Of a stretch of 64,000 bases of DNA, positions 1 to 64,000 are shown in pieces (position 1 is the stretch's first letter; each line of letters opens with the position of its first letter). The stretch comes from Curtobacterium sp. MCBA15_012 (lineage in GTDB: Bacteria; Actinomycetota; Actinomycetes; Actinomycetales; Microbacteriaceae). The notes below the pieces were generated by a model. The model was not told where the DNA came from. It worked only from the letters and a program-made list of their open reading frames with translations, and ran no database searches. The position numbers and the translations under genes are program-made. The stretch lies in assembly GCF_001864935.2 (NCBI RefSeq), contig NZ_CP126267.1, positions 3,472,001 to 3,536,000 of the forward strand. The letters run 5' to 3'.

Positions 1-1223
1 TCGAGGCCGGACATGCGGGTCTGCGCCGTGAACGGCACCTCGACCGCGCCGGCGGGCGTCCCGGGTGCGACCCCGTCTGCTGCCGCGAGCGTGACGATGG
101 ACCGTCCCTCGGGGGTGCTGTCGGCGGCGCTCGACAGCGCTGCCGCCTCCATGAGCGTCGTGACGGTCACGCCGGGCACCGGGACGACGCGGGACGCCTG
201 GCGGTTGCCGTAGGTGATCGTGCCGGTCTTGTCGAGCAGCAGCGTGGTGATGTCACCGGCGGCCTCGACCGCGCGGCCCGACATCGCCAGGACGTTGTGC
301 TGCACGAGCCGGTCCATGCCGGCGATGCCGATCGCGGAGAGCAGCGCGCCGATGGTGGTCGGGATGAGGCAGACGAGCAGGGCGATGAGCACGGGCACGC
401 TGACCGTGGCGCCGACGAGGCCCGCGATGGGCTGCATCGTGAGGCAGACGATCACGAACACGATCGACAGCGACGCGAGCAGGATGTTCAGCGCGATCTC
501 GTTCGGCGTCTTCTGGCGGGCGGCACCCTCGACGAGCCGGATCATCCGGTCGATGAAGGTCTCGCCGGGCGTGGACGTGATGCGCACCACGATCCGGTCG
601 GACAGCACCCGGGTGCCGCCGGTCACCGCGCTGCGGTCACCGCCCGACTCCCGGATGACGGGCGCGGACTCGCCGGTGACGGCCGACTCGTCGACGCTCG
701 CGATGCCGTCGATGACGTCGCCGTCGCCCGGGACCACCTCACCGGCGACGACGACCACGACGTCGCCCTTGGCGAGGTCGACGGAGGCCAGCTCCTCGGT
801 CTCGGCCCGCAGGGCGGCCGGGTCGCCGGCCGCGTCGTACCCGCGGACGCGCCGTGCGCTCGTGGTGGAGCGGGTCTTGCGGAGGGTGTCGGCCTGCGCC
901 TTGCCGCGGCCCTCGGCCACGGCCTCGGCCAGGTTGGCGAAGACCACCGTCAGCCAGAGCCACACCGCGATCGCGGTGGTGAACGCGGACGGCTCGACGA
1001 AGGCGGTCACCGTGGTGAGCGCGGCACCGACCTCGACGATGAACATGACGGGGTTGCGCCACATCAGGCGCGGGTCGAGCTTGCGCAGGGCGCCCGGGAG
1101 GCCCGCCGCCAGTTGGCGGGGCCCGAAGGCGGACGAGGTGGTCGGCCGGGAGGCGGTGGTCGCCTCCGGCGCGTCGGTCACGGTGGTCATTGCAGTGTCC
1201 TCGGACATCGGCTGGGCGTTCAT
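1..1223 (-). CDS. kdpB: Potassium-transporting ATPase subunit B, partial
   Basis: This is the catalytic P-type ATPase subunit of the KdpFABC high-affinity potassium pump in the cytoplasmic membrane. Only about 407 of the usual ~680 codons are present, because the 3' end lies beyond base 1. Visible family motifs are the actuator-loop TGES (near residue 182) and the phosphorylation motif DKTGT with the aspartate at residue 331, followed by ITYGNR. The segment [17 protein letters not shown] near the N-terminus is typical of KdpB. The start ATG overlaps the kdpA stop as ATGA, which implies translational coupling. In-frame ATGs at codons 6 and 12 are alternative starts. Identification is very secure. 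Confidence 0.95.
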
Positions 1224-2911
1224 CGGGCGAGTGCTTCCGCGAGCGGTCCGAGAGCGAGGACCGGGAAGTAGGTGAGGGCGGTGACGATCACGGCGACCGC
1301 ACCGAGCAGGCCGATGAACAGCGGCCGGTGCGTGGGCAGCGTGCCGCTGGTCGCGGGCACCTTGTCCTGGGCGGCGAGCGACCCGGCGAGCGCCAGGACG
1401 AGCGCGATCGGGATGAACCGACCGAGCAGCATCACGACGCCGAGCGCGGAGTTCATCCACGTGGTGTTCGCGGTGAGCCCACCGAACGCCGACCCGTTGT
1501 TGTTCGCGCCCGAGGTGAAGGCGTACAGCAACTCGGAGAGCCCGTGGTTGCCCGGGTTGAACAGGCTCGTGCCGAGGACCTGCTCACGGACGCCCGGGAT
1601 CACCAGGGACAGTCCGGTGCCGAGCAGCACCAGGGTCGGCGTGACCAGGATGTACAGCGCGGCGAAGGTCATCTCGCGGGCGCGGATCTTCTTGCCGAGG
1701 TACTCCGGGGTGCGACCGACGAGGAGCCCGCCGATGAACACCGTGATGACCGCGAGCACGAGCATCCCGTACAGGCCGGAGCCGACACCGCCGGGGCTGA
1801 TCTCGCCGAGCATCATGTTGAGGAGCGCCATCATGCCGCCGATCGGCGTGAAGCTGTCGAACATGCCGTTCACGGCGCCCGTGGACGTCGCGGTCGAGGT
1901 CGTGCCGAAGAGGGTCGTGCCGAGGATGCCGAACCGCATCTCCTTGCCCTCCATCGCCGCGCCCGCCGCCTGGGTGGCGCTGCCGCCGCCGGCGAGTTCG
2001 GCGATCGACATCACCGAGAGCGACACGAGGAAGATCGCGCCCATCACGGCGAGGATCGCGGTGCCCTGGCGGCCGTCGCCGACGAGCCGCCCGAAGGTGC
2101 GCGGGAGCGAGAACGGGATGACGAGCATGAGGAAGACCTCGACGAGGTTCGTCCACGCCTGCGGGTTCTCGAACGGGTGCGCCGAGTTCGCGTTGAAGTA
2201 GCCGCCACCGTTCGTGCCGAGCTCCTTGATCGCCTCCTGCGACGCGACGAAGCCGTCCGGGATGTGCTGCGTCCCGCCGGCGAGGGTGGTGACGTCGATC
2301 CCGGCGCCCCAGGACTGCACGACGCCCCCGGCGACGAGCACGAGCGCGAACACGAACGCGCCGGGCAGGAGCAGGCGACCCGTGCCGCGCACGACGTCGA
2401 CCCAGACGTTGCCGAGCGTGCCCGACTTCCGGCGGGCGAACCCGCGGACCAGGGCGACGGCGACGGCGAGGCCGACCGCGGCGGACAGGAAGTTCTGCAC
2501 CGCGAGGCCCGCCATCTGCACGGTGTAGCCGACGGTGGCCTCGGGCGAGTAGGACTGCCAGTTCGTGTTCGCGACGAACGACGCCGCCGTGTTGAACGCG
2601 AGCGACGGCCCGACGTCCGGCAACCCGAGGTTCCCCGGCAGCACCACCTGGATGCGCTGCAGCAGGTAGACGACGAGGAGCCCGACGACGCTGAACAGCA
2701 GCACGCCCCGCAGGTACGCGGGCCAGGACTGCTCGGCGTCGGGGTCGACCCCGATCACCCGGTACACGCCGCGCTCGATGCGGGCGTGCTTCGTCGGCGT
2801 GTAGACGTGCGCCATCCAGTCCCCGACCGGGCGGTAGGAGACGACGAGGAGCAGGACGAGCGTCGCGACCTGGGCGATGCCGGCCCAGGTGTCGGCGGCG
2901 GAGCCGGCCAT
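1220..2911 (-). CDS. kdpA: Potassium-transporting ATPase subunit A
   Basis: KdpA is the potassium-selective channel-like subunit of the Kdp pump. The 563-residue product matches the family length (about 557 in E. coli). It begins [11 protein letters not shown] and has many hydrophobic helices. It also has selectivity-filter-like segments such as [14 protein letters not shown] and [12 protein letters not shown], which are characteristic of this subunit. The start ATG overlaps the kdpF stop (ATGA) and its own stop overlaps the kdpB start, so the operon is tightly coupled. The frame stays open upstream to base 3166, but the conserved N-terminus and the overlap fix the start at 2911. Confidence 0.96.
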
Positions 2912-3000
2912 CAGAAGCGCTCCGGGTGGACCAGGGCCCACACCAGGTAGACGACTGAGGCGATGCCGAGGACGGCGGCGGCGATGGTGACGACGATCAC
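2911..3000 (-). CDS. kdpF: KdpF small membrane subunit
   Basis: This is a 29-residue single-span membrane peptide (VIVVTIAAAVLGIASVVYLV, then WALVHPERF). It matches KdpF, which stabilises the KdpABC complex. It starts with GTG, and GGGGGTGGAG just upstream can act as the ribosome binding site. Its start overlaps the stop of an upstream 27-codon ORF as GTGA, and its stop overlaps the kdpA start as ATGA. Length, the C-terminal pattern and the position directly before kdpA all fit. Confidence 0.9.
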   Translation of the reverse strand: MIVVTIAAAVLGIASVVYLVWALVHPERF

Positions 3001-3080
3001 AGTCGCTCCACCCCCTTGGCGATGAGTGCCACCACACCGAACACGGCGAGGACACCGGCGACGACGAAGACGTCGAACAC
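2997..3080 (-). CDS. Small membrane peptide upstream of kdpF
   Basis: A 27-codon ORF starts at GTG (VFDVFVVAGVLAVFGVVAL, then IAKGVERL) and encodes one hydrophobic helix with a charged tail. A good Shine-Dalgarno (GGAG, 6 nt spacer) precedes it, and its stop overlaps the kdpF start (GTGA), so it is translationally coupled to the kdp operon. Short peptides of this kind are, to my knowledge, sometimes seen before kdpF in actinobacteria, but I know no assigned function. It may be an accessory Kdp subunit or simply a coupling ORF. It is the first gene of the operon on this strand. Confidence 0.65.
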   Translation of the reverse strand: MFDVFVVAGVLAVFGVVALIAKGVERL

Positions 3081-3125
3081 GAGGGACTCCAGGGTTGCTG
3101 CGTGGTCCGCGTCGGGTGACGCTGA

Positions 3126-3145
3126 CCGCACCACGTGTGGTGCGG
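3126..3145. promoter_or_regulatory. Dyad upstream of the kdp operon
   Basis: CCGCACCAC and GTGGTGCGG form perfect 9-bp inverted arms around a 2-bp centre. The element lies about 45 bp upstream of the first kdp-operon start. It could be an operator or a small hairpin in the 5' untranslated region. No T-run follows, so a terminator is unlikely. The binding protein is unknown; no kdpDE genes are in the window. Confidence 0.5.
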
Positions 3146-3268
3146 AACCGATGCTGGATCCGGCACCGCGCCTCCAGGCCGGTCCTAACGGGTTCCTGAC
3201 GGCCTGCTGTCGGACGCATGCGCCGCCCTAACGACCGACGCGGCGCGAGCCGCGGATGCTCAGCCTCG

Positions 3269-3298
3269 TTGCCGAGGCCGGGGCGACGCTGGTACCCT
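3269..3298 (+). promoter_or_regulatory. Predicted promoter of the Abi-upstream RNA
   Basis: TTGCCG (3269-3274) and TACCCT (3293-3298) are separated by 18 bp, a reasonable housekeeping-sigma promoter. The predicted start is near 3304-3306, just before the terminator-like hairpin. Confidence 0.5.
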
Positions 3299-3303
3299 TG
3301 CAG

Positions 3304-3349
3304 CATCACGATCGGCCCGCTCGCCTGACGGCTCGGGCCGATTTTCTTG
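3304..3349 (+). ncRNA. Candidate hairpin RNA/attenuator upstream of Abi gene
   Basis: ATCGGCCCG (3311-3319) pairs perfectly with CGGGCCGAT (3334-3342). Inside the loop a further GCC/GGC stem closes a TGAC tetraloop. TTTTCTT follows directly (3342-3348), the layout of an intrinsic terminator. Together with the promoter at 3269-3298 this would give a 40-50 nt RNA ending 18 nt before the Abi start codon. It could be a discrete small RNA or an attenuator for the Abi gene. Abi_2/AbiF-family proteins have been linked to adjacent small RNAs in recent literature, as far as I recall. The structure is seen; the function is inferred. Confidence 0.5.
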
Positions 3350-3366
3350 TCCCGGGGGGAGACGAG

Positions 3367-4359
3367 GTGCCCTACACGAAGCCGTGGCTGTCGATCGACG
3401 ACCAGATCGGGATCCTTCGCCGCCGAGGACTCGTCATCCCGGACGTCGAACGCGCGGCGGCCGTGCTGCACGAGGTGGGGTACTACCGGCTCACCGGCTA
3501 CCTCTACCCGCTCCGGCAGTCCCACACGGTGATCGATGAGCGCGGACGAGCGTCGGTCGTCGTCGAGGAGCAGTACCGCGTCACTGCCCGGTTCGACCAC
3601 GCCTGCGAACTGATCGCCTTCGATCGAGCGCTGCGCTTGCTGGTCCTCGAGGCCGTGGAACGGGTCGAAGTCGCTATCCGCACCAGGCTCGCGCACGTCC
3701 TCGGTCGGCTGTCGCCGTTCGCCCACGAGGATCCAGCAGCATTCAGTGCGGCCTTCACCGCCTCGGGATCGGACCCCGACCGGCGCAGCGAACACCAGCG
3801 GTGGCTGGGCCGGCTCGAGGACCGGAAGGGCCGTTCGGATGAGTCGTTCGTGACGCACTTCCGCGATCGGTACGACGGACACATGCCCGTCTGGGTCGTC
3901 GTCGAGTTGCTCGAACTCGGGCAGGTGTCGCGGCTGTACGGCGGGCTCCGGAACGATCTCGCCACCGAAGTCGCCGCGGCGTTCTCGGTTCCGACGAAAC
4001 AGTTGATGCGGAGCTGGCTCGCGTCCGTCAACTACGTGCGCAACGTCGCTGCCCACCACTCGCGGTTGTTCAACCGCAAGCTTGTCGTCGCTCCCAAGCG
4101 CCCGACCGCGGCGCAGGTCCCGGCGCTCGCACACCTCGGTTCCGGATCGGCACCGAAGCGTTTCGGCGTCTACGAGGTCTTGGCAGTCCTGGCGCATCTG
4201 CTCGATGCCGTGCCTTCCGACGAGGACTGGCAGGTGCGGACGGCGGCACTCCTGTCGTCCTTCCCGGACATCGACGGGATCGACGTCGGCTCGACCGGTG
4301 CAGATCCGGCATGGCTCCAAGAGCCGCTCTGGAACCCCCGGCAGACCCGCGCCGTCTGA
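3367..4359 (+). CDS. Abi family (Abi_2/AbiF-type) HEPN-fold abortive-infection protein
   Basis: The 330-residue product begins VPYTKPWLSIDDQI and carries the family segments GYYRLTGYLYPLR (residues 38-50) and SVNYVRNVAAHHSRLFNRKL (220-239). Two Rx4H motifs are visible, R105-TRLA-H110 and R225-NVAA-H230. These are the RNase-type signature of HEPN domains, so an RNA-cleaving abortive-infection or toxin role is likely. The GTG start is chosen because GGGGGAG lies 6 nt upstream; the frame is open further upstream to 3256 but would run through the hairpin. Its base composition appears less GC-rich than its neighbours, hinting at transfer. Its stop TGA directly abuts the stop of the convergent WYL gene. 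Confidence 0.85.
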   Translation: MPYTKPWLSIDDQIGILRRRGLVIPDVERAAAVLHEVGYYRLTGYLYPLRQSHTVIDERGRASVVVEEQYRVTARFDHACELIAFDRALRLLVLEAVERVEVAIRTRLAHVLGRLSPFAHEDPAAFSAAFTASGSDPDRRSEHQRWLGRLEDRKGRSDESFVTHFRDRYDGHMPVWVVVELLELGQVSRLYGGLRNDLATEVAAAFSVPTKQLMRSWLASVNYVRNVAAHHSRLFNRKLVVAPKRPTAAQVPALAHLGSGSAPKRFGVYEVLAVLAHLLDAVPSDEDWQVRTAALLSSFPDIDGIDVGSTGADPAWLQEPLWNPRQTRAV

Positions 4360-5307
4360 TCAGCCACGACCGGCGTCGAGCAACCGTGCCGCGAGCGCCT
4401 CCACCGCGACCCGCAGCTCCTCCGGCCCCTCGACCGTGAACGGCACCGTCGTCCCGGCGAGCACCCCAGCGAGTCCGTCCCACGACCACGACCCGAGCGT
4501 CACCCGCCGGCGACCCTCCCCCGTGGGCTCGACGACGGCGTCCTCCGGCAGGAACGGTGCGATCCGCTCGGCGTCCGCGGCCGTCATGAGTACCGACCCG
4601 GTGCACGGCCACACGTCCTCGGTCGACGAGCCCCGGAACCGTGCCGAGACGAACGCCGTGACGTCGCCACCCGGGACCGGTCGCGGGGTGAACGCCAGCC
4701 GGGTGGGCATCCGCGGCACGATCCGGTCGACGCGGTAGGTGCGCCAGTCGTCGTGCTCGGGGTCCCACGCGAGCAGGTACCAGCGGCCGTTCCGCGCGAC
4801 GACCGCGTGCGGCTCGACGCGGTGCGGGGTGTCCCGCTCGCCGTAGCCGAAGCGCAGGACCTCGTGGCGGCGGACGGCCTCACCGACGGCGACGAGCACC
4901 TCGGGGTCGACGCGGGTCCGCCCCGGCGCGGCCACGGCGTCCACCAGGTCGACCCGGTTCCGCAGCCGTTCGGGCATCACCTGGCGCACGGTGGCGAGCG
5001 CCCGGGTCGCGGCCTCGGCGATGTCGGCGCCCGAGGCCGGGGCGACCGCGAGGGCGAGGGCGATCGCGACGGCCTGCTCGTCGTCGAAGAGCAGCGGCGG
5101 CAGGTCCGAACCGGCGGCGAGCCGGTAGCCGCCCGCGGGTCCGCGCACCGACTCCACGCGGTACCCGAGGTCCCGGAGCCGGTCGACGTCGCGGCGGAGC
5201 GTGCGCGGGCTGACGGCCAACCGGGTCGCGAGTTCGTCGCCGGCCCAGTCGCGGTGCACCTGCAGCAGGGAGAGCAGCGACAGCATGCGCGAGGACGGTC
5301 CGGACAT
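4360..5307 (-). CDS. WYL-domain transcriptional regulator (YafY type)
   Basis: A 315-residue regulator. The N-terminal winged HTH (residues ~1-60, MLSLLSLLQVHRDW ... LAVSPRTLRRDVDRLRDLGY) is followed by a WYL domain containing HAVVARNGRWYLLAWDPEHDDWRTYRVDRI and a C-terminal WCX-like part. Such proteins bind DNA and sense small ligands. It is divergent from a VOC-fold protein gene, and a perfect 10-bp-arm dyad (5326-5350) lies between them, so autoregulation and control of the neighbour are likely. Start at 5307 with GAGG 8 nt upstream. It converges on the Abi gene with no spacer. Confidence 0.88.
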   Translation of the reverse strand: MSGPSSRMLSLLSLLQVHRDWAGDELATRLAVSPRTLRRDVDRLRDLGYRVESVRGPAGGYRLAAGSDLPPLLFDDEQAVAIALALAVAPASGADIAEAATRALATVRQVMPERLRNRVDLVDAVAAPGRTRVDPEVLVAVGEAVRRHEVLRFGYGERDTPHRVEPHAVVARNGRWYLLAWDPEHDDWRTYRVDRIVPRMPTRLAFTPRPVPGGDVTAFVSARFRGSSTEDVWPCTGSVLMTAADAERIAPFLPEDAVVEPTGEGRRRVTLGSWSWDGLAGVLAGTTVPFTVEGPEELRVAVEALAARLLDAGRG

Positions 5308-5325
5308 GCCTCCATCCTCGTCCGG

Positions 5326-5350
5326 GTTGCGGTCACGATCTGACCGCAAC
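5326..5350. promoter_or_regulatory. Dyad operator between divergent WYL and VOC genes
   Basis: GTTGCGGTCA and TGACCGCAAC are perfect 10-bp inverted arms separated by CGATC. The site is centred in the 61-bp gap between the two divergent starts, where it would cover both promoters. It is most likely the binding site of the adjacent WYL regulator (inference from position). Confidence 0.65.
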
Positions 5351-5368
5351 GCCCGACACACTCCTGCC

Positions 5369-5788
5369 ATGAGCATCGAGACGACCACACACCTCAACTT
5401 CGACGGCCAGGCCCGCGCGGCCCTGGACCACTACGCGACGGTCTTCGGCGGGACCGTGACCGCCGCGACCTACGGCCAGATGGGCGCATCGCAGGACCCC
5501 GCATGGACCGACCGCATCGTGTTCGGCCAGGTCACCACCGAGGCCGGTCTCCGGATCATGGCGTTCGACGTCTGGCCGGACCAGCCCTACGACCAGGGCA
5601 CGAACGCCTTCTACGTCTTCGTGCACGGTGACGACGCGGACGAGGTCACGCGCTACTGGGAGGCCCTGTCCGACGGCGCCGAGGTGCGCCAGCCCCTCGC
5701 ACCGACGCCGTGGGCGCCGCTCGCGGGACAGCTGCGCGACCGGTTCGGCGTCGTCTGGCAGCTCGACGTCGCGGCACCGCAGGCCTGA
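5369..5788 (+). CDS. VOC-fold protein (PhnB/glyoxalase-like)
   Basis: This 139-residue protein begins MSIETTTHLNFDGQARAALD, has HYATVFGGTVTAATYGQMG, and ends with PWAPLAGQLRDRFGVVWQLDV. That is the pattern of PhnB-like members of the vicinal-oxygen-chelate superfamily (3-demethylubiquinone-methyltransferase/glyoxalase fold). Enzymatic activity is unknown for most members. It is divergently paired with the WYL regulator and probably controlled through the dyad at 5326-5350. The gene ends before a strong hairpin (5804-5852) that separates it from the convergent methyltransferase. Confidence 0.85.
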   Translation: MSIETTTHLNFDGQARAALDHYATVFGGTVTAATYGQMGASQDPAWTDRIVFGQVTTEAGLRIMAFDVWPDQPYDQGTNAFYVFVHGDDADEVTRYWEALSDGAEVRQPLAPTPWAPLAGQLRDRFGVVWQLDVAAPQA

Positions 5789-5803
5789 CGTTCGGCCACG
5801 GAT

Positions 5804-5852
5804 GGAGCAGACGACGTCGGGTACCGAGCGCGGACCCGACGTCGTCTGCTCC
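5804..5852. repeat. Palindrome family B, copy 1 (likely bidirectional terminator)
   Basis: Perfect 19-bp arms (GGAGCAGACGACGTCGGGT and its reverse complement) flank an 11-nt loop. The element lies between the convergent VOC and rRNA methyltransferase genes. Related copies are at 56151-56197 and 58809-58861. There is no T-tract. Confidence 0.75.
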
Positions 5853-5916
5853 GTCGACGTGGAGGCCCGCACTCCGCCGGCGTGTGCAGGCCCGCAAGCC
5901 GTCGGCGCGGAGGCCC

Positions 5917-6804
5917 TCAGCCCGCGGGCGTCCAGGTGCTGACCGTCACGGCGGCGGTGACGGTCGTGGGCGCGAAGGCCTGGTCCGGGTCGACGTGGTG
6001 GTGGCTCGGCCCCATGTGCACGACGTCGTGCACGTCCTCGGCGGTCAGGTCCATCGTCCACGTCAGGTCGTCCGAGCTCCGCAGCGCGAACGACGGCGTC
6101 AGCGAGTCGTGCAGCCGTCGCTCCTTCTCCGGGTCCACGGCGATCGTCGCCTCGGCGAGCTCCGCCAGGTGGCCGGGCCGCGGGGTCACCACCGCCAGGA
6201 CCCCCGCCGGGTGCAGCACGCGGGCGTACTCCCGCTGGTTGCGCGGCGCGAACACGTCCAGCACGACGGCGGCTGCGTCGTCGACGACCGGGAGGCGCTC
6301 GGTCACGTCCCCGACGACGGCTCCCGCCCGCGCGTGCACCCGTGCGGCGCGACGGATCGCCACCGCGGACAGGTCCAGCGCGACCCCGAGGCGGGCCGCG
6401 ACGGCCCCTGCCGGGGCCGGGCCGCGCCTCCCGTCCGGGTCCGGCGCGTCAGCACCGCCGGCCGCGTCGTCGGCGACCGCGTCGAGCGCGTGGGCGAGGT
6501 AGGTCCCGGGACCGGACCCGACGTCGAGCACGACGCCCGGGGCGGTGGCGTCGGCGACGACCGCGGCGAGCGCCCGCTCGACGGGCCGGTAGTGCCCGCG
6601 GCCGAGGAACCGCACGCGGGCGTCGACCATCGCGGGGGTGTCCGCCGTGAGCGCGCGGCGCTTCGCGGGGAGGAGCGTGAGGTGGCCCTGCTTCGCCTCG
6701 TCGTACCGGTGACCCGTCGCGCACCCGACCGATCCGTCCGCGACGCGGGCGAGCGGCTCGGCGCAGACGGGGCAGGCGAGCACGGGGAGGAGGTCGTCGC
6801 GCAC
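5917..6804 (-). CDS. 23S rRNA (guanine-N1)-methyltransferase, RlmA family
   Basis: The 295-residue product starts VRDDLLPVLACPVC. It has a zinc site C11/C14/C28/H32 (CPVC ... CATGH), then the RlmA-typical YDEAKQGHLTLL. A class I SAM-binding domain follows with VVLDVGSGPGTYL. This family N1-methylates G745 or G748 of 23S rRNA; Gram-positive members are mostly of the G748 (RlmAII/TlrB) type and can affect macrolide susceptibility. A Pro/Gly/Asp-rich insertion near DAPDPDGRRG looks species-specific. GTG at 6804 is preferred over 6810 because TACGCT lies 6 nt upstream, fitting a leaderless start. Confidence 0.87.
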   Translation of the reverse strand: MRDDLLPVLACPVCAEPLARVADGSVGCATGHRYDEAKQGHLTLLPAKRRALTADTPAMVDARVRFLGRGHYRPVERALAAVVADATAPGVVLDVGSGPGTYLAHALDAVADDAAGGADAPDPDGRRGPAPAGAVAARLGVALDLSAVAIRRAARVHARAGAVVGDVTERLPVVDDAAAVVLDVFAPRNQREYARVLHPAGVLAVVTPRPGHLAELAEATIAVDPEKERRLHDSLTPSFALRSSDDLTWTMDLTAEDVHDVVHMGPSHHHVDPDQAFAPTTVTAAVTVSTWTPAG

Positions 6805-6876
6805 CCCCACAGCGTACGCAGCGTGTGGACGGCGGGCCGTCACGCCAGCGTGAGCGGTCCTCGGTAGCGTCGGGAC

Positions 6877-7488
6877 ATGGCCGTCATCCACCACGCAACC
6901 CTCCGACCGACCAAGGCCGAGGCCCTCGCAGCCTGGCTGCCCGCGCAGCCGTGGAGCGGGCTGTCCGCCGGGGAGTCCGTCGAGGTCGTGACGCGCTTCC
7001 GGTTCGACGACCCTGCGGGCGAGGTCGGCGTCGAGGTGATCGTCGTGCGGACCCCGGACGGCCGACTGCTGCACACGCCGTTGACGTACCGCGGTGCGCC
7101 GCTCGAGGGTGCCGGCGCGCACCTCGTGACCGAGATGGACCACTCGGTGCTCGGTCGCCGGTGGGTGTACGACGCGGTGGGCGACCCGGTCTACGCCGAC
7201 GTCGTGCGCCGGGCGATCGTCACGGGCGGCCACGAGGCCGACCTCGAGCGCGCGGACGGCTCCGGGACGTTCGACAAGGAGGCGACGGCGGTGGGCAGCG
7301 GCTCGGCGTCGGACTCCCCCACCGTGACCCGGGTCGAGGCGCACACCGACGGCACCGAGACCACGGTGCGGACCGACCACGGCGACCTTGTCGTGCTGCG
7401 GGTGGTCGGGCTGCCGGTGCCGGACGGCCAGACCCTCACCGCGTCGTGGGCGGACGACCACGCGGTCGTCGCGGTGCTGCCCGCCTGA
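6877..7488 (+). CDS. Maltokinase N-terminal cap-like (CG0192-related) protein
   Basis: The 203-residue protein begins MAVIHHATLRPTKAEALAAW, followed by LPAQPWSG. This is the hallmark of actinobacterial CG0192-related proteins that resemble the N-terminal cap of maltokinases but lack the kinase domain. Their function is unknown. It contains GAHLVTEMDHSVLGRRWVYDAVGDPVY, conserved in the family as I remember it. TAGCGT stands 6 nt upstream of the ATG with no Shine-Dalgarno, so a leaderless transcript is likely. It is followed by a GTCGCC-rich repeat. Confidence 0.75.
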   Translation: MAVIHHATLRPTKAEALAAWLPAQPWSGLSAGESVEVVTRFRFDDPAGEVGVEVIVVRTPDGRLLHTPLTYRGAPLEGAGAHLVTEMDHSVLGRRWVYDAVGDPVYADVVRRAIVTGGHEADLERADGSGTFDKEATAVGSGSASDSPTVTRVEAHTDGTETTVRTDHGDLVVLRVVGLPVPDGQTLTASWADDHAVVAVLPA

Positions 7489-7531
7489 GACCCGCGTGGC
7501 GCCCCGATCGGGTGCGCCGCGCTCCGGCACG

Positions 7532-7600
<69 letters not shown>

Positions 7601-7683
7601 CATGCTCCTGAGCGTGTGCCCGACCCCGCCCCGGGACGTGCCCCGTCCGGGGGACTCCGAGGGAACCGGCGTCTGATTGCAAT

Positions 7684-8418
7684 GTGCAACTTCGACGACG
7701 TGACCCCTGGGCGGCGCTCCTGCCCGCCTCGGTGGTCGTCGTCGCCACGACCCACGACCTCGACGGTCCGCTGACCGACGACGAGCGCACGGCGGTCGCC
7801 ACGGCACTGCCGGCCCGTCGCGCGGAGTTCACGACCGGTCGTGTGCTCGCCCGCCGTGCCTGCGCGGCCACGGGGATCGACGCGCCGTCCATCCCCGTCG
7901 CACGGAGCGGCGCACCCGTGTGGCCCGACGGTGTCGTCGGCGCGATCACGCACTGCGCCGGACTCCGCGCGTGCGCCGTCGGTCGGTCCGTCGAACACGC
8001 CGGGATCGGCATCGACGCGACCCCCGCCCGACCGCTGCCCGCGGGGGTGCTCGAGCGCATCGCGGACCTCGACAGCACGCCCGTCCGGGCCGGTCTCGAC
8101 GCCCTCCGCCGATCCGGTGGTGAGAGTCCGGACAGTGTGCTGTTCGCCGCGTCCGAGGCGGTCGCGAAGGCACGGACGACGGCCCACGGCGGCTGGTTCG
8201 GGATCGACGGCGCACGCGTGGTGCTGCGTCCGGACGGCACCTTCGTGGCGACCGCCCGACGGGGCCCGGCGTTCACAGCCACGGGCGGGTGGGCGGTGGA
8301 CCGGGGGACGGTGCTGGCGGGGACGGTGCTGGCCCGGGACGTGCCGGGCGGGGACGTGCCGGACGGGGGTGTGCCGGGCTGGGACGCACCGGACGGGGGC
8401 GGGGACGGCGCTCGCTGA
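7684..8418 (+). CDS. 4'-phosphopantetheinyl transferase (EntD/Sfp-like)
   Basis: The 244-residue protein has the EntD/Sfp-type motifs RRAEFTTGRVLARRAC (45-60), AITHCAG with H90, GIGIDATP with D111, and FAASEAVAKA with E158 and K162. Such enzymes transfer phosphopantetheine from CoA to a carrier-protein serine. The gene ends 54 nt before a carboxylic acid reductase gene that needs exactly this activation, so the two are almost certainly functional partners. The third magnesium ligand of the usual GIDIE motif is not conserved (GIDAT). The C-terminal ~40 residues are a low-complexity Gly/Asp/Pro tail encoded by ~15-nt imperfect repeats (8299-8410). Start GTG at 7684 is tentative. Confidence 0.85.
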   Translation: MQLRRRDPWAALLPASVVVVATTHDLDGPLTDDERTAVATALPARRAEFTTGRVLARRACAATGIDAPSIPVARSGAPVWPDGVVGAITHCAGLRACAVGRSVEHAGIGIDATPARPLPAGVLERIADLDSTPVRAGLDALRRSGGESPDSVLFAASEAVAKARTTAHGGWFGIDGARVVLRPDGTFVATARRGPAFTATGGWAVDRGTVLAGTVLARDVPGGDVPDGGVPGWDAPDGGGDGAR

Positions 8419-8472
8419 GCGCCGGGACGGGTGCGCAGGGGCGCGCTCGACGGAACGACGAAGGGACGAACG

Positions 8473-11400
8473 ATGGAGCAGCCAGTGCAGGCACACGACG
8501 TGCAGGGACGGGGCGAGCAGGGGCTCGTGGACACCTCGGTCGAGGCGGTGTTCGCACAGCACGCCGACCGACCCGCCCTGCGGCACCGGGACGGCGCGAC
8601 CGTCACGGACACGAGCTACCGGGAGCTGTGGGAGCGGGCGGGCGCGGTGGCGGCGGCCCTCGGTGAGACCGTCACGCCCGGGGACCGGATCGCGGTGCTC
8701 GGCGCCCCGACCGCCGACCTCCTGACGCTCGACCTGGCCGCGTGGATCCTCGGCGCGGTGAGCGTGCCGCTGCAGGCGAGCGCACCCGTCGGGGCGCTCC
8801 GCGCGATCGTCGACGAGACCGAGCCCGTGTGGCTCGGCGTCACGGCGGAGCACGCGGCGACGGCCCGGGCGGTGACCGAGGAGACGGACGCCGACGTGCG
8901 GACGGTGCTGCTCGACGGCACCGGCAGCGAGGACGGTGACGGTGACGGCAGCGGAGACAGCGCCGGCAGCGCGGACGGCGACGGCAGCGACACCGCTGCC
9001 GCCCCCGCGACCCTGGAGGCGCTCGTGCGCCGCGGTGCCGGGCGCCCCCGTCCGACCCCGTGGCAGCCCGCGCCGGGCGAGGACCCGCTCGCGCTCCTGC
9101 TCTACACGTCGGGCAGCACCGGCACCCCGAAGGGTGCGATGTACACCCGCGCCATGGTCGAGCGGCTGTGGCACGCGCTGCGCCCCGACCCCGCGGCCCC
9201 CGACGCGACGACCGCCCCGGCCGAGGCCGCCCCGGCCGCCGATGTCGTCGGCTACGCCTACCTGCCGATGAGCCACCTGACCGGCCGCGCCGCCGTGCTC
9301 GCGACCCTCGGCCGGGGCGGGACGGTGGCCCTCGCGACCTCGACCGACCTGTCGACCCTGTTCGACGACCTGCGCGTGTACACCCCGACCGAGCTGGTCC
9401 TCGTGCCGCGCGTGGCCGAGATGATCCGGCAGGAGGGCGAGCGCGAGGAGCAGCGACGGACGGCCGCGGCCGGTGCCGACTCCGACCCCGCGGCAGTCCG
9501 CGCCGCCGTGCAGGCCGACCTGCGGGTCCGTGCCCTCGGCGGTCGGGTGCGCCAGGCGATCTGCGCGAGCGCCCCGCTCACCCCCGAGCTGCGCGCGTAC
9601 ATCGAGGGGTGCCTCGGCACGACCCTGCACGACCTGTACGGCTCGACCGAGGCCGGCAGCATCCTCCGCGACGGCGTCGTCCAGCAGCCGCCCGTCACCG
9701 AGCACAAGCTCGTCGACGTCCCCGAGCTCGGCTACCGGGTCACCGACCGGCCGCACCCCCGCGGCGAGCTGCTCGTGAAGAGCACGGCCGTGATCCCCGG
9801 CTACTTCCGCCGCCCGGACGTCACCGCCGCGGTGTTCGACGAGGACGGCTTCTACCGGACCGGCGACGTCATGGCGCAGACCGGACCGGACACCTACGAG
9901 TACCTCGACCGCCGGAACAACGTCATCAAGCTGTCGCAGGGCGAGTTCGTCGCCGTCGCTGCGCTCGAGGCGGTGTACGGCGGCACGCCCGAGGTCCGCC
10001 AGGTCGCCCTGCACGGCGACAGCCGGCACGCGTTCCTGCTCGCCGTGGTCGTCCCCGAGGACCCGGCTGCGACCGAGCACGACGTCCTCGCCGCCCTGCA
10101 GCGCACCGCGCGCGAGAACGGTCTCGCCCCGTACGAGGTCCCCCGCGGCGTGATCGTCGAGCCGGACCCCTTCACGGTCGAGAACGGCATGCTCTCCGAC
10201 GCCCGGAAGCTCCTCCGCCCGCGCTTCACCGAGCGGTACGGCGAGCGCTTCGCCGCCGTGTACGACGCCGTCGCCGAGCAGCAGAGCGGCATCCTCGTCG
10301 CCGCGCTCCGGGAACACGTGGCGGACGAGCCGACGGTCGACACCGTGGTCCGGGCCGCTCGCGAGTTCCTCGGCGCCGAGGTGTCCACCGAGACCGCCGC
10401 GGCCGCACGCTTCTCGGACCTCGGCGGGGACTCGCTGTCCGCGCTGACGTTCTCGGGGATCCTCGAGGACGTGTTCGAGGCCGAGGTCCCCGTCGGCGTC
10501 ATCACCGACCCGACGAACGACCTCGCCGCCGTGGCCGCGTACGTCGAGCGCACCGCCGCCGAGGACCGACCGACCGTGACGCGCGTGCACGGTGCCGACC
10601 CGACCGTGCTGCGCGCGGAGGACCTGCGCCTCGACCGCCTGCTCGGCACGGTGCCCGAACCGGTCACCCGGGCCACGAGCGAAGGACAGGGCCCCACCAG
10701 CACCAGCACCAGCACCGACCCAGACACCAGCGCGGGCACCGGCGCCGGCACCACGCCCCGCACGGTCCTGCTCACCGGCGCGAACGGCTACCTCGGCCGC
10801 TTCACCGCGATCGACTGGCTGGAGCGGCTGGCCCCCGTCGGCGGCACCCTCGTCTGCCTGGTCCGCGGTGCCGACGACGCCGACGCCCGCCGCCGACTCG
10901 AGGCCGCGTTCACCGCCGACCCCGCCTTCGCCGCGCGCTTCGCGGAGCTCGGCGGGGCGCTCGAGGTCGTCGCCGGCGACGTCAGCGAGCACCTGCTCGG
11001 ACTCGACGAGGGCCGGTGGCACGACCTCGCGGCGCGGGTGGACCTCGTCGCGCACGTCGCCGCGCTCGTGAACCACGTGCTGCCCTACACGGCGCTGTTC
11101 GGCCCGAACGTCGTCGGCACCGCCGAGGTCCTGCGCCTCGCGATCGCCGCCGGGAGCGTACCCGTGACGTTCGTGTCGAGCGTCGCGGTCGCCGGTGGTG
11201 CCCGCCCGAGCGCCACCGAGGACGTCGCACCCGACGTCCCCGCGGCGCTGCTCGAACGCGCCGACGTCCGGACGACGATCCCGACGTGGACGATCGCCGA
11301 CGAGTACGCGAACGGCTACGGCGCGAGCAAGTGGGCGAGCGAGGTGCTGCTCCACGACGCGCACGAGCGGTACGGCGTGCCGGTCGCGGTGTTCCGCTCG

Positions 11401-12000
11401 GACATGGTCCTGGCGCACCCGCGGTGGCGCGGCCAGGTGAACCTGCCCGACGTGTTCACCCGGCTGGTCTGGAGCGTGCTGGCGACCGGGCTCGCCCCGG
11501 CGTCGTTCGTGCAGCCCGCCCCGGACGGCGGTCGGCAGCGCTCGCACTACGACGGGCTGCCGGCGGACTTCACGGCCGCCGCGATCGACGCGATCGGCGC
11601 CGCGGTCACCGAGGGGTACCGGACGTTCAACGTCGTGAACCCGCACGACGACGGCGTCTCGCTCGACACCTTCGTCGACTGGCTCGTCGAGGACGGGCAC
11701 CCGGTCGAGCGGGTCGCCGACCACGCCGAGTGGGTCACGCGGTTCCGGGACGCCCTCACGGCACTGCCGGAGGAGGACCGTGCACGCTCGGTCCTGCCGC
11801 TCCTGCACGCGTTCGCCGCACCGGAGGCGCCGCACGCCGACTCGTCGATCCCCGCCGACGACTTCGCCGCCGCGGTCCGCGACGTCCGGCCGCTCGGCTC
11901 GCCGGAGATCCCGCCGCTCGACCACGCGCTCATCAGCAAGGTCGCGGACGACCTGACGTACCTGGGCCTGCTCGCCCCGGCGCACGTCGGGGCGCGCTGA
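8473..12000 (+). CDS. car: Carboxylic acid reductase (A-T-R three-domain)
   Basis: This 1175-residue enzyme reduces carboxylic acids to aldehydes using ATP and NADPH. The adenylation domain (about 1-620) has LLLYTSGSTGTPKGAMYT near residue 210. The thiolation domain has LGGDSL near 650 with the phosphopantetheine serine. The reductase domain has the Rossmann motif LLTGANGYLGRF near 767 and YGASKWASEVLL near 948. Length and domain order match actinobacterial CARs. A Gly/Asp/Ser-rich insertion lies near residues 153-180 and a Ser/Thr-repeat linker joins T and R domains. AAGGGA lies upstream of the chosen ATG. The neighbouring phosphopantetheinyl transferase supplies the holo form. Confidence 0.95.
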   Translation: MEQPVQAHDVQGRGEQGLVDTSVEAVFAQHADRPALRHRDGATVTDTSYRELWERAGAVAAALGETVTPGDRIAVLGAPTADLLTLDLAAWILGAVSVPLQASAPVGALRAIVDETEPVWLGVTAEHAATARAVTEETDADVRTVLLDGTGSEDGDGDGSGDSAGSADGDGSDTAAAPATLEALVRRGAGRPRPTPWQPAPGEDPLALLLYTSGSTGTPKGAMYTRAMVERLWHALRPDPAAPDATTAPAEAAPAADVVGYAYLPMSHLTGRAAVLATLGRGGTVALATSTDLSTLFDDLRVYTPTELVLVPRVAEMIRQEGEREEQRRTAAAGADSDPAAVRAAVQADLRVRALGGRVRQAICASAPLTPELRAYIEGCLGTTLHDLYGSTEAGSILRDGVVQQPPVTEHKLVDVPELGYRVTDRPHPRGELLVKSTAVIPGYFRRPDVTAAVFDEDGFYRTGDVMAQTGPDTYEYLDRRNNVIKLSQGEFVAVAALEAVYGGTPEVRQVALHGDSRHAFLLAVVVPEDPAATEHDVLAALQRTARENGLAPYEVPRGVIVEPDPFTVENGMLSDARKLLRPRFTERYGERFAAVYDAVAEQQSGILVAALREHVADEPTVDTVVRAAREFLGAEVSTETAAAARFSDLGGDSLSALTFSGILEDVFEAEVPVGVITDPTNDLAAVAAYVERTAAEDRPTVTRVHGADPTVLRAEDLRLDRLLGTVPEPVTRATSEGQGPTSTSTSTDPDTSAGTGAGTTPRTVLLTGANGYLGRFTAIDWLERLAPVGGTLVCLVRGADDADARRRLEAAFTADPAFAARFAELGGALEVVAGDVSEHLLGLDEGRWHDLAARVDLVAHVAALVNHVLPYTALFGPNVVGTAEVLRLAIAAGSVPVTFVSSVAVAGGARPSATEDVAPDVPAALLERADVRTTIPTWTIADEYANGYGASKWASEVLLHDAHERYGVPVAVFRSDMVLAHPRWRGQVNLPDVFTRLVWSVLATGLAPASFVQPAPDGGRQRSHYDGLPADFTAAAIDAIGAAVTEGYRTFNVVNPHDDGVSLDTFVDWLVEDGHPVERVADHAEWVTRFRDALTALPEEDRARSVLPLLHAFAAPEAPHADSSIPADDFAAAVRDVRPLGSPEIPPLDHALISKVADDLTYLGLLAPAHVGAR

Positions 12001-12016
12001 CGGACCGCTGACGCGT

Positions 12017-12060
12017 CGGACGGGAGGCGCAGTGCCCGGCCGCCACGCGCCTCCCGTCCG
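12017..12060. repeat. Palindrome family A, copy 1
   Basis: CGGACGGGAGGCGC and its exact complement form 14-bp arms around 16 nt, just after the car stop codon. This is the first of 11 related elements in the window and is followed immediately by copy 2. Confidence 0.75.
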
Positions 12061-12075
12061 CCCCTGGCCACCCGT

Positions 12076-12119
12076 CGGACGGGAGGCGCGGTGCCCGACC
12101 GCCACGCGCCTGCCGTCCG
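12076..12119. repeat. Palindrome family A, copy 2
   Basis: The same palindrome as copy 1, 59 bp further on, with one mismatch between arms (GCGCCTGCCG). The tandem pair lies between car and the next gene on the same strand. Confidence 0.7.
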
Positions 12120-12213
12120 CCCCCGGTCGCGCCGGTGCGCCCGGTGTCCCCGCGACGTCGGTGGCACCGACAGGGCCTGCCTGGTCCGGTGCGCCCCTGG
12201 CAGGATCGGGCGC

Positions 12214-13140
12214 GTGAAGACACTGGAGTTGCCACAGACCGACCTCACCGCGTCCGACGTCGTCGTCGGGCTCATGCGGATCACCGACATGAGCGACGAG
12301 GAGATCCGGTCGCTCTACGCCGCCTCCCGGGACGCCGGCGTCACGATGTTCGACCACGCCGCGATCTACGGCGGCTGGCACGGCTGCGAGGCCCGCTTCG
12401 GCGAGGCCGTCACGCTGTCGTCCTCCGAGCGCGAGGCGATCCAGCTGCAGACCAAGGTCGGCATCCGGCAGGGGTACTTCGACTTCTCGTACGAGCACAT
12501 CGTCGAGTCGGTGCACGACTCGCTCGAGGCCCTGCGCACGGACTACGTCGACGTCCTGCTCCTGCACCGCCCCGACGCCCTGGTCGAGCCGGAGGAGGTC
12601 GCCCGCGCGTTCGACGAGCTGCACGCCGCCGGCAAGGTGCACCACTTCGGCGTCTCGAACCACACCCCCGGCCAGGTCGAGCTGCTGAAGCAGTCGGTCC
12701 GGCAGCCGCTCGCGTTCAACCAGGTGCAGCTGAGCATCACGCACGCGAACGTCATCGCGCAGGGCGTCGCCGCGAACATGGGCGGGCTCGACCAGTCCGT
12801 CGACCGGGACAACGACGTCCTCAACCACGCGCGGATGAACGGGATCACGCTGCAGGCCTGGTCGCCGTTCCAGAAGGGCTTCTTCGACGGGGTGTTCCTG
12901 GGCGACCGGGAGCAGTACGCCGAGCTGAACGACGTGCTCGACGAGGTCGCCGCGGCCCACGGGGTGACCCCGACCGGCATCGCGGTGGCGTGGATCACCC
13001 GGCACCCCGCGCACTTCCAGGTGGTGCTCGGCACGACGAACCCCCAGCGCGTCCGGGAGGCCGCGGCCGGGTCGGACGTCGTGCTGTCGCGCGAGGAGTG
13101 GTACCGGATCTTCACGGCGGCGGGGCACACCGTCCCCTGA
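12214..13140 (+). CDS. Aldo/keto reductase (YdhF-like)
   Basis: The 308-residue (alpha/beta)8-barrel oxidoreductase carries the catalytic tetrad context FDHAAIYGG (Asp, Tyr), QTKVG (Lys) and LLLHRPDALVEPEEVARAFDEL (His). It ends with LGTTNPQRVREA. The profile is that of E. coli YdhF/YcsN-type members, which use NADPH on small carbonyls; the substrate is unknown. The GTG at 12214 is chosen because CAGGAT lies 7 nt upstream and the conserved N-terminus VKTLELPQTDL starts there. It could be part of aldehyde handling after the carboxylic acid reductase, but the palindrome pair between them argues for separate transcription. Confidence 0.88.
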   Translation: MKTLELPQTDLTASDVVVGLMRITDMSDEEIRSLYAASRDAGVTMFDHAAIYGGWHGCEARFGEAVTLSSSEREAIQLQTKVGIRQGYFDFSYEHIVESVHDSLEALRTDYVDVLLLHRPDALVEPEEVARAFDELHAAGKVHHFGVSNHTPGQVELLKQSVRQPLAFNQVQLSITHANVIAQGVAANMGGLDQSVDRDNDVLNHARMNGITLQAWSPFQKGFFDGVFLGDREQYAELNDVLDEVAAAHGVTPTGIAVAWITRHPAHFQVVLGTTNPQRVREAAAGSDVVLSREEWYRIFTAAGHTVP

Positions 13141-13200
13141 GCCGCTGAGCTCCCCGAGGCGCTCGGTGGGGCGCCGGTCGGGGTGGCCGGCGTCGCCTGC

Positions 13201-13413
13201 TCAGTCCTCGGTGGGCGCGCTCGGCACGTCGACGTCCACCGGGGACACCCGGGTCGGGTCCGCCGTGGCGCCGCCGACGACGTCGAACGAGATCCCCAGC
13301 GCGGCCGCGGTGTCCGCGTCGAGCTCGAGGCCGTCCTCCGTCACCTCGTCCTCCGGGATCGCGCGGCCACCGGACGGGTCGAAGGAGTTCGCGAACGACA
13401 TGCGGACGAGCAT
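13201..13413 (-). CDS. Small acidic hypothetical protein
   Basis: A 70-residue ORF (MLVRMSFANSFDPSGGRAIP ...) with an acidic composition, lying 48 bp downstream of the Ser/Thr kinase gene on the same strand. I recognise no domain. Composition looks protein-like rather than like a shadow frame. The start is uncertain (13413 or ATG at 13401) and I see no clear ribosome binding site or leaderless hexamer. Confidence 0.45.
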   Translation of the reverse strand: MLVRMSFANSFDPSGGRAIPEDEVTEDGLELDADTAAALGISFDVVGGATADPTRVSPVDVDVPSAPTED

Positions 13414-13461
13414 GCCCGCGGTCGCTTGGTGGACGCCGGGAGGTCGCCGTCGCGGAGCGTC

Positions 13462-15198
13462 TCAGCCGATGGCGGGCGCGGTCGACGGCACCGCGGCGCT
13501 GTCCGTCCCGGTGACGGTTCCGGAGTCGGTGCCCGTCCGTGCGCGCTTGTCGCTCGTGGTGTCCACGGCACCCGCGCCCTTGTCCTTGCCCTTGCCGCCG
13601 GTCGCCCCGGGTCCGCCGCTGCCGGGTCCGGTCCCGGTGCCGCCCTGCGGTGCCTGCACGGGGTTCGACGCCGGACCGCCGGGCTGCGGGCCCACGGTCG
13701 GGTCGTCGGCGGGCTGGCTCGGCTCCTGCTGCGCGGGCTCGCTCGGTTCCTGCTGCGCCGGCTCGCTGGGCTGCTCCTCGGGCTCGCTCGGCTGCTGCTC
13801 GGCGGGCTCGCTCGGCTCGTCGTCGGTGCCGCTCGTGGGCTCCGAGGACGGGCTGGCGGGCTGGCTCGACTCCGTCGGGGCCGGGGTGCTGCCGTCACGA
13901 CCCGACGCGAACAGGGCGATCCCGATGCCCGCGAGCACGAGGAGCCCGACCACGACGGCCGCGATCACGAGACCACGTCGGCGGCCCGAGCCGTCCGCGT
14001 CCCGACCCGCGCCGCCCGCACCCGAGCCGCGTCCCCCGGCAGCACCGCCCGCGGCACCGGCACCGGCACCGGCACCCGCACCCGCGCCCGCACCGCCCCG
14101 AGCTCCCTGCGTCCCGAGGATCGTCGTGGCGACGTCGTCCTGCCCGCCCGAGCCCGCACCGGCCGGACGACCGGCACCGCTCTGCCCGAGCACCGCCGTG
14201 CGGTCGTACGCGCGCGTCGCGGTGTCCGGCGCACCGGGCGTCGCCATCGCCTGGGTCGCCGCGTCGCCGTGGGCGGGGTCTGCGCCGAATCCGAGTGCGG
14301 CACCGGCAGCACCGGCAGCGGCACCGGCGGCTCCGGCGGCGGCGCGCGTCATGGTCCCGGGTCCGCCGGGCAGCAGCTGCGTCGCCGGAGCGGCGTCGTC
14401 ACGGCCGAGGGCACGGAGCCGCTGGGCCGCCTCGGCCGCGGTGGGCCGCTCGGCGGGGTCCTGCGCCGTCATCACGTGCAGCAGCGTGCGCCACGCGGTC
14501 GGCAGGTGCTGGTCGATCTCCGGCCCGCGGGTCAGCCGTGCGGTCGCCGACTCCACCGCGCTGCCCGGGAAGGGCCGCTCCCCGGTCAGGCACTGGAGCA
14601 GCACGAGGCCGAGGGCGTACACGTCGGCCTTGCCGGTGACCTCGCGGCCCGTGACCTGCTCGGGCGAGATGTAGGCGGCCGTGCCGATCACGGTGCCGGT
14701 GCCGGTGACCCGGGCGGCGTCGCGGAGCAGGGCGATGCCGAAGTCGGCGAGCTTGACGTGCTCCCCGTCGCTCTCGAGCAGCACGTTCGCGGGCTTCACG
14801 TCGCGGTGGACGATGCCCTGCGCGTGCACCGCCGCCAGGCCGTCGGCCACCTGGGCCCCGACGCGGGCGGTCGTCCCCGGGTCGAGCGGCCCCTCGCGCA
14901 GGCGGGTGTCGAGGTCGCTGCCGGGGACGAGCTCCATCACCAGGTACGAGTCGCCGTCGACGTCGTCGAGCGCGGCGTCGTACAGGGTCACGAGCGCGGG
15001 GCTGCGGAGCGCGGCGAGGGTGTGCATCTCGGCCTCGGCACGGGCACGCTCGCCGTGGTCCACCGCGCCGATGCGGAACACCTTGACGGCGACCTCGCGT
15101 CCGAGCTGCTCGTCGACGGCCCGGTACACCGATGCCATGCCCCCGTGTCCGAGGGTTCCCGTGACGCGGTACCTGCCGCCGAAGAGCCGATCTGCCAT
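13462..15198 (-). CDS. Membrane Ser/Thr protein kinase (PknB-like)
   Basis: The 578-residue protein has an N-terminal eukaryotic-type kinase domain (about 8-265). Visible are the glycine loop GTLGHGGMASVY (14-25), K39 (VAVK), HRDVKPAN with D133, DFG (152-154) and a GTAAYISPEQ activation segment. A Gly/Ala-rich juxtamembrane region leads to one transmembrane helix (about 408-430). The extracellular part is a low-complexity Ser/Pro/Glu region with repeated EPSEPAQQ-like units and no PASTA domains, so its signal is unclear. TAGGTT lies 7 nt upstream of the ATG, a leaderless arrangement. Confidence 0.92.
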   Translation of the reverse strand: MADRLFGGRYRVTGTLGHGGMASVYRAVDEQLGREVAVKVFRIGAVDHGERARAEAEMHTLAALRSPALVTLYDAALDDVDGDSYLVMELVPGSDLDTRLREGPLDPGTTARVGAQVADGLAAVHAQGIVHRDVKPANVLLESDGEHVKLADFGIALLRDAARVTGTGTVIGTAAYISPEQVTGREVTGKADVYALGLVLLQCLTGERPFPGSAVESATARLTRGPEIDQHLPTAWRTLLHVMTAQDPAERPTAAEAAQRLRALGRDDAAPATQLLPGGPGTMTRAAAGAAGAAAGAAGAALGFGADPAHGDAATQAMATPGAPDTATRAYDRTAVLGQSGAGRPAGAGSGGQDDVATTILGTQGARGGAGAGAGAGAGAGAAGGAAGGRGSGAGGAGRDADGSGRRRGLVIAAVVVGLLVLAGIGIALFASGRDGSTPAPTESSQPASPSSEPTSGTDDEPSEPAEQQPSEPEEQPSEPAQQEPSEPAQQEPSQPADDPTVGPQPGGPASNPVQAPQGGTGTGPGSGGPGATGGKGKDKGAGAVDTTSDKRARTGTDSGTVTGTDSAAVPSTAPAIG

Positions 15199-15231
15199 GC
15201 CTCGGAACCTACCGTGGCCGCCTGACCACGC

Positions 15232-16095
15232 TCAGCGGCGGACCGGGTCCGCGCCGCGGTGCAGGGCGGTCAGGTAGAGCCGGTGCGCGGTCACCACGAG
15301 GGCCAGCCAGGCGAGGCCGAGTGCCCACGCCGCCAGGACGTCGGTGGTCCAGTGGTGCCCGAGGAACACCCGCGAGACGCCGACGGACAGCACGAACAGG
15401 GTGCCGACGACGATCGTCCACACCCGGGTCACGGTGCGGGACTGGCGCAGGATGAGCAGGTAGACGATCGTGCCGACCACCACGGTGGCGTTGAGCGTGT
15501 GCCCGGACGGGAACGACGGCGAGTGCTCGTACGGCGGCACGGCGTCGGACAGCGGGGGACGTGCCCGCCCGACGAGGTCCTTGCCGGCGATCGTCATGAG
15601 GAGCGACCCTCCGCTCGCGGCGACGAGCAGCACGAACGGCGTCCAGGCGCGGCGCTGCACGGTGAACCCGACGAGGAAGCCGACGGCGACGATCGGCATC
15701 CCGATCGTCCCCGCGATGTCGGTCCACCACGTGACCGCGCGGTCGGCGAACGGGGAGCGCAGCGTGAGCATCCAGTCGAGCACCGGCCGGTCGAGCACGG
15801 CGACGTCGTCGGAGGCGCGGACGGCGTCGTAGACCTCGGAGGCCGCCCACGTCGCGGTCACGGCGACGCCGATCCCGACGAGCAGCGTCAGCACGAGCAC
15901 CGGGAGCGCGCCGTAGCGGCGTCCGGCAGCGGCCCAGGCCTCGGCGGTGGCGTGCCCGGCGCGGGACCGCCAGGACGTCAGGTCGACCGTGCCGACGTGC
16001 CGGTCGACGTCCACCGAGGCCCGCTCCGCCTGCTCGGCCTGCCGGGCGACCGCGCGGACGGGCCGGTCCGGCTCCTCGTGCTCCGCTCGCTGCAT
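15232..16095 (-). CDS. PAP2-family membrane phosphatase
   Basis: A 287-residue multi-span membrane protein with the three PAP2 signature blocks: KDLVGRARP (172-180), PSGH (196-199) and SRVFLGHHWTTD (241-252). These form the histidine phosphatase site facing the outer membrane leaflet or periplasmic side. Substrates may be phosphatidic acid, undecaprenyl pyrophosphate or similar lipid phosphates. The N-terminal 60 residues are hydrophilic. Start at 16095 has GGTGGGG upstream. It lies between the DNA polymerase gene and the kinase gene on the same strand. Confidence 0.9.
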   Translation of the reverse strand: MQRAEHEEPDRPVRAVARQAEQAERASVDVDRHVGTVDLTSWRSRAGHATAEAWAAAGRRYGALPVLVLTLLVGIGVAVTATWAASEVYDAVRASDDVAVLDRPVLDWMLTLRSPFADRAVTWWTDIAGTIGMPIVAVGFLVGFTVQRRAWTPFVLLVAASGGSLLMTIAGKDLVGRARPPLSDAVPPYEHSPSFPSGHTLNATVVVGTIVYLLILRQSRTVTRVWTIVVGTLFVLSVGVSRVFLGHHWTTDVLAAWALGLAWLALVVTAHRLYLTALHRGADPVRR

Positions 16096-16199
16096 CGCCC
16101 CACCCTGCACGCACACACCTGCGAGCGCTCGGGCACGACGCACCCGCGAGCGCACGGGCACGACCCGCCGTCCGCAACCGCGATCGCTCGGACCGGCCG

Positions 16200-17885
16200 T
16201 CAGTCCTTGGCCGAGCCGTAGTCCCGCACGGTCGACACCGACAGCGGGAACACGATCGGGAAGTCCCGGAACAGCAGCCGCCCGGCCTCCTCCGCCGCGG
16301 CCCGGACCTGCTCGGCCACCCACGCGGCGTGCTCGACCGGCGTGTGCACCACGATCTCGTCGTGCACGAAGAACACCAGGTGCGGCCCGGCCGTCACCGG
16401 CCCGGGGAACCGCGCGGCGAGCCGTGCCCGCAGCGACCCCATCCACGCGAGCGCCCACTCCGCCGCCGTGCCCTGCACCACGAAGTTGCGGGTGAACCGG
16501 CCCCAGCTCCGCGACCGCGACTCGACGGCCCGCTGCTGCGCCGTGGTGCCCTCGACCGACCACGCCCGGTTGCGCGCGGCGAACCAGGCCTCGTCGGGGA
16601 CGGGCGACGTCCGGCCGAGCAGCGTCGTCACGGGCTCGCCGCGCTCCCCCGCCCGGGCCGCACGGTCGACCAGGCCGAGCGCCGCCGGGAACGCCCGGGC
16701 CAGGCGGGGCACGAGCCGTCCTGCGTCGCCCTGCGTCGCGCCGTACATCGCGCCGAGCATCGCCCCCTTGGCCTGCTGCCGCGTCTCGACGGCCCCCGAG
16801 GCGACGACGCCGTCGTACAGGTCGCGCCCGTCCCCCGCGGTCGCCATCGCCCGGTCGCCGGCCATCGCGGCGAGGACGCGCGGTTCGAGCTGGGCGGCGT
16901 CGGCGACGACGAACGCCCAGCCCTCGTCGGCGACCACGGCGGCGCGGACGGTCCGCGGCAGCTGCATCGCTCCGCCACCGTCCGCCGCCCAGCGCCCGGT
17001 GACGACCCCGCCGACGACGTACCGCGGGTGGAACCGACCGTCCTGGACCCACTCGTCGAGCCACGCCCACCCGTTGGCGGTCAGCAGGCGGGACAGACGC
17101 TTGTACTCGAGCAGCGGGGCGATCACCGGGTGGTCGAGCTCCTGCAGCTCCCACTTGCGCGTGCTCGTCACCGCGAGCCCGGCCGCCCGCAGCGCCCGGA
17201 GCACGTCGGTGGGCGAGTCCGGGTTGAGCGCGGGGTCGCCCAGGGCTTCCCGCAGCTCGACCGCGAGCTCCTCGAGCCGACGCGGCCGCACCCCGGGCGG
17301 CACCCGCGGTCCGAGCGCGTCCTCGAGCAGCCGCTCGTGCACGTCCCGCCGCCACGGCAGGCCGGCGTGCAGCACCTCGGCGGCGACGAGCGCGCCCGCG
17401 GACTCCGCCGTCGTGAGCAGCCGGAGCGCTCCGGGCGTCGTCGACGCGGCCACCGCGTCGAGCTGCGCGCGCAGCTCGACGACCGGATCGGCGTCGTCGT
17501 CCGGGGGCGCGACGGTGAAGAGCGCGTCGTCGAACAGCCGGGCCTGCGTCGGGCGGGTGACCCGCGCCTCCAGACCGGGTCCGTCCCAGGTGTCCGCGGG
17601 GGCCGCGACGAGCGCCGTGCCCCGCGTCGCGAGCGCGTGCCGCAGGATGCGGCGGGTCAGCCGCAGGTCGGTGCAGCGGCCGACGCGGCCGCCGGCCGCG
17701 AGGACGGCCGGGTACCAGCGCGCGGTGTCGTCCCAGACCCAGCGCACGTCCGGTCCGTCGTGGGCCGCGACGAAGGCCGGGAGGCGCGGCTCGTCCAGGC
17801 GGGTCGGCGCACCGGCCGACTCCCCCGCGTCGGTCAGGGGCGTCGCGGTGACGCCGCCGTCGACGCGGTGGAGGACGAGGTGCAC
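16200..17885 (-). CDS. Stand-alone PolA-type bifunctional 3'-5' exonuclease/DNA polymerase
   Basis: The 561-residue protein matches the actinobacterial stand-alone family-A polymerase. The N-terminal exonuclease-like part appears degenerate. Polymerase motif A is VVADAAQLEPRVLA (about 330), the finger motif B region is QAKGAMLGAMYGATQGDA, and motif C is FFVHDEIVVH (about 508). In motif A the usual DYSQIELR is replaced by DAAQLEPR, as in this actinobacterial subfamily. The role is probably in repair, but this is not established. GTG start at 17885. Divergent to the iron uptake operon. Confidence 0.88.
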   Translation of the reverse strand: MHLVLHRVDGGVTATPLTDAGESAGAPTRLDEPRLPAFVAAHDGPDVRWVWDDTARWYPAVLAAGGRVGRCTDLRLTRRILRHALATRGTALVAAPADTWDGPGLEARVTRPTQARLFDDALFTVAPPDDDADPVVELRAQLDAVAASTTPGALRLLTTAESAGALVAAEVLHAGLPWRRDVHERLLEDALGPRVPPGVRPRRLEELAVELREALGDPALNPDSPTDVLRALRAAGLAVTSTRKWELQELDHPVIAPLLEYKRLSRLLTANGWAWLDEWVQDGRFHPRYVVGGVVTGRWAADGGGAMQLPRTVRAAVVADEGWAFVVADAAQLEPRVLAAMAGDRAMATAGDGRDLYDGVVASGAVETRQQAKGAMLGAMYGATQGDAGRLVPRLARAFPAALGLVDRAARAGERGEPVTTLLGRTSPVPDEAWFAARNRAWSVEGTTAQQRAVESRSRSWGRFTRNFVVQGTAAEWALAWMGSLRARLAARFPGPVTAGPHLVFFVHDEIVVHTPVEHAAWVAEQVRAAAEEAGRLLFRDFPIVFPLSVSTVRDYGSAKD

Positions 17886-17957
17886 CCGACGATCATGCCG
17901 TGCGCCACCGTCCCCGGCGTGCGGGGGCCGATCGGTGACGTGTCGTCGAGCGCGAGG

Positions 17958-17976
17958 TTAGGTTAGCCTCTCCTTC
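17958..17976. promoter_or_regulatory. DtxR/IdeR-type iron box
   Basis: The 19-bp site begins TTAGGTTAGCCT and ends CTCCTTC. It matches the DtxR/IdeR consensus at about 15 of 19 positions, the left half perfectly. It directly abuts the GTG start of the siderophore-binding protein gene. The TAGGTT within it can serve as the -10 element, so iron-loaded regulator would block transcription. The regulator gene is not in this window. Confidence 0.7.
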
Positions 17977-19044
17977 GTGCTCCACGTGCTCCGGTCCCGC
18001 GCTGCCCGCCCACCACTCGTCGCCGGCGTCGTCGCCCTCGCGCTCCTCGCGCTCACCGGCTGCGGTGCCTCCGAGGCGGTCCCGCAGGCGACCGGCACCG
18101 CGACGGCCGGCGAGGGCACCACGTCCTACCCGCTCACGATCGAGGACTGCGGCCGGCGGGTCACCGTCGAGTCCGCCCCGCAGCGCATCGTGTCGCTCGA
18201 CCAGAACTCCACCGAGATCCTGCTGTCCCTCGGCCTCGCGGACCGGATGGTGGGCACCGCCTCGTGGACCGACCCGGTCCTGCCGAGCCTGGCCGCCGCG
18301 AACGAGCGGGTCCCCCGGCTGTCCGACAACGCCCCCACCTACGAGGTGCTGCTCGACGCACGGCCCGACTTCGTGACCGCGTCGTTCGGCCGCCACTACG
18401 GGCAGGGCGGTGTCGCGAGCCGTGCGCGCCTCGCCGAGACCGGCATCGGCTCGTACCTGTCCCCGACCGACTGCGAGGGCGACGTCAGCATCAACGGCGG
18501 CGGCAAGCGCACACAGGCCCTCACCACCGCGCAGCTCTACCGCGAGATCCACGACCTCGCCGAGGTGTTCGACGTGCAGCGCCGCGGCGACGCCCTGGTG
18601 GCCGAGCTGCGCGCCCGCGCCGAGGCCGCCACCGCGCGCACCGACCTCGACGGCCAGCGGGCGTTCTTCTGGTTCGCCGACACGAAGACGCCCTACGTCG
18701 CGGGCGGTCTCGGGTCGGGGCAGCTCCTGGCCGACGAGACCGGACTCGACAACGTGTTCCGGTCGTCGCGCGACGACTGGCCCGCGGTCGGGTGGGAGCA
18801 GGTGGTCGCCGCCGACCCGCAGGTGATCGTGCTCGGAGACCTCCAGCGCGACCGGTTCCCCGGCGACCGGCTCGACGACAAGATCGCCTTCCTCGAGCAC
18901 GACCCGCTGACGAAGGACCTCGACGCGGTCCGGAACCACCGGTTCGTCGCGCTGCACGGCGCCGAGCTCAACCCGTCCATCCGGTTCGTCGACGGCCTCG
19001 AGAAGATCGCGCGCTGGTCCGCCGAGCACGGGGACGACCGGTGA
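17977..19044 (+). CDS. Iron-siderophore ABC transporter substrate-binding lipoprotein
   Basis: The 355-residue FecB-like lipoprotein has a signal peptide with lipobox LTGC (about residues 26-29). It contains the periplasmic-binding core, PQRIVSLDQNSTEILLSLGL, and a C-terminal lobe with RNHRFVALHGAELNPSIRF. It binds ferric siderophores (or a related metallophore) and hands them to the permease encoded next. The transcript is probably leaderless or nearly so, since the iron box lies right at the start codon. Its stop overlaps the permease start (GTGA). GTG at 17986 is an alternative start. Confidence 0.9.
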   Translation: MLHVLRSRAARPPLVAGVVALALLALTGCGASEAVPQATGTATAGEGTTSYPLTIEDCGRRVTVESAPQRIVSLDQNSTEILLSLGLADRMVGTASWTDPVLPSLAAANERVPRLSDNAPTYEVLLDARPDFVTASFGRHYGQGGVASRARLAETGIGSYLSPTDCEGDVSINGGGKRTQALTTAQLYREIHDLAEVFDVQRRGDALVAELRARAEAATARTDLDGQRAFFWFADTKTPYVAGGLGSGQLLADETGLDNVFRSSRDDWPAVGWEQVVAADPQVIVLGDLQRDRFPGDRLDDKIAFLEHDPLTKDLDAVRNHRFVALHGAELNPSIRFVDGLEKIARWSAEHGDDR

Positions 19045-20105
19045 GCACGGCGCTCCGACGCGGTGTCGGGTGGCGGCCGTCGCCCCTGGCCCGCTCGCTG
19101 GTCGTGACGGGCGCGGTGCTGGTCGGCGTCGTCGCGGTCGCGCTGTCCGTCGGCGCCGCGGCGACGCTCGGGCCGGCCGACGTGTCGCTCGTCAACGTGC
19201 GCGACGTGCTGCTCAACCACCTCGGGTCCGCGCAGATCCCGGTCACCGTGACCGACGACGCGATCGTCTGGCAGGAGCGACTGCCCCGGGCACTCGTCGC
19301 GGCCGCCAGCGGAGCCGGGCTCGGTCTGTGCGGTGTCGTCCTGCAGGCACTGCTCCGGAACCCGCTCGCGGACCCGTTCGTCCTCGGCGTCTCGTCCGGG
19401 GCGTCGACCGGTGCGGTGCTGATCGGCGTCCTCGGGGTCGGTGGCGGGGCGCTCGGGCTGTCGTCGGGCGCCTTCGTCGGGGCGCTGCTCGCGTTCGGAC
19501 TCGTCCTGCTGCTCGCGCGGTACACCTCGAACGGCTCGCAGGGCATCGTCCTCGCCGGGGTCGCCGGGACGCACCTGTTCTCGGCGGTGACCTCGTTCGT
19601 GGTGTTCGCCTTCGCGGACGCCGACGCCACCCGGGGCGTGATGTTCTGGCTGCTCGGCTCGCTCGAGGGCATGCGGTGGCCGCAGGTCTGGCTCGCGGTC
19701 GGCACGGTCACGGTGGGCGCCGTCGTCACCCTCGTCGCGGCGCGCAGCCTCGACGCGTTCGCGTTCGGCGACGACGTCGCGGCCTCGCTCGGCGTGCACG
19801 TGCAGCGCACCCGCGTGCTGCTGCTCGTCGCGACCGCCCTGCTCACCGCGGTCCTGGTCAGCATCGCCGGGGCGATCGGCTTCGTCGGGCTCGTCCTGCC
19901 GCACGCCGCCCGCCTGCTCGTCGGGGAACGGCACCGACGCGTGGTCCCCGTCACGATCCTGCTCGGCGCGCTCTTCATGACCTGGGTCGACACCGTGTCC
20001 CGCGTGGCGTTCCAGCCGACCGCGCTGCCGGTCGGGGTCGGCACCGCGCTCGTGGGCGTCCCGGCCTTCGTCGCCCTGCTCGTGCACCGGCGGTCGCGCT
20101 CGTGA
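19041..20105 (+). CDS. Iron-siderophore ABC transporter permease (FecCD family)
   Basis: The 354-residue permease has about ten membrane helices and the FecCD segments RLPRALVAAASGAGLGLCGVVLQALLRNPLADPFVLGVSSGAS and GAIGFVGLVLPHAARLLVGERHRRV. It forms the transmembrane channel, probably as a homodimer, since only one permease gene is present. Start GTG overlaps the upstream stop, and its stop overlaps the ATPase start, so the three genes form one coupled operon. Confidence 0.92.
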   Translation: MSTALRRGVGWRPSPLARSLVVTGAVLVGVVAVALSVGAAATLGPADVSLVNVRDVLLNHLGSAQIPVTVTDDAIVWQERLPRALVAAASGAGLGLCGVVLQALLRNPLADPFVLGVSSGASTGAVLIGVLGVGGGALGLSSGAFVGALLAFGLVLLLARYTSNGSQGIVLAGVAGTHLFSAVTSFVVFAFADADATRGVMFWLLGSLEGMRWPQVWLAVGTVTVGAVVTLVAARSLDAFAFGDDVAASLGVHVQRTRVLLLVATALLTAVLVSIAGAIGFVGLVLPHAARLLVGERHRRVVPVTILLGALFMTWVDTVSRVAFQPTALPVGVGTALVGVPAFVALLVHRRSRS

Positions 20106-20866
20106 CCGTCACCGCGCGCGAGGTCGTCTGGAGCCGCGGCGGCCGCATCGTCGTCGACGGCGTCTCCCTGCACCCCGAGCCGGGCACGACGGTCGGGCTG
20201 CTCGGCCCGAACGGCTCCGGCAAGTCCTCGCTCATCCGCCTGCTCCAGGGGGCCGCTCGACCCGACGCCGGGCAGGTCGAGCTCGACGGTGCACCGGTCA
20301 CCGGTCGCTCCCGCCGCGACGTCGCCCGGCGCATCGCCACCGTCACGCAGCACGCCGAGACCGACGCCGCGCTCACGGTCCGCGACGTCGTCGAGCTCGG
20401 GCGCATCCCGCACCGGACGGTCCTCGGCGGGGACCGCGCACGGGACGCCACCGCGGTGGACGCCGCCCTCCGTCAGGTCGGGTTGGCCGACCGCGCCGAC
20501 GCGTCGTGGCACCGGCTGTCCGGCGGGGAACGCCAGCGCGCCCAGATCGCCCGGGCGCTCGCGCAGGAGCCGACCGAGCTGCTCATGGACGAGCCGACGA
20601 ACCACCTGGACGTCCGGCACCAACTCGACCTGCTGCGGTTGGTCGCCGACCTGCCGGTGACGACCGTGGTGGCCCTGCACGACCTCAACCTCGCCGCCGC
20701 GCACTGCGACGCGGTCGTGGTGCTCGCGGCCGGTCGCGCGGTCGCTGCCGGCACCCCTGAGGACGTGCTCACCGAGGAGCTCGTCGCCGAGGTCTACGGC
20801 GTGCGCGCGATCCGGGTGCGGCGGCCCGACACCGGTCGACTGGCGCTCCTGTTCGACACGCTCTGA
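20102..20866 (+). CDS. Iron-siderophore ABC transporter ATP-binding protein
   Basis: The 254-residue FepC-like ATPase has Walker A GPNGSGKSS, signature LSGGERQRAQIARAL, Walker B LLMDEPTNHLD and the H-loop LHD. It powers the siderophore importer made with the two preceding genes. Start GTG is embedded in the permease stop (GTGA). It is the last gene of the operon; a convergent small gene follows. Confidence 0.94.
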   Translation: MTVTAREVVWSRGGRIVVDGVSLHPEPGTTVGLLGPNGSGKSSLIRLLQGAARPDAGQVELDGAPVTGRSRRDVARRIATVTQHAETDAALTVRDVVELGRIPHRTVLGGDRARDATAVDAALRQVGLADRADASWHRLSGGERQRAQIARALAQEPTELLMDEPTNHLDVRHQLDLLRLVADLPVTTVVALHDLNLAAAHCDAVVVLAAGRAVAAGTPEDVLTEELVAEVYGVRAIRVRRPDTGRLALLFDTL

Positions 20867-20900
20867 CCGACGGGCGCCGGCGGGCACCGACTGGCCGGGG

Positions 20901-21149
20901 TCAGTGCCGGTGCGTCGTGTCCTGCTGCTCGTCGGTCCGCGGGTCGCTCGCGGTCGCGTCGCCCGGGCGGACCGCCGCGGTGTCGGCGACGTCGATCCGC
21001 ACGGTGCCGCCCTGCCCCTCGGAGACCTCGACGCGGGGGTCGGCGTCGTGCGCGTCCGAGCCGGACATGCGCCGCAGGGTGTCCTGCCGTCGCTCGTCGA
21101 AGGTCATGTCGACACCGTCGTCGAGGTGGTCGCGGTCGGGCTCGCTCAT
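20901..21149 (-). CDS. Small acidic hypothetical protein
   Basis: An 82-residue hydrophilic, acidic protein (MSEPDRDHLDDGVDMTFDER ... VEVSEGQGGTVRIDV). I recognise no named domain, although the core DDGVDMTFDERRQDTLRRM looks conserved-protein-like. TAGCGT lies 7 nt upstream of the ATG with no Shine-Dalgarno, so it is probably a leaderless gene. It converges on the iron operon and is divergent from the next short ORF. Confidence 0.7.
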   Translation of the reverse strand: MSEPDRDHLDDGVDMTFDERRQDTLRRMSGSDAHDADPRVEVSEGQGGTVRIDVADTAAVRPGDATASDPRTDEQQDTTHRH

Positions 21150-21250
21150 GGGCCGGACGCTACCCGCGGGCGTCCGGGAGCGTCCGCGGCGACGGGTGAG
21201 CGGGCCTCGCCGATTCGGTGCGCGAAGTGGACATCCCGCATGATGGGCGG

Positions 21251-21472
21251 ATGGAAACCGAACTCACACGTCCCGCACGCTGGCGTCCGGTCACCACCGA
21301 CGACGTCCCGATGCACGCCGTGGTGCGGTTCCACGACCGCGGGCTGCTCGTCGAGGGCACGGCCGTCGACGTCCTCGACGGCAACGGCCGACCGCTCCTG
21401 GTGGTCCGGGCCGAGGACGGTCAGCACCACGTCGCGCCGGAGTCCTGCTCGCTGGAGATGCAGGAGGGCTGA
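21251..21472 (+). CDS. Small hypothetical protein
   Basis: A 73-residue protein (METELTRPARWRPVTTDDVP ... VVRAEDGQHHVAPESCSLEMQ). It resembles a small beta-rich domain with no cysteine-based motif, and I cannot assign a function. ATG at 21251 is preferred, with CATGAT-GGGCGG immediately upstream in the leaderless-like spacing. An upstream in-frame ATG at 21218 is possible. Confidence 0.6.
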   Translation: METELTRPARWRPVTTDDVPMHAVVRFHDRGLLVEGTAVDVLDGNGRPLLVVRAEDGQHHVAPESCSLEMQEG

Positions 21473-21487
21473 CCCGCCGTCCGCTCG

Positions 21488-22939
21488 TCAGCAGAGCGGG
21501 ACGTTCACCGCCAGACCGCCCATCGCGGTCTCCTTGTACTTCGTCGACATGTCGGCGCCGGTCTGCCGCATCGTCTCGACGACCTGGTCGAGCGACACGT
21601 GGTGGACGCCGTCGCCGCGCAGGGCCATCCGCGCCGCGTTGATCGCCTTGTTCGCCGCGATCGCGTTCCGCTCGATGCACGGGATCTGCACGAGGCCGCC
21701 GATCGGGTCGCAGGTCAGCCCGAGGTTGTGCTCCATCGCGATCTCGGCGGCGTTCTCGACCTGCTCGGGGGTGCCACCGAGGACCTCGGCGAGCCCGGCC
21801 GCGGCCATCGACGCCGCGGAGCCGACCTCGCCCTGGCAGCCGACCTCGGCCCCGGAGATCGAGGCGCGCTCCTTGTAGATCGACCCGACGGCACCGGCGG
21901 TGAGCAGGAACCGCACCACGGCGTCGTCCCGCTCGTCCGGGGCGACCTCGGACGCGTAGGTCAGGGCGTAGGACAGCACCGCGGGGATGATCCCGGCGGC
22001 ACCGTTCGTCGGCGCGGTGACGACCCGGCCGCCCGAGGCGTTCTCCTCGTTCACGGCCATCGCCGTCAGGTTCACCCACTCCATCGCGAACAGCGGGTCG
22101 TGGTGCGGGTCGTCCCGGAGCAGCTGCTCGTACCAGTTCGCCGCCCGGCGCCGGACCTCGAGCCCGCCGGGCAGGGTGCCGGTGCGCCGGATGCTGCGCT
22201 CGACGCTCTCGCGCATCACGTCGTGCACGTGCAGCAGGCCGGCGCGGACCTCGTCGGCGGTGCGCGTGACGGTCTCGTTCGCCAGGGCCACCCCGCTCAC
22301 CGGCAGGCCGGACGCGGCACACGCGGCGAGCAGCTCGGCGCCGCTCGAGAACGGGTACGGGACGGCGTCGTCCACCGGGATCGCGGCCTCCGCGACGGCA
22401 GCCGAGGACGCCGGTGCCGCGGACGCCGGCACCGCTGCTGCGGCGGACGCGCGGTCGTGCGCGGCGTCGGTGGCCGCGGCGTCGCCGTCGCTCGTCACGA
22501 ACCCGCCGCCGATCGAGTAGTACGTCTCCTCGTCCAGCACGGTCCCGGCGGCGTCGCGCGCGACGAGGCGCATCGCGTTCGGGTGCCGCGGCAGCATGGT
22601 CAGCGGGTGGAGGACGATGTCGGCCTGCCGCAACGGCACGACCGTGCCACCGGCCAGCCGGAGCTGCCCCGTCCGCTCGGTCTCGGCGAGCGCCGCGGCC
22701 ATCTCGTCCGGGTCGACCGTCTCCGGGTCGGACCCCGTCAGCCCCGCGAGGACCGCACCGAGCGTGCCGTGCCCGTGCCCCGTCGACGCGAGGGACCCGT
22801 ACAGGTGCACGTCCACCGCGGCCACCGGCGCTCCGGCGACCCGTGCGGCGAACGACGCACCGGCACGCATCGGCCCGACGGTGTGGGAGCTCGACGGGCC
22901 GATCCCGACGCTGAACAGGTCGAACACGGAGACGGGCAT
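21488..22939 (-). CDS. sdaA: L-serine ammonia-lyase (iron-sulfur type)
   Basis: The 483-residue enzyme deaminates L-serine to pyruvate and ammonia. N-terminal beta domain: [20 protein letters not shown]. Catalytic alpha domain: [20 protein letters not shown]. Cysteines of the 4Fe-4S site lie in EVGCQGE and [17 protein letters not shown] roughly 30-residue Ala/Ser-rich insertion ([20 protein letters not shown], near residues 165-190) separates the domains and is unusual. TAGTGT lies 6 nt upstream of the ATG, a leaderless signature. Divergent from the shikimate dehydrogenase gene. Confidence 0.95.
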
Positions 22940-23066
22940 CCCGTCACACTAACCCGTCCGGACGGGACGCCGGTCAGCGGTCGACGTGCACGCTCGACGA
23001 CGCGGATGGTGGACCGCTCCATCGGCACGGGAGCGGGGGACGCCCGGACGTGCGAGACTCTCCGGC

Positions 23067-23885
23067 ATGCCCATCCTGAACAAGGACATGCAGGTCAGCA
23101 TCTCGCTCGCCGCACGCCCGAGCAACATCGGCACCCGCTTCCACAACTTCCTGTACGACGAGCTCGGCATCAACGCCGTCTACAAGGCGTTCACGACGAC
23201 CGACCTCCCCGGCGCGGTCGCCGGCGTGCGGGCCCTCGGCATCCGCGGCTGCTCGGTGTCGATGCCCTTCAAGGAGGCGATCATCCCCCTCGTCGACGTC
23301 GTGGAGGACTCCGCCGCGGCGATCCGGTCGGTCAACACGGTCGTGAACGACGACGGCGTGCTCACCGCGTCGAACACCGACTACGAGGCCGTCGCCGCCC
23401 TGCTCGCCTCGCACGGCGTGGACACGGCGTCGCGGGTCCTGCTGCGCGGCTCCGGCGGCATGGCGAAGGCCGTCACCGCGGCGTTCCGCGGCGCCGGCTT
23501 CGACCACCTGACCGTCGTCGCGCGGAACGACCGGACCGGGCCCGCCCTGGCCGAGCAGTACGGCTACGGGTGGGTCGCCACCGAGGACGCCGCCGGCGAC
23601 GCCGACGTCCTCGTCAACGTCACGCCGCTCGGCATGGACGGCGACCAGGCCGACACCCTCGCGTTCGACCAGGAGCGCATCGACGCCGCGCACACGGTCT
23701 TCGACGTCGTCGCGTTCCCCTCCGAGACCCCGCTCGTGCGCGCCGGACGGGCCGCCGGCACGCACGTGGTCACGGGGGCGGAGGTCATCGCCCTCCAGGC
23801 CGCGCGCCAGTTCGAGCGGTACACGGGCGTCGCCCTGACCGACGACCAGGTCGCGCGCGCGAGCGCGTTCAGCCGGGAGCAGTAG
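23067..23885 (+). CDS. Shikimate 5-dehydrogenase family protein
   Basis: The 272-residue AroE-like enzyme would reduce 3-dehydroshikimate (or the related quinate pair) with NAD(P)H. Substrate-site segments are ISLAARPSNIGTRFHN, SMPFKEA with the catalytic lysine, and NTDYEA with the catalytic aspartate. The nucleotide site is VLLRGSGGMAKAV. The N-terminal shikimate-binding SxS of canonical AroE is altered, as in the actinobacterial non-canonical subgroup, so it may not be the main aromatic-pathway enzyme. GAGACT stands 7 nt before the ATG. Confidence 0.88.
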   Translation: MPILNKDMQVSISLAARPSNIGTRFHNFLYDELGINAVYKAFTTTDLPGAVAGVRALGIRGCSVSMPFKEAIIPLVDVVEDSAAAIRSVNTVVNDDGVLTASNTDYEAVAALLASHGVDTASRVLLRGSGGMAKAVTAAFRGAGFDHLTVVARNDRTGPALAEQYGYGWVATEDAAGDADVLVNVTPLGMDGDQADTLAFDQERIDAAHTVFDVVAFPSETPLVRAGRAAGTHVVTGAEVIALQAARQFERYTGVALTDDQVARASAFSREQ

Positions 23886-23898
23886 CCGGTCCGACCGG

Positions 23899-23942
23899 CG
23901 GACGGGAGGCGCGTGGCGGCGCCGCCACGGGCCTCCCGTCCG
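23899..23942. repeat. Palindrome family A, copy 3
   Basis: CGGACGGGAGGC and GCCTCCCGTCCG are the outer arms, with GTGGCGGC/GCCGCCAC extending the stem inside. It lies between two convergent genes, where a bidirectional terminator would be expected. No T-run. Confidence 0.75.
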
Positions 23943-23997
23943 CCGTGTCGGCGACCCGGCGCCGGGGGCGACGCGGCCCGCCTGGCGACCGCAGCCG

Positions 23998-24441
23998 TCA
24001 GCGGCTCTGCGCGCGACCCGTCGCGACCCAGCCGAGCCGGCGGACGCTCTCGTGGTTCCGGATCCAGATGCCCGGCTGCGCGATGAACCCGGGGACGAGC
24101 GTGCCCGGCCCCGCGACAGGGTTCTCGCGCATCGTCACCCGGCAACCGCGGGGGTGCTCGGCGACCTCGATCTCGACGCGGGCCTCCCCCACCGGCCAGC
24201 CGCGCGCCTGGATGACCATCAGACGGGGCTCGTCGTACTCGAGCACCGTCGTGGTGTCGTCGATCACGAACGGCCAGACGCCGAACGAGTGGTGGATCTT
24301 CGTGCCGACCGCCGGCCAACCGCGTTCCTCACCGCGCATCCGCGACGCACCGACCACCCACGTGGGGTAGAGCCAGCCGTCGCGGAGCACGTCGAACACG
24401 TCCTCCGGGGTGCAGCGCAGGTTGCGGACGTTCTTCGCCAT
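23998..24441 (-). CDS. SRPBCC (START-like) family protein
   Basis: A 147-residue protein (MAKNVRNLRCTPEDVFDVLR ... GWLYPTWVVGASRMRG) with the helix-grip pattern of polyketide-cyclase/START-like proteins that bind hydrophobic ligands. It follows a phytoene-desaturase-like oxidoreductase. GGAGG with a 6-nt spacer selects the ATG at 24441; an in-frame ATG at 24447 overlaps the upstream stop (ATGA). The pair is therefore coupled, and the SRPBCC protein probably presents a lipid-like substrate or product (inference). Confidence 0.82.
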   Translation of the reverse strand: MAKNVRNLRCTPEDVFDVLRDGWLYPTWVVGASRMRGEERGWPAVGTKIHHSFGVWPFVIDDTTTVLEYDEPRLMVIQARGWPVGEARVEIEVAEHPRGCRVTMRENPVAGPGTLVPGFIAQPGIWIRNHESVRRLGWVATGRAQSR

Positions 24442-24443
24442 GG

Positions 24444-25889
24444 TCATTCCTCCGGTGCGAGATCGACGTCGTCGGGGAGCCCGAACGTGTGGCGCAGGGC
24501 GCTCTTCGCGGCGTGCCAGCCCGCCATGCCGTGCACGCCGGGCCCCGGGGCGGACGCCTCGGAGCACAGGTACATGCCGCCGCCCATCCGCCACGGGTCG
24601 CTCGACAGCACCGGTCGCTTCACCAGCTGCCAGAAGCTCGCGGCACCCGCGGCGATGTCCCCGCCCTCGTAGTTCGGGTTGTACTCGGCCATCTGCACCG
24701 CGGTGCGGCTGGCCGACTGCAGGACGGTGTCGCGGAAGCCCGGCGCGAAGCGCTCGATCTGCCGCACGACCGCCTCGGTCGGGTCGACGTCCGAGCCAGC
24801 GGGCACGTGCGCGTACGCCCAGAAGACGTGCTTGCCGCGCGGGGCCCGGCTCCGGTCGACCACGGTCGGCTCCGACCCGAGCACGTACGGTCGCTCCGCG
24901 TGCCGACCGTGCGCGACGGCGTGCTCGGCCTCGGCAATCTCGGCGCGCGTGCCGCCGATGTGCACCGTGCCGGCCTTCCGGAGCGCCTCGTTCGTCCACG
25001 GCACCGGGTCGGACAGCGCGAAGTCGACCTTCGCCGCCGCGTTGCCGAACCGGAAACGGCGGAGGGCACCGCGCTTCGGCGTCGGGATCTGCTTCCCGGC
25101 GATCCCGAGCATGCCGGGGACGCTCGTGTCGAAGAGGACCGCCTTGGCGGGGGTGAGGTCGGCGAGCGACCGGACCTCGCGGCCGGTCTCGATCGTGCCG
25201 CCGTGCGCGACGAGGTCCGCGGCGAGCGCGTCGACGATCGCCTGGCTGCCGCCGATCGGCACCGGCCACCCCCGGGCGTGCGCGTACGAGCCGAGCGACA
25301 GGGCCGCGGCGGCGGTGGACAGGGACGGCAGGTGCTGGATCGAGTGCGCCGCGACACCGGAGACCATCGCGGGGGCGACCTGCTCGCGGAACCGCACGTT
25401 CCAGGCCGCGGAGCCCTGCTCGAGCGCGCGCAGGCCGAAGCGCAGCACGGTCAGCGGGTGTCGCGGCACGTGCAGCAGGGCGTCGGTGGCGAAGTCGGCC
25501 ACCTGGTCGGCGCTGCGGGCGAGCGGCGCCATGAGGTTCCGGAAGGCCGGGCCGTCCACGCCGAGCTCCGCCGCGGTCCGCTCGACGTCCTGGTACGCGA
25601 TGCCGGCGTCGCCGCGGTCGAGCGGGTGGCCGTACTGCACCTCGGGGAGGCGGAGCTCGATCCGGTCCTCCAGGCGGAACAGCCGGAAGAACTCCGACTG
25701 CAGCGCCATCGGGTGCACCGCGGAGCAGACGTCGTGGTGGAACCCGGGCAGCGTGAGCTCGGCGGTGCGCGCTCCCCCGCCGATCGTGTCGTTCCGCTCG
25801 ACGACCTCGACCGACAAGCCCGCGCGGGCGAGTGTCACCGCCGCCGCGAGTCCGTTCGGTCCGGCTCCGACGACCACCGCATCAACCAT
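24444..25889 (-). CDS. Phytoene-desaturase-like FAD-dependent oxidoreductase
   Basis: The 481-residue flavoprotein begins with the dinucleotide-binding motif VVVGAGPNGLAAAVTLARAG and ERNDTIGGGARTAELTLPGF. It ends with MGGGMYLCSEASAPGPGVHGMAGWHAAKSAL, the pattern of the COG1233 CrtI-like/NAD(P)-FAD family. These desaturate or isomerise hydrophobic substrates, but the real substrate here is not evident because no other carotenoid genes are adjacent. TAGGCT lies 7 nt upstream of the ATG, so it is leaderless. It is coupled to the downstream SRPBCC gene. Confidence 0.87.
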   Translation of the reverse strand: MVDAVVVGAGPNGLAAAVTLARAGLSVEVVERNDTIGGGARTAELTLPGFHHDVCSAVHPMALQSEFFRLFRLEDRIELRLPEVQYGHPLDRGDAGIAYQDVERTAAELGVDGPAFRNLMAPLARSADQVADFATDALLHVPRHPLTVLRFGLRALEQGSAAWNVRFREQVAPAMVSGVAAHSIQHLPSLSTAAAALSLGSYAHARGWPVPIGGSQAIVDALAADLVAHGGTIETGREVRSLADLTPAKAVLFDTSVPGMLGIAGKQIPTPKRGALRRFRFGNAAAKVDFALSDPVPWTNEALRKAGTVHIGGTRAEIAEAEHAVAHGRHAERPYVLGSEPTVVDRSRAPRGKHVFWAYAHVPAGSDVDPTEAVVRQIERFAPGFRDTVLQSASRTAVQMAEYNPNYEGGDIAAGAASFWQLVKRPVLSSDPWRMGGGMYLCSEASAPGPGVHGMAGWHAAKSALRHTFGLPDDVDLAPEE

Positions 25890-25925
25890 GGGTACGAGCC
25901 TAGGGACCGGCTGTTCGGTGGACGG

Positions 25926-26612
25926 TCAGGGCCGCGCCGCGTCCGCGTCCGCCGGGTCCGTGCCGTCCTCGGGCCCGTCGCCCTCGTCCGGCTCGTCGGC
26001 GTCCGCCGCCACGGTCTCGGGCGTCCCCGATCCGACCGGGTGCGCCGCGAGCAGCTCGGCGAAGTCCTCGTCGAGCATCTGCTGCAGGCGCTCGTCGCGG
26101 CCGACCTCGTAGTCCTCGGTCGGCCGCTGCGCCCAGCCGAGCCGTCCGACGACCGTCGTGCCGATGTCGTCCCACGCACGCGCCCGGGCCTGCAGGACGA
26201 TGCCGTCGACGAACCCCTGGTCCTCGCGGCGGCGGTCGAGCATGGTGGCGAGCTGCTCGTACGTGGCCTCGCGCGTGCGGAGCTTGAGGTCGTCCCCGCG
26301 GCGGTAGTCGTGCTGGTGCCGGGAGCGCCCGGTCTGCTTGCTCGACCGCGACCGGATCTCGCGCATCCGGGCGGCGTCACCGCGCTGTTCCTCGGCGAGC
26401 CGGTGCAGTTCCTCACGCACGGACTCGGCGACGACCGCGTGGTCGAAGTACCCCTGGTCGCGCAGCGAGTTCGTGATGACGCGGTTCGCGACGGCCACGA
26501 CGACCGCGGCCTTGGCGATGAGGAACCCCTCGTCGACCGCGCGCTTCAGCTCGACCTGGCTGACGGGGCGGTCGCGCACGTCGTGCTTGCTGCGTCGTCC
26601 GAACAGGGCCAT
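25926..26612 (-). CDS. Conserved actinobacterial hypothetical protein
   Basis: A 228-residue soluble protein (MALFGRRSKHDVRDRPVSQV ... AVDEGFLIAKAAVVVAVANRVITNSL). An N-terminal helical segment and a charged, coiled-coil-prone middle are followed by an acidic, Asp/Glu/Pro-rich tail. It resembles a family I know from Microbacteriaceae without function. TATCGT lies 6 nt upstream of the ATG (leaderless). It is divergent from a TetR gene across a 94-bp gap holding a perfect dyad. Confidence 0.75.
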   Translation of the reverse strand: MALFGRRSKHDVRDRPVSQVELKRAVDEGFLIAKAAVVVAVANRVITNSLRDQGYFDHAVVAESVREELHRLAEEQRGDAARMREIRSRSSKQTGRSRHQHDYRRGDDLKLRTREATYEQLATMLDRRREDQGFVDGIVLQARARAWDDIGTTVVGRLGWAQRPTEDYEVGRDERLQQMLDEDFAELLAAHPVGSGTPETVAADADEPDEGDGPEDGTDPADADAARP

Positions 26613-26632
26613 GCTCCGACGATACCGGCGAC

Positions 26633-26655
26633 CACCCCCGGTCCGTCCGGGGGTG
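26633..26655. promoter_or_regulatory. Dyad between divergent hypothetical and TetR genes
   Basis: CACCCCCGG and CCGGGGGTG form perfect 9-bp arms separated by TCCGT. The site lies between the two divergent starts (26612 and 26707) and is a candidate operator for the adjacent TetR regulator. Confidence 0.5.
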
Positions 26656-26706
26656 CGCGGGCGGGCGTGCCCCGGGGTCACCGGCGGGACGGTTACAGTA
26701 CGACCC

Positions 26707-27330
26707 ATGTCCGACCCCGCACCGACGATGGGTCTGCGCGACCGCAAGCGCCGCGAGACCCGCCGGCGCATCGCCGACGCCGCGCGCTCCCTGGCCCTCG
26801 AGCAGGACCTCGACCGCACCACGATCGAGCAGATCGCGGCGCGGGCCGACGTCTCGCCGCGGACGTTCTTCAACTACTTCGAGAGCAAGGAGGACGCGGT
26901 CCTCGGGCACACCGAGCTCGACCTGTCCCCCGCGACCCTCGACGCGCACCTCGCCGAGGTCTCCGGCCGCCCGGTCGTCGAGGCCGTCGTCGACCTGGCG
27001 TTCCTGGTGTTCGGCGACTCCTTCGGCGACGAACGCGAGCGCGAGCACCGCAAGGAGGTGATCGTGCGCTTCCCACAGCTGGTCCGGCGGCAGGTCACCC
27101 GGATGACGACGGTGGCCGAGGCGATGACCGGCGCGGTCCGCACGATCCTCGCGCGCGACCCGGCCTGGGGCCCGGAGGCGGCGACGCCCGAGGCGGCCGA
27201 GATGCTGCTCGGCATGTGCATGACCGGACTGCGGAGCGCCGCCCGGCACGACGGGTCCGAGCCCGCCGAGGTGCGCGAGCGGCTCGTCACGACGATCAGC
27301 GACACGGCAGCCCGGCTCGCGTCCGCCTGA
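26707..27330 (+). CDS. TetR family transcriptional regulator
   Basis: The 207-residue regulator has an N-terminal HTH (RKRRETRRRIADAARSLALE, then TTIEQIAARADVSPRTFFNYFESKEDAV) and a helical ligand-binding C-terminal domain. The ligand is unknown. TACAGT lies 7 nt upstream of the ATG, indicating a leaderless mRNA. The dyad at 26633-26655 suggests autoregulation and control of the divergent hypothetical gene. Confidence 0.9.
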   Translation: MSDPAPTMGLRDRKRRETRRRIADAARSLALEQDLDRTTIEQIAARADVSPRTFFNYFESKEDAVLGHTELDLSPATLDAHLAEVSGRPVVEAVVDLAFLVFGDSFGDEREREHRKEVIVRFPQLVRRQVTRMTTVAEAMTGAVRTILARDPAWGPEAATPEAAEMLLGMCMTGLRSAARHDGSEPAEVRERLVTTISDTAARLASA

Positions 27331-27360
27331 CGGGCGGGACGCGCGCCCGCGACCCGACGC

Positions 27361-27428
27361 CGGACCCGCCGAGCGCCGCCCGGCGACCCGGCGCCGGACC
27401 CGCCGAGCGCCGCCCGGCGATCCGGCGC
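27361..27428. repeat. 34-bp tandem duplication
   Basis: Two copies of a 34-bp unit beginning CGGACCCGCCGAGCGCCGCC differ at one base. They lie in the 3' region of the TetR gene, before palindrome copy 4. No coding role is evident. Confidence 0.7.
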
Positions 27429-27473
27429 CGCACCGGCGGGACACGCGCACCGCGCCCGACGCGACCCCGTGCA

Positions 27474-27515
27474 GGACGGGAGGCGCGGCACCCACCGGCA
27501 CCGCGCCTCCCGTCC
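27474..27515. repeat. Palindrome family A, copy 4
   Basis: GGACGGGAGGCGCGG and CCGCGCCTCCCGTCC are perfect 15-bp arms with a 12-nt loop, between the convergent TetR and osmoprotectant-binding genes. Confidence 0.75.
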
Positions 27516-27546
27516 GTCCCGTCCACGTCGCGACGCGACCCGCGGG

Positions 27547-28620
27547 TCAGGGCTTCGTGATGAAGCCCTCCCGCACCATCCAGTCGAACGCGACGTCCGC
27601 CGGCTCGCGGCCCTCGACGTCCACCTGCCGGTTCAGCTCCTGCAGCACGGCGTCCGTGAGCTTCGGCGAGATCTGGTCGTACACGCCCCGGAGCTGCGGG
27701 TACTCGCGCAGCGTCGCCGAGTCGATCACGGGTGCGACGTTGTACGCCGGGAAGAACGCCCGGTCGTCCTGGAGCACGGTCAGCCCGAGCGACTTGATGC
27801 GGCCGTCGGTCGTGAACACCTCGCCGAAGTTGCACTTGCCACGGTCGGTCGCGGTGTAGACCGTGCCGGTGTCGAGGATGCTGACGTTGCCGTTCGGCAC
27901 GGCGTTCTCCCCCGATCCACCGAGCTCCAGCCCGTACTTCTCGAGCATCGGCTTGAAGCCGTCCGCACGGGAGTTGAACTCCGACTCGACGCAGAACGTG
28001 CGCTGGTCGACCGGCAGCTTCGTGATGTCCGACAGGGTCTTCACGTTCCCGAGCTCGGCGACGGCCTCGTCGCGGACCGCGAACGCGTACGTGTTGTTCA
28101 TCGGCGCCGGCTCGAGCCAGGTCAGCCCGTTGCGCGCGTCCTCCTGCTTGACGGCCTGCCACTGCTCGGTCTTGTCCGGGATCCCCTGCTCGTGCGCCAT
28201 GAAGGTCAGCCAGGCGGTGCCCGTGTACTCCCAGGTGACGTCGGCGTCGTGCGAGGTCATCAGCTCGCGCACCGCGACGGAACCCGGCACGTTCGTCTCG
28301 TCGGTGACGTCGAAGCCCGCGGCCTTGGCGGCGAGCACGGCGATCTTGCCGAGGACGAGCTGCTCCGTGAAGTTCTTCGACGTCACGGTGATGGACGCAG
28401 CCTCCGGCAGGTCGTCGATCCGGTGGATCGACCCGGGGGCTGCACCCGGCACGAAGGACGCGGCGGGCTGCAGGCCGCAGCCCGTCAGCACGAGGGCGCT
28501 CGCGCCCGCCACGGCGGCTGCGGCGAGCACACGGCGGCGGGCGGACGGCCGGGAGGCGCGGCGCACGTCCGGCACGTCGGCTCGCGTCGTGCGCTCCTGC
28601 GTACGGCTGTGGTCCGTCAT
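27547..28620 (-). CDS. Osmoprotectant (glycine betaine) ABC transporter substrate-binding lipoprotein
   Basis: The 357-residue OpuC/OsmF-type binding protein has an N-terminal extension, a hydrophobic signal and lipobox LTGC. The QAT-family core follows: ITVTSKNFTEQLVLGKI, DVTWEYTGTAWLTF and NNTYAFAVRDEAV. It binds quaternary-amine osmolytes such as glycine betaine or carnitine. Its start overlaps the upstream permease stop (ATGA). It is the last gene of a four-gene operon (permease, ATPase, permease, binding protein). Confidence 0.92.
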   Translation of the reverse strand: MTDHSRTQERTTRADVPDVRRASRPSARRRVLAAAAVAGASALVLTGCGLQPAASFVPGAAPGSIHRIDDLPEAASITVTSKNFTEQLVLGKIAVLAAKAAGFDVTDETNVPGSVAVRELMTSHDADVTWEYTGTAWLTFMAHEQGIPDKTEQWQAVKQEDARNGLTWLEPAPMNNTYAFAVRDEAVAELGNVKTLSDITKLPVDQRTFCVESEFNSRADGFKPMLEKYGLELGGSGENAVPNGNVSILDTGTVYTATDRGKCNFGEVFTTDGRIKSLGLTVLQDDRAFFPAYNVAPVIDSATLREYPQLRGVYDQISPKLTDAVLQELNRQVDVEGREPADVAFDWMVREGFITKP

Positions 28621-29378
28621 CGGAGTCCCTTCGGTCGTGCGACCGTCTCGACCACGCGGCCGATCCAGTCGATGGTCAGGGCGAGCAGGGCGACGAGGAG
28701 CGCGCCCGAGACGAGCACCTTCGGCAGGAACAGGTTCACGCCCGTGGTGATGAGCAGGCCGAGGCCGCCCGCGCCGACGAAGGTCGCCAGGCTCGCGGTC
28801 CCGACGAGGAGCACGAGCGCGGTGCGGATGCCGGAGAGCATGACCGGCACGGCGAGCGGGAGCTCCACCTTGAGCAGGACGGCGAACGCGCTCATGCCCA
28901 TGCCCCGGCCGGCCTCGACGAGGCGCTCGTCGACGCTCTGCACCCCGAGCATGGTGTTCCGGAGCACCGGCAGGATCGCGTACAGCACGAGGGCGACGAC
29001 CGCCGACCAGCTGTTCAGGCCGAGCCACGCCGCGAGCAGCACGATGAGGCCGACCGCCGGGGCCGCCTGGCCGAAGTTCGCGACCGCGATGACGGCGGTG
29101 CTCGCGCGGCGCAGGGGCCCGCGGGTGAGCAGGACCCCGAGCGGGATGCCGATCACGAGCACGAGCACGGTGGCCTGCAGGGTGAGGACGAGGTGCTGCC
29201 CGGTCAGGTCGAGGATGCCGCTCGGGTTCAGGGTCGAGCGCTCGGTGGCGGACAGGTCGGCGGTGGCGAGCCAGACGACGAACCCGGCGAGGACGACCAG
29301 GATCGCGATCGGCTGCACGAGGAGCCCCTTCCAGGGCGTCCGCTCACCGGTGGCCGGGCCGGCGACGGCGGTGCTCAC
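28617..29378 (-). CDS. Osmoprotectant ABC transporter permease
   Basis: The 253-residue inner-membrane permease has five to six helices and the BPD-type loop LRNTMLGVQSVDERLVEAGRGMGMSAFAVLLKVELPLAVPVML that contacts the ATPase. It pairs with the second permease (30669-31316). GTG start overlaps the ATPase stop and its stop overlaps the binding-protein start, so translation is coupled. Confidence 0.92.
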   Translation of the reverse strand: MSTAVAGPATGERTPWKGLLVQPIAILVVLAGFVVWLATADLSATERSTLNPSGILDLTGQHLVLTLQATVLVLVIGIPLGVLLTRGPLRRASTAVIAVANFGQAAPAVGLIVLLAAWLGLNSWSAVVALVLYAILPVLRNTMLGVQSVDERLVEAGRGMGMSAFAVLLKVELPLAVPVMLSGIRTALVLLVGTASLATFVGAGGLGLLITTGVNLFLPKVLVSGALLVALLALTIDWIGRVVETVARPKGLR

Positions 29379-30682
29379 CGGTCCCCCTCGCGGGACGCGT
29401 CGCCGTCACGGGCCTGCTGCTCGTCGTTCCGCTCCTCGACGACGGCGGGCGACGACGGCAGCGTCTCGATCGGGTTCGTGTTCGTGCCGACCGGGGCGTA
29501 CGCCTGGTCGGAGGCGGCGGCCGCGCGGGACCGGGTGATGGCGTCCATCACGGTCTCGACGGTGATGACGCCGCGGAAGGACTCGCCGCGACCGGTCACC
29601 AGTGCGGCGCCGGCGCTCGAGACGAGCATGGTGTCGAGCGCGTCGTTGAGCGTCGCGGCCTCGCCGACCACGGGCAGCTCGGGCTCGATGCCCTCGGGCA
29701 CGCGGGTCAGGCGCTCGAGCTGGCGACGGGTCGGCCACCCGATCGGCCGCTGCCGCCGGTCGACGACCACGGCGTGCTGGTGTCCACCGGCCTCGTCCAT
29801 GCGCTGCAGGACGGCCCGGGTCTCCTCGCCGGGCGAGCAGGTGACGGCCGGGGCGAGCTCGACGTCGCGCACCCGGTTCAGGGTGAGCTGCTTCAGGCCG
29901 GCACCGGAGCCGATGAAGTTCTCGACGAACTCGTTCGCCGGCTCGGCCAGGATGCGCTCCGGGGTGTCGTACTGCACGATGTGCGCGCCCTCGGTGAAGA
30001 TCACGATCCAGTCGCCGAGCTTCACGGCCTCGTCGAAGTCGTGCGTGACGATGACGATCGTCTTGTGCAGCTCCTCCTGGATGCGCAGGAGCTCGTCCTG
30101 CAGGCGCTGCCGGGTGATCGGGTCGACGGCGCCGAACGGCTCGTCCATGAGCAGGACGGGCGGGTCCGCCGCGAGCGCCCGGGCGACGCCGACGCGCTGC
30201 TGCTGCCCGCCGGACAGCTCGCGGGGGAACCGGTCGCGGTAGGTGTCGGGGTCGAGCGAGACGAGGTCGAGCAGCTCGTCGACACGGGCGGCGATCTTCT
30301 CCTTCGACCAGCCGAGCATCTTCGGCACGATCGCGATGTTCGCGGCGACCGTCATGTGCGGGAAGAGCCCCCCGGCCTGGATGACGTAGCCCATGCGGCG
30401 GCGCAGCTCGTCGCCGTCGATGCCCGTGACGTCCTCGTCGCCGACGACGATCCGGCCCTCGGTGGGCTCGATCAGGCGGTTGATCATCTTCAGCGTCGTC
30501 GTCTTGCCACAGCCGGACGGCCCGACGAGCATGACGACCTTGCCGGCCGGGATCTCGAGCGTGATGCCGTCGACCGCGGGCTTCTGCTGCCCGGGGTACC
30601 GCTTGGTGACCTCGTCGAGCAGGATGCTGCGGCCGGTGACGTCACCGGCGGGGGCGGTGGTGGCGGAGTCAGTGCTGGACAC
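29375..30682 (-). CDS. Osmoprotectant ABC transporter ATP-binding protein with CBS domains
   Basis: The 435-residue ATPase has Walker A GPSGCGKTT, signature LSGGQQQRVGVARAL, Walker B VLLMDEPFGAVD and H-loop THD. These are followed by a C-terminal region with two CBS-like repeats (about 255-390). In OpuA/OpuC transporters such domains tune uptake to ionic strength or cyclic nucleotides. The last ~40 residues are hydrophilic. Its 5' end overlaps the upstream permease by 14 nt. Confidence 0.93.
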   Translation of the reverse strand: MSSTDSATTAPAGDVTGRSILLDEVTKRYPGQQKPAVDGITLEIPAGKVVMLVGPSGCGKTTTLKMINRLIEPTEGRIVVGDEDVTGIDGDELRRRMGYVIQAGGLFPHMTVAANIAIVPKMLGWSKEKIAARVDELLDLVSLDPDTYRDRFPRELSGGQQQRVGVARALAADPPVLLMDEPFGAVDPITRQRLQDELLRIQEELHKTIVIVTHDFDEAVKLGDWIVIFTEGAHIVQYDTPERILAEPANEFVENFIGSGAGLKQLTLNRVRDVELAPAVTCSPGEETRAVLQRMDEAGGHQHAVVVDRRQRPIGWPTRRQLERLTRVPEGIEPELPVVGEAATLNDALDTMLVSSAGAALVTGRGESFRGVITVETVMDAITRSRAAAASDQAYAPVGTNTNPIETLPSSPAVVEERNDEQQARDGDASREGDR

Positions 30683-31316
30683 GGATACCTCTCGGGGTGG
30701 TCAGACGGCCGAGGCCGATGAGGAGCAGGTCGAGGACGAGGGCGAGCAGCACGACGCCGACGACGCCCACGACCACGGCGTTCAGGGCGTTCGCGCCGCC
30801 GAGGCGGGACAGGCCGGAGAAGATGAAGCCACCGAGGCCGGGACCGAGCGCGTACGCGGCGATCGCGGCGATGCCCATCACCATCTGCGCCGAGACGCGG
30901 ACACCGCTGAGGATGATCGGCCACGCCATCGGCAGCTCGACCTGCAGCAGGGTGCGGATGCGGCTCATCCCGATCCCCCGCGCGGACTCGACGACCGTCG
31001 GCGGGATCTCGGCGAGCCCGACCACCGCGTTGCGCAGGATGGGCAGCGCGGCGAAGAACACGACCGTCACGACGGACGGCAGCACGCCGAAGCCGAGCGG
31101 CACGATGAGCAGACCGATCACCGCGAACGACGGCAGGGTGAGGCCGATCGCGGACACCGCGTTGGCGACGGAGCTCAGCCGCGGACTGCGGTAGACGAGC
31201 GTGGCGAGCACCACGGCGATGACCGCGGCGAGCACCGTGCACTGGACCACCAGTGAGAAGTGCTGCCACGACGCGAACCAGATCTGGTCCCACCGCTCGA
31301 CGACGTACTGGAACAC
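30669..31316 (-). CDS. Osmoprotectant ABC transporter permease, first gene of operon
   Basis: The 215-residue permease (VFQYVVERWDQIWFASWQHF ...) has the EAA-type loop LRNAVVGLAEIPPTVVESARGIGMSRIRTLLQVELPMAWPIIL. Start GTG at 31316 has GGAGG about 10 nt upstream and matches the family N-terminus; the frame stays open further upstream without family similarity. The 207-bp gap before it on this strand probably holds the operon promoter. Confidence 0.9.
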   Translation of the reverse strand: MFQYVVERWDQIWFASWQHFSLVVQCTVLAAVIAVVLATLVYRSPRLSSVANAVSAIGLTLPSFAVIGLLIVPLGFGVLPSVVTVVFFAALPILRNAVVGLAEIPPTVVESARGIGMSRIRTLLQVELPMAWPIILSGVRVSAQMVMGIAAIAAYALGPGLGGFIFSGLSRLGGANALNAVVVGVVGVVLLALVLDLLLIGLGRLTTPRGIRVQH

Positions 31317-31524
31317 GTGGGGGTTCCTCCCTGGTCGGCCGAACGCCCCACAGGACGGGGCTCGAACCCGACCGACCGTACGGCGGGCACCCCGCGCTTG
31401 TACAACGGCGACGGACGGTCCCGCGCGGATCCTGCGTGTTCGACCACAGGGAAATCCCTGATCAGCGAATGGTGAGCGGTCACTTCCTGGGAGAACGGTA
31501 ACGATGCCGACCGACGGTCGGGTA
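31317..31524. promoter_or_regulatory. Regulatory gap upstream of the osmoprotectant operon
   Basis: This gap holds no gene that I can support. GGTCAC (31478-31483) and GGTAAC (31497-31502) resemble the half-sites of MtrA-type boxes. A T-arm-like stretch near 31357-31375 does not fold into a tRNA. The promoter of the opuC-type operon should lie here. Confidence 0.35.
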
Positions 31525-32217
31525 TCAGGCGCGGTCCGGCAGTCCCGCACGCTCGGCGATGTCGACCAGGTGCTCCCGCCACGCCGCCCACTCCGCCGGA
31601 CTCTTGGCGGCGAGGTTGCCGTCCCCGTCGCCCGCCAGGCCGTCGAGCATCTCGCGCACGATGTCCGCGTGCCCCGCGTGCCGGGCGGTCTCGTACGCCA
31701 TGTGCACGAGGATCCGGTGCAGCGTCACCTCGCGGTGCCCCTCCGGCCACCACGGGACGACCCCGCGGGCGTCGAGGTCGAGCGCCTCGATGGTCGCGTC
31801 GGCGTGCGCGGCACTGCGGTGGTGGAACGCGACGACGTCGGCCGTCGACTCGTCGAGCGAGGCGTACATGTCGGCGCCGTCCCACGACTCGAGCCAGGCG
31901 GGCGGGTCCGGCAGCGGGCGGTCGAAGACCATGCCGAGGTACCCGGCCTGCACGCCGGCGACGTGCTTGACGAGCCCGAGGACGTTCGTGCCCGTCGGGG
32001 TGAGCGGCCACCGGGCCTGCCGCTCCGCGAGCCCGTCGAGCTTCGCGAGCAGCGCCGCCCGGTGCTTGCGCAGGTACCGGTGCAGCGTGTCCTTCACCAT
32101 CGCGGCGTCGGTGGTCGGCGAGGACCCCTCGTCGGACAGCGTGGACAGCCCGCTCGACACGATCGCGTCGGCGGGCGGTGCCGGGGTCACGGCGGGGACC
32201 GGGTCGGTGTTCGTCAC
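31525..32217 (-). CDS. DinB family protein (DUF664-like)
   Basis: A 230-residue four-helix-bundle type protein. The segment DTLHRYLRKHRAALLAKLDG starts the conserved domain. Candidate metal histidines are in GLVKHVAGVQAGYLG, the H of LHRILVHMAYETARHAGHADIVREML, and around AAHADATIEAL. DinB-like proteins are often metal-dependent thiol transferases; the substrate is unknown. GTG at 32217 overlaps the upstream gene's stop (GTGA), so the two are coupled. ATG at 32100 is an alternative start. Confidence 0.83.
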   Translation of the reverse strand: MTNTDPVPAVTPAPPADAIVSSGLSTLSDEGSSPTTDAAMVKDTLHRYLRKHRAALLAKLDGLAERQARWPLTPTGTNVLGLVKHVAGVQAGYLGMVFDRPLPDPPAWLESWDGADMYASLDESTADVVAFHHRSAAHADATIEALDLDARGVVPWWPEGHREVTLHRILVHMAYETARHAGHADIVREMLDGLAGDGDGNLAAKSPAEWAAWREHLVDIAERAGLPDRA

Positions 32218-32846
32218 GTCGCCGATGCTGCCACCCGGCGGGCGGTCACGCGCGCCGACTCGTGCACGGCGACCCGCTCGGCCGTGAGCAGGAGGGAGGC
32301 GACCTGCTCCTGCGTCCGGTCCGGTCCGTCGTTCCACCGGGTCAGGTCGCGCACACGGGCGGTGCGGACGTCGGGCGCCGGCGTCCACAGCACGGGCCGG
32401 CCCTCGTCGGCGGCGAGCGCGTGCCACACCAGGTCGAGGGCGCGCTGCACGGGTTGGGTGTGCACGGCCTGCGGACCGCCGGCGGCCGAGACCACCGCGC
32501 CGACGAGGCACGCGCCGACGAGCGGGCGCCCCTGCGCCTCGGTCGCGGCGGCGCTCGACGCGGTGCGCTGCCGACCGTGCTCGTCGAGGTAGGTGAACCA
32601 GGCGTGCTGCACCCAGCCGCGCTCGACGACCCCGCGGGCGTCGGTGAGGAGCCGCTGCAGCTCGCCGAGCTCCTGCACGTGGGCGGCCAGGCGGCGGTCG
32701 CGGGCGGCGGCGCGGTGTGCGGCCCACCGGTCGAGGAGTCCGCGCAGCCCCGACGGTCCCGGGGCGGGCGGTGCGGTGTCGCGGCGGACTGCGGCGGGGG
32801 AGGCGTCGGTGTCGACGTCGTGCGGGACGCGGAACTCGAGGGTCAT
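32214..32846 (-). CDS. DUF6197-like hypothetical protein
   Basis: A 210-residue protein. The parts ARGVVERGWVQHAWF, GACLVGAVVSAAGG and RWNDGPDRTQEQVASLLLTA follow the pattern I remember for DUF6197 (GWxQ ... GAxxxA ... WND..gRTq.eV). The function of that family is unknown. Its stop overlaps the start of the DinB-family gene, so they form a two-gene operon. Assignment is by motif memory only. Confidence 0.6.
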   Translation of the reverse strand: MTLEFRVPHDVDTDASPAAVRRDTAPPAPGPSGLRGLLDRWAAHRAAARDRRLAAHVQELGELQRLLTDARGVVERGWVQHAWFTYLDEHGRQRTASSAAATEAQGRPLVGACLVGAVVSAAGGPQAVHTQPVQRALDLVWHALAADEGRPVLWTPAPDVRTARVRDLTRWNDGPDRTQEQVASLLLTAERVAVHESARVTARRVAASAT

Positions 32847-32935
32847 CAGGCCCCTCCGATCTCCAGTGCACGGTCAGGTGCGAGGAAGCGTACGCCCGGG
32901 ACCGACGGCCGTCCAGGGGTGTGCGCGGACCGGTC

Positions 32936-33814
32936 TCAGTCGTCGAGCACGGCGTCGAGCGCCCGGACCGCGACGTCCCGGTGGCCCGGCTCGTCGCTCG
33001 TCGCGAGCGCCGAGGCGATCGCGACCGCCCAGCCGCGGGCGCGCGTCCAGGTCGCGTCGTCGGCCGCGACCCGCGTCGCGAAGGCGGTCCGCGCCTCCCG
33101 GTCGAGGGTGAGCCACCGGGTGGCGAGGTCGACGGCCGGGTCCCCCGCGGTCACGTCGCCGAAGTCGACGACCGCCGACAGGCGGACCGCTCCGTCGGGG
33201 CGGTCGTCGACGAGCACGTTGGACGGGTGCAGGTCGCCGTGCACCCAGACGGGAGGCCCGGTGTGCGCGGGCGCGTCGATCGCGGTCCGCCAGAGCGCGG
33301 CCGCCTCCACGGCACGGGGCACGTCCGTCGTCGTCAGTCGCGTCGTCACCGCCGCGTCCCGCTCGGCGAGCGGCACGGCGCGGAAGGGGTTGCGTGGTGC
33401 GTCCGCCGCAGCGGGCACGTGCAGGCACGTCAGGAAGGCGGCGAGGTCCTCGGCGACCGGTCGGCCCTGCGGCACCGCGTCCGCCGGTCGACCGGCCAGC
33501 CACGGCACGATGCTCCACGACCACGGGTACCCGTGTGCCGGGCGCCCGGTGCGGACCGGGGCGGGCACGGGTGCGACCGCGGCCACGCGGGCGGCGATGC
33601 CGGGCAGCCAGCGCTGTTCGTGCGCGACGAGCTCGGCCGCGGCGGACCGGCGGGGGAGTCGGACGGCCAGGTCGGTACCCACCCGGACGATCACGTTGTC
33701 CCAGCCGTTCGCGACGACGCGCAGCGGCAGGTCGGCGAGGTCGGGGTGCTGGTCGCGGAGCAGCGCGGCCACGAGGTCGACGTCGACCTCGTGCTCGGCG
33801 GCGGGCGTGGGCAT
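32936..33814 (-). CDS. Aminoglycoside phosphotransferase (APH) family protein
   Basis: The 292-residue kinase-fold protein has the APH catalytic loop VWVHGDLHPSNVLVDD and the metal motif VVDFGDVTAGDPAVDLA. The N-lobe begins with DLVAALLRDQHPDL and NGWDNVIVRVG. It could phosphorylate an aminoglycoside, homoserine or another small molecule; chromosomal members usually have unknown substrates. TACCCT lies 6 nt upstream of the ATG (leaderless), which selects 33814. Confidence 0.87.
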   Translation of the reverse strand: MPTPAAEHEVDVDLVAALLRDQHPDLADLPLRVVANGWDNVIVRVGTDLAVRLPRRSAAAELVAHEQRWLPGIAARVAAVAPVPAPVRTGRPAHGYPWSWSIVPWLAGRPADAVPQGRPVAEDLAAFLTCLHVPAAADAPRNPFRAVPLAERDAAVTTRLTTTDVPRAVEAAALWRTAIDAPAHTGPPVWVHGDLHPSNVLVDDRPDGAVRLSAVVDFGDVTAGDPAVDLATRWLTLDREARTAFATRVAADDATWTRARGWAVAIASALATSDEPGHRDVAVRALDAVLDD

Positions 33815-33884
33815 CCGGTCAGGGTAGTCGGACCGCACGGCTGAGCGCCGTCACAGGCCCGCGAACGGGGGCGGGGCGGAAAAC

Positions 33885-34685
33885 CTACTCCTTGGTATCC
33901 TCTGTGCGAGGCGACGTGGGTGTCCCTGGGGGGACCCGCGTCGCCACGACCGCGGGCCCGTTCCCCGCCGCCCGGTCGCGCGGGTCGTCCGACGCGGTGT
34001 CACCGGCATCCGGATCCGCCCCGGCGTCCGTGGCGGTGTCGGCGTCGATGATCGCGACGAGCCGGGGGATCTCCGGGCGCATCCGCTCCGTGACGATCGC
34101 CGCGAGCAGCACCGTCCACAGTTCGCGCAGCCGTTCGTACAGGTCGGCGCGGTCGTGCAGCCGGTCGGACGTCATCTGCACCCCGGCGAACGCCGGACCG
34201 ACCACGCGGCCGACCATCACCGGGTCCCAGGCGGGGTCGACCTCGCCCGCGTCGATCGCCTGCCGCACGACCGACGCGGTGTGCTGCACCCAGTCGGCGT
34301 CCGGGTCGCGCCGGACCACGGCCGCGGCGTGCTCGTCGGTCGCGAGCCGGATGCCCGCGCTCACCACGACCTCGTGCACCATCTGCGTCGCGACGCCCTG
34401 CGACATCCACATGAGCGACTCGAGCGGCGACAGGCACCGCTCCCGCACGGCGGCGGCGTAGCGGCGGGAGACCTCGTTCTGTGCGGCGACGACCGCGGCG
34501 GCCATGTCGGCCTTCGACCGGAAGTGGAAGTAGACGGCGCCCTTCGTCAGCCCGGCGCGTTCGGCCACGCCGTCGACCGACGTGCCGAGGTAGCCGCGTT
34601 CGTCGAACTCGTGGGCCGCAGCCTCGACCAGGGCCGCCCGCGTCGCCACCGCCCGCTGCTGCCGGCCCCTGCCCTCCTGCGCCAT
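33885..34685 (-). CDS. TetR family regulator (gamma-butyrolactone-receptor-like)
   Basis: The 266-residue regulator begins MAQEGRGRQQRAVATRAALV and continues EFDERGYLGTSVDGVAERAGLTKGAVYFHFRSKADMA. That HTH region resembles ScbR/ArpA-type receptors. The C-terminal ~50 residues are an Ala/Asp/Pro-rich tail. TACGAT lies 7 nt upstream of the ATG (leaderless). The palindrome GGTGCACC lies just upstream (34703-34710) and may be part of an operator. Divergent from a small membrane protein gene, its likely target. Confidence 0.85.
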   Translation of the reverse strand: MAQEGRGRQQRAVATRAALVEAAAHEFDERGYLGTSVDGVAERAGLTKGAVYFHFRSKADMAAAVVAAQNEVSRRYAAAVRERCLSPLESLMWMSQGVATQMVHEVVVSAGIRLATDEHAAAVVRRDPDADWVQHTASVVRQAIDAGEVDPAWDPVMVGRVVGPAFAGVQMTSDRLHDRADLYERLRELWTVLLAAIVTERMRPEIPRLVAIIDADTATDAGADPDAGDTASDDPRDRAAGNGPAVVATRVPPGTPTSPRTEDTKE

Positions 34686-34765
34686 GCCGACGATCGTAGC
34701 CAGGTGCACCCTGCGCGAGGGTGGCCCCCAGGGGACCCCCCGACGGCCTGTCGTACCGTGACCGC

Positions 34766-35209
34766 ATGGACGGATGGCGGAGCCCGCGCACCTGGGCGCT
34801 GACGGGACGGTGGCTGCTGCTGCCGATCGCGGTGCTCGACTGGGTGGCCCTCGCCCCGCAGCCGGTCGTCGTGGTGGCGTTCCTGCTCGCCGTCGTCGGG
34901 TTCGCCGGGATGGCCGCGGCGCTCGTCGTCCGGATGCTGCACCGGTCCCGCGGCGCGATGGCGGCCGTCGGGGTCGCCCTGCTGCTCGGTGGCCTCGTCG
35001 TCCTCGGGCTCGACCCGTTCCCCGGGACGGTGCCGACCCTCGACGCCTGGTGGCCCGATGCCGTCACGCAGCCGCAGGTCGTCGGCAGCGCGTACTGGAA
35101 GACCGCCGGACTCGGGATCGAGCTCGCCGGGTTCGTCCTGCTCGCGACGCTCCTCGTCGCCGCGCTCACCGGGCACCCGGAGCGCCGCCGGCGCGAAACC
35201 GTCCGCTAG
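34766..35209 (+). CDS. Small integral membrane protein
   Basis: A 147-residue protein with four predicted membrane helices (for example LLLPIAVLDWVALAPQPVVV and VVAFLLAVVGFAGMAAALVV) and a basic C-terminus. I recognise no family. TACCGT lies 6 nt upstream of the ATG (leaderless). It is divergent from the TetR gene and could be regulated by it. Confidence 0.7.
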   Translation: MDGWRSPRTWALTGRWLLLPIAVLDWVALAPQPVVVVAFLLAVVGFAGMAAALVVRMLHRSRGAMAAVGVALLLGGLVVLGLDPFPGTVPTLDAWWPDAVTQPQVVGSAYWKTAGLGIELAGFVLLATLLVAALTGHPERRRRETVR

Positions 35210-35231
35210 CCCCGACCGGGCCCGCGCGGGG

Positions 35232-36395
35232 TCAGCGGCGGGTGAGCACCACCACGGCGATGCTCCGGTCCGCGGTGTCGTCGGACGCGACCGTGCGGAG
35301 CCGCTCGAGCAGGTCGTCGGGGTGCGCCGCCGCGAGCGCCGCCAAGCCGTCCTCGCCGGCGATCCCGCCGAGCGCCAGCGCGCCCGGCGTCGCCAGCACC
35401 ACGCGGTCGCCCGGCGCCAGGGTCGTCGTTCCCGTGGTGCGGGGGTGTCCGGCGGGCTGCAGACCGATCGGCAGGTCGGCCGAGCGCAGCGGGACCACCT
35501 CGCCCGTGCCGTCGCCGTCCGCGCGGAGCAGCAGTGCCGTGCCCGGGCCCGCGCCCGTCCACGCGAGGTGACCCGACGACGGGTCGAGCCGCAGGTGCAG
35601 GAGCGACCCGACGGCGTCCGCAGCGGTCAGGTCGGGGCCGAGCTGCGCCTCCAGACCGGCGACCGCGTCGTCGAACGCGACGTCCGTCCTGGCGACCACC
35701 GCGGACCGCAGCGATGCGGCGAGCAGGGCGGAGGCGCGCCCCGCGGCGACCGTGCCGACCGTCGCGTGGACCGACCCGTCCGCGGCGACGCGCCAGTCGA
35801 CGACGTCACCACCGCGCTCGCGCGGCAGGACCAGGCCCTCGACGGCGGCGCCCGGCACCGCGACGGCGACGGGGACGAGCCCCGCGAGGACACGCTGCAC
35901 GCGACCCCGCTCGATCGAGTGCCCGAGCTCCCGCTCCGCCCAGCGCGCGAGGTCACGGAGCAGGGCGACGTCCTCGTCGGCGAAGACCCGCGGCTGCGCG
36001 TCCATCACGCACAGCGTCCCGACCCGGATGCCGTCGCCCGTGCTGAGCGGCGCGCCCGCGTAGAACCGGATGCCGTGCTCCGCGACCGCCGCGGTGTGCG
36101 CGAAGCGCGGGTCGAGCGTCGTGTCGGGGATGACCATCGGCTCCGGGGTGAGCACCGTCGTCGCGCAGAACTGCTCGCTCGCGGGCACGCTCGTCCCCTG
36201 CTGCCACCCGAACGTCGACTGCGTCGTGACCAGGTCGTGGTGCACGAGGTTGAGGAAGGTCAGCGGGACGCCGAACGCCTCGTGGGTCATCCGGGTGATG
36301 CGGTCGAACCGCTCCTCGGGACCGGCACCGAGCACGTCGAGTGCCTCGATGACCGCGGTGCGACGCGCGGCGCCGTCGTCGTTGGGGGTGTCCAC
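35232..36395 (-). CDS. GAF-domain protein with degenerate SpoIIE/PP2C phosphatase domain
   Basis: The 387-residue protein has a GAF sensor (about 25-160: PLTFLNLVHHDLVTTQSTFG, FYAGAPLSTGDGIRVGTLCVMD). A SpoIIE/RsbU-type domain (about 180-385) follows. GGDVVDW (195-201) fits the first metal motif. The usual GDVxGHG is VGTVAAGR (213-220), so a metal-binding aspartate is lost. It may be a regulatory pseudo-phosphatase in a partner-switching pathway. No sigma-factor antagonist genes are adjacent. Start GTG at 36395, with TAGAAC 6 nt upstream. Confidence 0.82.
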   Translation of the reverse strand: MDTPNDDGAARRTAVIEALDVLGAGPEERFDRITRMTHEAFGVPLTFLNLVHHDLVTTQSTFGWQQGTSVPASEQFCATTVLTPEPMVIPDTTLDPRFAHTAAVAEHGIRFYAGAPLSTGDGIRVGTLCVMDAQPRVFADEDVALLRDLARWAERELGHSIERGRVQRVLAGLVPVAVAVPGAAVEGLVLPRERGGDVVDWRVAADGSVHATVGTVAAGRASALLAASLRSAVVARTDVAFDDAVAGLEAQLGPDLTAADAVGSLLHLRLDPSSGHLAWTGAGPGTALLLRADGDGTGEVVPLRSADLPIGLQPAGHPRTTGTTTLAPGDRVVLATPGALALGGIAGEDGLAALAAAHPDDLLERLRTVASDDTADRSIAVVVLTRR

Positions 36396-36404
36396 CCCAC
36401 CGTT

Positions 36405-37169
36405 CTACCGGGAGTCACCCCCGAGGAACCAGTCCCGCGGGTGGGGGTCGGCGGTCAGCGTGCGCCGTTCGGAGGTCGGTGCGGCCCAGGCGGCGGCGTT
36501 CGCGAGCACCCGTCGGACGTCGGGGTGGTGGTACACCGGGTACTCCTGGTCGCCGGGCGAGAAGTAGAACACCCGGCCGAGGCCCCGGCGGTAGGCGACA
36601 CCCGACCGGAAGACCTCGCCGCCCGCGAAGGTGGACAGGAAGACCTCCTCGTCGGGGCGCGGGATGTCGAAGTACTCGCCGTACATCTCCTGCCGGTCGA
36701 TCACGATCGGGTGCGGGACGCCCGCGGCGATCGGGTGCTCCGGGGCGATCGTCCAGACGAGCTCGCGCTCCCCGTCGTTCCGCCACTTCAGCGAGCACGT
36801 CGTGCCCATCAGACGGGTGAACGGCTTCGAGTAGTGCCCGGAGTGCAGGACGACCAGGCCCATGCCGGCGTGCACGGCACGCACGACGCGGTCGACGACC
36901 TCGTCCGCGACCTGGTCGTGCGCCACGTGTCCCCACCAGAACAGGACGTCGGTGCCGACCAGGCGCTCCTCGGACAGCCCGTGCTCCGGGTCCTGCAGGG
37001 TCGCCGTGCCGACCGTGGCGTCGGGGTGCAGCTCGCGCAGGGCGTCGGCGACGACGGTGTGGATGCCGTCGGGGTAGTGGCCGAGCACGGTCGCGTCGCC
37101 GCGGCTCTCGTGCACGTTCTCGTTCCAGACGACGATGTCCAGTGGGCGGTTCGGGGTCGGCGCTGACAT
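36405..37169 (-). CDS. ThuA domain protein (trehalose-utilisation-like)
   Basis: The 254-residue protein starts with DIVVWNENVHESRGDATVLG. It has TDVLFWWGHVAHDQVADEVVDRVV and LVVLHSGHYSKPFTRLMGT, and ends RRGLGRVFYFSPGDQEYPVYHHPDVRRVLANAAAW. This is the ThuA fold (class I glutamine-amidotransferase-like) tied to trehalose and related sugar catabolism in rhizobia, though the reaction is not established here. TAGCGT lies 7 nt upstream of the ATG at 37169, fixing that start; a GTG at 37193 is less likely. Confidence 0.88.
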   Translation of the reverse strand: MSAPTPNRPLDIVVWNENVHESRGDATVLGHYPDGIHTVVADALRELHPDATVGTATLQDPEHGLSEERLVGTDVLFWWGHVAHDQVADEVVDRVVRAVHAGMGLVVLHSGHYSKPFTRLMGTTCSLKWRNDGERELVWTIAPEHPIAAGVPHPIVIDRQEMYGEYFDIPRPDEEVFLSTFAGGEVFRSGVAYRRGLGRVFYFSPGDQEYPVYHHPDVRRVLANAAAWAAPTSERRTLTADPHPRDWFLGGDSR

Positions 37170-37306
37170 GGGGTCGACGCTACCCGCTGGCACGGTCGAA
37201 TCGATACGAGCGAGCGCCGTGTCGGGAGGAGCCGTCCCGTCGCGGGCAACCGCCGTGTCGCCCGCCGCTCGGCGTTCCGGCTGTTCTCCAGGAGCGGTCC
37301 GCGACC

Positions 37307-37771
37307 ATGTCGTGCATGACCCCTCGCTCCCTGTTCCGCGCCGCAGCGGTGGCCGAACTCGTGACCTGGACGCTGCTGATCGCCGGGATGGTGCTGAAGT
37401 ACGGGCTGCACGCGGGGGACTTGGGCGTCCGGATCGGCGGCGGGGTGCACGGGTTCGTCTTCCTCGCCTACCTCGTCGTCACCACGGTCGTCGCGGTGAA
37501 CCAGCGCTGGTCGGTCGGGGCGCTCGTGCTCGGCTGGGCGAGCGCGGTCGTGCCGTACGCCACCGTGCCGTTCGAGGTCGCCGTCGCGCGCCGCGGGATG
37601 CTCGAGGGTCCGTGGCGCCGCGAGGCCGACGAGCGCTCGGGCGCGTGGGACCGGCTGCTCTTCGTCGTGGTCCGTCGGCCCGGGCTGGCGGTCGCCGTCG
37701 GCGTGGTCGCGGTGGCGCTCGTGTTCACCGCCCTGCTCGTGGTCGGCCCGCCGGTCCCGTCGAGGAGCTGA
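37307..37771 (+). CDS. DUF3817 integral membrane protein
   Basis: A 154-residue membrane protein that starts [20 protein letters not shown] and has [19 protein letters not shown] and [14 protein letters not shown]. This is the DUF3817 (YdzA-like) pattern with three to four helices; the function is unknown. AGGAG lies 12 nt before the first ATG; the second ATG (37316) may also serve. Its 3' end runs into palindrome copy 5. Confidence 0.82.
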
Positions 37772-37787
37772 CGGACCCGCCTGGACG

Positions 37788-37827
37788 GACGGGAGGCGCG
37801 GTGCCGGCCGGCACCGCGCCTCCCGTC
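37788..37827. repeat. Palindrome family A, copy 5
   Basis: Perfect 18-bp arms (GACGGGAGGCGCGGTGCC and complement) with a GGCC loop, between convergent DUF3817 and isocitrate dehydrogenase genes. It is probably a bidirectional terminator although no T-run follows. Confidence 0.78.
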
Positions 37828-37843
37828 GTGTGGGCGGTCGCGC

Positions 37844-40054
<2,211 letters not shown>

Positions 40055-40183
40055 GCTGGCGGGTACTCCCTTGTTCAGCCGTCGGTCCGCCCCACGCTAC
40101 TCGGGGCTCGGGATGTCTCGACGTCAAGATACCCGGCCGCAGGCGGCGGGGCCAGCGGGCGCCGGTCGGTGACGCGCCGCCCG

Positions 40184-40672
40184 CTACAGGGTGATCCGGA
40201 AGACGCGGACGCCCGAGGCGCGCAGCCCGGCGAGGCCGAGCCGGGAGCGGAGGTCGCGGAACGGCCGTCGGAAGCCGGACGTGGCCGATGCGGCACCGAT
40301 CTGGTGCAGGACCTCGGACGTCAGGGTCCGTTCGACCTTAGGCGCGAGCCGGGTGACGCCGGAGACCGTGACCACGACCCGGACGGCGTTCGGCGCGAGC
40401 AGCGGTTCGATGCGCTCGGCGGCCTCCTGCGCACGGTGGAACGTCGGACCGTCGCCGCGACGGCGGATGGCGATGACGGCGAGTTCGGCGTCCGGTCGGT
40501 CGTCCGGGTCGGGCAGGTCGTCGAGGTGGACGACGCGCATCCGACCGGCGTCGACACCGGCGCGCACGGCCGCCGCGCGGAGCACGGGCAGCAGGTCCTG
40601 GGTGCCCGTGAGGACGACCTCGGCGGTGGCGAGGTCGACGGGTTCGTGCCGTTCCCGCGGCGTTCGGGCCAT
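40184..40672 (-). CDS. Hypothetical protein
   Basis: A 162-residue soluble protein ([20 protein letters not shown] ... [35 protein letters not shown]). I recognise no domain. It has a regular alpha/beta-looking composition. An SD-like GGAAGGACC precedes the ATG. Divergent from an M23 peptidase gene. Confidence 0.65.
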
Positions 40673-40769
40673 GGTGCAGGTCCTTCCGGTCGCTGGTCTC
40701 GGACACTACCGACCCGGCGCCCAGGCGGCACGCAGACGGCACTCCGGGTCAGGAGCCTCCCAGCTGGTC

Positions 40770-40786
40770 GGTAACGGTGAGATCAC
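40770..40786 (+). promoter_or_regulatory. MtrA-like direct repeat upstream of M23 peptidase
   Basis: GGTAAC and GATCAC are spaced 11 bp apart (GTAAC-N6-ATCAC), similar to published MtrA boxes as I remember them. MtrA controls M23-type peptidases and osmoprotectant uptake in corynebacteria. The match is partial. Confidence 0.3.
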
Positions 40787-40834
40787 GACGAGGCCTGTAC
40801 AAAGCGTCAGACTCGTGCAGAATGGTCGACGGCC

Positions 40835-41935
40835 ATGACGACGACACACGACCACCACCAGCAGCAGCCGGGGACCCCGGTCGTGCACCTGTCCCGTCGC
40901 GCTGCCCTCGAGGCCGAGCGCGCCGCAGCCCGGAAGCCCGCACGCCGGACCCGCCCGACGGCTCCCGCGGCCCAGGCACCCGCCCCCGCAGCCCCAGAGC
41001 CCGCCCCCGCAGCCCAGGCGCCCGCAGCCCAGGCGCCCGCTGTCCAGGCCCCGGTCGCGTCGACCGCCGCGACCACCGCAGCACCGTCGACCCCTCCCGC
41101 ACGCGCCGGCCGTCGCGCCACCCGCGCCCGTGCGGCGACCGAGCACGTCGACACCCGCATCACGAAGGTCGTCCGCCGCCGCGCCGCCGGGGCGACGTCC
41201 GTGCCGGCCGCGCGCCGCGCCTCCCGTCCGTCCCGCGGGCACCGCGCCAGCCGCGTCACGCTGACGAGCGCGCTGGCCGCGCTCGCGATGTTCGCCGCCT
41301 CGGCGATGCCCGCCCACGCGGCCGCCGGGACGTCGCTCGCGACCTCCACCATCGCGCCCGTCGTGCGCACCCAGGACTACGCCGTCACGCAGGCGATCGC
41401 GGCGAGCGCCTCGGACCGTGACGGCTTCACGATCGGTGGCGGCACGGTGAACCCCGGGAACGGCACCGCAGGGGCCGCCGGGTCCGCGGTGTCGTACGGC
41501 GGTGACGTCCGCTCGCCGTTCCCCGGTCCGGTGCGGATGAGCTCGGGCTTCGGGTACCGGTCCGCCCCGTGCGGCGCGTGCTCGTCACTGCACCAGGGCC
41601 TCGACTTCAACCCCGGGATGGGCGCGCCGATCGGTGCCGTCGCCGCGGGCAAGGTCCGCGTCTCCGGGACGTACTTCTCGTACGGCACCGCCGTGGTCAT
41701 CGACCACGTGATCGACGGCCGCAAGGTCGCGACGCTCTACGGCCACATGATCCCCGGGTCCTCGCCGCTCAAGGTCGGCGACCGGGTCGAGGCCGGGCAG
41801 TTCATCGGCAAGGTCGGCTCGTCCGGGGTCTCCACGGGGGCGCACCTGCACCTCGAGGTGCTCCTGGACGGCGTGACCCCGATCGACCCCGAGGCCTGGC
41901 TCGAGGCCCGCATCGGTCGCTCGCTGACCCCCTGA
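40835..41935 (+). CDS. M23 family metallopeptidase (peptidoglycan hydrolase-like)
   Basis: A 366-residue cell-wall peptidase. The N-terminal ~140 residues are Ala/Pro-rich and basic. A hydrophobic signal-anchor follows (TLTSALAALAMFAASAMPAH), then a C-terminal LytM/M23 domain with zinc-site motifs HQGLDF, YGHM and HLHLE. It probably cleaves peptidoglycan cross-bridges outside the cell during growth or division. The long cytoplasm-facing Pro/Ala extension before the signal is common in Microbacteriaceae M23 proteins. GTAAC/ATCAC half-sites lie ~60 bp upstream. Confidence 0.9.
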   Translation: MTTTHDHHQQQPGTPVVHLSRRAALEAERAAARKPARRTRPTAPAAQAPAPAAPEPAPAAQAPAAQAPAVQAPVASTAATTAAPSTPPARAGRRATRARAATEHVDTRITKVVRRRAAGATSVPAARRASRPSRGHRASRVTLTSALAALAMFAASAMPAHAAAGTSLATSTIAPVVRTQDYAVTQAIAASASDRDGFTIGGGTVNPGNGTAGAAGSAVSYGGDVRSPFPGPVRMSSGFGYRSAPCGACSSLHQGLDFNPGMGAPIGAVAAGKVRVSGTYFSYGTAVVIDHVIDGRKVATLYGHMIPGSSPLKVGDRVEAGQFIGKVGSSGVSTGAHLHLEVLLDGVTPIDPEAWLEARIGRSLTP

Positions 41936-42147
41936 GCCGAGGCCCGCACTGGTCCGCTCGCCGACCACCTGAGCCGAGCCGCCACGGCCGACCGGACGCC
42001 GCTCGCACCCGGGCCGCGCGCCCCGCGACGCACAGCACTTGCCGAGCAGGAGTGCGGCCGTCGTCCAGCGATCCTGTGCAGGATCACAGCCATGGACGAT
42101 CACCACAGACCGCCCGCCCGTCGTCGATCCGCTGAGGCGTCCCGCTG

Positions 42148-43470
42148 ATGGGCACCGACACCTGGATCGCCTTCGGGCTCGTCATCCTCTTCGTGCTCGT
42201 CGGCGGGGTGTTCGCCGCCGCCGAGATCGCCCTCGTCTCGCTCCGTGAGTCGCAGCTCCAGCAGCTCGAACGCCGGGGCTCCCGCGGTGCCCGCGTCGCC
42301 GCACTCGGTCGCGACCCGAACCGCTTCCTGTCCGCCGTGCAGATCGGCGTGACCGTCGCCGGGTTCTTCTCGGCCGCGTACGGCGCCTCGTCGCTCGCCC
42401 CGGACGTCGCCCCGCTGCTGGTCGGGACCGGGCTCGACCGGGGCGCCGCGGAGGCCGTCGCCCTCGTGCTGATGACCCTCGTGATCGCGTACCTGTCGCT
42501 CGTGTTCGGCGAGCTCGTGCCCAAGCGCCTCGCCCTGCAGCGCGCCGAGGGCTTCTCGATGGCGGTCGCACCGACCCTCGACCGCTTCGCGACCGCCATG
42601 CGCCCGGTGATCTGGGTGCTCTCCCGCTCCACCGACGCCGTCGTGCGGCTGTTCGGTGGCGACCCGCACGCCCGCAGCGAGTCGATGAGCACCGAGGAGC
42701 TCCGCGGCCTGGTCGACGACCACGACGCGATCGACGCGCAGGGCCGCCGCATCGCCCGGAGCGCCCTCGACGCCGGTGACCGCACCCTGCGGGAGTCGAT
42801 GCGCCCCTGGTACGACGTCTCGACCATCGACGCCGTGTCGACGATCGCGGACGCCACCGACCACGCCATCACCGCCGGCCACTCGCGGTACCTCGTCACC
42901 GAGGGGTCCCGCGACGGCGTGGCCGGGTTCGTCCACCTGCGCGACCTGCTCCGCCCGGCCGACCCCGGCGCGCCCGTGTCCACCCTGGTCCGCCCCGTCC
43001 TCGCCCTGCCCGAGACGAAGTCGCTGTCCGGTGCGCTCACCGACATGCGCGTCGGCGGGCACCAGATCGCGCTGGTCGTCGACGAGTACGGCGGCAGCGC
43101 GGGCATGGTGACGCTCGAGGCCCTGCTCGAGGACCTCGTCGGCCGGATCCGCGACGAGTGGGACCCCGAGCACGACGGCACCACGGCGACCGCGGGCGAG
43201 GTCGACGGCGCGGTCGTGCTCGAGGACCTCGCCGCGGACGGTGGCCCGGTCCTGCCCGACGGCGACTACGAGACCGTCGGCGGGCTCGTCCAGGTGCACC
43301 TCGACCGGGTGCCGCGCGTCGGCGACGTCGTCGAGGTCGGCGACCACCGCCTCGAGGTGACCCGGATGGACGGGCACCGCGTGGCGCGGCTGCGCGTCAC
43401 GGCGCGCACCGGCGACGCCGCCGCGCACGCGGACGGCGAGCCGGTCCCGGGGCCGGCCGCGGTCCGGTAG
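42148..43470 (+). CDS. CNNM/CorC-type membrane protein with CBS and transporter-associated domains
   Basis: The 440-residue protein has the CNNM transmembrane domain (about 1-200: FAAAEIALVSLRESQL, FGELVPKRLALQRAEGFSMAVAP). A CBS pair follows (about 205-330, with VVDEYGGSAGMVTLEALLEDLVGRIRDEWD), then a CorC_HlyC domain at the C-terminus (DYETVGGLVQVHLDRVPRVGDVVEV). Members are implicated in magnesium export or homeostasis and were once called haemolysins. Its 3' end is followed by palindrome copy 6. Confidence 0.93.
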   Translation: MGTDTWIAFGLVILFVLVGGVFAAAEIALVSLRESQLQQLERRGSRGARVAALGRDPNRFLSAVQIGVTVAGFFSAAYGASSLAPDVAPLLVGTGLDRGAAEAVALVLMTLVIAYLSLVFGELVPKRLALQRAEGFSMAVAPTLDRFATAMRPVIWVLSRSTDAVVRLFGGDPHARSESMSTEELRGLVDDHDAIDAQGRRIARSALDAGDRTLRESMRPWYDVSTIDAVSTIADATDHAITAGHSRYLVTEGSRDGVAGFVHLRDLLRPADPGAPVSTLVRPVLALPETKSLSGALTDMRVGGHQIALVVDEYGGSAGMVTLEALLEDLVGRIRDEWDPEHDGTTATAGEVDGAVVLEDLAADGGPVLPDGDYETVGGLVQVHLDRVPRVGDVVEVGDHRLEVTRMDGHRVARLRVTARTGDAAAHADGEPVPGPAAVR

Positions 43471-43477
43471 TCGGGAC

Positions 43478-43529
43478 GGGACGGACGGGAGGCGCGGTGC
43501 GGGCCCGCACCGCGCCTCCCGTCCGTCCC
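43478..43529. repeat. Palindrome family A, copy 6
   Basis: The longest clear copies have 23-bp perfect arms; this is one, beginning GGGACGGACGGGAGGCGCGG, with a GGGCCC loop. It lies between two genes on the same strand. Confidence 0.78.
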
Positions 43530-43625
43530 CGACCGCGTCCGGACCCACGGCGACCGCGACGGGCGGGCGTCCCGGGCACTGCCCGTACCTGTCTCGGGAC
43601 GGCGAGCGCGACGTAGGCTCGATGC

Positions 43626-44528
43626 ATGGGCATCGACGTGCGCAACGAGATCCGGGACTTCCTGTCCTCCCGACGAGCACGGCTCACCCCCGACCAGGTC
43701 GGCATGCCGTCGTTCGGCGGCGGGGTGCGACGGGTGCCGGGGCTGCGGCGGCACGAGGTCGCCATGCTCGCCGGCGTCAGCGTGGACTACTACACGCGGC
43801 TCGAACGGGGATCGCTCAAGGGCGTCTCCGACAGCGTGCTCGAGGGCCTCGCGGGGGCCCTGCAGCTCGACGAGGACGAGCGGGTGCACCTGTGGGACCT
43901 CGCCCGGCTCGCGAACTCCGGCGTCAAGGTGATGCACCGGAACGTGCCGACCCGCGTGCGTCCCGGCGTGCAGCGGCTGCTCGACGCGATCACCGGCGCG
44001 CCGGCGTGGGTGCGGAACGAACGCGGTGACGTCGTCGCCACGAACGACCTCGGTCGCGCGCTGTACGCGCCGATGTTCGCCGGCCCCGGACGCCCGGTGA
44101 ACACCGCGCGCTTCACGTTCCTCGACCCGGCGGCCCGCGAGTTCTTCCCGGACTGGGCGACGACGGCACGCGACGCCGTCTCGGTGCTCCGTGCCGCGGC
44201 GGTCGCGAACCCGTGCGAACCCGGTCTCGTGACGCTCGTGGGGGAACTCTCGACGCGCAGCGAGGAGTTCCGCACGTGGTGGGCCGCGCACGACGTCCGG
44301 GTGCACCGACGGGGCAAGAAGCGGATCGCACACCCGATCGTCGGGGAGCTCGAGCTCGACTTCGAGGCGCTCGACCTCGTCGCGGACCCGGGCCTGACGA
44401 TGTTCTCGTACTCGGCCGAGCCGGGCAGCGAGTCGGAACGGTCCCTGGCACTGCTCGGCTCCTGGGCGGCCACGGAACGGTCCGAGCAGGTCGCTGCGCT
44501 CCGCCAGGAAGCCGCGGCCGGGGACTGA
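43626..44528 (+). CDS. XRE-family regulator with MmyB-like ligand domain
   Basis: The 300-residue regulator has an N-terminal HTH (RRVPGLRRHEVAMLAGVSVD, YYTRLERGSLKGVSDSVLEGLAGALQLD). It is followed by the MmyB-like LBD (PAWVRNERGDVVATNDLGRALY and TWWAAHDVRVHRRGKKRIAHPIVGELELDFEAL). Such regulators often control neighbouring oxidoreductases and bind fatty acids; no such target is adjacent. TAGGCT lies 6 nt upstream of the ATG (leaderless). Confidence 0.92.
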   Translation: MGIDVRNEIRDFLSSRRARLTPDQVGMPSFGGGVRRVPGLRRHEVAMLAGVSVDYYTRLERGSLKGVSDSVLEGLAGALQLDEDERVHLWDLARLANSGVKVMHRNVPTRVRPGVQRLLDAITGAPAWVRNERGDVVATNDLGRALYAPMFAGPGRPVNTARFTFLDPAAREFFPDWATTARDAVSVLRAAAVANPCEPGLVTLVGELSTRSEEFRTWWAAHDVRVHRRGKKRIAHPIVGELELDFEALDLVADPGLTMFSYSAEPGSESERSLALLGSWAATERSEQVAALRQEAAAGD

Positions 44529-44622
44529 CCGGACGGCGGGCACGGAGCAGCAGCGCGGGTCCGCACCGACGGGCCCGCACGCCAGCCGTGCGTCCGCCGA
44601 CCGGCGTTCGTAGGCTGGGCGC

Positions 44623-45381
44623 GTGACGGACGCGACGGAACCGGTGCAGGGCCCGCACCCGGGCCACCCGGAGGACGGCGGCCCGCGGGTCGTCGTCGAC
44701 CGGGCGCGCTACCGCCGGACCGAGCCGACCTTCGCCCGCGCGGTGGCCCGTGCCCTCGGCGACGCCCGGGACGTGCTCGACCTCGGCGCCGGTCAGGTGC
44801 CGTACCTGCCCTCGGGCCGTGCCGTCACGGACGCCGGCGACCCGAGCTCCGGGCTGCCGTACGCCGACGACGCGTTCGACGCCGCGGTCGCCGCCTTCGT
44901 GCTCGCCGGGTGGACGGACCCCGCGCGCGGCCTCGCCGAGGTGCGACGGGTGACCCGGGGGCCGGTGGTCCTGCTCGTCCGGGACCCGGAGCGCGTCGCC
45001 GGACACTGGCTCGCCGAGTACGCGCCCGAGGTGGTGGCCGCCGACGCCCGACGGTGGCCGACGCTCGACCAGGTGGCCGCAGCACTCGGCGGCGAGGTCG
45101 AGACCACCCGGCTCCCGGTCCCGTTCACCTGTGTCGACGGCTTCTGGGAGGCGTACACCGGCCGCCCGGAACGGCTCCTCGACCCGGGCGTCCGCGCTGC
45201 CGACCCCGCGTGGTCACGCGTCGACGACCTCGCCGCGCGACGGGCGGTGGCCGCCCTGCGCACGGCGCTCGAGAGCGGGGCGTGGGACGACCGGCACGGC
45301 GTGCTCCGCCGCCAGCCCGCACACGACGGGTCGGTCGTGCTCGTCCGTGCGGACCGGTCCCGCCCGACACGCCCGGCTTGA
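44623..45381 (+). CDS. Class I SAM-dependent methyltransferase
   Basis: The 252-residue protein has the SAM-binding motif DVLDLGAGQVPYLP and the core SGLPYADDAFDAAVAAFVLAGWTDPARGLAEVRRVTRGPVVLLV, typical of UbiE/type 11 methyltransferases. The substrate is unknown. TAGGCT lies 6 nt upstream of the GTG (leaderless). Its stop lies 11 nt before a TAGGGT hexamer that drives the next short ORF. Confidence 0.87.
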   Translation: MTDATEPVQGPHPGHPEDGGPRVVVDRARYRRTEPTFARAVARALGDARDVLDLGAGQVPYLPSGRAVTDAGDPSSGLPYADDAFDAAVAAFVLAGWTDPARGLAEVRRVTRGPVVLLVRDPERVAGHWLAEYAPEVVAADARRWPTLDQVAAALGGEVETTRLPVPFTCVDGFWEAYTGRPERLLDPGVRAADPAWSRVDDLAARRAVAALRTALESGAWDDRHGVLRRQPAHDGSVVLVRADRSRPTRPA

Positions 45382-45391
45382 CACGCCGTCG

Positions 45392-45397
45392 TAGGGT
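45392..45397 (+). promoter_or_regulatory. -10 hexamer for the FBP leader
   Basis: TAGGGT stands 7 nt before the ATG of the 16-codon leader ORF, the same layout as the leaderless genes elsewhere in the window. A TTGACA at 45378 is too close to be its -35. Confidence 0.5.
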
Positions 45398-45404
45398 GGG
45401 ACGC

Positions 45405-45455
45405 ATGCAGCAGCAGGAGGTGGTCGGCGCGCAGAGCGCCGGCATCAGGGCGTGA
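45405..45455 (+). CDS. Short leader ORF upstream of FBP-domain gene
   Basis: A 16-codon ORF (MQQQEVVGAQSAGIRA) begins at ATG, 7 nt after TAGGGT, so it would start a leaderless mRNA. It ends 108 nt before the FBP start codon. Within it GGTGGTC (45419-45425) can pair with GACCACC (45501-45507), and GTGCCC/GGGCAC (45467-45480) forms a hairpin. The arrangement resembles a translational-attenuation leader. To my knowledge FusB-type genes in staphylococci use leader-based attenuation. Expression of the peptide is unproven. Confidence 0.45.
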   Translation: MQQQEVVGAQSAGIRA

Positions 45456-45563
45456 CGCCCCCGGCTGTGCCCACGGGCACGGCCGCCGTCGTCGAACCCT
45501 GACCACCACCCCGCCCGTGCGGCGCGACACCCGCGCCCGGGCCCATCCGGAAGAGACCGCACC

Positions 45564-46046
45564 GTGCTGCCCATCAGCGAGAAGACCATCCGCGCGTCGT
45601 TCGTCAACGCCTCCCGCCGGGAGACGAGCGACCTGACGCTCCCCACCGACCTCGACCGCATCGTCTGGGACGACCTCGACTTCCTCGGCTGGCGGGACCC
45701 GAGGATCGGCCGCCGCGCCTACGTCGTCGTGCCCACGCTCGACGGCGACCTGGTCGGCGTGCTGTTCCGCCAGGCCGATGCCTCGCCCCGCTCCCGCGCG
45801 CAGTGCTCGTGGTGCCAGGACGTGAAACTGCCGAACGACGTCGTGTTCTGGAGCGCCAAGCGGTCCGGGAGGTCGGGGCGGAACGGGAACACCGTCGGCA
45901 CGCTCGTCTGCCAGGACTTCCAGTGCTCGCACAACGTCCGGAAGCTGCCGCCGCCCGCCTACGAGGGCTACGACGTCGAGGCAGCGCGACTCCGGCGGAT
46001 CGAGGACCTGCAGCTGCGCGCGGCGTCCTTCGTCGCCGAGGTCTGA
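45564..46046 (+). CDS. FBP-domain (FusB/FusC-like) EF-G-binding zinc protein
   Basis: A 160-residue protein with an FBP C-terminal treble-clef zinc finger: C81/C84 (CSWCQD) and C116/C121 (CQDFQCSHN). The N-terminal domain contains SEKTIRASFVNASRRE and DDLDFLGWRDPRIGRRAYVV. Staphylococcal relatives bind elongation factor G and rescue it from fusidic acid; actinobacterial members are called FBP-domain proteins and their natural role is unclear. GGAAGAG precedes the GTG start. A 16-codon leader ORF and pairable segments lie upstream. Confidence 0.9.
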   Translation: MLPISEKTIRASFVNASRRETSDLTLPTDLDRIVWDDLDFLGWRDPRIGRRAYVVVPTLDGDLVGVLFRQADASPRSRAQCSWCQDVKLPNDVVFWSAKRSGRSGRNGNTVGTLVCQDFQCSHNVRKLPPPAYEGYDVEAARLRRIEDLQLRAASFVAEV

Positions 46047-46061
46047 GCGGGCGGCCGGGTC

Positions 46062-48707
<2,646 letters not shown>

Positions 48708-48807
48708 GGGTGCAGGTCTACTCCTGCTCGCGGGTTCCCCGGGAGGTACCGGTACGGCTACGCTGCGAGGACGGACAGTGTCCGCAGAACGCGAGGGGGA
48801 GGTCGTC

Positions 48808-49041
48808 GTGGTCGTCGTGTGGATCGTGATCGGGGTGGCGGTGGCGATCGCCGCGTTGCTCGTCGTGCTCGAGGTGCAGAACATGCGCCGCCGCCGGACG
48901 ATGGCGGACATGGAGCCCGTCGACCCGCGCATCGGGGAGCGGGCGGTGCAGGACGCGGAGAGCCAGCACGCGGTGGTCGAGGGTGCGGCGAAGTCGGCGC
49001 ACCCGGGGATCTCGGGCGCCGGGGGCGGTCCGCTGGGCTGA
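48808..49041 (+). CDS. Small single-span membrane protein
   Basis: A 77-residue protein ([20 protein letters not shown]) has one N-terminal membrane helix followed by a basic MRRRRT stop-transfer and a soluble tail. I recognise no family. GGGGGAGG with a 5-nt spacer supports the GTG at 48808. Divergent from the aldo/keto reductase. Confidence 0.6.
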
Positions 49042-49150
49042 GCGCGGGCTCGGTGTCCGGCGCCGGGTGCTGCCGGCCCGTGCCGGGTGCGGTGCGGTGG
49101 GGCGCGGTGCGGTGCGGTGCGCGGGATCTCCCCGCGGGCGGACGCGTCGG

Positions 49151-49609
49151 CTACTCGGTCGAGTACTCCGTCGAGGCGAGCGGCGTGGCGGTGAAGCGGG
49201 AAAGCAGTCGCGCCAGCGCCTCCCGATCGGCCTCGGTCCAGGTGCTCGTGTGGTCGGCGATCACCGCCTCCAGACGGCGTCGCGCCTCCGCGATGGCGTC
49301 GGTGCCGCTCGGCGTGAGCGTGAGGAGCGCCTGACGACGGTCGTCCGGGCCGGGGACCTGCACGACGAGGTCCGCTCGGACGAGTTCCGCGGCGCGGCGG
49401 CTCACGACGGAGCGGTCGAGCCCGAGGTCGGGCGCCAGGGCCGCCGCCGAGCGCGGCTCGCCCGCACGCGCCAGTGCGCTCAGCACCGGGTAGTTCGCCT
49501 CGGTCAGCCCGGGCGCAACACCGAGCGTCACGCTGCCGTAGAGGCCACTGCGGAACCCGCGGGTGAGCACCACGCCCAGGGCGTTCGCGATCGTTGCTGC
49601 CGGTTCCAT
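49151..49609 (-). CDS. MarR family transcriptional regulator
   Basis: The 152-residue winged-HTH regulator ([80 protein letters not shown]). The DxRR wing is intact. TATGAT lies 6 nt upstream of the ATG (leaderless), which fixes the start; the operator at 49624-49638 sits just upstream of that -10. It is divergent from an NTF2-like gene and very likely represses both. Confidence 0.9.
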
Positions 49610-49623
49610 GCACCGATCATACG

Positions 49624-49638
49624 TGTGCAACTCGCACA
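49624..49638. promoter_or_regulatory. MarR operator 1
   Basis: TGTGCAA-C-TCGCACA is an inverted repeat with one mismatch, located between the -35 and -10 regions of the marR-type gene promoter. It is the same sequence as operator 2 apart from two bases. Confidence 0.7.
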
Positions 49639-49657
49639 GATCCTGCTACCGTCACTC

Positions 49658-49672
49658 TGTGCAAGTTGCACA
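49658..49672. promoter_or_regulatory. MarR operator 2
   Basis: TGTGCAA-G-TTGCACA has perfect 7-bp arms. It covers the predicted transcription start of the NTF2-like gene, whose -10 is TACCGT at 49647-49652. The centre lies 34 bp from operator 1. Confidence 0.75.
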
Positions 49673-49686
49673 GAATGAGGATCGAC

Positions 49687-50073
49687 ATGACGGACATCGC
49701 CACGGCACTGACGGAGCTGCTCAACGACCGGGACAGCTCGGTCGACGACGCGATCACACGGCACTTCGCCGACGACTACCGACAGCGGACCGACGGCGTC
49801 TGGAGTGACCGCGCACAGTTCGCCGACCACATCGCCCACCTCCGCGGGATCGTCGCGCACGCGGAGGTCCGGGTGCTCGACGAGTTCGTCCGGGGCACCG
49901 CGTACGCGGACCGGCACGAGGTCCACGTGGAGAAGGCGGACGGGACGACCGTCGTGCAGGAGGTGTACCTGTTCGGCACCCTCGCGAGCGACGGACGCTT
50001 CGCGGAGGTGCACGAGGTGACCCACCTGCTCCGGGGGAGCGAGGCGGACCGCGGCATGGGGACGGCCTCGTGA
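49687..50073 (+). CDS. NTF2/SnoaL-like protein
   Basis: A 128-residue protein (MTDIATALTELLNDRDSSVD, HFADDYRQRTDGVWSDRAQFADHIAHLR) with the NTF2-like cone-fold pattern. Members are isomerases, dehydratases or ligand-binding proteins; activity is unknown. TGAGG with a 6-nt spacer selects 49687; ATG at 49675 is possible. Regulated by the divergent MarR protein through operator 2, so it may respond to the same ligand or stress. Confidence 0.8.
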   Translation: MTDIATALTELLNDRDSSVDDAITRHFADDYRQRTDGVWSDRAQFADHIAHLRGIVAHAEVRVLDEFVRGTAYADRHEVHVEKADGTTVVQEVYLFGTLASDGRFAEVHEVTHLLRGSEADRGMGTAS

Positions 50074-50722
50074 GCTCGGGCGTCCCCAATGCAGGAGCCC
50101 GAGGGACCAGTCACGTACGACCCGACCGGCCACAGTCATCCAACCGGACGCCTCAGAGTCCGCGCTTCACCGGTGAGCATCAGGACACCATCGTGACTCT
50201 GCGTCATCAGAGAAACACCCGCGCAAAGTGATCAAGAAAACAATCGCGGAAATCGCGCTCGCTCCATCGGTGCCACACATCAAAGCCGGATACCATCTGA
50301 CTTCCGTTTTGGAAGAAGGCACAGAATGCCACGCCCGCACCACGGAGTCAGGGTCTCCCAGCGCCGATCGGCCCGAAGTAACAGCGCGAACTCCACGTTG
50401 ACTGATGAAGCGGCGCAGCGCAAGACGGCACAAAGGGGGACAGGATCCCAATCGCGGCCTCACGACACGAATCCCTGACTCTCCAAGAAGGGATCGCCCG
50501 CCCGCCTGACGCGTCGGTAAGGCGATGAGCGCTGACCTATAGCCAGACGGACAGCCTCGCATGGCCACCCGACTCTCGACAGTCAACCGCCGGTCGGAGG
50601 CGGTAGGACATTGATTTCATGCAATAGTGGGGCGTCAATTCCGCAATGGCCAGGGCCATACCGGCGGGATCGATGCCATCAGGGGACGCGACAAATCGTG
50701 GATGTTCGTCTACGCTCGCAGC
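50074..50722. other. AT-richer non-coding stretch
   Basis: About 650 bp without a gene I can support. One counted 60-nt line is 53% G+C, against roughly 70-75% for neighbouring coding regions. It contains a small CTTCC-GTTTT-GGAAG hairpin (50301-50315) and the dyad ATGGCC-AG-GGCCAT (50646-50659). An open frame on the minus strand (50167-50586) has an Arg/Ser/Cys-rich composition unlike a real protein. The stretch probably belongs to the foreign islet continued by the next two genes. Confidence 0.5.
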
Positions 50723-50851
50723 ATGTTTGGGAACTTGAACATCGTTGTAACGGTCGTTGTCCTCGTCGTGGTCGTGGCGCTCATCTCATGGGGGGTGCAA
50801 GCGCTTGTCGCTCGTCGACGTCGTTCGCTTGATTCGCACGTGAACGAATAA
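50723..50851 (+). CDS. Small single-span membrane peptide in AT-richer islet
   Basis: A 42-residue peptide (MFGNLNIVVTVVVLVVVVAL, then ISWGVQALVARRRRSLDSHVNE) is one long hydrophobic helix followed by an Arg cluster. TACGCT lies 6 nt before the ATG with GCGACA 17 bp further up, a leaderless promoter arrangement. The next gene, for a secreted protein, starts 42 nt downstream, so the two may be co-transcribed. It could be a small membrane toxin, an immunity or accessory peptide, or a regulator; none is shown. Confidence 0.6.
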   Translation: MFGNLNIVVTVVVLVVVVALISWGVQALVARRRRSLDSHVNE

Positions 50852-50893
50852 CACGTCCATGGCTGAAACGGATTATTCCTCAGGAGGGGTTTC

Positions 50894-51601
50894 ATGCCAC
50901 AAATTGCTCAATTCAAGAGTCTGGTCTGCGCGGCGGTAGCCGGGGGTGCACTGCTGGGCTCCGTGCTCATGGGCGTCGCACCCGCGAGTGCCTCCGAGGC
51001 GAAGCTCCTGACGGCGTCACAGGAGGCGACCGTCAGGGCGACCATGGACGGTGCGAACGTCAGCGCTGACGTGCAGGATCGCCTCATCGCAAAGCTCAAC
51101 GCTGGCCAGCCGCTGGACTCGCAGACTGATGCGACGCCTGTCAGCACGAGGAGCGAGAGCCTCCGCGAGGGAGGCACCCGGTCGGTCGAGGTGTTCGCCG
51201 ACGGTTCGCAACGATGGGTTGAGTCCGATGCCGTGGCACCCGCGTCGACCGGAAGGCCGGGCGGTGTCACGACGTTGGGGCTCAACCCGTCGAAGACGGG
51301 GTGCAAGTCCTCCGGCGGCTGGAACACCAACTGCAAGATCGGGATCTCTGACTTCGTCAGCAATGCCGGCTTCTACCTCGACTACACGACCAACAAGATC
51401 CGCGACGTCCGCGGAGCGTACTGCAACAACTCGGTCGGCGACGCCTCGTGCTCGGCCAAGCTGCGTCGTGCAACTGCATCGTCGGCGGGCCCGGCATGGG
51501 CGGAGCTGACCTTCAAGGCTGGCATCGGCCCGATCGGCAACGTCGCCTCCGGCGCATTCGGACTGCGCGTCAGCGGGAGCAGCGCATCCGTCTACGGATG
51601 A
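50894..51601 (+). CDS. Unknown secreted protein in AT-richer islet
   Basis: A 235-residue protein with a signal peptide (MPQIAQFKSLVCAAVAGGAL ... GVAPASASE, cleavage near residue 33). The N-terminal half (ATMDGANVSADVQDRLIAKL, SESLREGGTRSVEVFADGSQRW) looks like a prodomain of the type seen in other actinobacterial exported proteins. The C-terminal half carries four cysteines (GCKSSGGWNTNC and YCNNSVGDASC) in two pairs that could form disulfides. I recognise no family. AGGAGGGG is a strong ribosome binding site. A hairpin terminator follows. A secreted effector, bacteriocin-like protein or enzyme inhibitor are possible. Confidence 0.7.
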   Translation: MPQIAQFKSLVCAAVAGGALLGSVLMGVAPASASEAKLLTASQEATVRATMDGANVSADVQDRLIAKLNAGQPLDSQTDATPVSTRSESLREGGTRSVEVFADGSQRWVESDAVAPASTGRPGGVTTLGLNPSKTGCKSSGGWNTNCKIGISDFVSNAGFYLDYTTNKIRDVRGAYCNNSVGDASCSAKLRRATASSAGPAWAELTFKAGIGPIGNVASGAFGLRVSGSSASVYG

Positions 51602-51618
51602 TCACGCTTCACTGAGCG

Positions 51619-51655
51619 AACGGTCCCGGCCCTCACGGCCGAGACCGTTTCTTCG
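51619..51655 (+). terminator. Intrinsic terminator after the secreted protein gene
   Basis: AACGGTC (51619-51625) pairs with GACCGTT (51643-51649) and CGGCC pairs with GGCCG inside. A TTTCTT tail follows. It ends the AT-richer islet's transcript. Confidence 0.75.
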
Positions 51656-51893
51656 TACACCTTCCGTTGGCGCGGCCGGATTCGGGCGGGGTGCCGCACC
51701 TCATGGGCATCCCTTCGGACGAGGACGCCGTCTCCATCCAGTCCCGAACGACAGGACGTGCAGCGCGGAGCGGGACGCCCCGCGCGGTCCGTTGGAGGTC
51801 GCGCCCACCCCCTGTTGCACACCGCACCGCAGCGGTCGTGCGGTTCCTCCAACACGATCGCCCGACCCGGGACGCGCCTGGTGTGATCGATGC
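51656..51893. other. Intergenic, no supported gene
   Basis: 238 bp between the terminator and the thioesterase gene. Short frames exist on both strands but none shows protein-like composition, a ribosome site or a family motif. Confidence 0.5.
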
Positions 51894-52442
51894 GTGAACC
51901 TGTACTTCCGGCTGCTCCTGCTGACCCTGCGCATCCGGCTCGCCGCCGCCCGCCCCGGACGCCGTCCGTCGCTGTGGGACGAGACCCGCACGTCGTTCCG
52001 CGTCGCGCCGACCGACCTCGACCCGCTGCGGCACGTGAACAACGGCAAGTACCTGTCCCTGCTCGACCTCGGCCGGTACGACCTGCTCGCCCGGTCCGGC
52101 TTCTGGGAGGAGGCCTCCGCGCGCGGGTGGTACGCCGTGGTGGCGGCGCAGACGATCACGTACAAGCGGTCGTTGACGCTCGGGCAGCGGTTCAGCCTGC
52201 TGACGCGGATCCTCGGGGTCGACGAGCGCGCGGTGTACATGGAGCAGACCTTCGTCCGCGGTGGGGAGGTCGTGGCGCGGGCGGTCGTGCAGGCGCGCTT
52301 CCTGCGCCGCACCGGCGGGACCGTGAGCCCCGCCGAGCTCGTCGAGGCCGGCGGGGGGACGGACCGCGACCTGACCCTGCCGGCGTGGGTGCACGAGTGG
52401 GCCGACGCCGTGCGGATCAGCAGCGGCGACGCGGCACGGTAG
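51894..52442 (+). CDS. Acyl-CoA thioesterase family protein (hotdog fold)
   Basis: A 182-residue protein with the 4HBT-like segment FRVAPTDLDPLRHVNNGKYLSLLDLGRYDLLARSGF and QTITYKRSLTLGQRFSLLTRILGVDERAVYMEQTFVRGGEVVARAV. It probably hydrolyses acyl-CoA or a related thioester; the substrate is unknown. The GTG at 51894 follows TGTGAT by 6 nt (leaderless type) and the first residues NLYFRLLLLTLRIRL match the family's membrane-proximal N-terminus. Confidence 0.85.
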   Translation: MNLYFRLLLLTLRIRLAAARPGRRPSLWDETRTSFRVAPTDLDPLRHVNNGKYLSLLDLGRYDLLARSGFWEEASARGWYAVVAAQTITYKRSLTLGQRFSLLTRILGVDERAVYMEQTFVRGGEVVARAVVQARFLRRTGGTVSPAELVEAGGGTDRDLTLPAWVHEWADAVRISSGDAAR

Positions 52443-52485
52443 CGGGACGGGCGACGACCAGACCGGCCCGCCCTACGATGACCGC

Positions 52486-53097
52486 ATGGACGACGACCTC
52501 GTGCTCCCGGACGCCGCAGCGTGGCGCGCCTGGCTCGACACGCACGAGGAGACGCCCGACGGCGTCTGGCTCGTCCTCGCGAAGAAGGGCACGACGACCC
52601 CGACCACGCTGACGTACGACCAGGCGCTCGACGAGGCGCTGTGCTCCGGCTGGATCGACGGGCAGAAGCGCGGGCGGGACACGGCGACCTTCCGGCAGCG
52701 GTTCACCCCGCGGCGCCGGGCGTCGCTGTGGTCGCAGCGGAACATCGGGCTCGTCGCGGCCCTGACCGAGGCCGGCCGGATGCGCCCGCGGGGCATCGCC
52801 GAGGTCGACCGGGCGAAGGCCGACGGCCGGTGGGAGCGCGCCTACGCCGGTGCCGCGACGGCGACCGTGCCGGACGACCTGCGGGCAGCGCTCGACGCCG
52901 AACCCGCGGCCTCCGCGCTGTTCGACGAGCTGGACGCCACGAACCGGTACGCCGTGCTGCACCGGGTCACGACCGCCCCGAGCCCCACCGCCCGGGCGAA
53001 CCGGATCGCGAAGCTCGTGGGCGGCCTGGCCCGCGGCGAGACCCCGTTCCCGCGACGGGGGACGACGGCTCAGGATCAGGTCACACCGACGGCGTAG
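52486..53097 (+). CDS. YdeI/OmpD-associated family protein
   Basis: A 203-residue protein with [38 protein letters not shown] and [47 protein letters not shown], diagnostic of the YdeI/OmpD-associated family. Its biochemical role is not known. TACGAT lies 6 nt upstream of the ATG (leaderless). Confidence 0.9.
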
Positions 53098-53107
53098 ACC
53101 GGGAGGC

Positions 53108-53986
53108 ATGACCAGTACCGACACCACGAACCGTCCTGCCGCCGCCTCGGGCACGTTCCGGATCGGTGGCGACCTCGAGGTCCACCGTCTGGGCTACGGC
53201 ACCATGCAGCTCACCGGACCGGGCGTCTGGGGCCCGCCGAAGGACCACGACGAGGCGATCCGCGTGCTCAAGCGTGCCGTCGAGCTCGGCGTCGACTTCT
53301 TCGACACCGCCGACTCCTACGGCCCCTACGTCGCCGAGGACCTGCTCCGCGAGGCCCTGCACCCGTACGGCGACGACGTCGTCATCGCGACCAAGGCCGG
53401 CCTGACCCGCACCGGCCCGAACGAGTGGCCGCCGGTCGGCCGTCCGGAGTACCTGCGCCAGGAGGCCGAGATGAGCCTTCGCCGCCTCGGCCTCGAGCGC
53501 ATCGACCTGTTCCAGCTGCACCGCATCGACCCGAAGGTCCCGCTCGAGGACCAGGTCGGCGAGCTGAAGAAGCTGCAGGACGAGGGCAAGATCCGGCACA
53601 TCGGCCTGTCCGAGGTCACGGTCGACGAGGTCAAGGCCGCCCAGGAGGTCGCCACGATCGTCTCCGTGCAGAACCTGTACAACCTGCAGAAGCGCGACGC
53701 CGAGGAGCTCCTCGACTGGTCGGAGCAGCAGGGCATCGGCTTCATCCCGTGGTTCCCGCTCGCGACCGGCGGGCTGACCGGCGAGGACTCGCCCCTGACC
53801 GAGATCGCGCAGCGCAAGGGCGCGACCCCGGCCCAGCTCGCGCTCGCCTGGTTGCTCGAGCGCTCGCCCGTCATGCTGCCGATCCCGGGGACGTCGAGCG
53901 TCGACCACCTCGAGGACAACCTGCAGGGCGCGACGATCGAGCTCACCGACGAGGAGTTCGCGGAGCTCTCGAAGCTGCACGCGTAG
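53108..53986 (+). CDS. Aldo/keto reductase
   Basis: A 292-residue AKR with [21 protein letters not shown] (Asp, Tyr), [15 protein letters not shown] (Lys) and [17 protein letters not shown] (His), plus the cofactor motif [17 protein letters not shown]. It resembles actinobacterial YeaE/Tas-like reductases; its substrate is unknown. TAGACC lies 7 nt before the ATG. It is followed by palindrome copy 8. It is the third aldo/keto reductase in the window and is not closely similar to the other two by eye. Confidence 0.92.
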
Positions 53987-54007
53987 GTCGCGTCCGACGC
54001 GACCACG

Positions 54008-54057
54008 GGACGGACGGGAGGCGCGGTGCCGGCTGGCACCGCGCCTCCCGTCCGTCC
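54008..54057. repeat. Palindrome family A, copy 8
   Basis: Perfect 23-bp arms beginning GGACGGACGGGAGGCGCGGT with a GGCT loop, 22 bp after an aldo/keto reductase stop codon. Confidence 0.78.
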
Positions 54058-54177
54058 GCGGTCGCCCCCGGCGACCGGGCGAACCTGTGAACGGCGGCGA
54101 AGACCCTCAGGAGCGGTGTTGCATTCCCCAGCACTGGGGACTGGTTCCGCGGGCGGATCCGGGGGATACCTGTACTC

Positions 54178-54936
54178 GTGTCCCGCCCCCGCCGTCTCGC
54201 CCTCGTCGCGAGCATCGCCACCGCCGCCTGCCTCGTCACGGCCGGCATCGTCCTCGCCACCGCCCCGCACGTCGCCACCGCCGAGGACACCCCCGTCGTC
54301 GCGGCGGTCGGTGCGCACGTGCAGCAGCGCGAGGCCGACCTGGTGCGGCCGGCCGACCAGGTCGTGAGCGGGGCCGTCGACACCCCGGTGGCCGCGGGCG
54401 CCGTCCCCTTCGCCTACGCGGGGGACTCGATCACCGCCCGTCCCGACTCGTGGCTGCACCAGCTCGCCACCGACGACCACCTGCACGCCGTCGGCGGCTA
54501 CGCCCACAGCGGGTACCGCGCCGACCAGGTCCTGCAGGAGATCGCACCCGTGCCCGACGCCCGCGTGCTCGTCGTCGAGGTCGGCACGAACGACGTGAAC
54601 CAGGCCGTCCCGACGGCCCGGACGATCGCCGACGTGGACGGCATCGTCCGCAAGGTCGGGGCCGCGCGCGTGCTCGTCGTCGCCGGCCCGCCCTCGGACT
54701 GGACGTGGAGCCGCTACGGTGCCGACCGCCGCACGGGGCAGCTCGCGCTGACCACGGCGCTCCGGTCGACCGCCACGGCGCACGGGTGGTCGTTCGTCGA
54801 CCCGTTCACCGGGCTCCGGGCCGCCGACGGTGCGTACCGCCCGGGGGACTCGCGGGACGGCATCCACCCGACCGCCGAGGCGAACCGCAGCGTCGCGGCG
54901 GCGATGGCCGCGGCGATCCAGCGCACCGCGGCCTGA
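54178..54936 (+). CDS. Secreted SGNH/GDSL hydrolase
   Basis: A 252-residue protein with an N-terminal signal peptide (MSRPRRLALVASIATAACLV). Catalytic motifs are AGDSIT (Ser84), VGTNDVN (block III) and a C-terminal DGIHPT (Asp/His). It acts outside the membrane on an ester or acyl-glycan substrate that cannot be named from sequence. The GTG start at 54178 sits at the end of a TACCTG-containing stretch, probably leaderless. Confidence 0.87.
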   Translation: MSRPRRLALVASIATAACLVTAGIVLATAPHVATAEDTPVVAAVGAHVQQREADLVRPADQVVSGAVDTPVAAGAVPFAYAGDSITARPDSWLHQLATDDHLHAVGGYAHSGYRADQVLQEIAPVPDARVLVVEVGTNDVNQAVPTARTIADVDGIVRKVGAARVLVVAGPPSDWTWSRYGADRRTGQLALTTALRSTATAHGWSFVDPFTGLRAADGAYRPGDSRDGIHPTAEANRSVAAAMAAAIQRTAA

Positions 54937-55021
54937 CCCGGTCCACGGCTCGGGCACCGGAGATCCCCAGGACGCTCCCGACCGCGGCGTGTGGACTCGG
55001 GGACGAACCGGGAGGATCACC

Positions 55022-56152
55022 GTGGACACCACCCGCACGACCCGCAGCCCCCGCACCACTCGCTGGACCGCGCTCGGGCTCGCGGCCGCCGCAGCCCTCG
55101 TCCTGAGCGCGTGCTCGGACGACGGCACGGGTGATCCCGACGTCGGGTCCGGCGGCGCCCCGGCCCGCACGGGTTCCGCGACCGCGGCGGCGACCACCGA
55201 CGTCGTCACGGGGCTCGAGGCACCGTGGTCGGTCGTCCCCGTCGGTGACCGGGGCGACGCGTTCATCAGCGAGCGCGACTCCGCGCGGGTGCTCGAGCTC
55301 CGACCGGGCGGCTCGACGCGCGAGGTCGGCACGGTCCCGGGCGTCCGGCACGGCGGCGAGGGCGGACTGCTCGGTCTCGCGCTGCACGACGGCGACCTGT
55401 TCGTCTACTCGACGGCCGACGACGGCAACCGGGTCCAGCGCTTCACCCTGACCGGCGGCACCGGGACGTACCGGCTCGGGGACGCCACGACCGTGCTCGA
55501 CGGGCTGCCGCGGAACACCTTCCACGACGGCGGGCGGATCGCCTTCGGCCCGGACGGCATGCTCTACGTGAGCGTCGGGGACGCGGGGAACCGGCCGGCC
55601 GCACAGGACCGGGCGTCGCTCGCGGGCAAGATCCTCCGCGTGACCCCGGACGGCGCGGTCCCGGAGGACAACCCGTTCCCGGGCTCGCCGGTCTGGTCGC
55701 TCGGACACCGGAACGTGCAGGGCATGGGCTGGGCGGCGGACGGCACGATGTTCGCCGCGGAGTTCGGGCAGGACGCCTGGGACGAGCTCAACGTCATCGA
55801 ACCGGGGCAGGACCACGGCTGGCCCGAGGTCGAGGGCGTCGGCGGCGAGGCACGCGGCTTCGTCGACCCCGTGCAGCAGTGGTCGACGGACGACGCCTCG
55901 CCGAGCGGGCTGACGGTGATCGGGGACACGGTCTACGTCGCGAACCTCAAGGGCGCGTCCGTCCGTGCCGTTCCGGTGTCCGACCCCGGGACCTCGACCG
56001 TGTTCTTCGCGGGGGAGTTCGGTCGCATCCGCACGGTGCTGGCCGGCCCCGACGACACGCTCTGGTTCGTCACGAACAACACCGACGGCCGCGGGGACCC
56101 GCGCGAGGGCGACGACCGCATCGTCTCGGTGCCCCTGACCGACCTCCGGTGA
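55022..56152 (+). CDS. PQQ-type glucose/sorbosone dehydrogenase lipoprotein
   Basis: A 376-residue lipoprotein (lipobox LSAC near residues 28-31) with a six-bladed beta-propeller: GLEAPWSVVPVGDRGDAFIS, HGGEGGLLGLALHDG, GPDGMLYVSVGDAGNRPAAQD and SLGHRNVQGMGWAADGTMFAAEFG. This is the family of soluble PQQ-dependent sugar dehydrogenases; whether PQQ is made here is unknown. GGAGG with 7-nt spacer selects the GTG. Its stop codon runs directly into palindrome family B copy 2. Confidence 0.88.
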   Translation: MDTTRTTRSPRTTRWTALGLAAAAALVLSACSDDGTGDPDVGSGGAPARTGSATAAATTDVVTGLEAPWSVVPVGDRGDAFISERDSARVLELRPGGSTREVGTVPGVRHGGEGGLLGLALHDGDLFVYSTADDGNRVQRFTLTGGTGTYRLGDATTVLDGLPRNTFHDGGRIAFGPDGMLYVSVGDAGNRPAAQDRASLAGKILRVTPDGAVPEDNPFPGSPVWSLGHRNVQGMGWAADGTMFAAEFGQDAWDELNVIEPGQDHGWPEVEGVGGEARGFVDPVQQWSTDDASPSGLTVIGDTVYVANLKGASVRAVPVSDPGTSTVFFAGEFGRIRTVLAGPDDTLWFVTNNTDGRGDPREGDDRIVSVPLTDLR

Positions 56153-56197
56153 GCAGCAGACGTCGGGTGCCGGCCGCGCACCCGACGTCGTCTGCTC
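56151..56197. repeat. Palindrome family B, copy 2
   Basis: GAGCAGCAGACGTCGGGTGC pairs with a downstream complement except for a 2-nt swap. It overlaps the sugar-dehydrogenase stop codon and lies before a convergent gene, so a terminator role is likely. Confidence 0.65.
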
Positions 56198-56269
56198 CAT
56201 CGAGGAGCGCGCGACGGGGACGGAGCGCGCGACGGGGACGGGGCGCACCACGGCACGCCGGCGCCGGTG

Positions 56270-57241
56270 TCAGGCGACGAACGGTCCGGCCACCTCGAGT
56301 CCGCCGTGCTCGACCTGCCAGCGCAGGGCGTCGCGCACCGTCTCCGACGCGGTCCAGCCCGGGGCGTAGCCGAGCACCCGCTCGGCCTCGGCGGTGCTGA
56401 ACACCTGGCTGCGGGACAGGTGCTCCCAGCTCGCGTCCGCGTGCTCGGGAGCCGTGGTCTCGCGGAACCGGTCCCACGTGACGGACTCGAGCCGCGCCTC
56501 CCGGCCGAACCACGACGCGACCAGGTGCGCGTACCCGCGGACCGTGAGCGCGGTCGGAGCCGTGGCGAAGAACGACCGGCCGGCGGCCGCGGAGCGCTGC
56601 TCGACGGCCAGCTGGAACAGCTGGGCGACGTCGTCGGCGTGCACGTGCGCCATCGCCTCGGCGCCGAGGCCGGGCACCTCGACGGGCTCGCCACCGGACA
56701 ACCGCGTGACGACCGCGGGGTCGAGGTTGCCGAGCGGACCGATCGGCATCCAGCCCGGACCGCTGATGTGCCCGGGGTGGACCGAGGTCGCGACGACACC
56801 CCCTGTGGCGGTTTCCTTCGCGAGCATCCGGGCGATCGCGTCCTTCTGCACGCCGTAGTCCCCGAAGGGCGGAGTCATCGTCGCCTCGGTGATCGGCAGC
56901 ACGTGCGAGACGCCCGCGCGCCAGATCGAGCCGCAGTGCACCAGGTGCGTCGCGCTGCCGCGGAGGGCGCGGACGAGCTGCTCGGCGCTCTCGACCGTGA
57001 AGCACACGAGGTCGACGACCGCGTCGGCGGCGAGCGCCGCGACCCGGCCGCCGAACGTGCCGTCGCGGTCCTCCTGCTCCCGGTCGGCGGTGACGCGCTC
57101 GACGCGCTCCCACTCCGGGGCGTCGGCGTAGGGGGTGCTCGTGCCGCGCGAGACGGCCACGACGTCGTGGCCGGCGCGGACGAGACGGGGGACGAGGAAG
57201 GTGCCGATGTGGCCGGTGGCTCCGATGACGACGATGCGCAT
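56270..57241 (-). CDS. NAD-dependent epimerase/dehydratase family protein
   Basis: A 323-residue Rossmann protein. MRIVVIGATGHIGTFLVPRL binds NAD(P); VHCGSIWRAGVSHVLPI, FGDYGVQKDAIARML (Tyr-x3-Lys) and TSVHPGHISGPGW complete the extended-SDR pattern. The sugar or other substrate is unknown. The ATG at 57241 has TAGCGT 7 nt upstream (leaderless) and begins the family N-terminus; a GTG at 57250 is not needed. Confidence 0.9.
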   Translation of the reverse strand: MRIVVIGATGHIGTFLVPRLVRAGHDVVAVSRGTSTPYADAPEWERVERVTADREQEDRDGTFGGRVAALAADAVVDLVCFTVESAEQLVRALRGSATHLVHCGSIWRAGVSHVLPITEATMTPPFGDYGVQKDAIARMLAKETATGGVVATSVHPGHISGPGWMPIGPLGNLDPAVVTRLSGGEPVEVPGLGAEAMAHVHADDVAQLFQLAVEQRSAAAGRSFFATAPTALTVRGYAHLVASWFGREARLESVTWDRFRETTAPEHADASWEHLSRSQVFSTAEAERVLGYAPGWTASETVRDALRWQVEHGGLEVAGPFVA

Positions 57242-57354
57242 GGCGACCACGCTAGGCGGGTGCTCCCGTGCGCGGCAGGCCCTGGCAGGACCGCGGTCCG
57301 GTCCGCGCGGCGGTGGCCGTGCGGTGACGTCCGTGCGGTGGGCGCACCACGGGA

Positions 57355-57398
57355 CGGACGGGAGGCGCGGGTCGTCGCCGCCCCGCGCCTCCCGTCCG
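57355..57398. repeat. Palindrome family A, copy 9
   Basis: CGGACGGGAGGCGCGG and its complement form 16-bp arms around 12 nt, between the epimerase start and the DUF4126 gene's 3' end. Confidence 0.75.
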
Positions 57399-57412
57399 AC
57401 GTGTGGTGCCGG

Positions 57413-57901
57413 TCAGGCCCCGGTGACGGTCTTCACGGACGCCGCGATGACGACGGCGTCCTCGGCGAGGGCGCCGACCGGGTCGGGCAGGCCGGTGCCG
57501 CTCAGCACCTTGCGGGCGGCCCAACCGACGAAGCTGCCGACGACCGCGCCGACGCCGCCGAGGATCGCACCCTCGAGCCGGAGGTCGCGACGACCCGTCG
57601 TACCGAGCGCCGCACCGGCGAACGCACCGGCTCCGATGCGTCCGACCAGGCCCATCGGCGAGATGCGGTTCGGTGCCTTCGGGGACTTGTCGCCGATGAG
57701 CTCACCGATCGCCGACGCGACGAGCAGGCCGCGGCCGAGCGGGGTGCTGAAGGCCTTCCACTGCTGCCAGGAGCCCGTGAGCGACTTGTTGTCGTGGTTC
57801 AGCGCGAGGACGGCGAGCGGGGTGCTGCTCCGACCGCCGCTCAGGACGCCGAGCGCCAGGGTGCGGACCAGGGTGTGCTGCTCGTGCTGCTGCTTGCTCA
57901 T
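57413..57901 (-). CDS. DUF4126-like small membrane protein
   Basis: A 162-residue protein (MSKQQHEQHTLVRTLALGVL, GRGLLVASAIGELIGDKSPKAPNRISPMGLVGRIGAGAFAGAALG) fits the DUF4126 pattern of small integral membrane proteins with several Gly/Ala-rich helices. Function unknown. GGAG with a 5-nt spacer precedes the ATG. Both ends are flanked by family A palindromes (copies 9 and 10). Confidence 0.8.
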   Translation of the reverse strand: MSKQQHEQHTLVRTLALGVLSGGRSSTPLAVLALNHDNKSLTGSWQQWKAFSTPLGRGLLVASAIGELIGDKSPKAPNRISPMGLVGRIGAGAFAGAALGTTGRRDLRLEGAILGGVGAVVGSFVGWAARKVLSGTGLPDPVGALAEDAVVIAASVKTVTGA

Positions 57902-58000
57902 CGGTTCTCCGTCGTGTCGTCCCGTGGTGTCGCCTCCGCACGGTACTCGGCAGCGTCTGACGGTCGGCGGGAGCCTCCGGGTGGCGGGCGGCGACCGGTC

Positions 58001-58042
58001 GGGCGGGAGGCGCGGTGCCGGGCCGCCCCGCGCCTCCCGTCC
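58001..58042. repeat. Palindrome family A, copy 10
   Basis: GGGCGGGAGGCGCGG pairs with CCGCGCCTCCCGTCC with one wobble. Unlike the other copies it lies between two divergent gene starts, which a terminator alone does not explain. Confidence 0.7.
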
Positions 58043-58099
58043 GGCGGTGGGAACGACCGTCACCGCGCCCTCCGAGCCGTCCCGCGTACCGTCCGCAGC

Positions 58100-58741
58100 A
58101 TGAGCAACGTCATCGTCTTCGGCGGCCACGGCAAGGTCGCACTCCTCGCCACGCGCCTCCTCACCGACCGCGGGCACACCGTCACCTCCGTCATCCGGAA
58201 CGCCGACCAGTCGGACGAGGTGCGCGCGCACGGTGGCGAGCCCCGGATCGCGGACGTGCAGGAGCAGTCCCTCACCGACTTCGCGGACCTGGTCCGCGGG
58301 CAGGACGCCGTCCTCTGGTCGGCCGGTGCCGGTGGCGGGTCCGTCGACCGCACGTGGGCGATCGACCGGGACGCCGCCGTGCTCTCGATCCAGGGTGCCG
58401 CGCGCGCGGGCGTGGACCGGTACGTGATGGTCTCGTGGTCCGGCTCCGAGCTCGACCACGGCATCCCCCAGGACGACGACTTCTTCGCGTACGCGCAGTC
58501 GAAGATGATCGCCGACGCGGTCCTGCGCGACTCGGACCTGCAGTGGACCGTGGTGGCACCGAGCACCCTGACCGACGACGAGCCGACCGGGTCGGTCGAC
58601 TGGGACGGGTCGTCGTCGCAGGTGCCGCGCGGTGACGTCGCGCACGTGGTCGCCGACGTCCTGGAGGACCCCTACACCGCCGGTCGCACGATCCGCTTCA
58701 ACGGCGGCTCGACCCCGGTCGCGGACTTCCTCCGCGGCTGA
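58100..58741 (+). CDS. NAD(P)H-binding atypical short-chain reductase-like protein
   Basis: A 213-residue protein with NVIVFGGHGKVALLATRLLTDRGHTVTSVIRN, DAVLWSAGAGGGSV and the substrate-side segment AYAQSKMIADAVLRDSDLQWTVVAPSTL, typical of atypical SDR/NmrA-like NAD(P)H-binding proteins. It may be an oxidoreductase or redox sensor. TACCGT lies 7 nt upstream of the ATG (leaderless). Confidence 0.88.
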   Translation: MSNVIVFGGHGKVALLATRLLTDRGHTVTSVIRNADQSDEVRAHGGEPRIADVQEQSLTDFADLVRGQDAVLWSAGAGGGSVDRTWAIDRDAAVLSIQGAARAGVDRYVMVSWSGSELDHGIPQDDDFFAYAQSKMIADAVLRDSDLQWTVVAPSTLTDDEPTGSVDWDGSSSQVPRGDVAHVVADVLEDPYTAGRTIRFNGGSTPVADFLRG

Positions 58742-58808
58742 CCCGGGTCCGGGGTCCGGGGCCCGGCCCCGGGCCCCGGGTACCGCCCCCGGCCCCCGGT
58801 TCCGCGGG
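58742..58808. other. Extremely GC-rich self-complementary spacer
   Basis: A run of CCGGGG/GGCCCC-type words after the reductase gene can form several alternative hairpins and leads directly into palindrome family B copy 3. Confidence 0.5.
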
Positions 58809-58861
58809 ATGGAGCAGCAGACGTCGGGTGCGCGCCCTCTACCCGACGTCTGCTGCTCCAT
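58809..58861. repeat. Palindrome family B, copy 3
   Basis: Perfect 21-bp arms starting ATGGAGCAGCAGACGTCGGG and an 11-nt loop, between two genes on the same strand. Confidence 0.75.
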
Positions 58862-58917
58862 CGGGCCGCGCGGGCCCCGGGCGGACGGGTGTCGGTGGCG
58901 CGACCTAGCGTCGGACC

Positions 58918-59763
58918 ATGCCCGAGGGTGACTCCGTCCACCGCCTGGCCGCTCGGCTCCGTGCGACCGACGGTGCCCTCGTGGTCCGGGGCGAGCTCCG
59001 CGGCGGGCCGAGCGCGGGGACGTCCGTCGCCGGACGACGGATCACCGGGCACGCCACGCACGGCAAGCACCTGCTCACCCGGCTCGACGACGGCACCACC
59101 CTGCACACCCACATGCGGATGACGGGCTCGTGGACGGTCACCGGTCCGGGTCGCCGGATCCCGACGACCGTCGCACGGGACGCCCGGGTACGGATGGCCC
59201 TGGACGACGGGCGCACCGTGTGGGGCATCGCCCTGCCGGTGGTCGACCTCGTCCCGACGCGCGACGAACACCGGGTGGTCGGACACCTCGGTCCGGACCT
59301 GCTGGACGACGACTTCGACCGTGCCGAGGCGGTCCGGCGGATGACGGCCGACCCGGACGCGCCCGTCCGTCGGGTGCTGCTCGACCAGCGGCTCGTCGCC
59401 GGGCTCGGCAACCTCTGGGCGAACGAGCTCGGGTACGTCCGCGGTCTGCACCCCGACCGGCCGATCGGGACCGTCGACGTGCCGACGCTGCTCGACACCG
59501 CGCAGCGCATGCTCCGGCACTCGGCGACGGTGCCCGACGCGTACCAGGTCACCACCGAGCGGCTCCGGCGCGGGGAGCAGCACTGGGTGGTCGGCCGCGC
59601 CGGTCGACCGTGCCTGCGCTGCGGGTCGCGCGTCCGGGCCCGCGACGACGTCGAGGTCCCGGGGTCGCCGGCGCGACGCGTGTGGTGGTGCCCGCGGTGT
59701 CAGCCGGCAGCGGATCCGAAGGCCGCGGGCTGGGCGGCAGCTGCGCGGTCACCCGCCGGCTGA
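58918..59763 (+). CDS. Fpg/Nei family DNA glycosylase (endonuclease VIII-like)
   Basis: A 281-residue base-excision repair enzyme. It starts MPEGDSVHRLA, where Pro2 (N-terminal after Met removal) and Glu3 are the catalytic pair. The H2TH region contains LLDQRLVAGLGNLWANELGY. A zinc finger closes the protein (CLRCGSRVRA ... VWWCPRCQ). The Nei/Nei2 type removes oxidised pyrimidines and nicks the strand. TAGCGT lies 6 nt upstream of the ATG (leaderless). Confidence 0.92.
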   Translation: MPEGDSVHRLAARLRATDGALVVRGELRGGPSAGTSVAGRRITGHATHGKHLLTRLDDGTTLHTHMRMTGSWTVTGPGRRIPTTVARDARVRMALDDGRTVWGIALPVVDLVPTRDEHRVVGHLGPDLLDDDFDRAEAVRRMTADPDAPVRRVLLDQRLVAGLGNLWANELGYVRGLHPDRPIGTVDVPTLLDTAQRMLRHSATVPDAYQVTTERLRRGEQHWVVGRAGRPCLRCGSRVRARDDVEVPGSPARRVWWCPRCQPAADPKAAGWAAAARSPAG

Positions 59764-59821
59764 CCGTCGGCCACCCGGCCACCCGCGGGCTGACGGGGCA
59801 CGGAGCGGACGGCCGGCGGAC

Positions 59822-60208
59822 TCAGACGAGCCCGGCGATGCCCAGCGCCACGAGCGACAGCAGCGGCAGCGCGCCCTGGGTGGTCGCGGCCCGGCGCTTC
59901 GTCGCGTCGCTCGTGAACAGCACCAGCGCGGCGGCGAGCATGCTCGCGGTCCCGGCGACGACGAGCGTCGTCCCGACCGCGGTCCCACCGGCGGCGGCCA
60001 CGACGATGCCCACGACCACGAGCACGGCCAGGAACAGGTTGTAGAAGCCCTGGTTGAACGCGAGCCCCTTCGTCACGACGGCGTCCTCCTCGGTCGTGCC
60101 GAAGGTGGAGCGGGCGCGAGGGGTCGTCCAGAGGACGGACTCGAGCACGAAGATGTACACGTGCAGGAGCGCGGCGAGGGCTGCGAACACCAGGGCGACG
60201 ACGGTCAT
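59822..60208 (-). CDS. DUF1304 membrane protein
   Basis: A 128-residue protein with four helices. LHVYIFVLESVLWTTPRARSTFGT and GLAFNQGFYNLFLAVLVVVG are diagnostic of DUF1304. Function unknown. TAGGGT lies 6 nt upstream of the ATG (leaderless). Confidence 0.88.
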   Translation of the reverse strand: MTVVALVFAALAALLHVYIFVLESVLWTTPRARSTFGTTEEDAVVTKGLAFNQGFYNLFLAVLVVVGIVVAAAGGTAVGTTLVVAGTASMLAAALVLFTSDATKRRAATTQGALPLLSLVALGIAGLV

Positions 60209-60288
60209 GGCACGACCCTACGACGCGCCGGACGCCCGTGCCGCGACCGGCAGGCGTGGCACGCTCCCGCGGGTGCCGTGGGACGGGA

Positions 60289-60984
60289 TCAGCGGCGCGT
60301 CGTCCCCGGCAGCGGCAGCTCCCACCCGTGGTCCCACGGCTCGGTCCAGTCGAGCCGGTCGAACAGCGCGTCGAGCAGCATCGCGGTGAAGCCCCACAGC
60401 GTGTGCTCGCCACGGTCGGAGCGGACCGTGAACGCCGGACCCCGCCACTCCTGGCCGCCGCGCCGCAGGACCGTGACCCCGCGGTGTGCGGGGTCGAGCA
60501 GGTCGGCGACCGGCGTGCGGAAGACCGCGGCCGACTCCCGCTCGTCGACGACCCGGACGGGCGTCGGCTCCCGCCACCAGCCGAGCACCGGGCGCACCAG
60601 GTGGTTCGAGTGGGCGAGCGGGACGGCGGGCAGGGTGCCGAGGACCTCGACACCGGTCGGGTCGAGCCCGGTCTCCTCCCGGGCCTCGCGGAGGGCGGCG
60701 GCGGGCGCGTCCGCGTCACCCGGGTCGACGCGACCGCCCGGGAACGCGACCTCGCCGGGGTGCGACCGGAGCGTCGACGCACGCGCGAGCAGGAGCACGT
60801 CGAGGTCCCGGTGCACCGCGTCGGCGCGCGCGGGACGGCTGCTCGGGACCCGGTCGAGCACGCCGAACAGCATGAGGACGGCGGCGGCGCGGGGGTCCTC
60901 GGTGCCGGGCATCGCGGGCACGAGCGGCCCGGAGCCGACCACCGCGGCGAGCGCGGCCCGTGCGTCCTCGGCGGTCGTGCTCAC
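60289..60984 (-). CDS. CoA pyrophosphatase-like NUDIX hydrolase
   Basis: A 231-residue NUDIX enzyme. The family motif is GGRVDPGDADAPAAALREAREETGLDPTG, preceded by LRSHPGEVAFPGG, the CoA-pyrophosphatase (NudL/PCD1-like) signature. It would hydrolyse CoA or similar pyrophosphates. GTG start overlaps the stop of the CopC-domain gene (GTGA), so the two are co-translated though functionally unrelated. Confidence 0.9.
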   Translation of the reverse strand: MSTTAEDARAALAAVVGSGPLVPAMPGTEDPRAAAVLMLFGVLDRVPSSRPARADAVHRDLDVLLLARASTLRSHPGEVAFPGGRVDPGDADAPAAALREAREETGLDPTGVEVLGTLPAVPLAHSNHLVRPVLGWWREPTPVRVVDERESAAVFRTPVADLLDPAHRGVTVLRRGGQEWRGPAFTVRSDRGEHTLWGFTAMLLDALFDRLDWTEPWDHGWELPLPGTTRR

Positions 60985-61625
60985 CCCTGGTCCGTCCCGG
61001 TGACGTCCGCGGAGGCGCTCCCGGCACCGTCCGCCGTGGGTCGGCGACGCTGCACGAGGCGGGTGACGAGCACCGCGGCGAGCGCGACGACGACGATCCC
61101 ACCGAGGACCCACGGGGTGCTGCCGCCGTGCTGGTGCCCGGCGGTCGCGGCAACCGCGGTCGAGGTCGCTGCGGTCGGGGTCGGCTCGGCAGCGGGTGCC
61201 GCGGCGGACGCGGATGCGGACGGAGCGCCGGTGGGCAAGGGGGTGGTGGCCCCGGTGGACGTGAAGCGGTACTCGCCGGAGATCGGGTGCCCGTCGACGG
61301 AGACGCTCCGCCACTGCACCCGGTAGGTCCCGGGCGTCGCCAGGTCGACCGGCTTCGCGATGGTCGTCCCCGACACGCGGACCTCGCCCGAGGTGTGCTC
61401 GGCCCCGGCGGCGTCGGTCACGCTGATGACGATGCCGGTCTGCAGGCCGGACAACGGCTCCTCGGACAGCGTGAGCGTGACCACGTCGAGGTCGCCCGAC
61501 ACGGCTGCGTCCGCCGCGGGGTCCGACGACACGAGGACGTCGTGCGCCGACGCAGGACCGGCGAGGAGCACCACCGGCGCGAGCGCTGCGACGACGACGG
61601 TGGCGAGGAGGGCTCGGAGACGCAC
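60981..61625 (-). CDS. CopC-domain exported protein
   Basis: A 214-residue protein with signal peptide (MRLRALLATVVVAALAPVVL ... GPASA) and a CopC beta-sandwich beginning HDVLVSSDPAADAAV, where the mature N-terminal His28 would bind Cu(II). VDGHPISGEYRF supplies another His. A Ser/Ala/Pro linker and a C-terminal membrane helix (WVLGGIVVVALAAVLVTRLV) anchor it outside the membrane. It probably binds or delivers copper. AAGG precedes the GTG. Confidence 0.9.
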   Translation of the reverse strand: MRLRALLATVVVAALAPVVLLAGPASAHDVLVSSDPAADAAVSGDLDVVTLTLSEEPLSGLQTGIVISVTDAAGAEHTSGEVRVSGTTIAKPVDLATPGTYRVQWRSVSVDGHPISGEYRFTSTGATTPLPTGAPSASASAAAPAAEPTPTAATSTAVAATAGHQHGGSTPWVLGGIVVVALAAVLVTRLVQRRRPTADGAGSASADVTGTDQG

Positions 61626-61782
61626 GGGGGCCTTTCGTGGGGTGGCCCGGTCGGTCGCCGGGGCGGCTGGTGCCGACCGGCCCGAGCGTACCCGCGCAGG
61701 TCGGGACGCCCGCCCTGCCGCGACCGGCGCGACGCACGCCGCGCTGGACGGGTGGGTCGCGGACCGGGACGCGACCCGGCAC

Positions 61783-61826
61783 CGGACGGGAGGCGCGGGT
61801 CGGGCCCGCACCGCGCCTCCCGTCCG
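61783..61826. repeat. Palindrome family A, copy 11
   Basis: CGGACGGGAGGCGCGG and its complement form 16-bp arms with a 12-nt loop. It lies between the CopC-domain start and the LamG gene's 3' end. Confidence 0.75.
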
Positions 61827-61887
61827 CGACGCGTCGACCACACCGCAGACCGGCACCGCCGTCGCGTCGGCGCCGGTCCGGCGCGCG

Positions 61888-62874
61888 TCAGCGCCCCGCG
61901 GTGGCGTGCGCGGCGACCTGCTGCGCGGTGAGCTCCGTCGAGTACACGGCGGCGTACCGCATCGAGCCGGTGAAGGCGAAGTTGGCGGGCGCCCCGGGCC
62001 ACCCGCTGATCGTGTCGTACCCGATGCGGAAGTAACCCGTGTAGTTCTCGGCGACCTTGTAGGACGTGTTCGACGCGACCACGACCCCGTCGAGGTAGAG
62101 CCGCATCCCGTTCGTGGGCGACATCGTCGCGACCACGTGGTGCCACACGCCGTCGGTGACCGCCTTCGGCGAGGTGACCACCTGGGTGGCGCCGTTGTAG
62201 GCGCCGAACACGAGCTGGCCGGACGTGTTGACGTAGACCTGCCGGTCGTGCTGCCCCGACTGCATCACCTGGTTGCTGCCGAAGCCGATGAGCAGGCCGC
62301 CCGCCACGGTGGTGCGGAACCAGACCTCCTCGCTGAAGGTGGTCGGGTTGGCGTACGACCTCGGGGTCGAAACGAAGTTCGGCGCCGTCGTGGAGCCGTT
62401 CAGCGCGTACGAGCCGCCGGCGTCGCGCGGGCAGGCGTTCGGGTTCGGCGTCGTCGAGGTCATGCCGTTCTGGTACGTGCCGGCGGCACCCTTGCCGGAC
62501 GAGTCCGCCGCGGTCCGCGTCCCCGAGGTCTCGTCGAGGTCGTACGCGAACAGCGCGTTCGCGGCGTCCCCGGCCACCGCGGCCGTGCACGTGAAGTACG
62601 GCGCCGTGGCGGCGGTGTTCGTGGAGTCCGTGACGGTGGCGCTGAACGCCGAGCGGGTCGGCGCGAAGTGGTTCACGAGCAGGACCGCGGCGAGCGCGGC
62701 GACGAGCAGGACCGCGACCACGCGGGGGTCCCGCAGGCGGCGGAACGGGACCGCAGCGAGCAGGCGGCGGAACGGGACCGCGCCGAGCAGGCGACGGCTG
62801 GCGGCCGACCGGGTCGGGGTGGAACGACGACGGCCGTGGACCGGCTGCGCGGTGCTGAGCTGTCCGCGGTTCAC
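61888..62874 (-). CDS. Secreted LamG-domain protein (SipW-type substrate)
   Basis: A 328-residue exported protein. A basic cytoplasmic N-terminus contains two 9-residue repeats (RLLGAVPFR and RLLAAVPFR, from a 27-bp DNA duplication). A hydrophobic helix (VVAVLLVAALAAVLLV) and the post-helix stretch SAFSATVTDSTNTAATA follow, resembling SipW-processed TasA/camelysin-type proteins. The rest is a LamG jelly-roll (TTFSEEVWFRTTVAGGLLIGFG, DGVWHHVVATMSPTNGMRLYLDG). It probably binds glycans on the surface or in a matrix. GTG start overlaps the signal peptidase stop (GTGA). Confidence 0.85.
   Translation of the reverse strand: MNRGQLSTAQPVHGRRRSTPTRSAASRRLLGAVPFRRLLAAVPFRRLRDPRVVAVLLVAALAAVLLVNHFAPTRSAFSATVTDSTNTAATAPYFTCTAAVAGDAANALFAYDLDETSGTRTAADSSGKGAAGTYQNGMTSTTPNPNACPRDAGGSYALNGSTTAPNFVSTPRSYANPTTFSEEVWFRTTVAGGLLIGFGSNQVMQSGQHDRQVYVNTSGQLVFGAYNGATQVVTSPKAVTDGVWHHVVATMSPTNGMRLYLDGVVVASNTSYKVAENYTGYFRIGYDTISGWPGAPANFAFTGSMRYAAVYSTELTAQQVAAHATAGR
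62734..62787. repeat. 27-bp in-frame tandem duplication
   Basis: Two copies of a 27-bp unit beginning CAGGCGGCGGAACGGGACCG lie at 62734 and 62761 inside the N-terminal coding region of the LamG gene, giving two copies of a nine-residue peptide. Confidence 0.75.
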
Positions 62875-63755
62875 GAGGCACGCACCGGTTCGACGCGGCC
62901 GACGGCCAGGCAGGCGACCAGCGGGACGAGGCAGACGAGCACGAGGGCGACCCAACCGATCGGGTCGAGGTCGATGTTCGACGTCAGCTGGTACTGCCCG
63001 TTGTGGGTGAGCTCGTGGATGACGACGCGGCCGACCTCGCCGTCGACGAGGTGCACGGTGTTGCCGCCGTGGGCGTCGATGCGCACGGGGAACACGCCGG
63101 AGGACACCACGGTCGCCTCGACACCGTGCGGGGTGGAGGTGTTCGTGATGGTGGTCACGTTGACGAACGGCTTGAACAGGAACGCCGCGTACGCGCTCGT
63201 CAGGGCGGTGCCCGCGATCCGCAGGCAGCTGCGGGTGACGCGGTCGGTGAACGCGCTCGTCAGGGTGAGGACGATGAGCGTGCCGATGAGCAGGACCGGG
63301 GCGGCGCGGAACAGCCAGCCGATGTACGGCACGAGCAGGACCGGGGTGCCGATGACGTCGGCCTGGGTGAGCGTCCACGGGTCGGTCGCGCCGTTGATGT
63401 CACCGCGGGTGTGGAGTCCGCCGTCGGCGTCCTCCGCGATGATGCGGTGCGTGTAGACGACGCCCGGGTTGGCGGTGGTCTCGAAGGAGACGACGTCGCC
63501 GACGTGCAGGGTCGTGACGTCGACCGGCAGGTCGAGCACGAGCGTGCCGACCGGTGCGGCCTCGCCCATCGAGGGGGTCTCGACGACGAACCAGCGACCA
63601 CCGGCGGAGAGGAACAGGACCGCGGCGCCGAGCAGGACGGCGGCGACGGCGGCGACCAGCCAGGCGAGGAGGACCTCGGAGCGGCTGGTCACGCGTCCGC
63701 GCAGGTGCAGCCGGTCGAGCGTGCCGGTCAGCGGGAGCGCTGCGATCTGGCTCAT
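62871..63755 (-). CDS. Signal peptidase I, SipW/ER type
   Basis: A 294-residue membrane protease. The catalytic Ser62 lies in TPSMGEAAPVGTL. Where bacterial type I enzymes have a Lys, this protein has His103 in VVYTHRII, the Ser-His arrangement of SipW and ER-type peptidases. Extra hydrophobic segments lie near residues 140-215 and at the C-terminus. It is translationally coupled to the LamG protein gene, its likely substrate. GGAG with a 6-nt spacer precedes the ATG. Confidence 0.9.
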   Translation of the reverse strand: MSQIAALPLTGTLDRLHLRGRVTSRSEVLLAWLVAAVAAVLLGAAVLFLSAGGRWFVVETPSMGEAAPVGTLVLDLPVDVTTLHVGDVVSFETTANPGVVYTHRIIAEDADGGLHTRGDINGATDPWTLTQADVIGTPVLLVPYIGWLFRAAPVLLIGTLIVLTLTSAFTDRVTRSCLRIAGTALTSAYAAFLFKPFVNVTTITNTSTPHGVEATVVSSGVFPVRIDAHGGNTVHLVDGEVGRVVIHELTHNGQYQLTSNIDLDPIGWVALVLVCLVPLVACLAVGRVEPVRAS

Positions 63756-64000
63756 GTGGTGCTCCGGTCGGTGGTGGGCCTGCGGTGGGACGGTCGTGCG
63801 GTGGGACGGTGCTGCGTGGTGCTGTGCTGCTGTGCTGCGTGGTGCTGTGTGCGGCAGCGCCCGGCCGGAGGGGGGCGGTCGGGCGCTGCCGGTGGTGGCT
63901 CCGGCCGTCTCGTGGGGGGACGGACGGCCGGTGCCGGTCCTGGGTGGGGTGGTGGGCCCCGTCGTCCGGTCCGGGACGGTGTCACCGGACCGGCCGGGAT
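63756..64000. other. Intergenic region with three hairpins
   Basis: No gene is supported. It begins with GCTG/GTGCT-rich low-complexity sequence upstream of the signal peptidase gene. It then holds three perfect inverted repeats: GGCAGCGCCCG/complement (63853-63890), CCGGCCGTC/complement (63901-63931) and CCGGTCC/GGACCGG (63966-63993). They may be a terminator cluster for a gene beyond the window, or structured leader RNA for the signal peptidase gene. Confidence 0.55.

Follow-up and report, generated by a model that had tools for sequence, protein, structure and literature searches.

A conserved hairpin RNA upstream of an Abi_2/AbiD gene of Curtobacterium suggests an AbiF/AbiFr-like RNA-antitoxin module

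Results

The RNA-gene cassette and its insertion site

The window, i.e., the whole 64,000-nucleotide stretch of Curtobacterium sp. MCBA15_012 that was analysed, which spans G000:C1:3472001-3536000, carries a short cassette with a predicted promoter, a hairpin RNA that we call type A, and an Abi_2/AbiD gene (Table 1). This cassette sits between two genes which we take, from their sequence, to be kdpF and the gene of a WYL-type regulator. The latter is convergent and adjoins the stop codon of the Abi_2/AbiD gene (4357-4359), whose GTG start at 3367 lies 18 nt past the RNA tail. The similarity to five empty sites ended at window positions 3233-3237 and, where it was seen again, resumed at 4371-4410; the cassette appears to carry the promoter, the RNA and the gene only, at about 3238-4370. 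A repeated element suspected near 3211 was rejected, being present once in the window and part of the kdpF-side sequence common to the empty sites.

Table 1. Predicted features of the cassette (window positions) and the solo type-A RNAs found at the purC site
Feature	Position	Strand	Details and basis
Promoter of the RNA	3269..3298	+	TTGCCG 3269-3274, 18-bp spacer, TACCCT 3293-3298; sequence and homologues
Type-A hairpin RNA, predicted antitoxin and intrinsic terminator	3305..3350	+	Leader ATCAC, 5' end placed from the -10 box; conservation, covariation, model match
Outer stem	3310-3319 with 3334-3343	+	9 Watson-Crick pairs and one G-U
Inner stem	3323-3325 with 3330-3332	+	Sequence
Tail TTTTCTT	3342-3348	+	Sequence
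Putative ribosome-binding stretch, purine-rich	3354..3361	+	GGGGGGAG; sequence only
Abi_2/AbiD protein gene, 330 aa, predicted HEPN ribonuclease toxin	3367..4359	+	Pfam, PADLOC, 8vz6 match
Inserted cassette (promoter, RNA, gene), approximate extent	3238..4370	+	Empty-site comparison
Solo purC-site RNAs (L106, L107, L139, L140, L141)	near 1501-1547 of these loci		Type A

Of 30 fetched Curtobacterium loci, eight hold the RNA-gene pair at the kdpF-WYL site and 22 lack it. The pair was also recovered in other actinobacterial families and on two plasmids, where the RNA match lies in both cases directly 5' of a gene annotated as encoding an Abi family protein. The GC content of the Abi_2/AbiD gene (0.678, with 0.849 at third positions) is below that of kdpA (0.706 and 0.972), of the WYL gene (0.748 and 0.922) and of the window (0.738). 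The lower GC noted in the initial annotation was thus borne out, and the transfer that it had suggested is supported by the GC content together with the patchy occupancy, the plasmids and the other families. The identical protein is encoded by Curtobacterium sp. UCD-KPL2560; a search of genome contigs for related loci returned this identical gene and nothing further. Abi_2 genes of other clades were also observed at or near the same WYL-type gene (e.g., G048:C3:187168-188877 and G054:C15:345952-353862), and the kdpF-WYL site may therefore be a defence-gene hotspot.

The Abi_2/AbiD protein

As judged from its sequence, the protein belongs to the Abi_2/AbiD-F family. It matched Pfam Abi_2 with an E-value of 3.3e-49 (168.1 bits for a curated cut-off of 25.6), and PADLOC assigned it to AbiD (E 2.2e-57). 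A phmmer search against solved structures produced a single match, 8vz6 (E 4.1e-37), covering residues 1-322 of 330; 8VZ6 is the PbAbiF-ncRNA complex (PMC12737573). An AlphaFold2 model based on 28 sequences was mostly helical, with a mean pLDDT of 91.0 and a pTM of 0.88.

Both of the HEPN Rx4H motifs listed in the initial annotation are present, and only the second one, RNVAAH at residues 225-230, turned out to be conserved: R was kept in 79 and H in 80 of 80 aligned rows. In the first motif (residues 105-110), R105 was kept in 77 of 80 rows but H110 in only 32, and the idea of two catalytic motifs was dropped. In PbAbiF, the counterparts of R225 and H230 in the alignment are R210 and H215; changing both inactivates that protein according to PMC12373285, from which the PbAbiF numbering is taken. 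RNVAAH is thus the predicted catalytic motif, and the protein is predicted to be a HEPN ribonuclease toxin.

The hairpin RNA is conserved upstream of homologous genes

The RNA fold of positions 3296-3366 reached -32.3 kcal/mol (z -2.0), 5 of 200 shuffled sequences being equally stable. The fold stability alone was only mildly unusual, and it is the conservation that lifts the hairpin above chance. A consensus promoter scan of the locus called no promoter. A scan for terminators found one terminator-like site (0.4 expected), which corresponds to a different and shorter pairing inside the same hairpin.

To collect homologous loci, we screened 66 Curtobacterium genomes, finding Abi_2 matches in 30 with an E-value of at most 0.001, and 398 genomes of the family, where 47 matched the window protein with an E-value of at most 1e-20. 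We left out G024:C3:55530 as well as L029, L030 and L042, in which tblastn with the window protein found nothing at 1e-3; the short open frames at G378:C1:2679499, G148:C1:784253 and G259:C1:545835 were left out of the protein set, although the RNA was seen in G378. Requiring 45% or more identity with the window protein and removing the identical copies L002, L003, L031 and L044, we retained 24 distinct family loci (45.7-100% identity, the window's own locus included). The type-A RNA was found upstream of the gene in all 24, and also in all four loci examined from other actinobacterial families, one of which has a gene with an in-frame stop. The -10 hexamer TANNNT is held at a fixed distance in these 24 loci: its start precedes the A of ATCACG by 12 nt in 22 loci and by 13 nt in two. 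Conservation is concentrated in the RNA itself, with a mean information per column of 1.72 bits in the 5' half and 1.91 bits in the 3' arm, for 0.18 bits at -60 to -20, 0.60 bits at -19 to -1 and 0.73 bits past the tail. The U-rich tail is broken by a C (TTTTCT) in 24/24 type-A loci, which is odd for a plain terminator.

In an alignment of 23 RNAs, 96.7% of the cells were paired, compared to at most 50% when the partners were slid. Double changes affected 8 of 12 pairs and 36 cells, for a mean of 10.0 cells in shuffled alignments, none of the 500 shuffles reaching the observed value. Most of this compensatory evidence comes from seven more distant rows, picked by eye in the hairpin scan, and in some of these the inner stem fails (89.9% of cells paired). 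The 16 type-A rows alone gave double changes in 1 of 12 pairs (6 cells); covariation within type A is thin because this RNA hardly varies. The initial annotation had described the promoter pair, the hairpin and the GTG start, whose coordinates we confirmed, and had proposed to look for conservation and covariation of the hairpin upstream of homologues, both of which were thus recovered.

RNA types follow the protein tree

A model of the type-A RNA, R1, was built from 16 Microbacteriaceae RNAs only. In the window's genome (G000), it produced a single match (window 3304-3350, 74.5 bits); the window likewise holds one exact copy, with no tandem repeat and no array. Five of 394 class-wide genomes had an R1 match of 58 bits or more, namely G660, G678, G691 and G805 besides the window's own. 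These four are exactly the other genomes of the same set with a 52-55% identical AbiD, and in each of them the match lies just upstream of the type-A AbiD gene. Two more class-wide genomes had R1 matches of 35-37 bits with no AbiD adjoining. The type-A RNA and the type-A AbiD clade were thus shown to be associated one-to-one.

Other Abi_2 clades carry different hairpins in the same upstream slot, namely the type B RNA (GACCGGTTCCGC ... CCAGGGCCGGTC), the type C RNA (GTTCAGCCCGCC ... GGGCTGGAT) and the group D RNAs, which include RF03085, the abiF RNA of Rfam. A TANNNT box was present 16-18 nt before the stem in 30/30 type A, 23/23 type B and 10/10 type C loci. RF03085 exceeded its cut-off in 4 of the 66 Curtobacterium genomes, before Abi_2 genes of other clades, and not in G000. 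Like type A, RF03085 occupies the slot before Abi_2 genes and has an outer GC-rich stem with an asymmetric internal loop, but its covariance model does not match type A: it gave no match in the window, none within 3150-3400 at E up to 10 and none in six further type-A loci. The search of 3150-3400 against Rfam at E up to 10 returned chance matches only, and the type-A RNA fits no Rfam family. The window RNA is thus an RNA type distinct from RF03085 as modelled.

Placed on a tree of 95 AbiD proteins, the RNA types A to F required 5 changes, the minimum for six types, compared to a mean of 48.8 for shuffled labels (0 of 200 shuffles as low as 5). Scored individually, label A requires 3 changes and label D requires 2. 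Nine A2 loci were counted as A, and keeping them separate raises the total to 6 changes. The labels, given to 99 loci, come from a regular-expression pass that left ten loci unlabelled and one double-labelled; by eye, six of the ten were assigned to type D and two to the single types E and F, two broken genes stayed unlabelled, and the double-labelled locus was placed in C. The tree leaves out four loci whose proteins are short or broken.

Type-A RNAs without a toxin gene

In the 66 Curtobacterium genomes, R1 had 14 matches of at least 55 bits, 13 of them beside an AbiD gene. In the 14th (L186, G047:C3:2994974-2995019), the type-A RNA precedes an open frame unrelated to AbiD. Among 21 further family matches (G000 and G009 not being counted again), 11 lie before a long AbiD frame (one of 272 aa), one before a gene with an in-frame stop, two before a truncated AbiD gene, and seven have no detectable AbiD. 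For one of these seven, L094, a possible N-terminal remnant was seen by eye, with no tblastn match at E 0.05. RF03085 RNAs show comparable situations: the one at L091 (1996-2031) precedes an Abi_2 gene cut to about 44 residues, and the one at L092 (2004-2039) has no detectable Abi_2 gene.

In the genus of G450, the RNA was detected in 6 of 27 genomes at E up to 1e-5. In five of them (Table 1), it stands with no AbiD adjoining between two genes that are presumably, from their sequence, purC and an acetyltransferase-like gene. The sixth (G846, L142) has only the acetyltransferase side in common and two further changes in the RNA. Searches with an E-value of up to 0.01 detected no Abi_2 at all in G846 or, of the five, in G836, G833 and G146. 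Abi_2 genes do occur in the remaining two, G450 and G835. All that were placed on the tree have RNAs of other types, and in both genomes a type-B one is found about 5 kb from the solo type-A RNA.

Across the five genomes, 2 of the 46 columns of the solo RNA vary, for a mean of 13.5 per 46-column window, and no window outside the RNA was as low over the aligned 1.6 kb, coding sequence included. Variation resumes at once in the flanks, with 12 of 22 columns variable just before the RNA and 30 of 45 after it. These solo RNAs argue for a role in trans. There is a precedent for a free-standing antitoxin RNA in the phage escape mutants with pseudo-ToxI described in PMC5086642.

The solo RNAs could instead be mere terminators of a neighbouring gene such as purC, in which case they would be silent on a role in trans. 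Their position fits this explanation, since the solo RNA of the five genomes has the same orientation as purC, begins about 25 nt past the stop codon of that gene and has a U-rich tail at its end. We nevertheless consider it unlikely: a terminator could change by compensated substitutions, yet the RNA varies less than any non-overlapping window of the alignment, and a TANNNT box at -12 or -13 is still visible by eye in the five sequences.

Carriage of the RNA by phages was considered and rejected. The sole viral contig matching the RNA pattern is identical over 1560 bp to the bacterial locus L103, and eight phage BLAST records all had an E-value of 0.6, the two inspected by eye having no such hairpin. 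At L103 and L123, the type-A RNA is solo and lies close to the beginning of the IMG/VR contig stretch, whose sequence matches a bacterial genome locus without a difference over 1560 bp.

Discussion

Comparison with known systems

The closest systems are the AbiF-AbiFr pairs, i.e., RCd22-AbiFCd of C. difficile and PbAbiF-AbiFr (8vz6). Like the window pair, they combine one conserved HEPN R-x4-H motif with a structured RNA directly upstream that has its own promoter (predicted in the window) and with a terminator before the gene, co-transcription by read-through being expected. RCd22 consists of two abiF motifs and a separate terminator, whereas the window RNA is one hairpin that would itself be the terminator. 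The window RNA also differs in being actinobacterial, in its lack of recognition by RF03085 and in occurring alone. The type III systems ToxIN, CptIN and TenpIN share with the window the order RNA antitoxin gene, terminator and ribonuclease toxin gene, although their toxins are not known to be HEPN proteins. According to PMC5086642, their antitoxins are tandem repeats that fold into pseudoknots, unlike the single hairpin of the window, which has no repeat. Lactococcal AbiD and AbiD1 belong to the same protein group as the window protein (PADLOC AbiD). In the AbiF/AbiD literature covered, to which the primary PbAbiF paper (Cell, 2025) did not belong, we found no earlier description of these RNAs.

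A single hairpin as candidate antidote and terminator

These data suggest that the cassette is most probably an AbiF/AbiFr-like RNA-antitoxin module in which one hairpin serves as both antidote and terminator. For the window pair we infer RNA binding, neutralisation, toxicity, phage defence, transcription, termination and the trigger. From the promoter at 3269-3298, transcription would begin near 3305. It would mostly stop at the hairpin and U-rich tail of the short RNA itself, releasing a free species of about 45 nt, and would in some cases continue into the gene with the GTG start. A single element would be both antidote hairpin and terminator, so that termination would make the antidote and read-through the toxin. 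The HEPN ribonuclease would dimerise, bind the RNA and be kept inactive by it. Once too little RNA was left or the RNA was displaced, for instance after a phage had shut down transcription in the host, the freed ribonuclease would cleave cellular RNA and growth would stop. In the known systems, RCd22 is reported to bind and neutralise AbiFCd (PMC12373285) and AbiFr to inhibit AbiF (PMC12737573). The link to RNA-associated AbiF made in the initial annotation is well supported by the clade-matched RNA types, the conservation, the covariation and the solo RNAs, and the same sequence evidence supports, short of proof, its reading of the RNA as an antidote.

The initial annotation had also considered an attenuator, which is compatible with our results inasmuch as a hairpin and U-rich tail before the gene would let termination and read-through set the toxin dose. 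In its exclusive form, this explanation holds that a 5'-leader terminator acts in cis to limit or regulate the toxin and that the released RNA is functionless. It draws on the hairpin and U-rich tail 18 nt ahead of the start codon, on the translational activation of lactococcal abiD1 by a phage protein that binds its leader structure, as described in PMC2661086, and on RCd22, which according to PMC12373285 also works in cis through termination. A terminator needs a stem and a U tract only, yet the leader, the internal loop and the apical loop region are conserved here and the interrupted tail TTTTCT is kept in every one of the 24 loci. The RNA type moreover matches the protein clade, and the RNA persists nearly invariant without the gene in several genomes. 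We thus regard a purely cis-acting attenuator as distinctly improbable.

A third possibility raised initially, that the hairpin RNA guides the HEPN protein to phage RNA, recalls the proposal that AbiF is the ancestor of RNA-guided Cas13 (PMC12373285; PMC12737573). CRISPR-Cas13-like nucleases use a variable guide or spacer segment, whereas the 24 type-A loci differ at few positions and have no variable or spacer-like segment, and the single copy in G000 is not part of an array. A programmable guide is therefore very unlikely, and this claim found no support. A chance hairpin or an ordinary intergenic terminator unlinked to the gene, for which one could invoke the modest z of -2.0, has practically no credibility in view of the conservation, the covariation, the fixed position in 28/28 loci and the independent class-wide R1 test.

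Pairs of AbiD proteins and RNAs

AbiF-type RNA antitoxins have been proposed as the root of Cas13. In the literature covered, their RNA side is described from few systems and one Rfam model; our results add sequence-distinct RNA families that occupy the same slot across actinobacteria and follow the protein tree. Going beyond the RNA-antitoxin module itself, we tentatively propose, as an idea that may well prove wrong, that actinobacterial AbiD proteins and hairpin RNAs form several mutually exclusive pairs of toxin and antidote, with types A, B, C and further ones in addition to RF03085, and that the RNA of type A now also exists on its own, having escaped to become an immunity gene that disarms incoming AbiD cassettes. 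If this were true, toxin-free genomes would keep the type-A RNA under purifying selection, as an RNA counterpart of orphan antitoxins. With the solo RNAs, an immunity or anti-addiction function in trans can be tested cleanly.

Since the RNA families follow the protein tree, cognate specificity can be tested within one genome, and the window's own has both a type-A and a type-B locus. The latter (L034, G000:C1:1992502-1993182) is a second, shorter Abi_2 gene of 252 aa, counted from the chosen ATG, with its type-B RNA more than 100 nt upstream. At another type-B AbiD locus (L076), three tRNA genes lie at 582-915 on the same 2.9-kb stretch.
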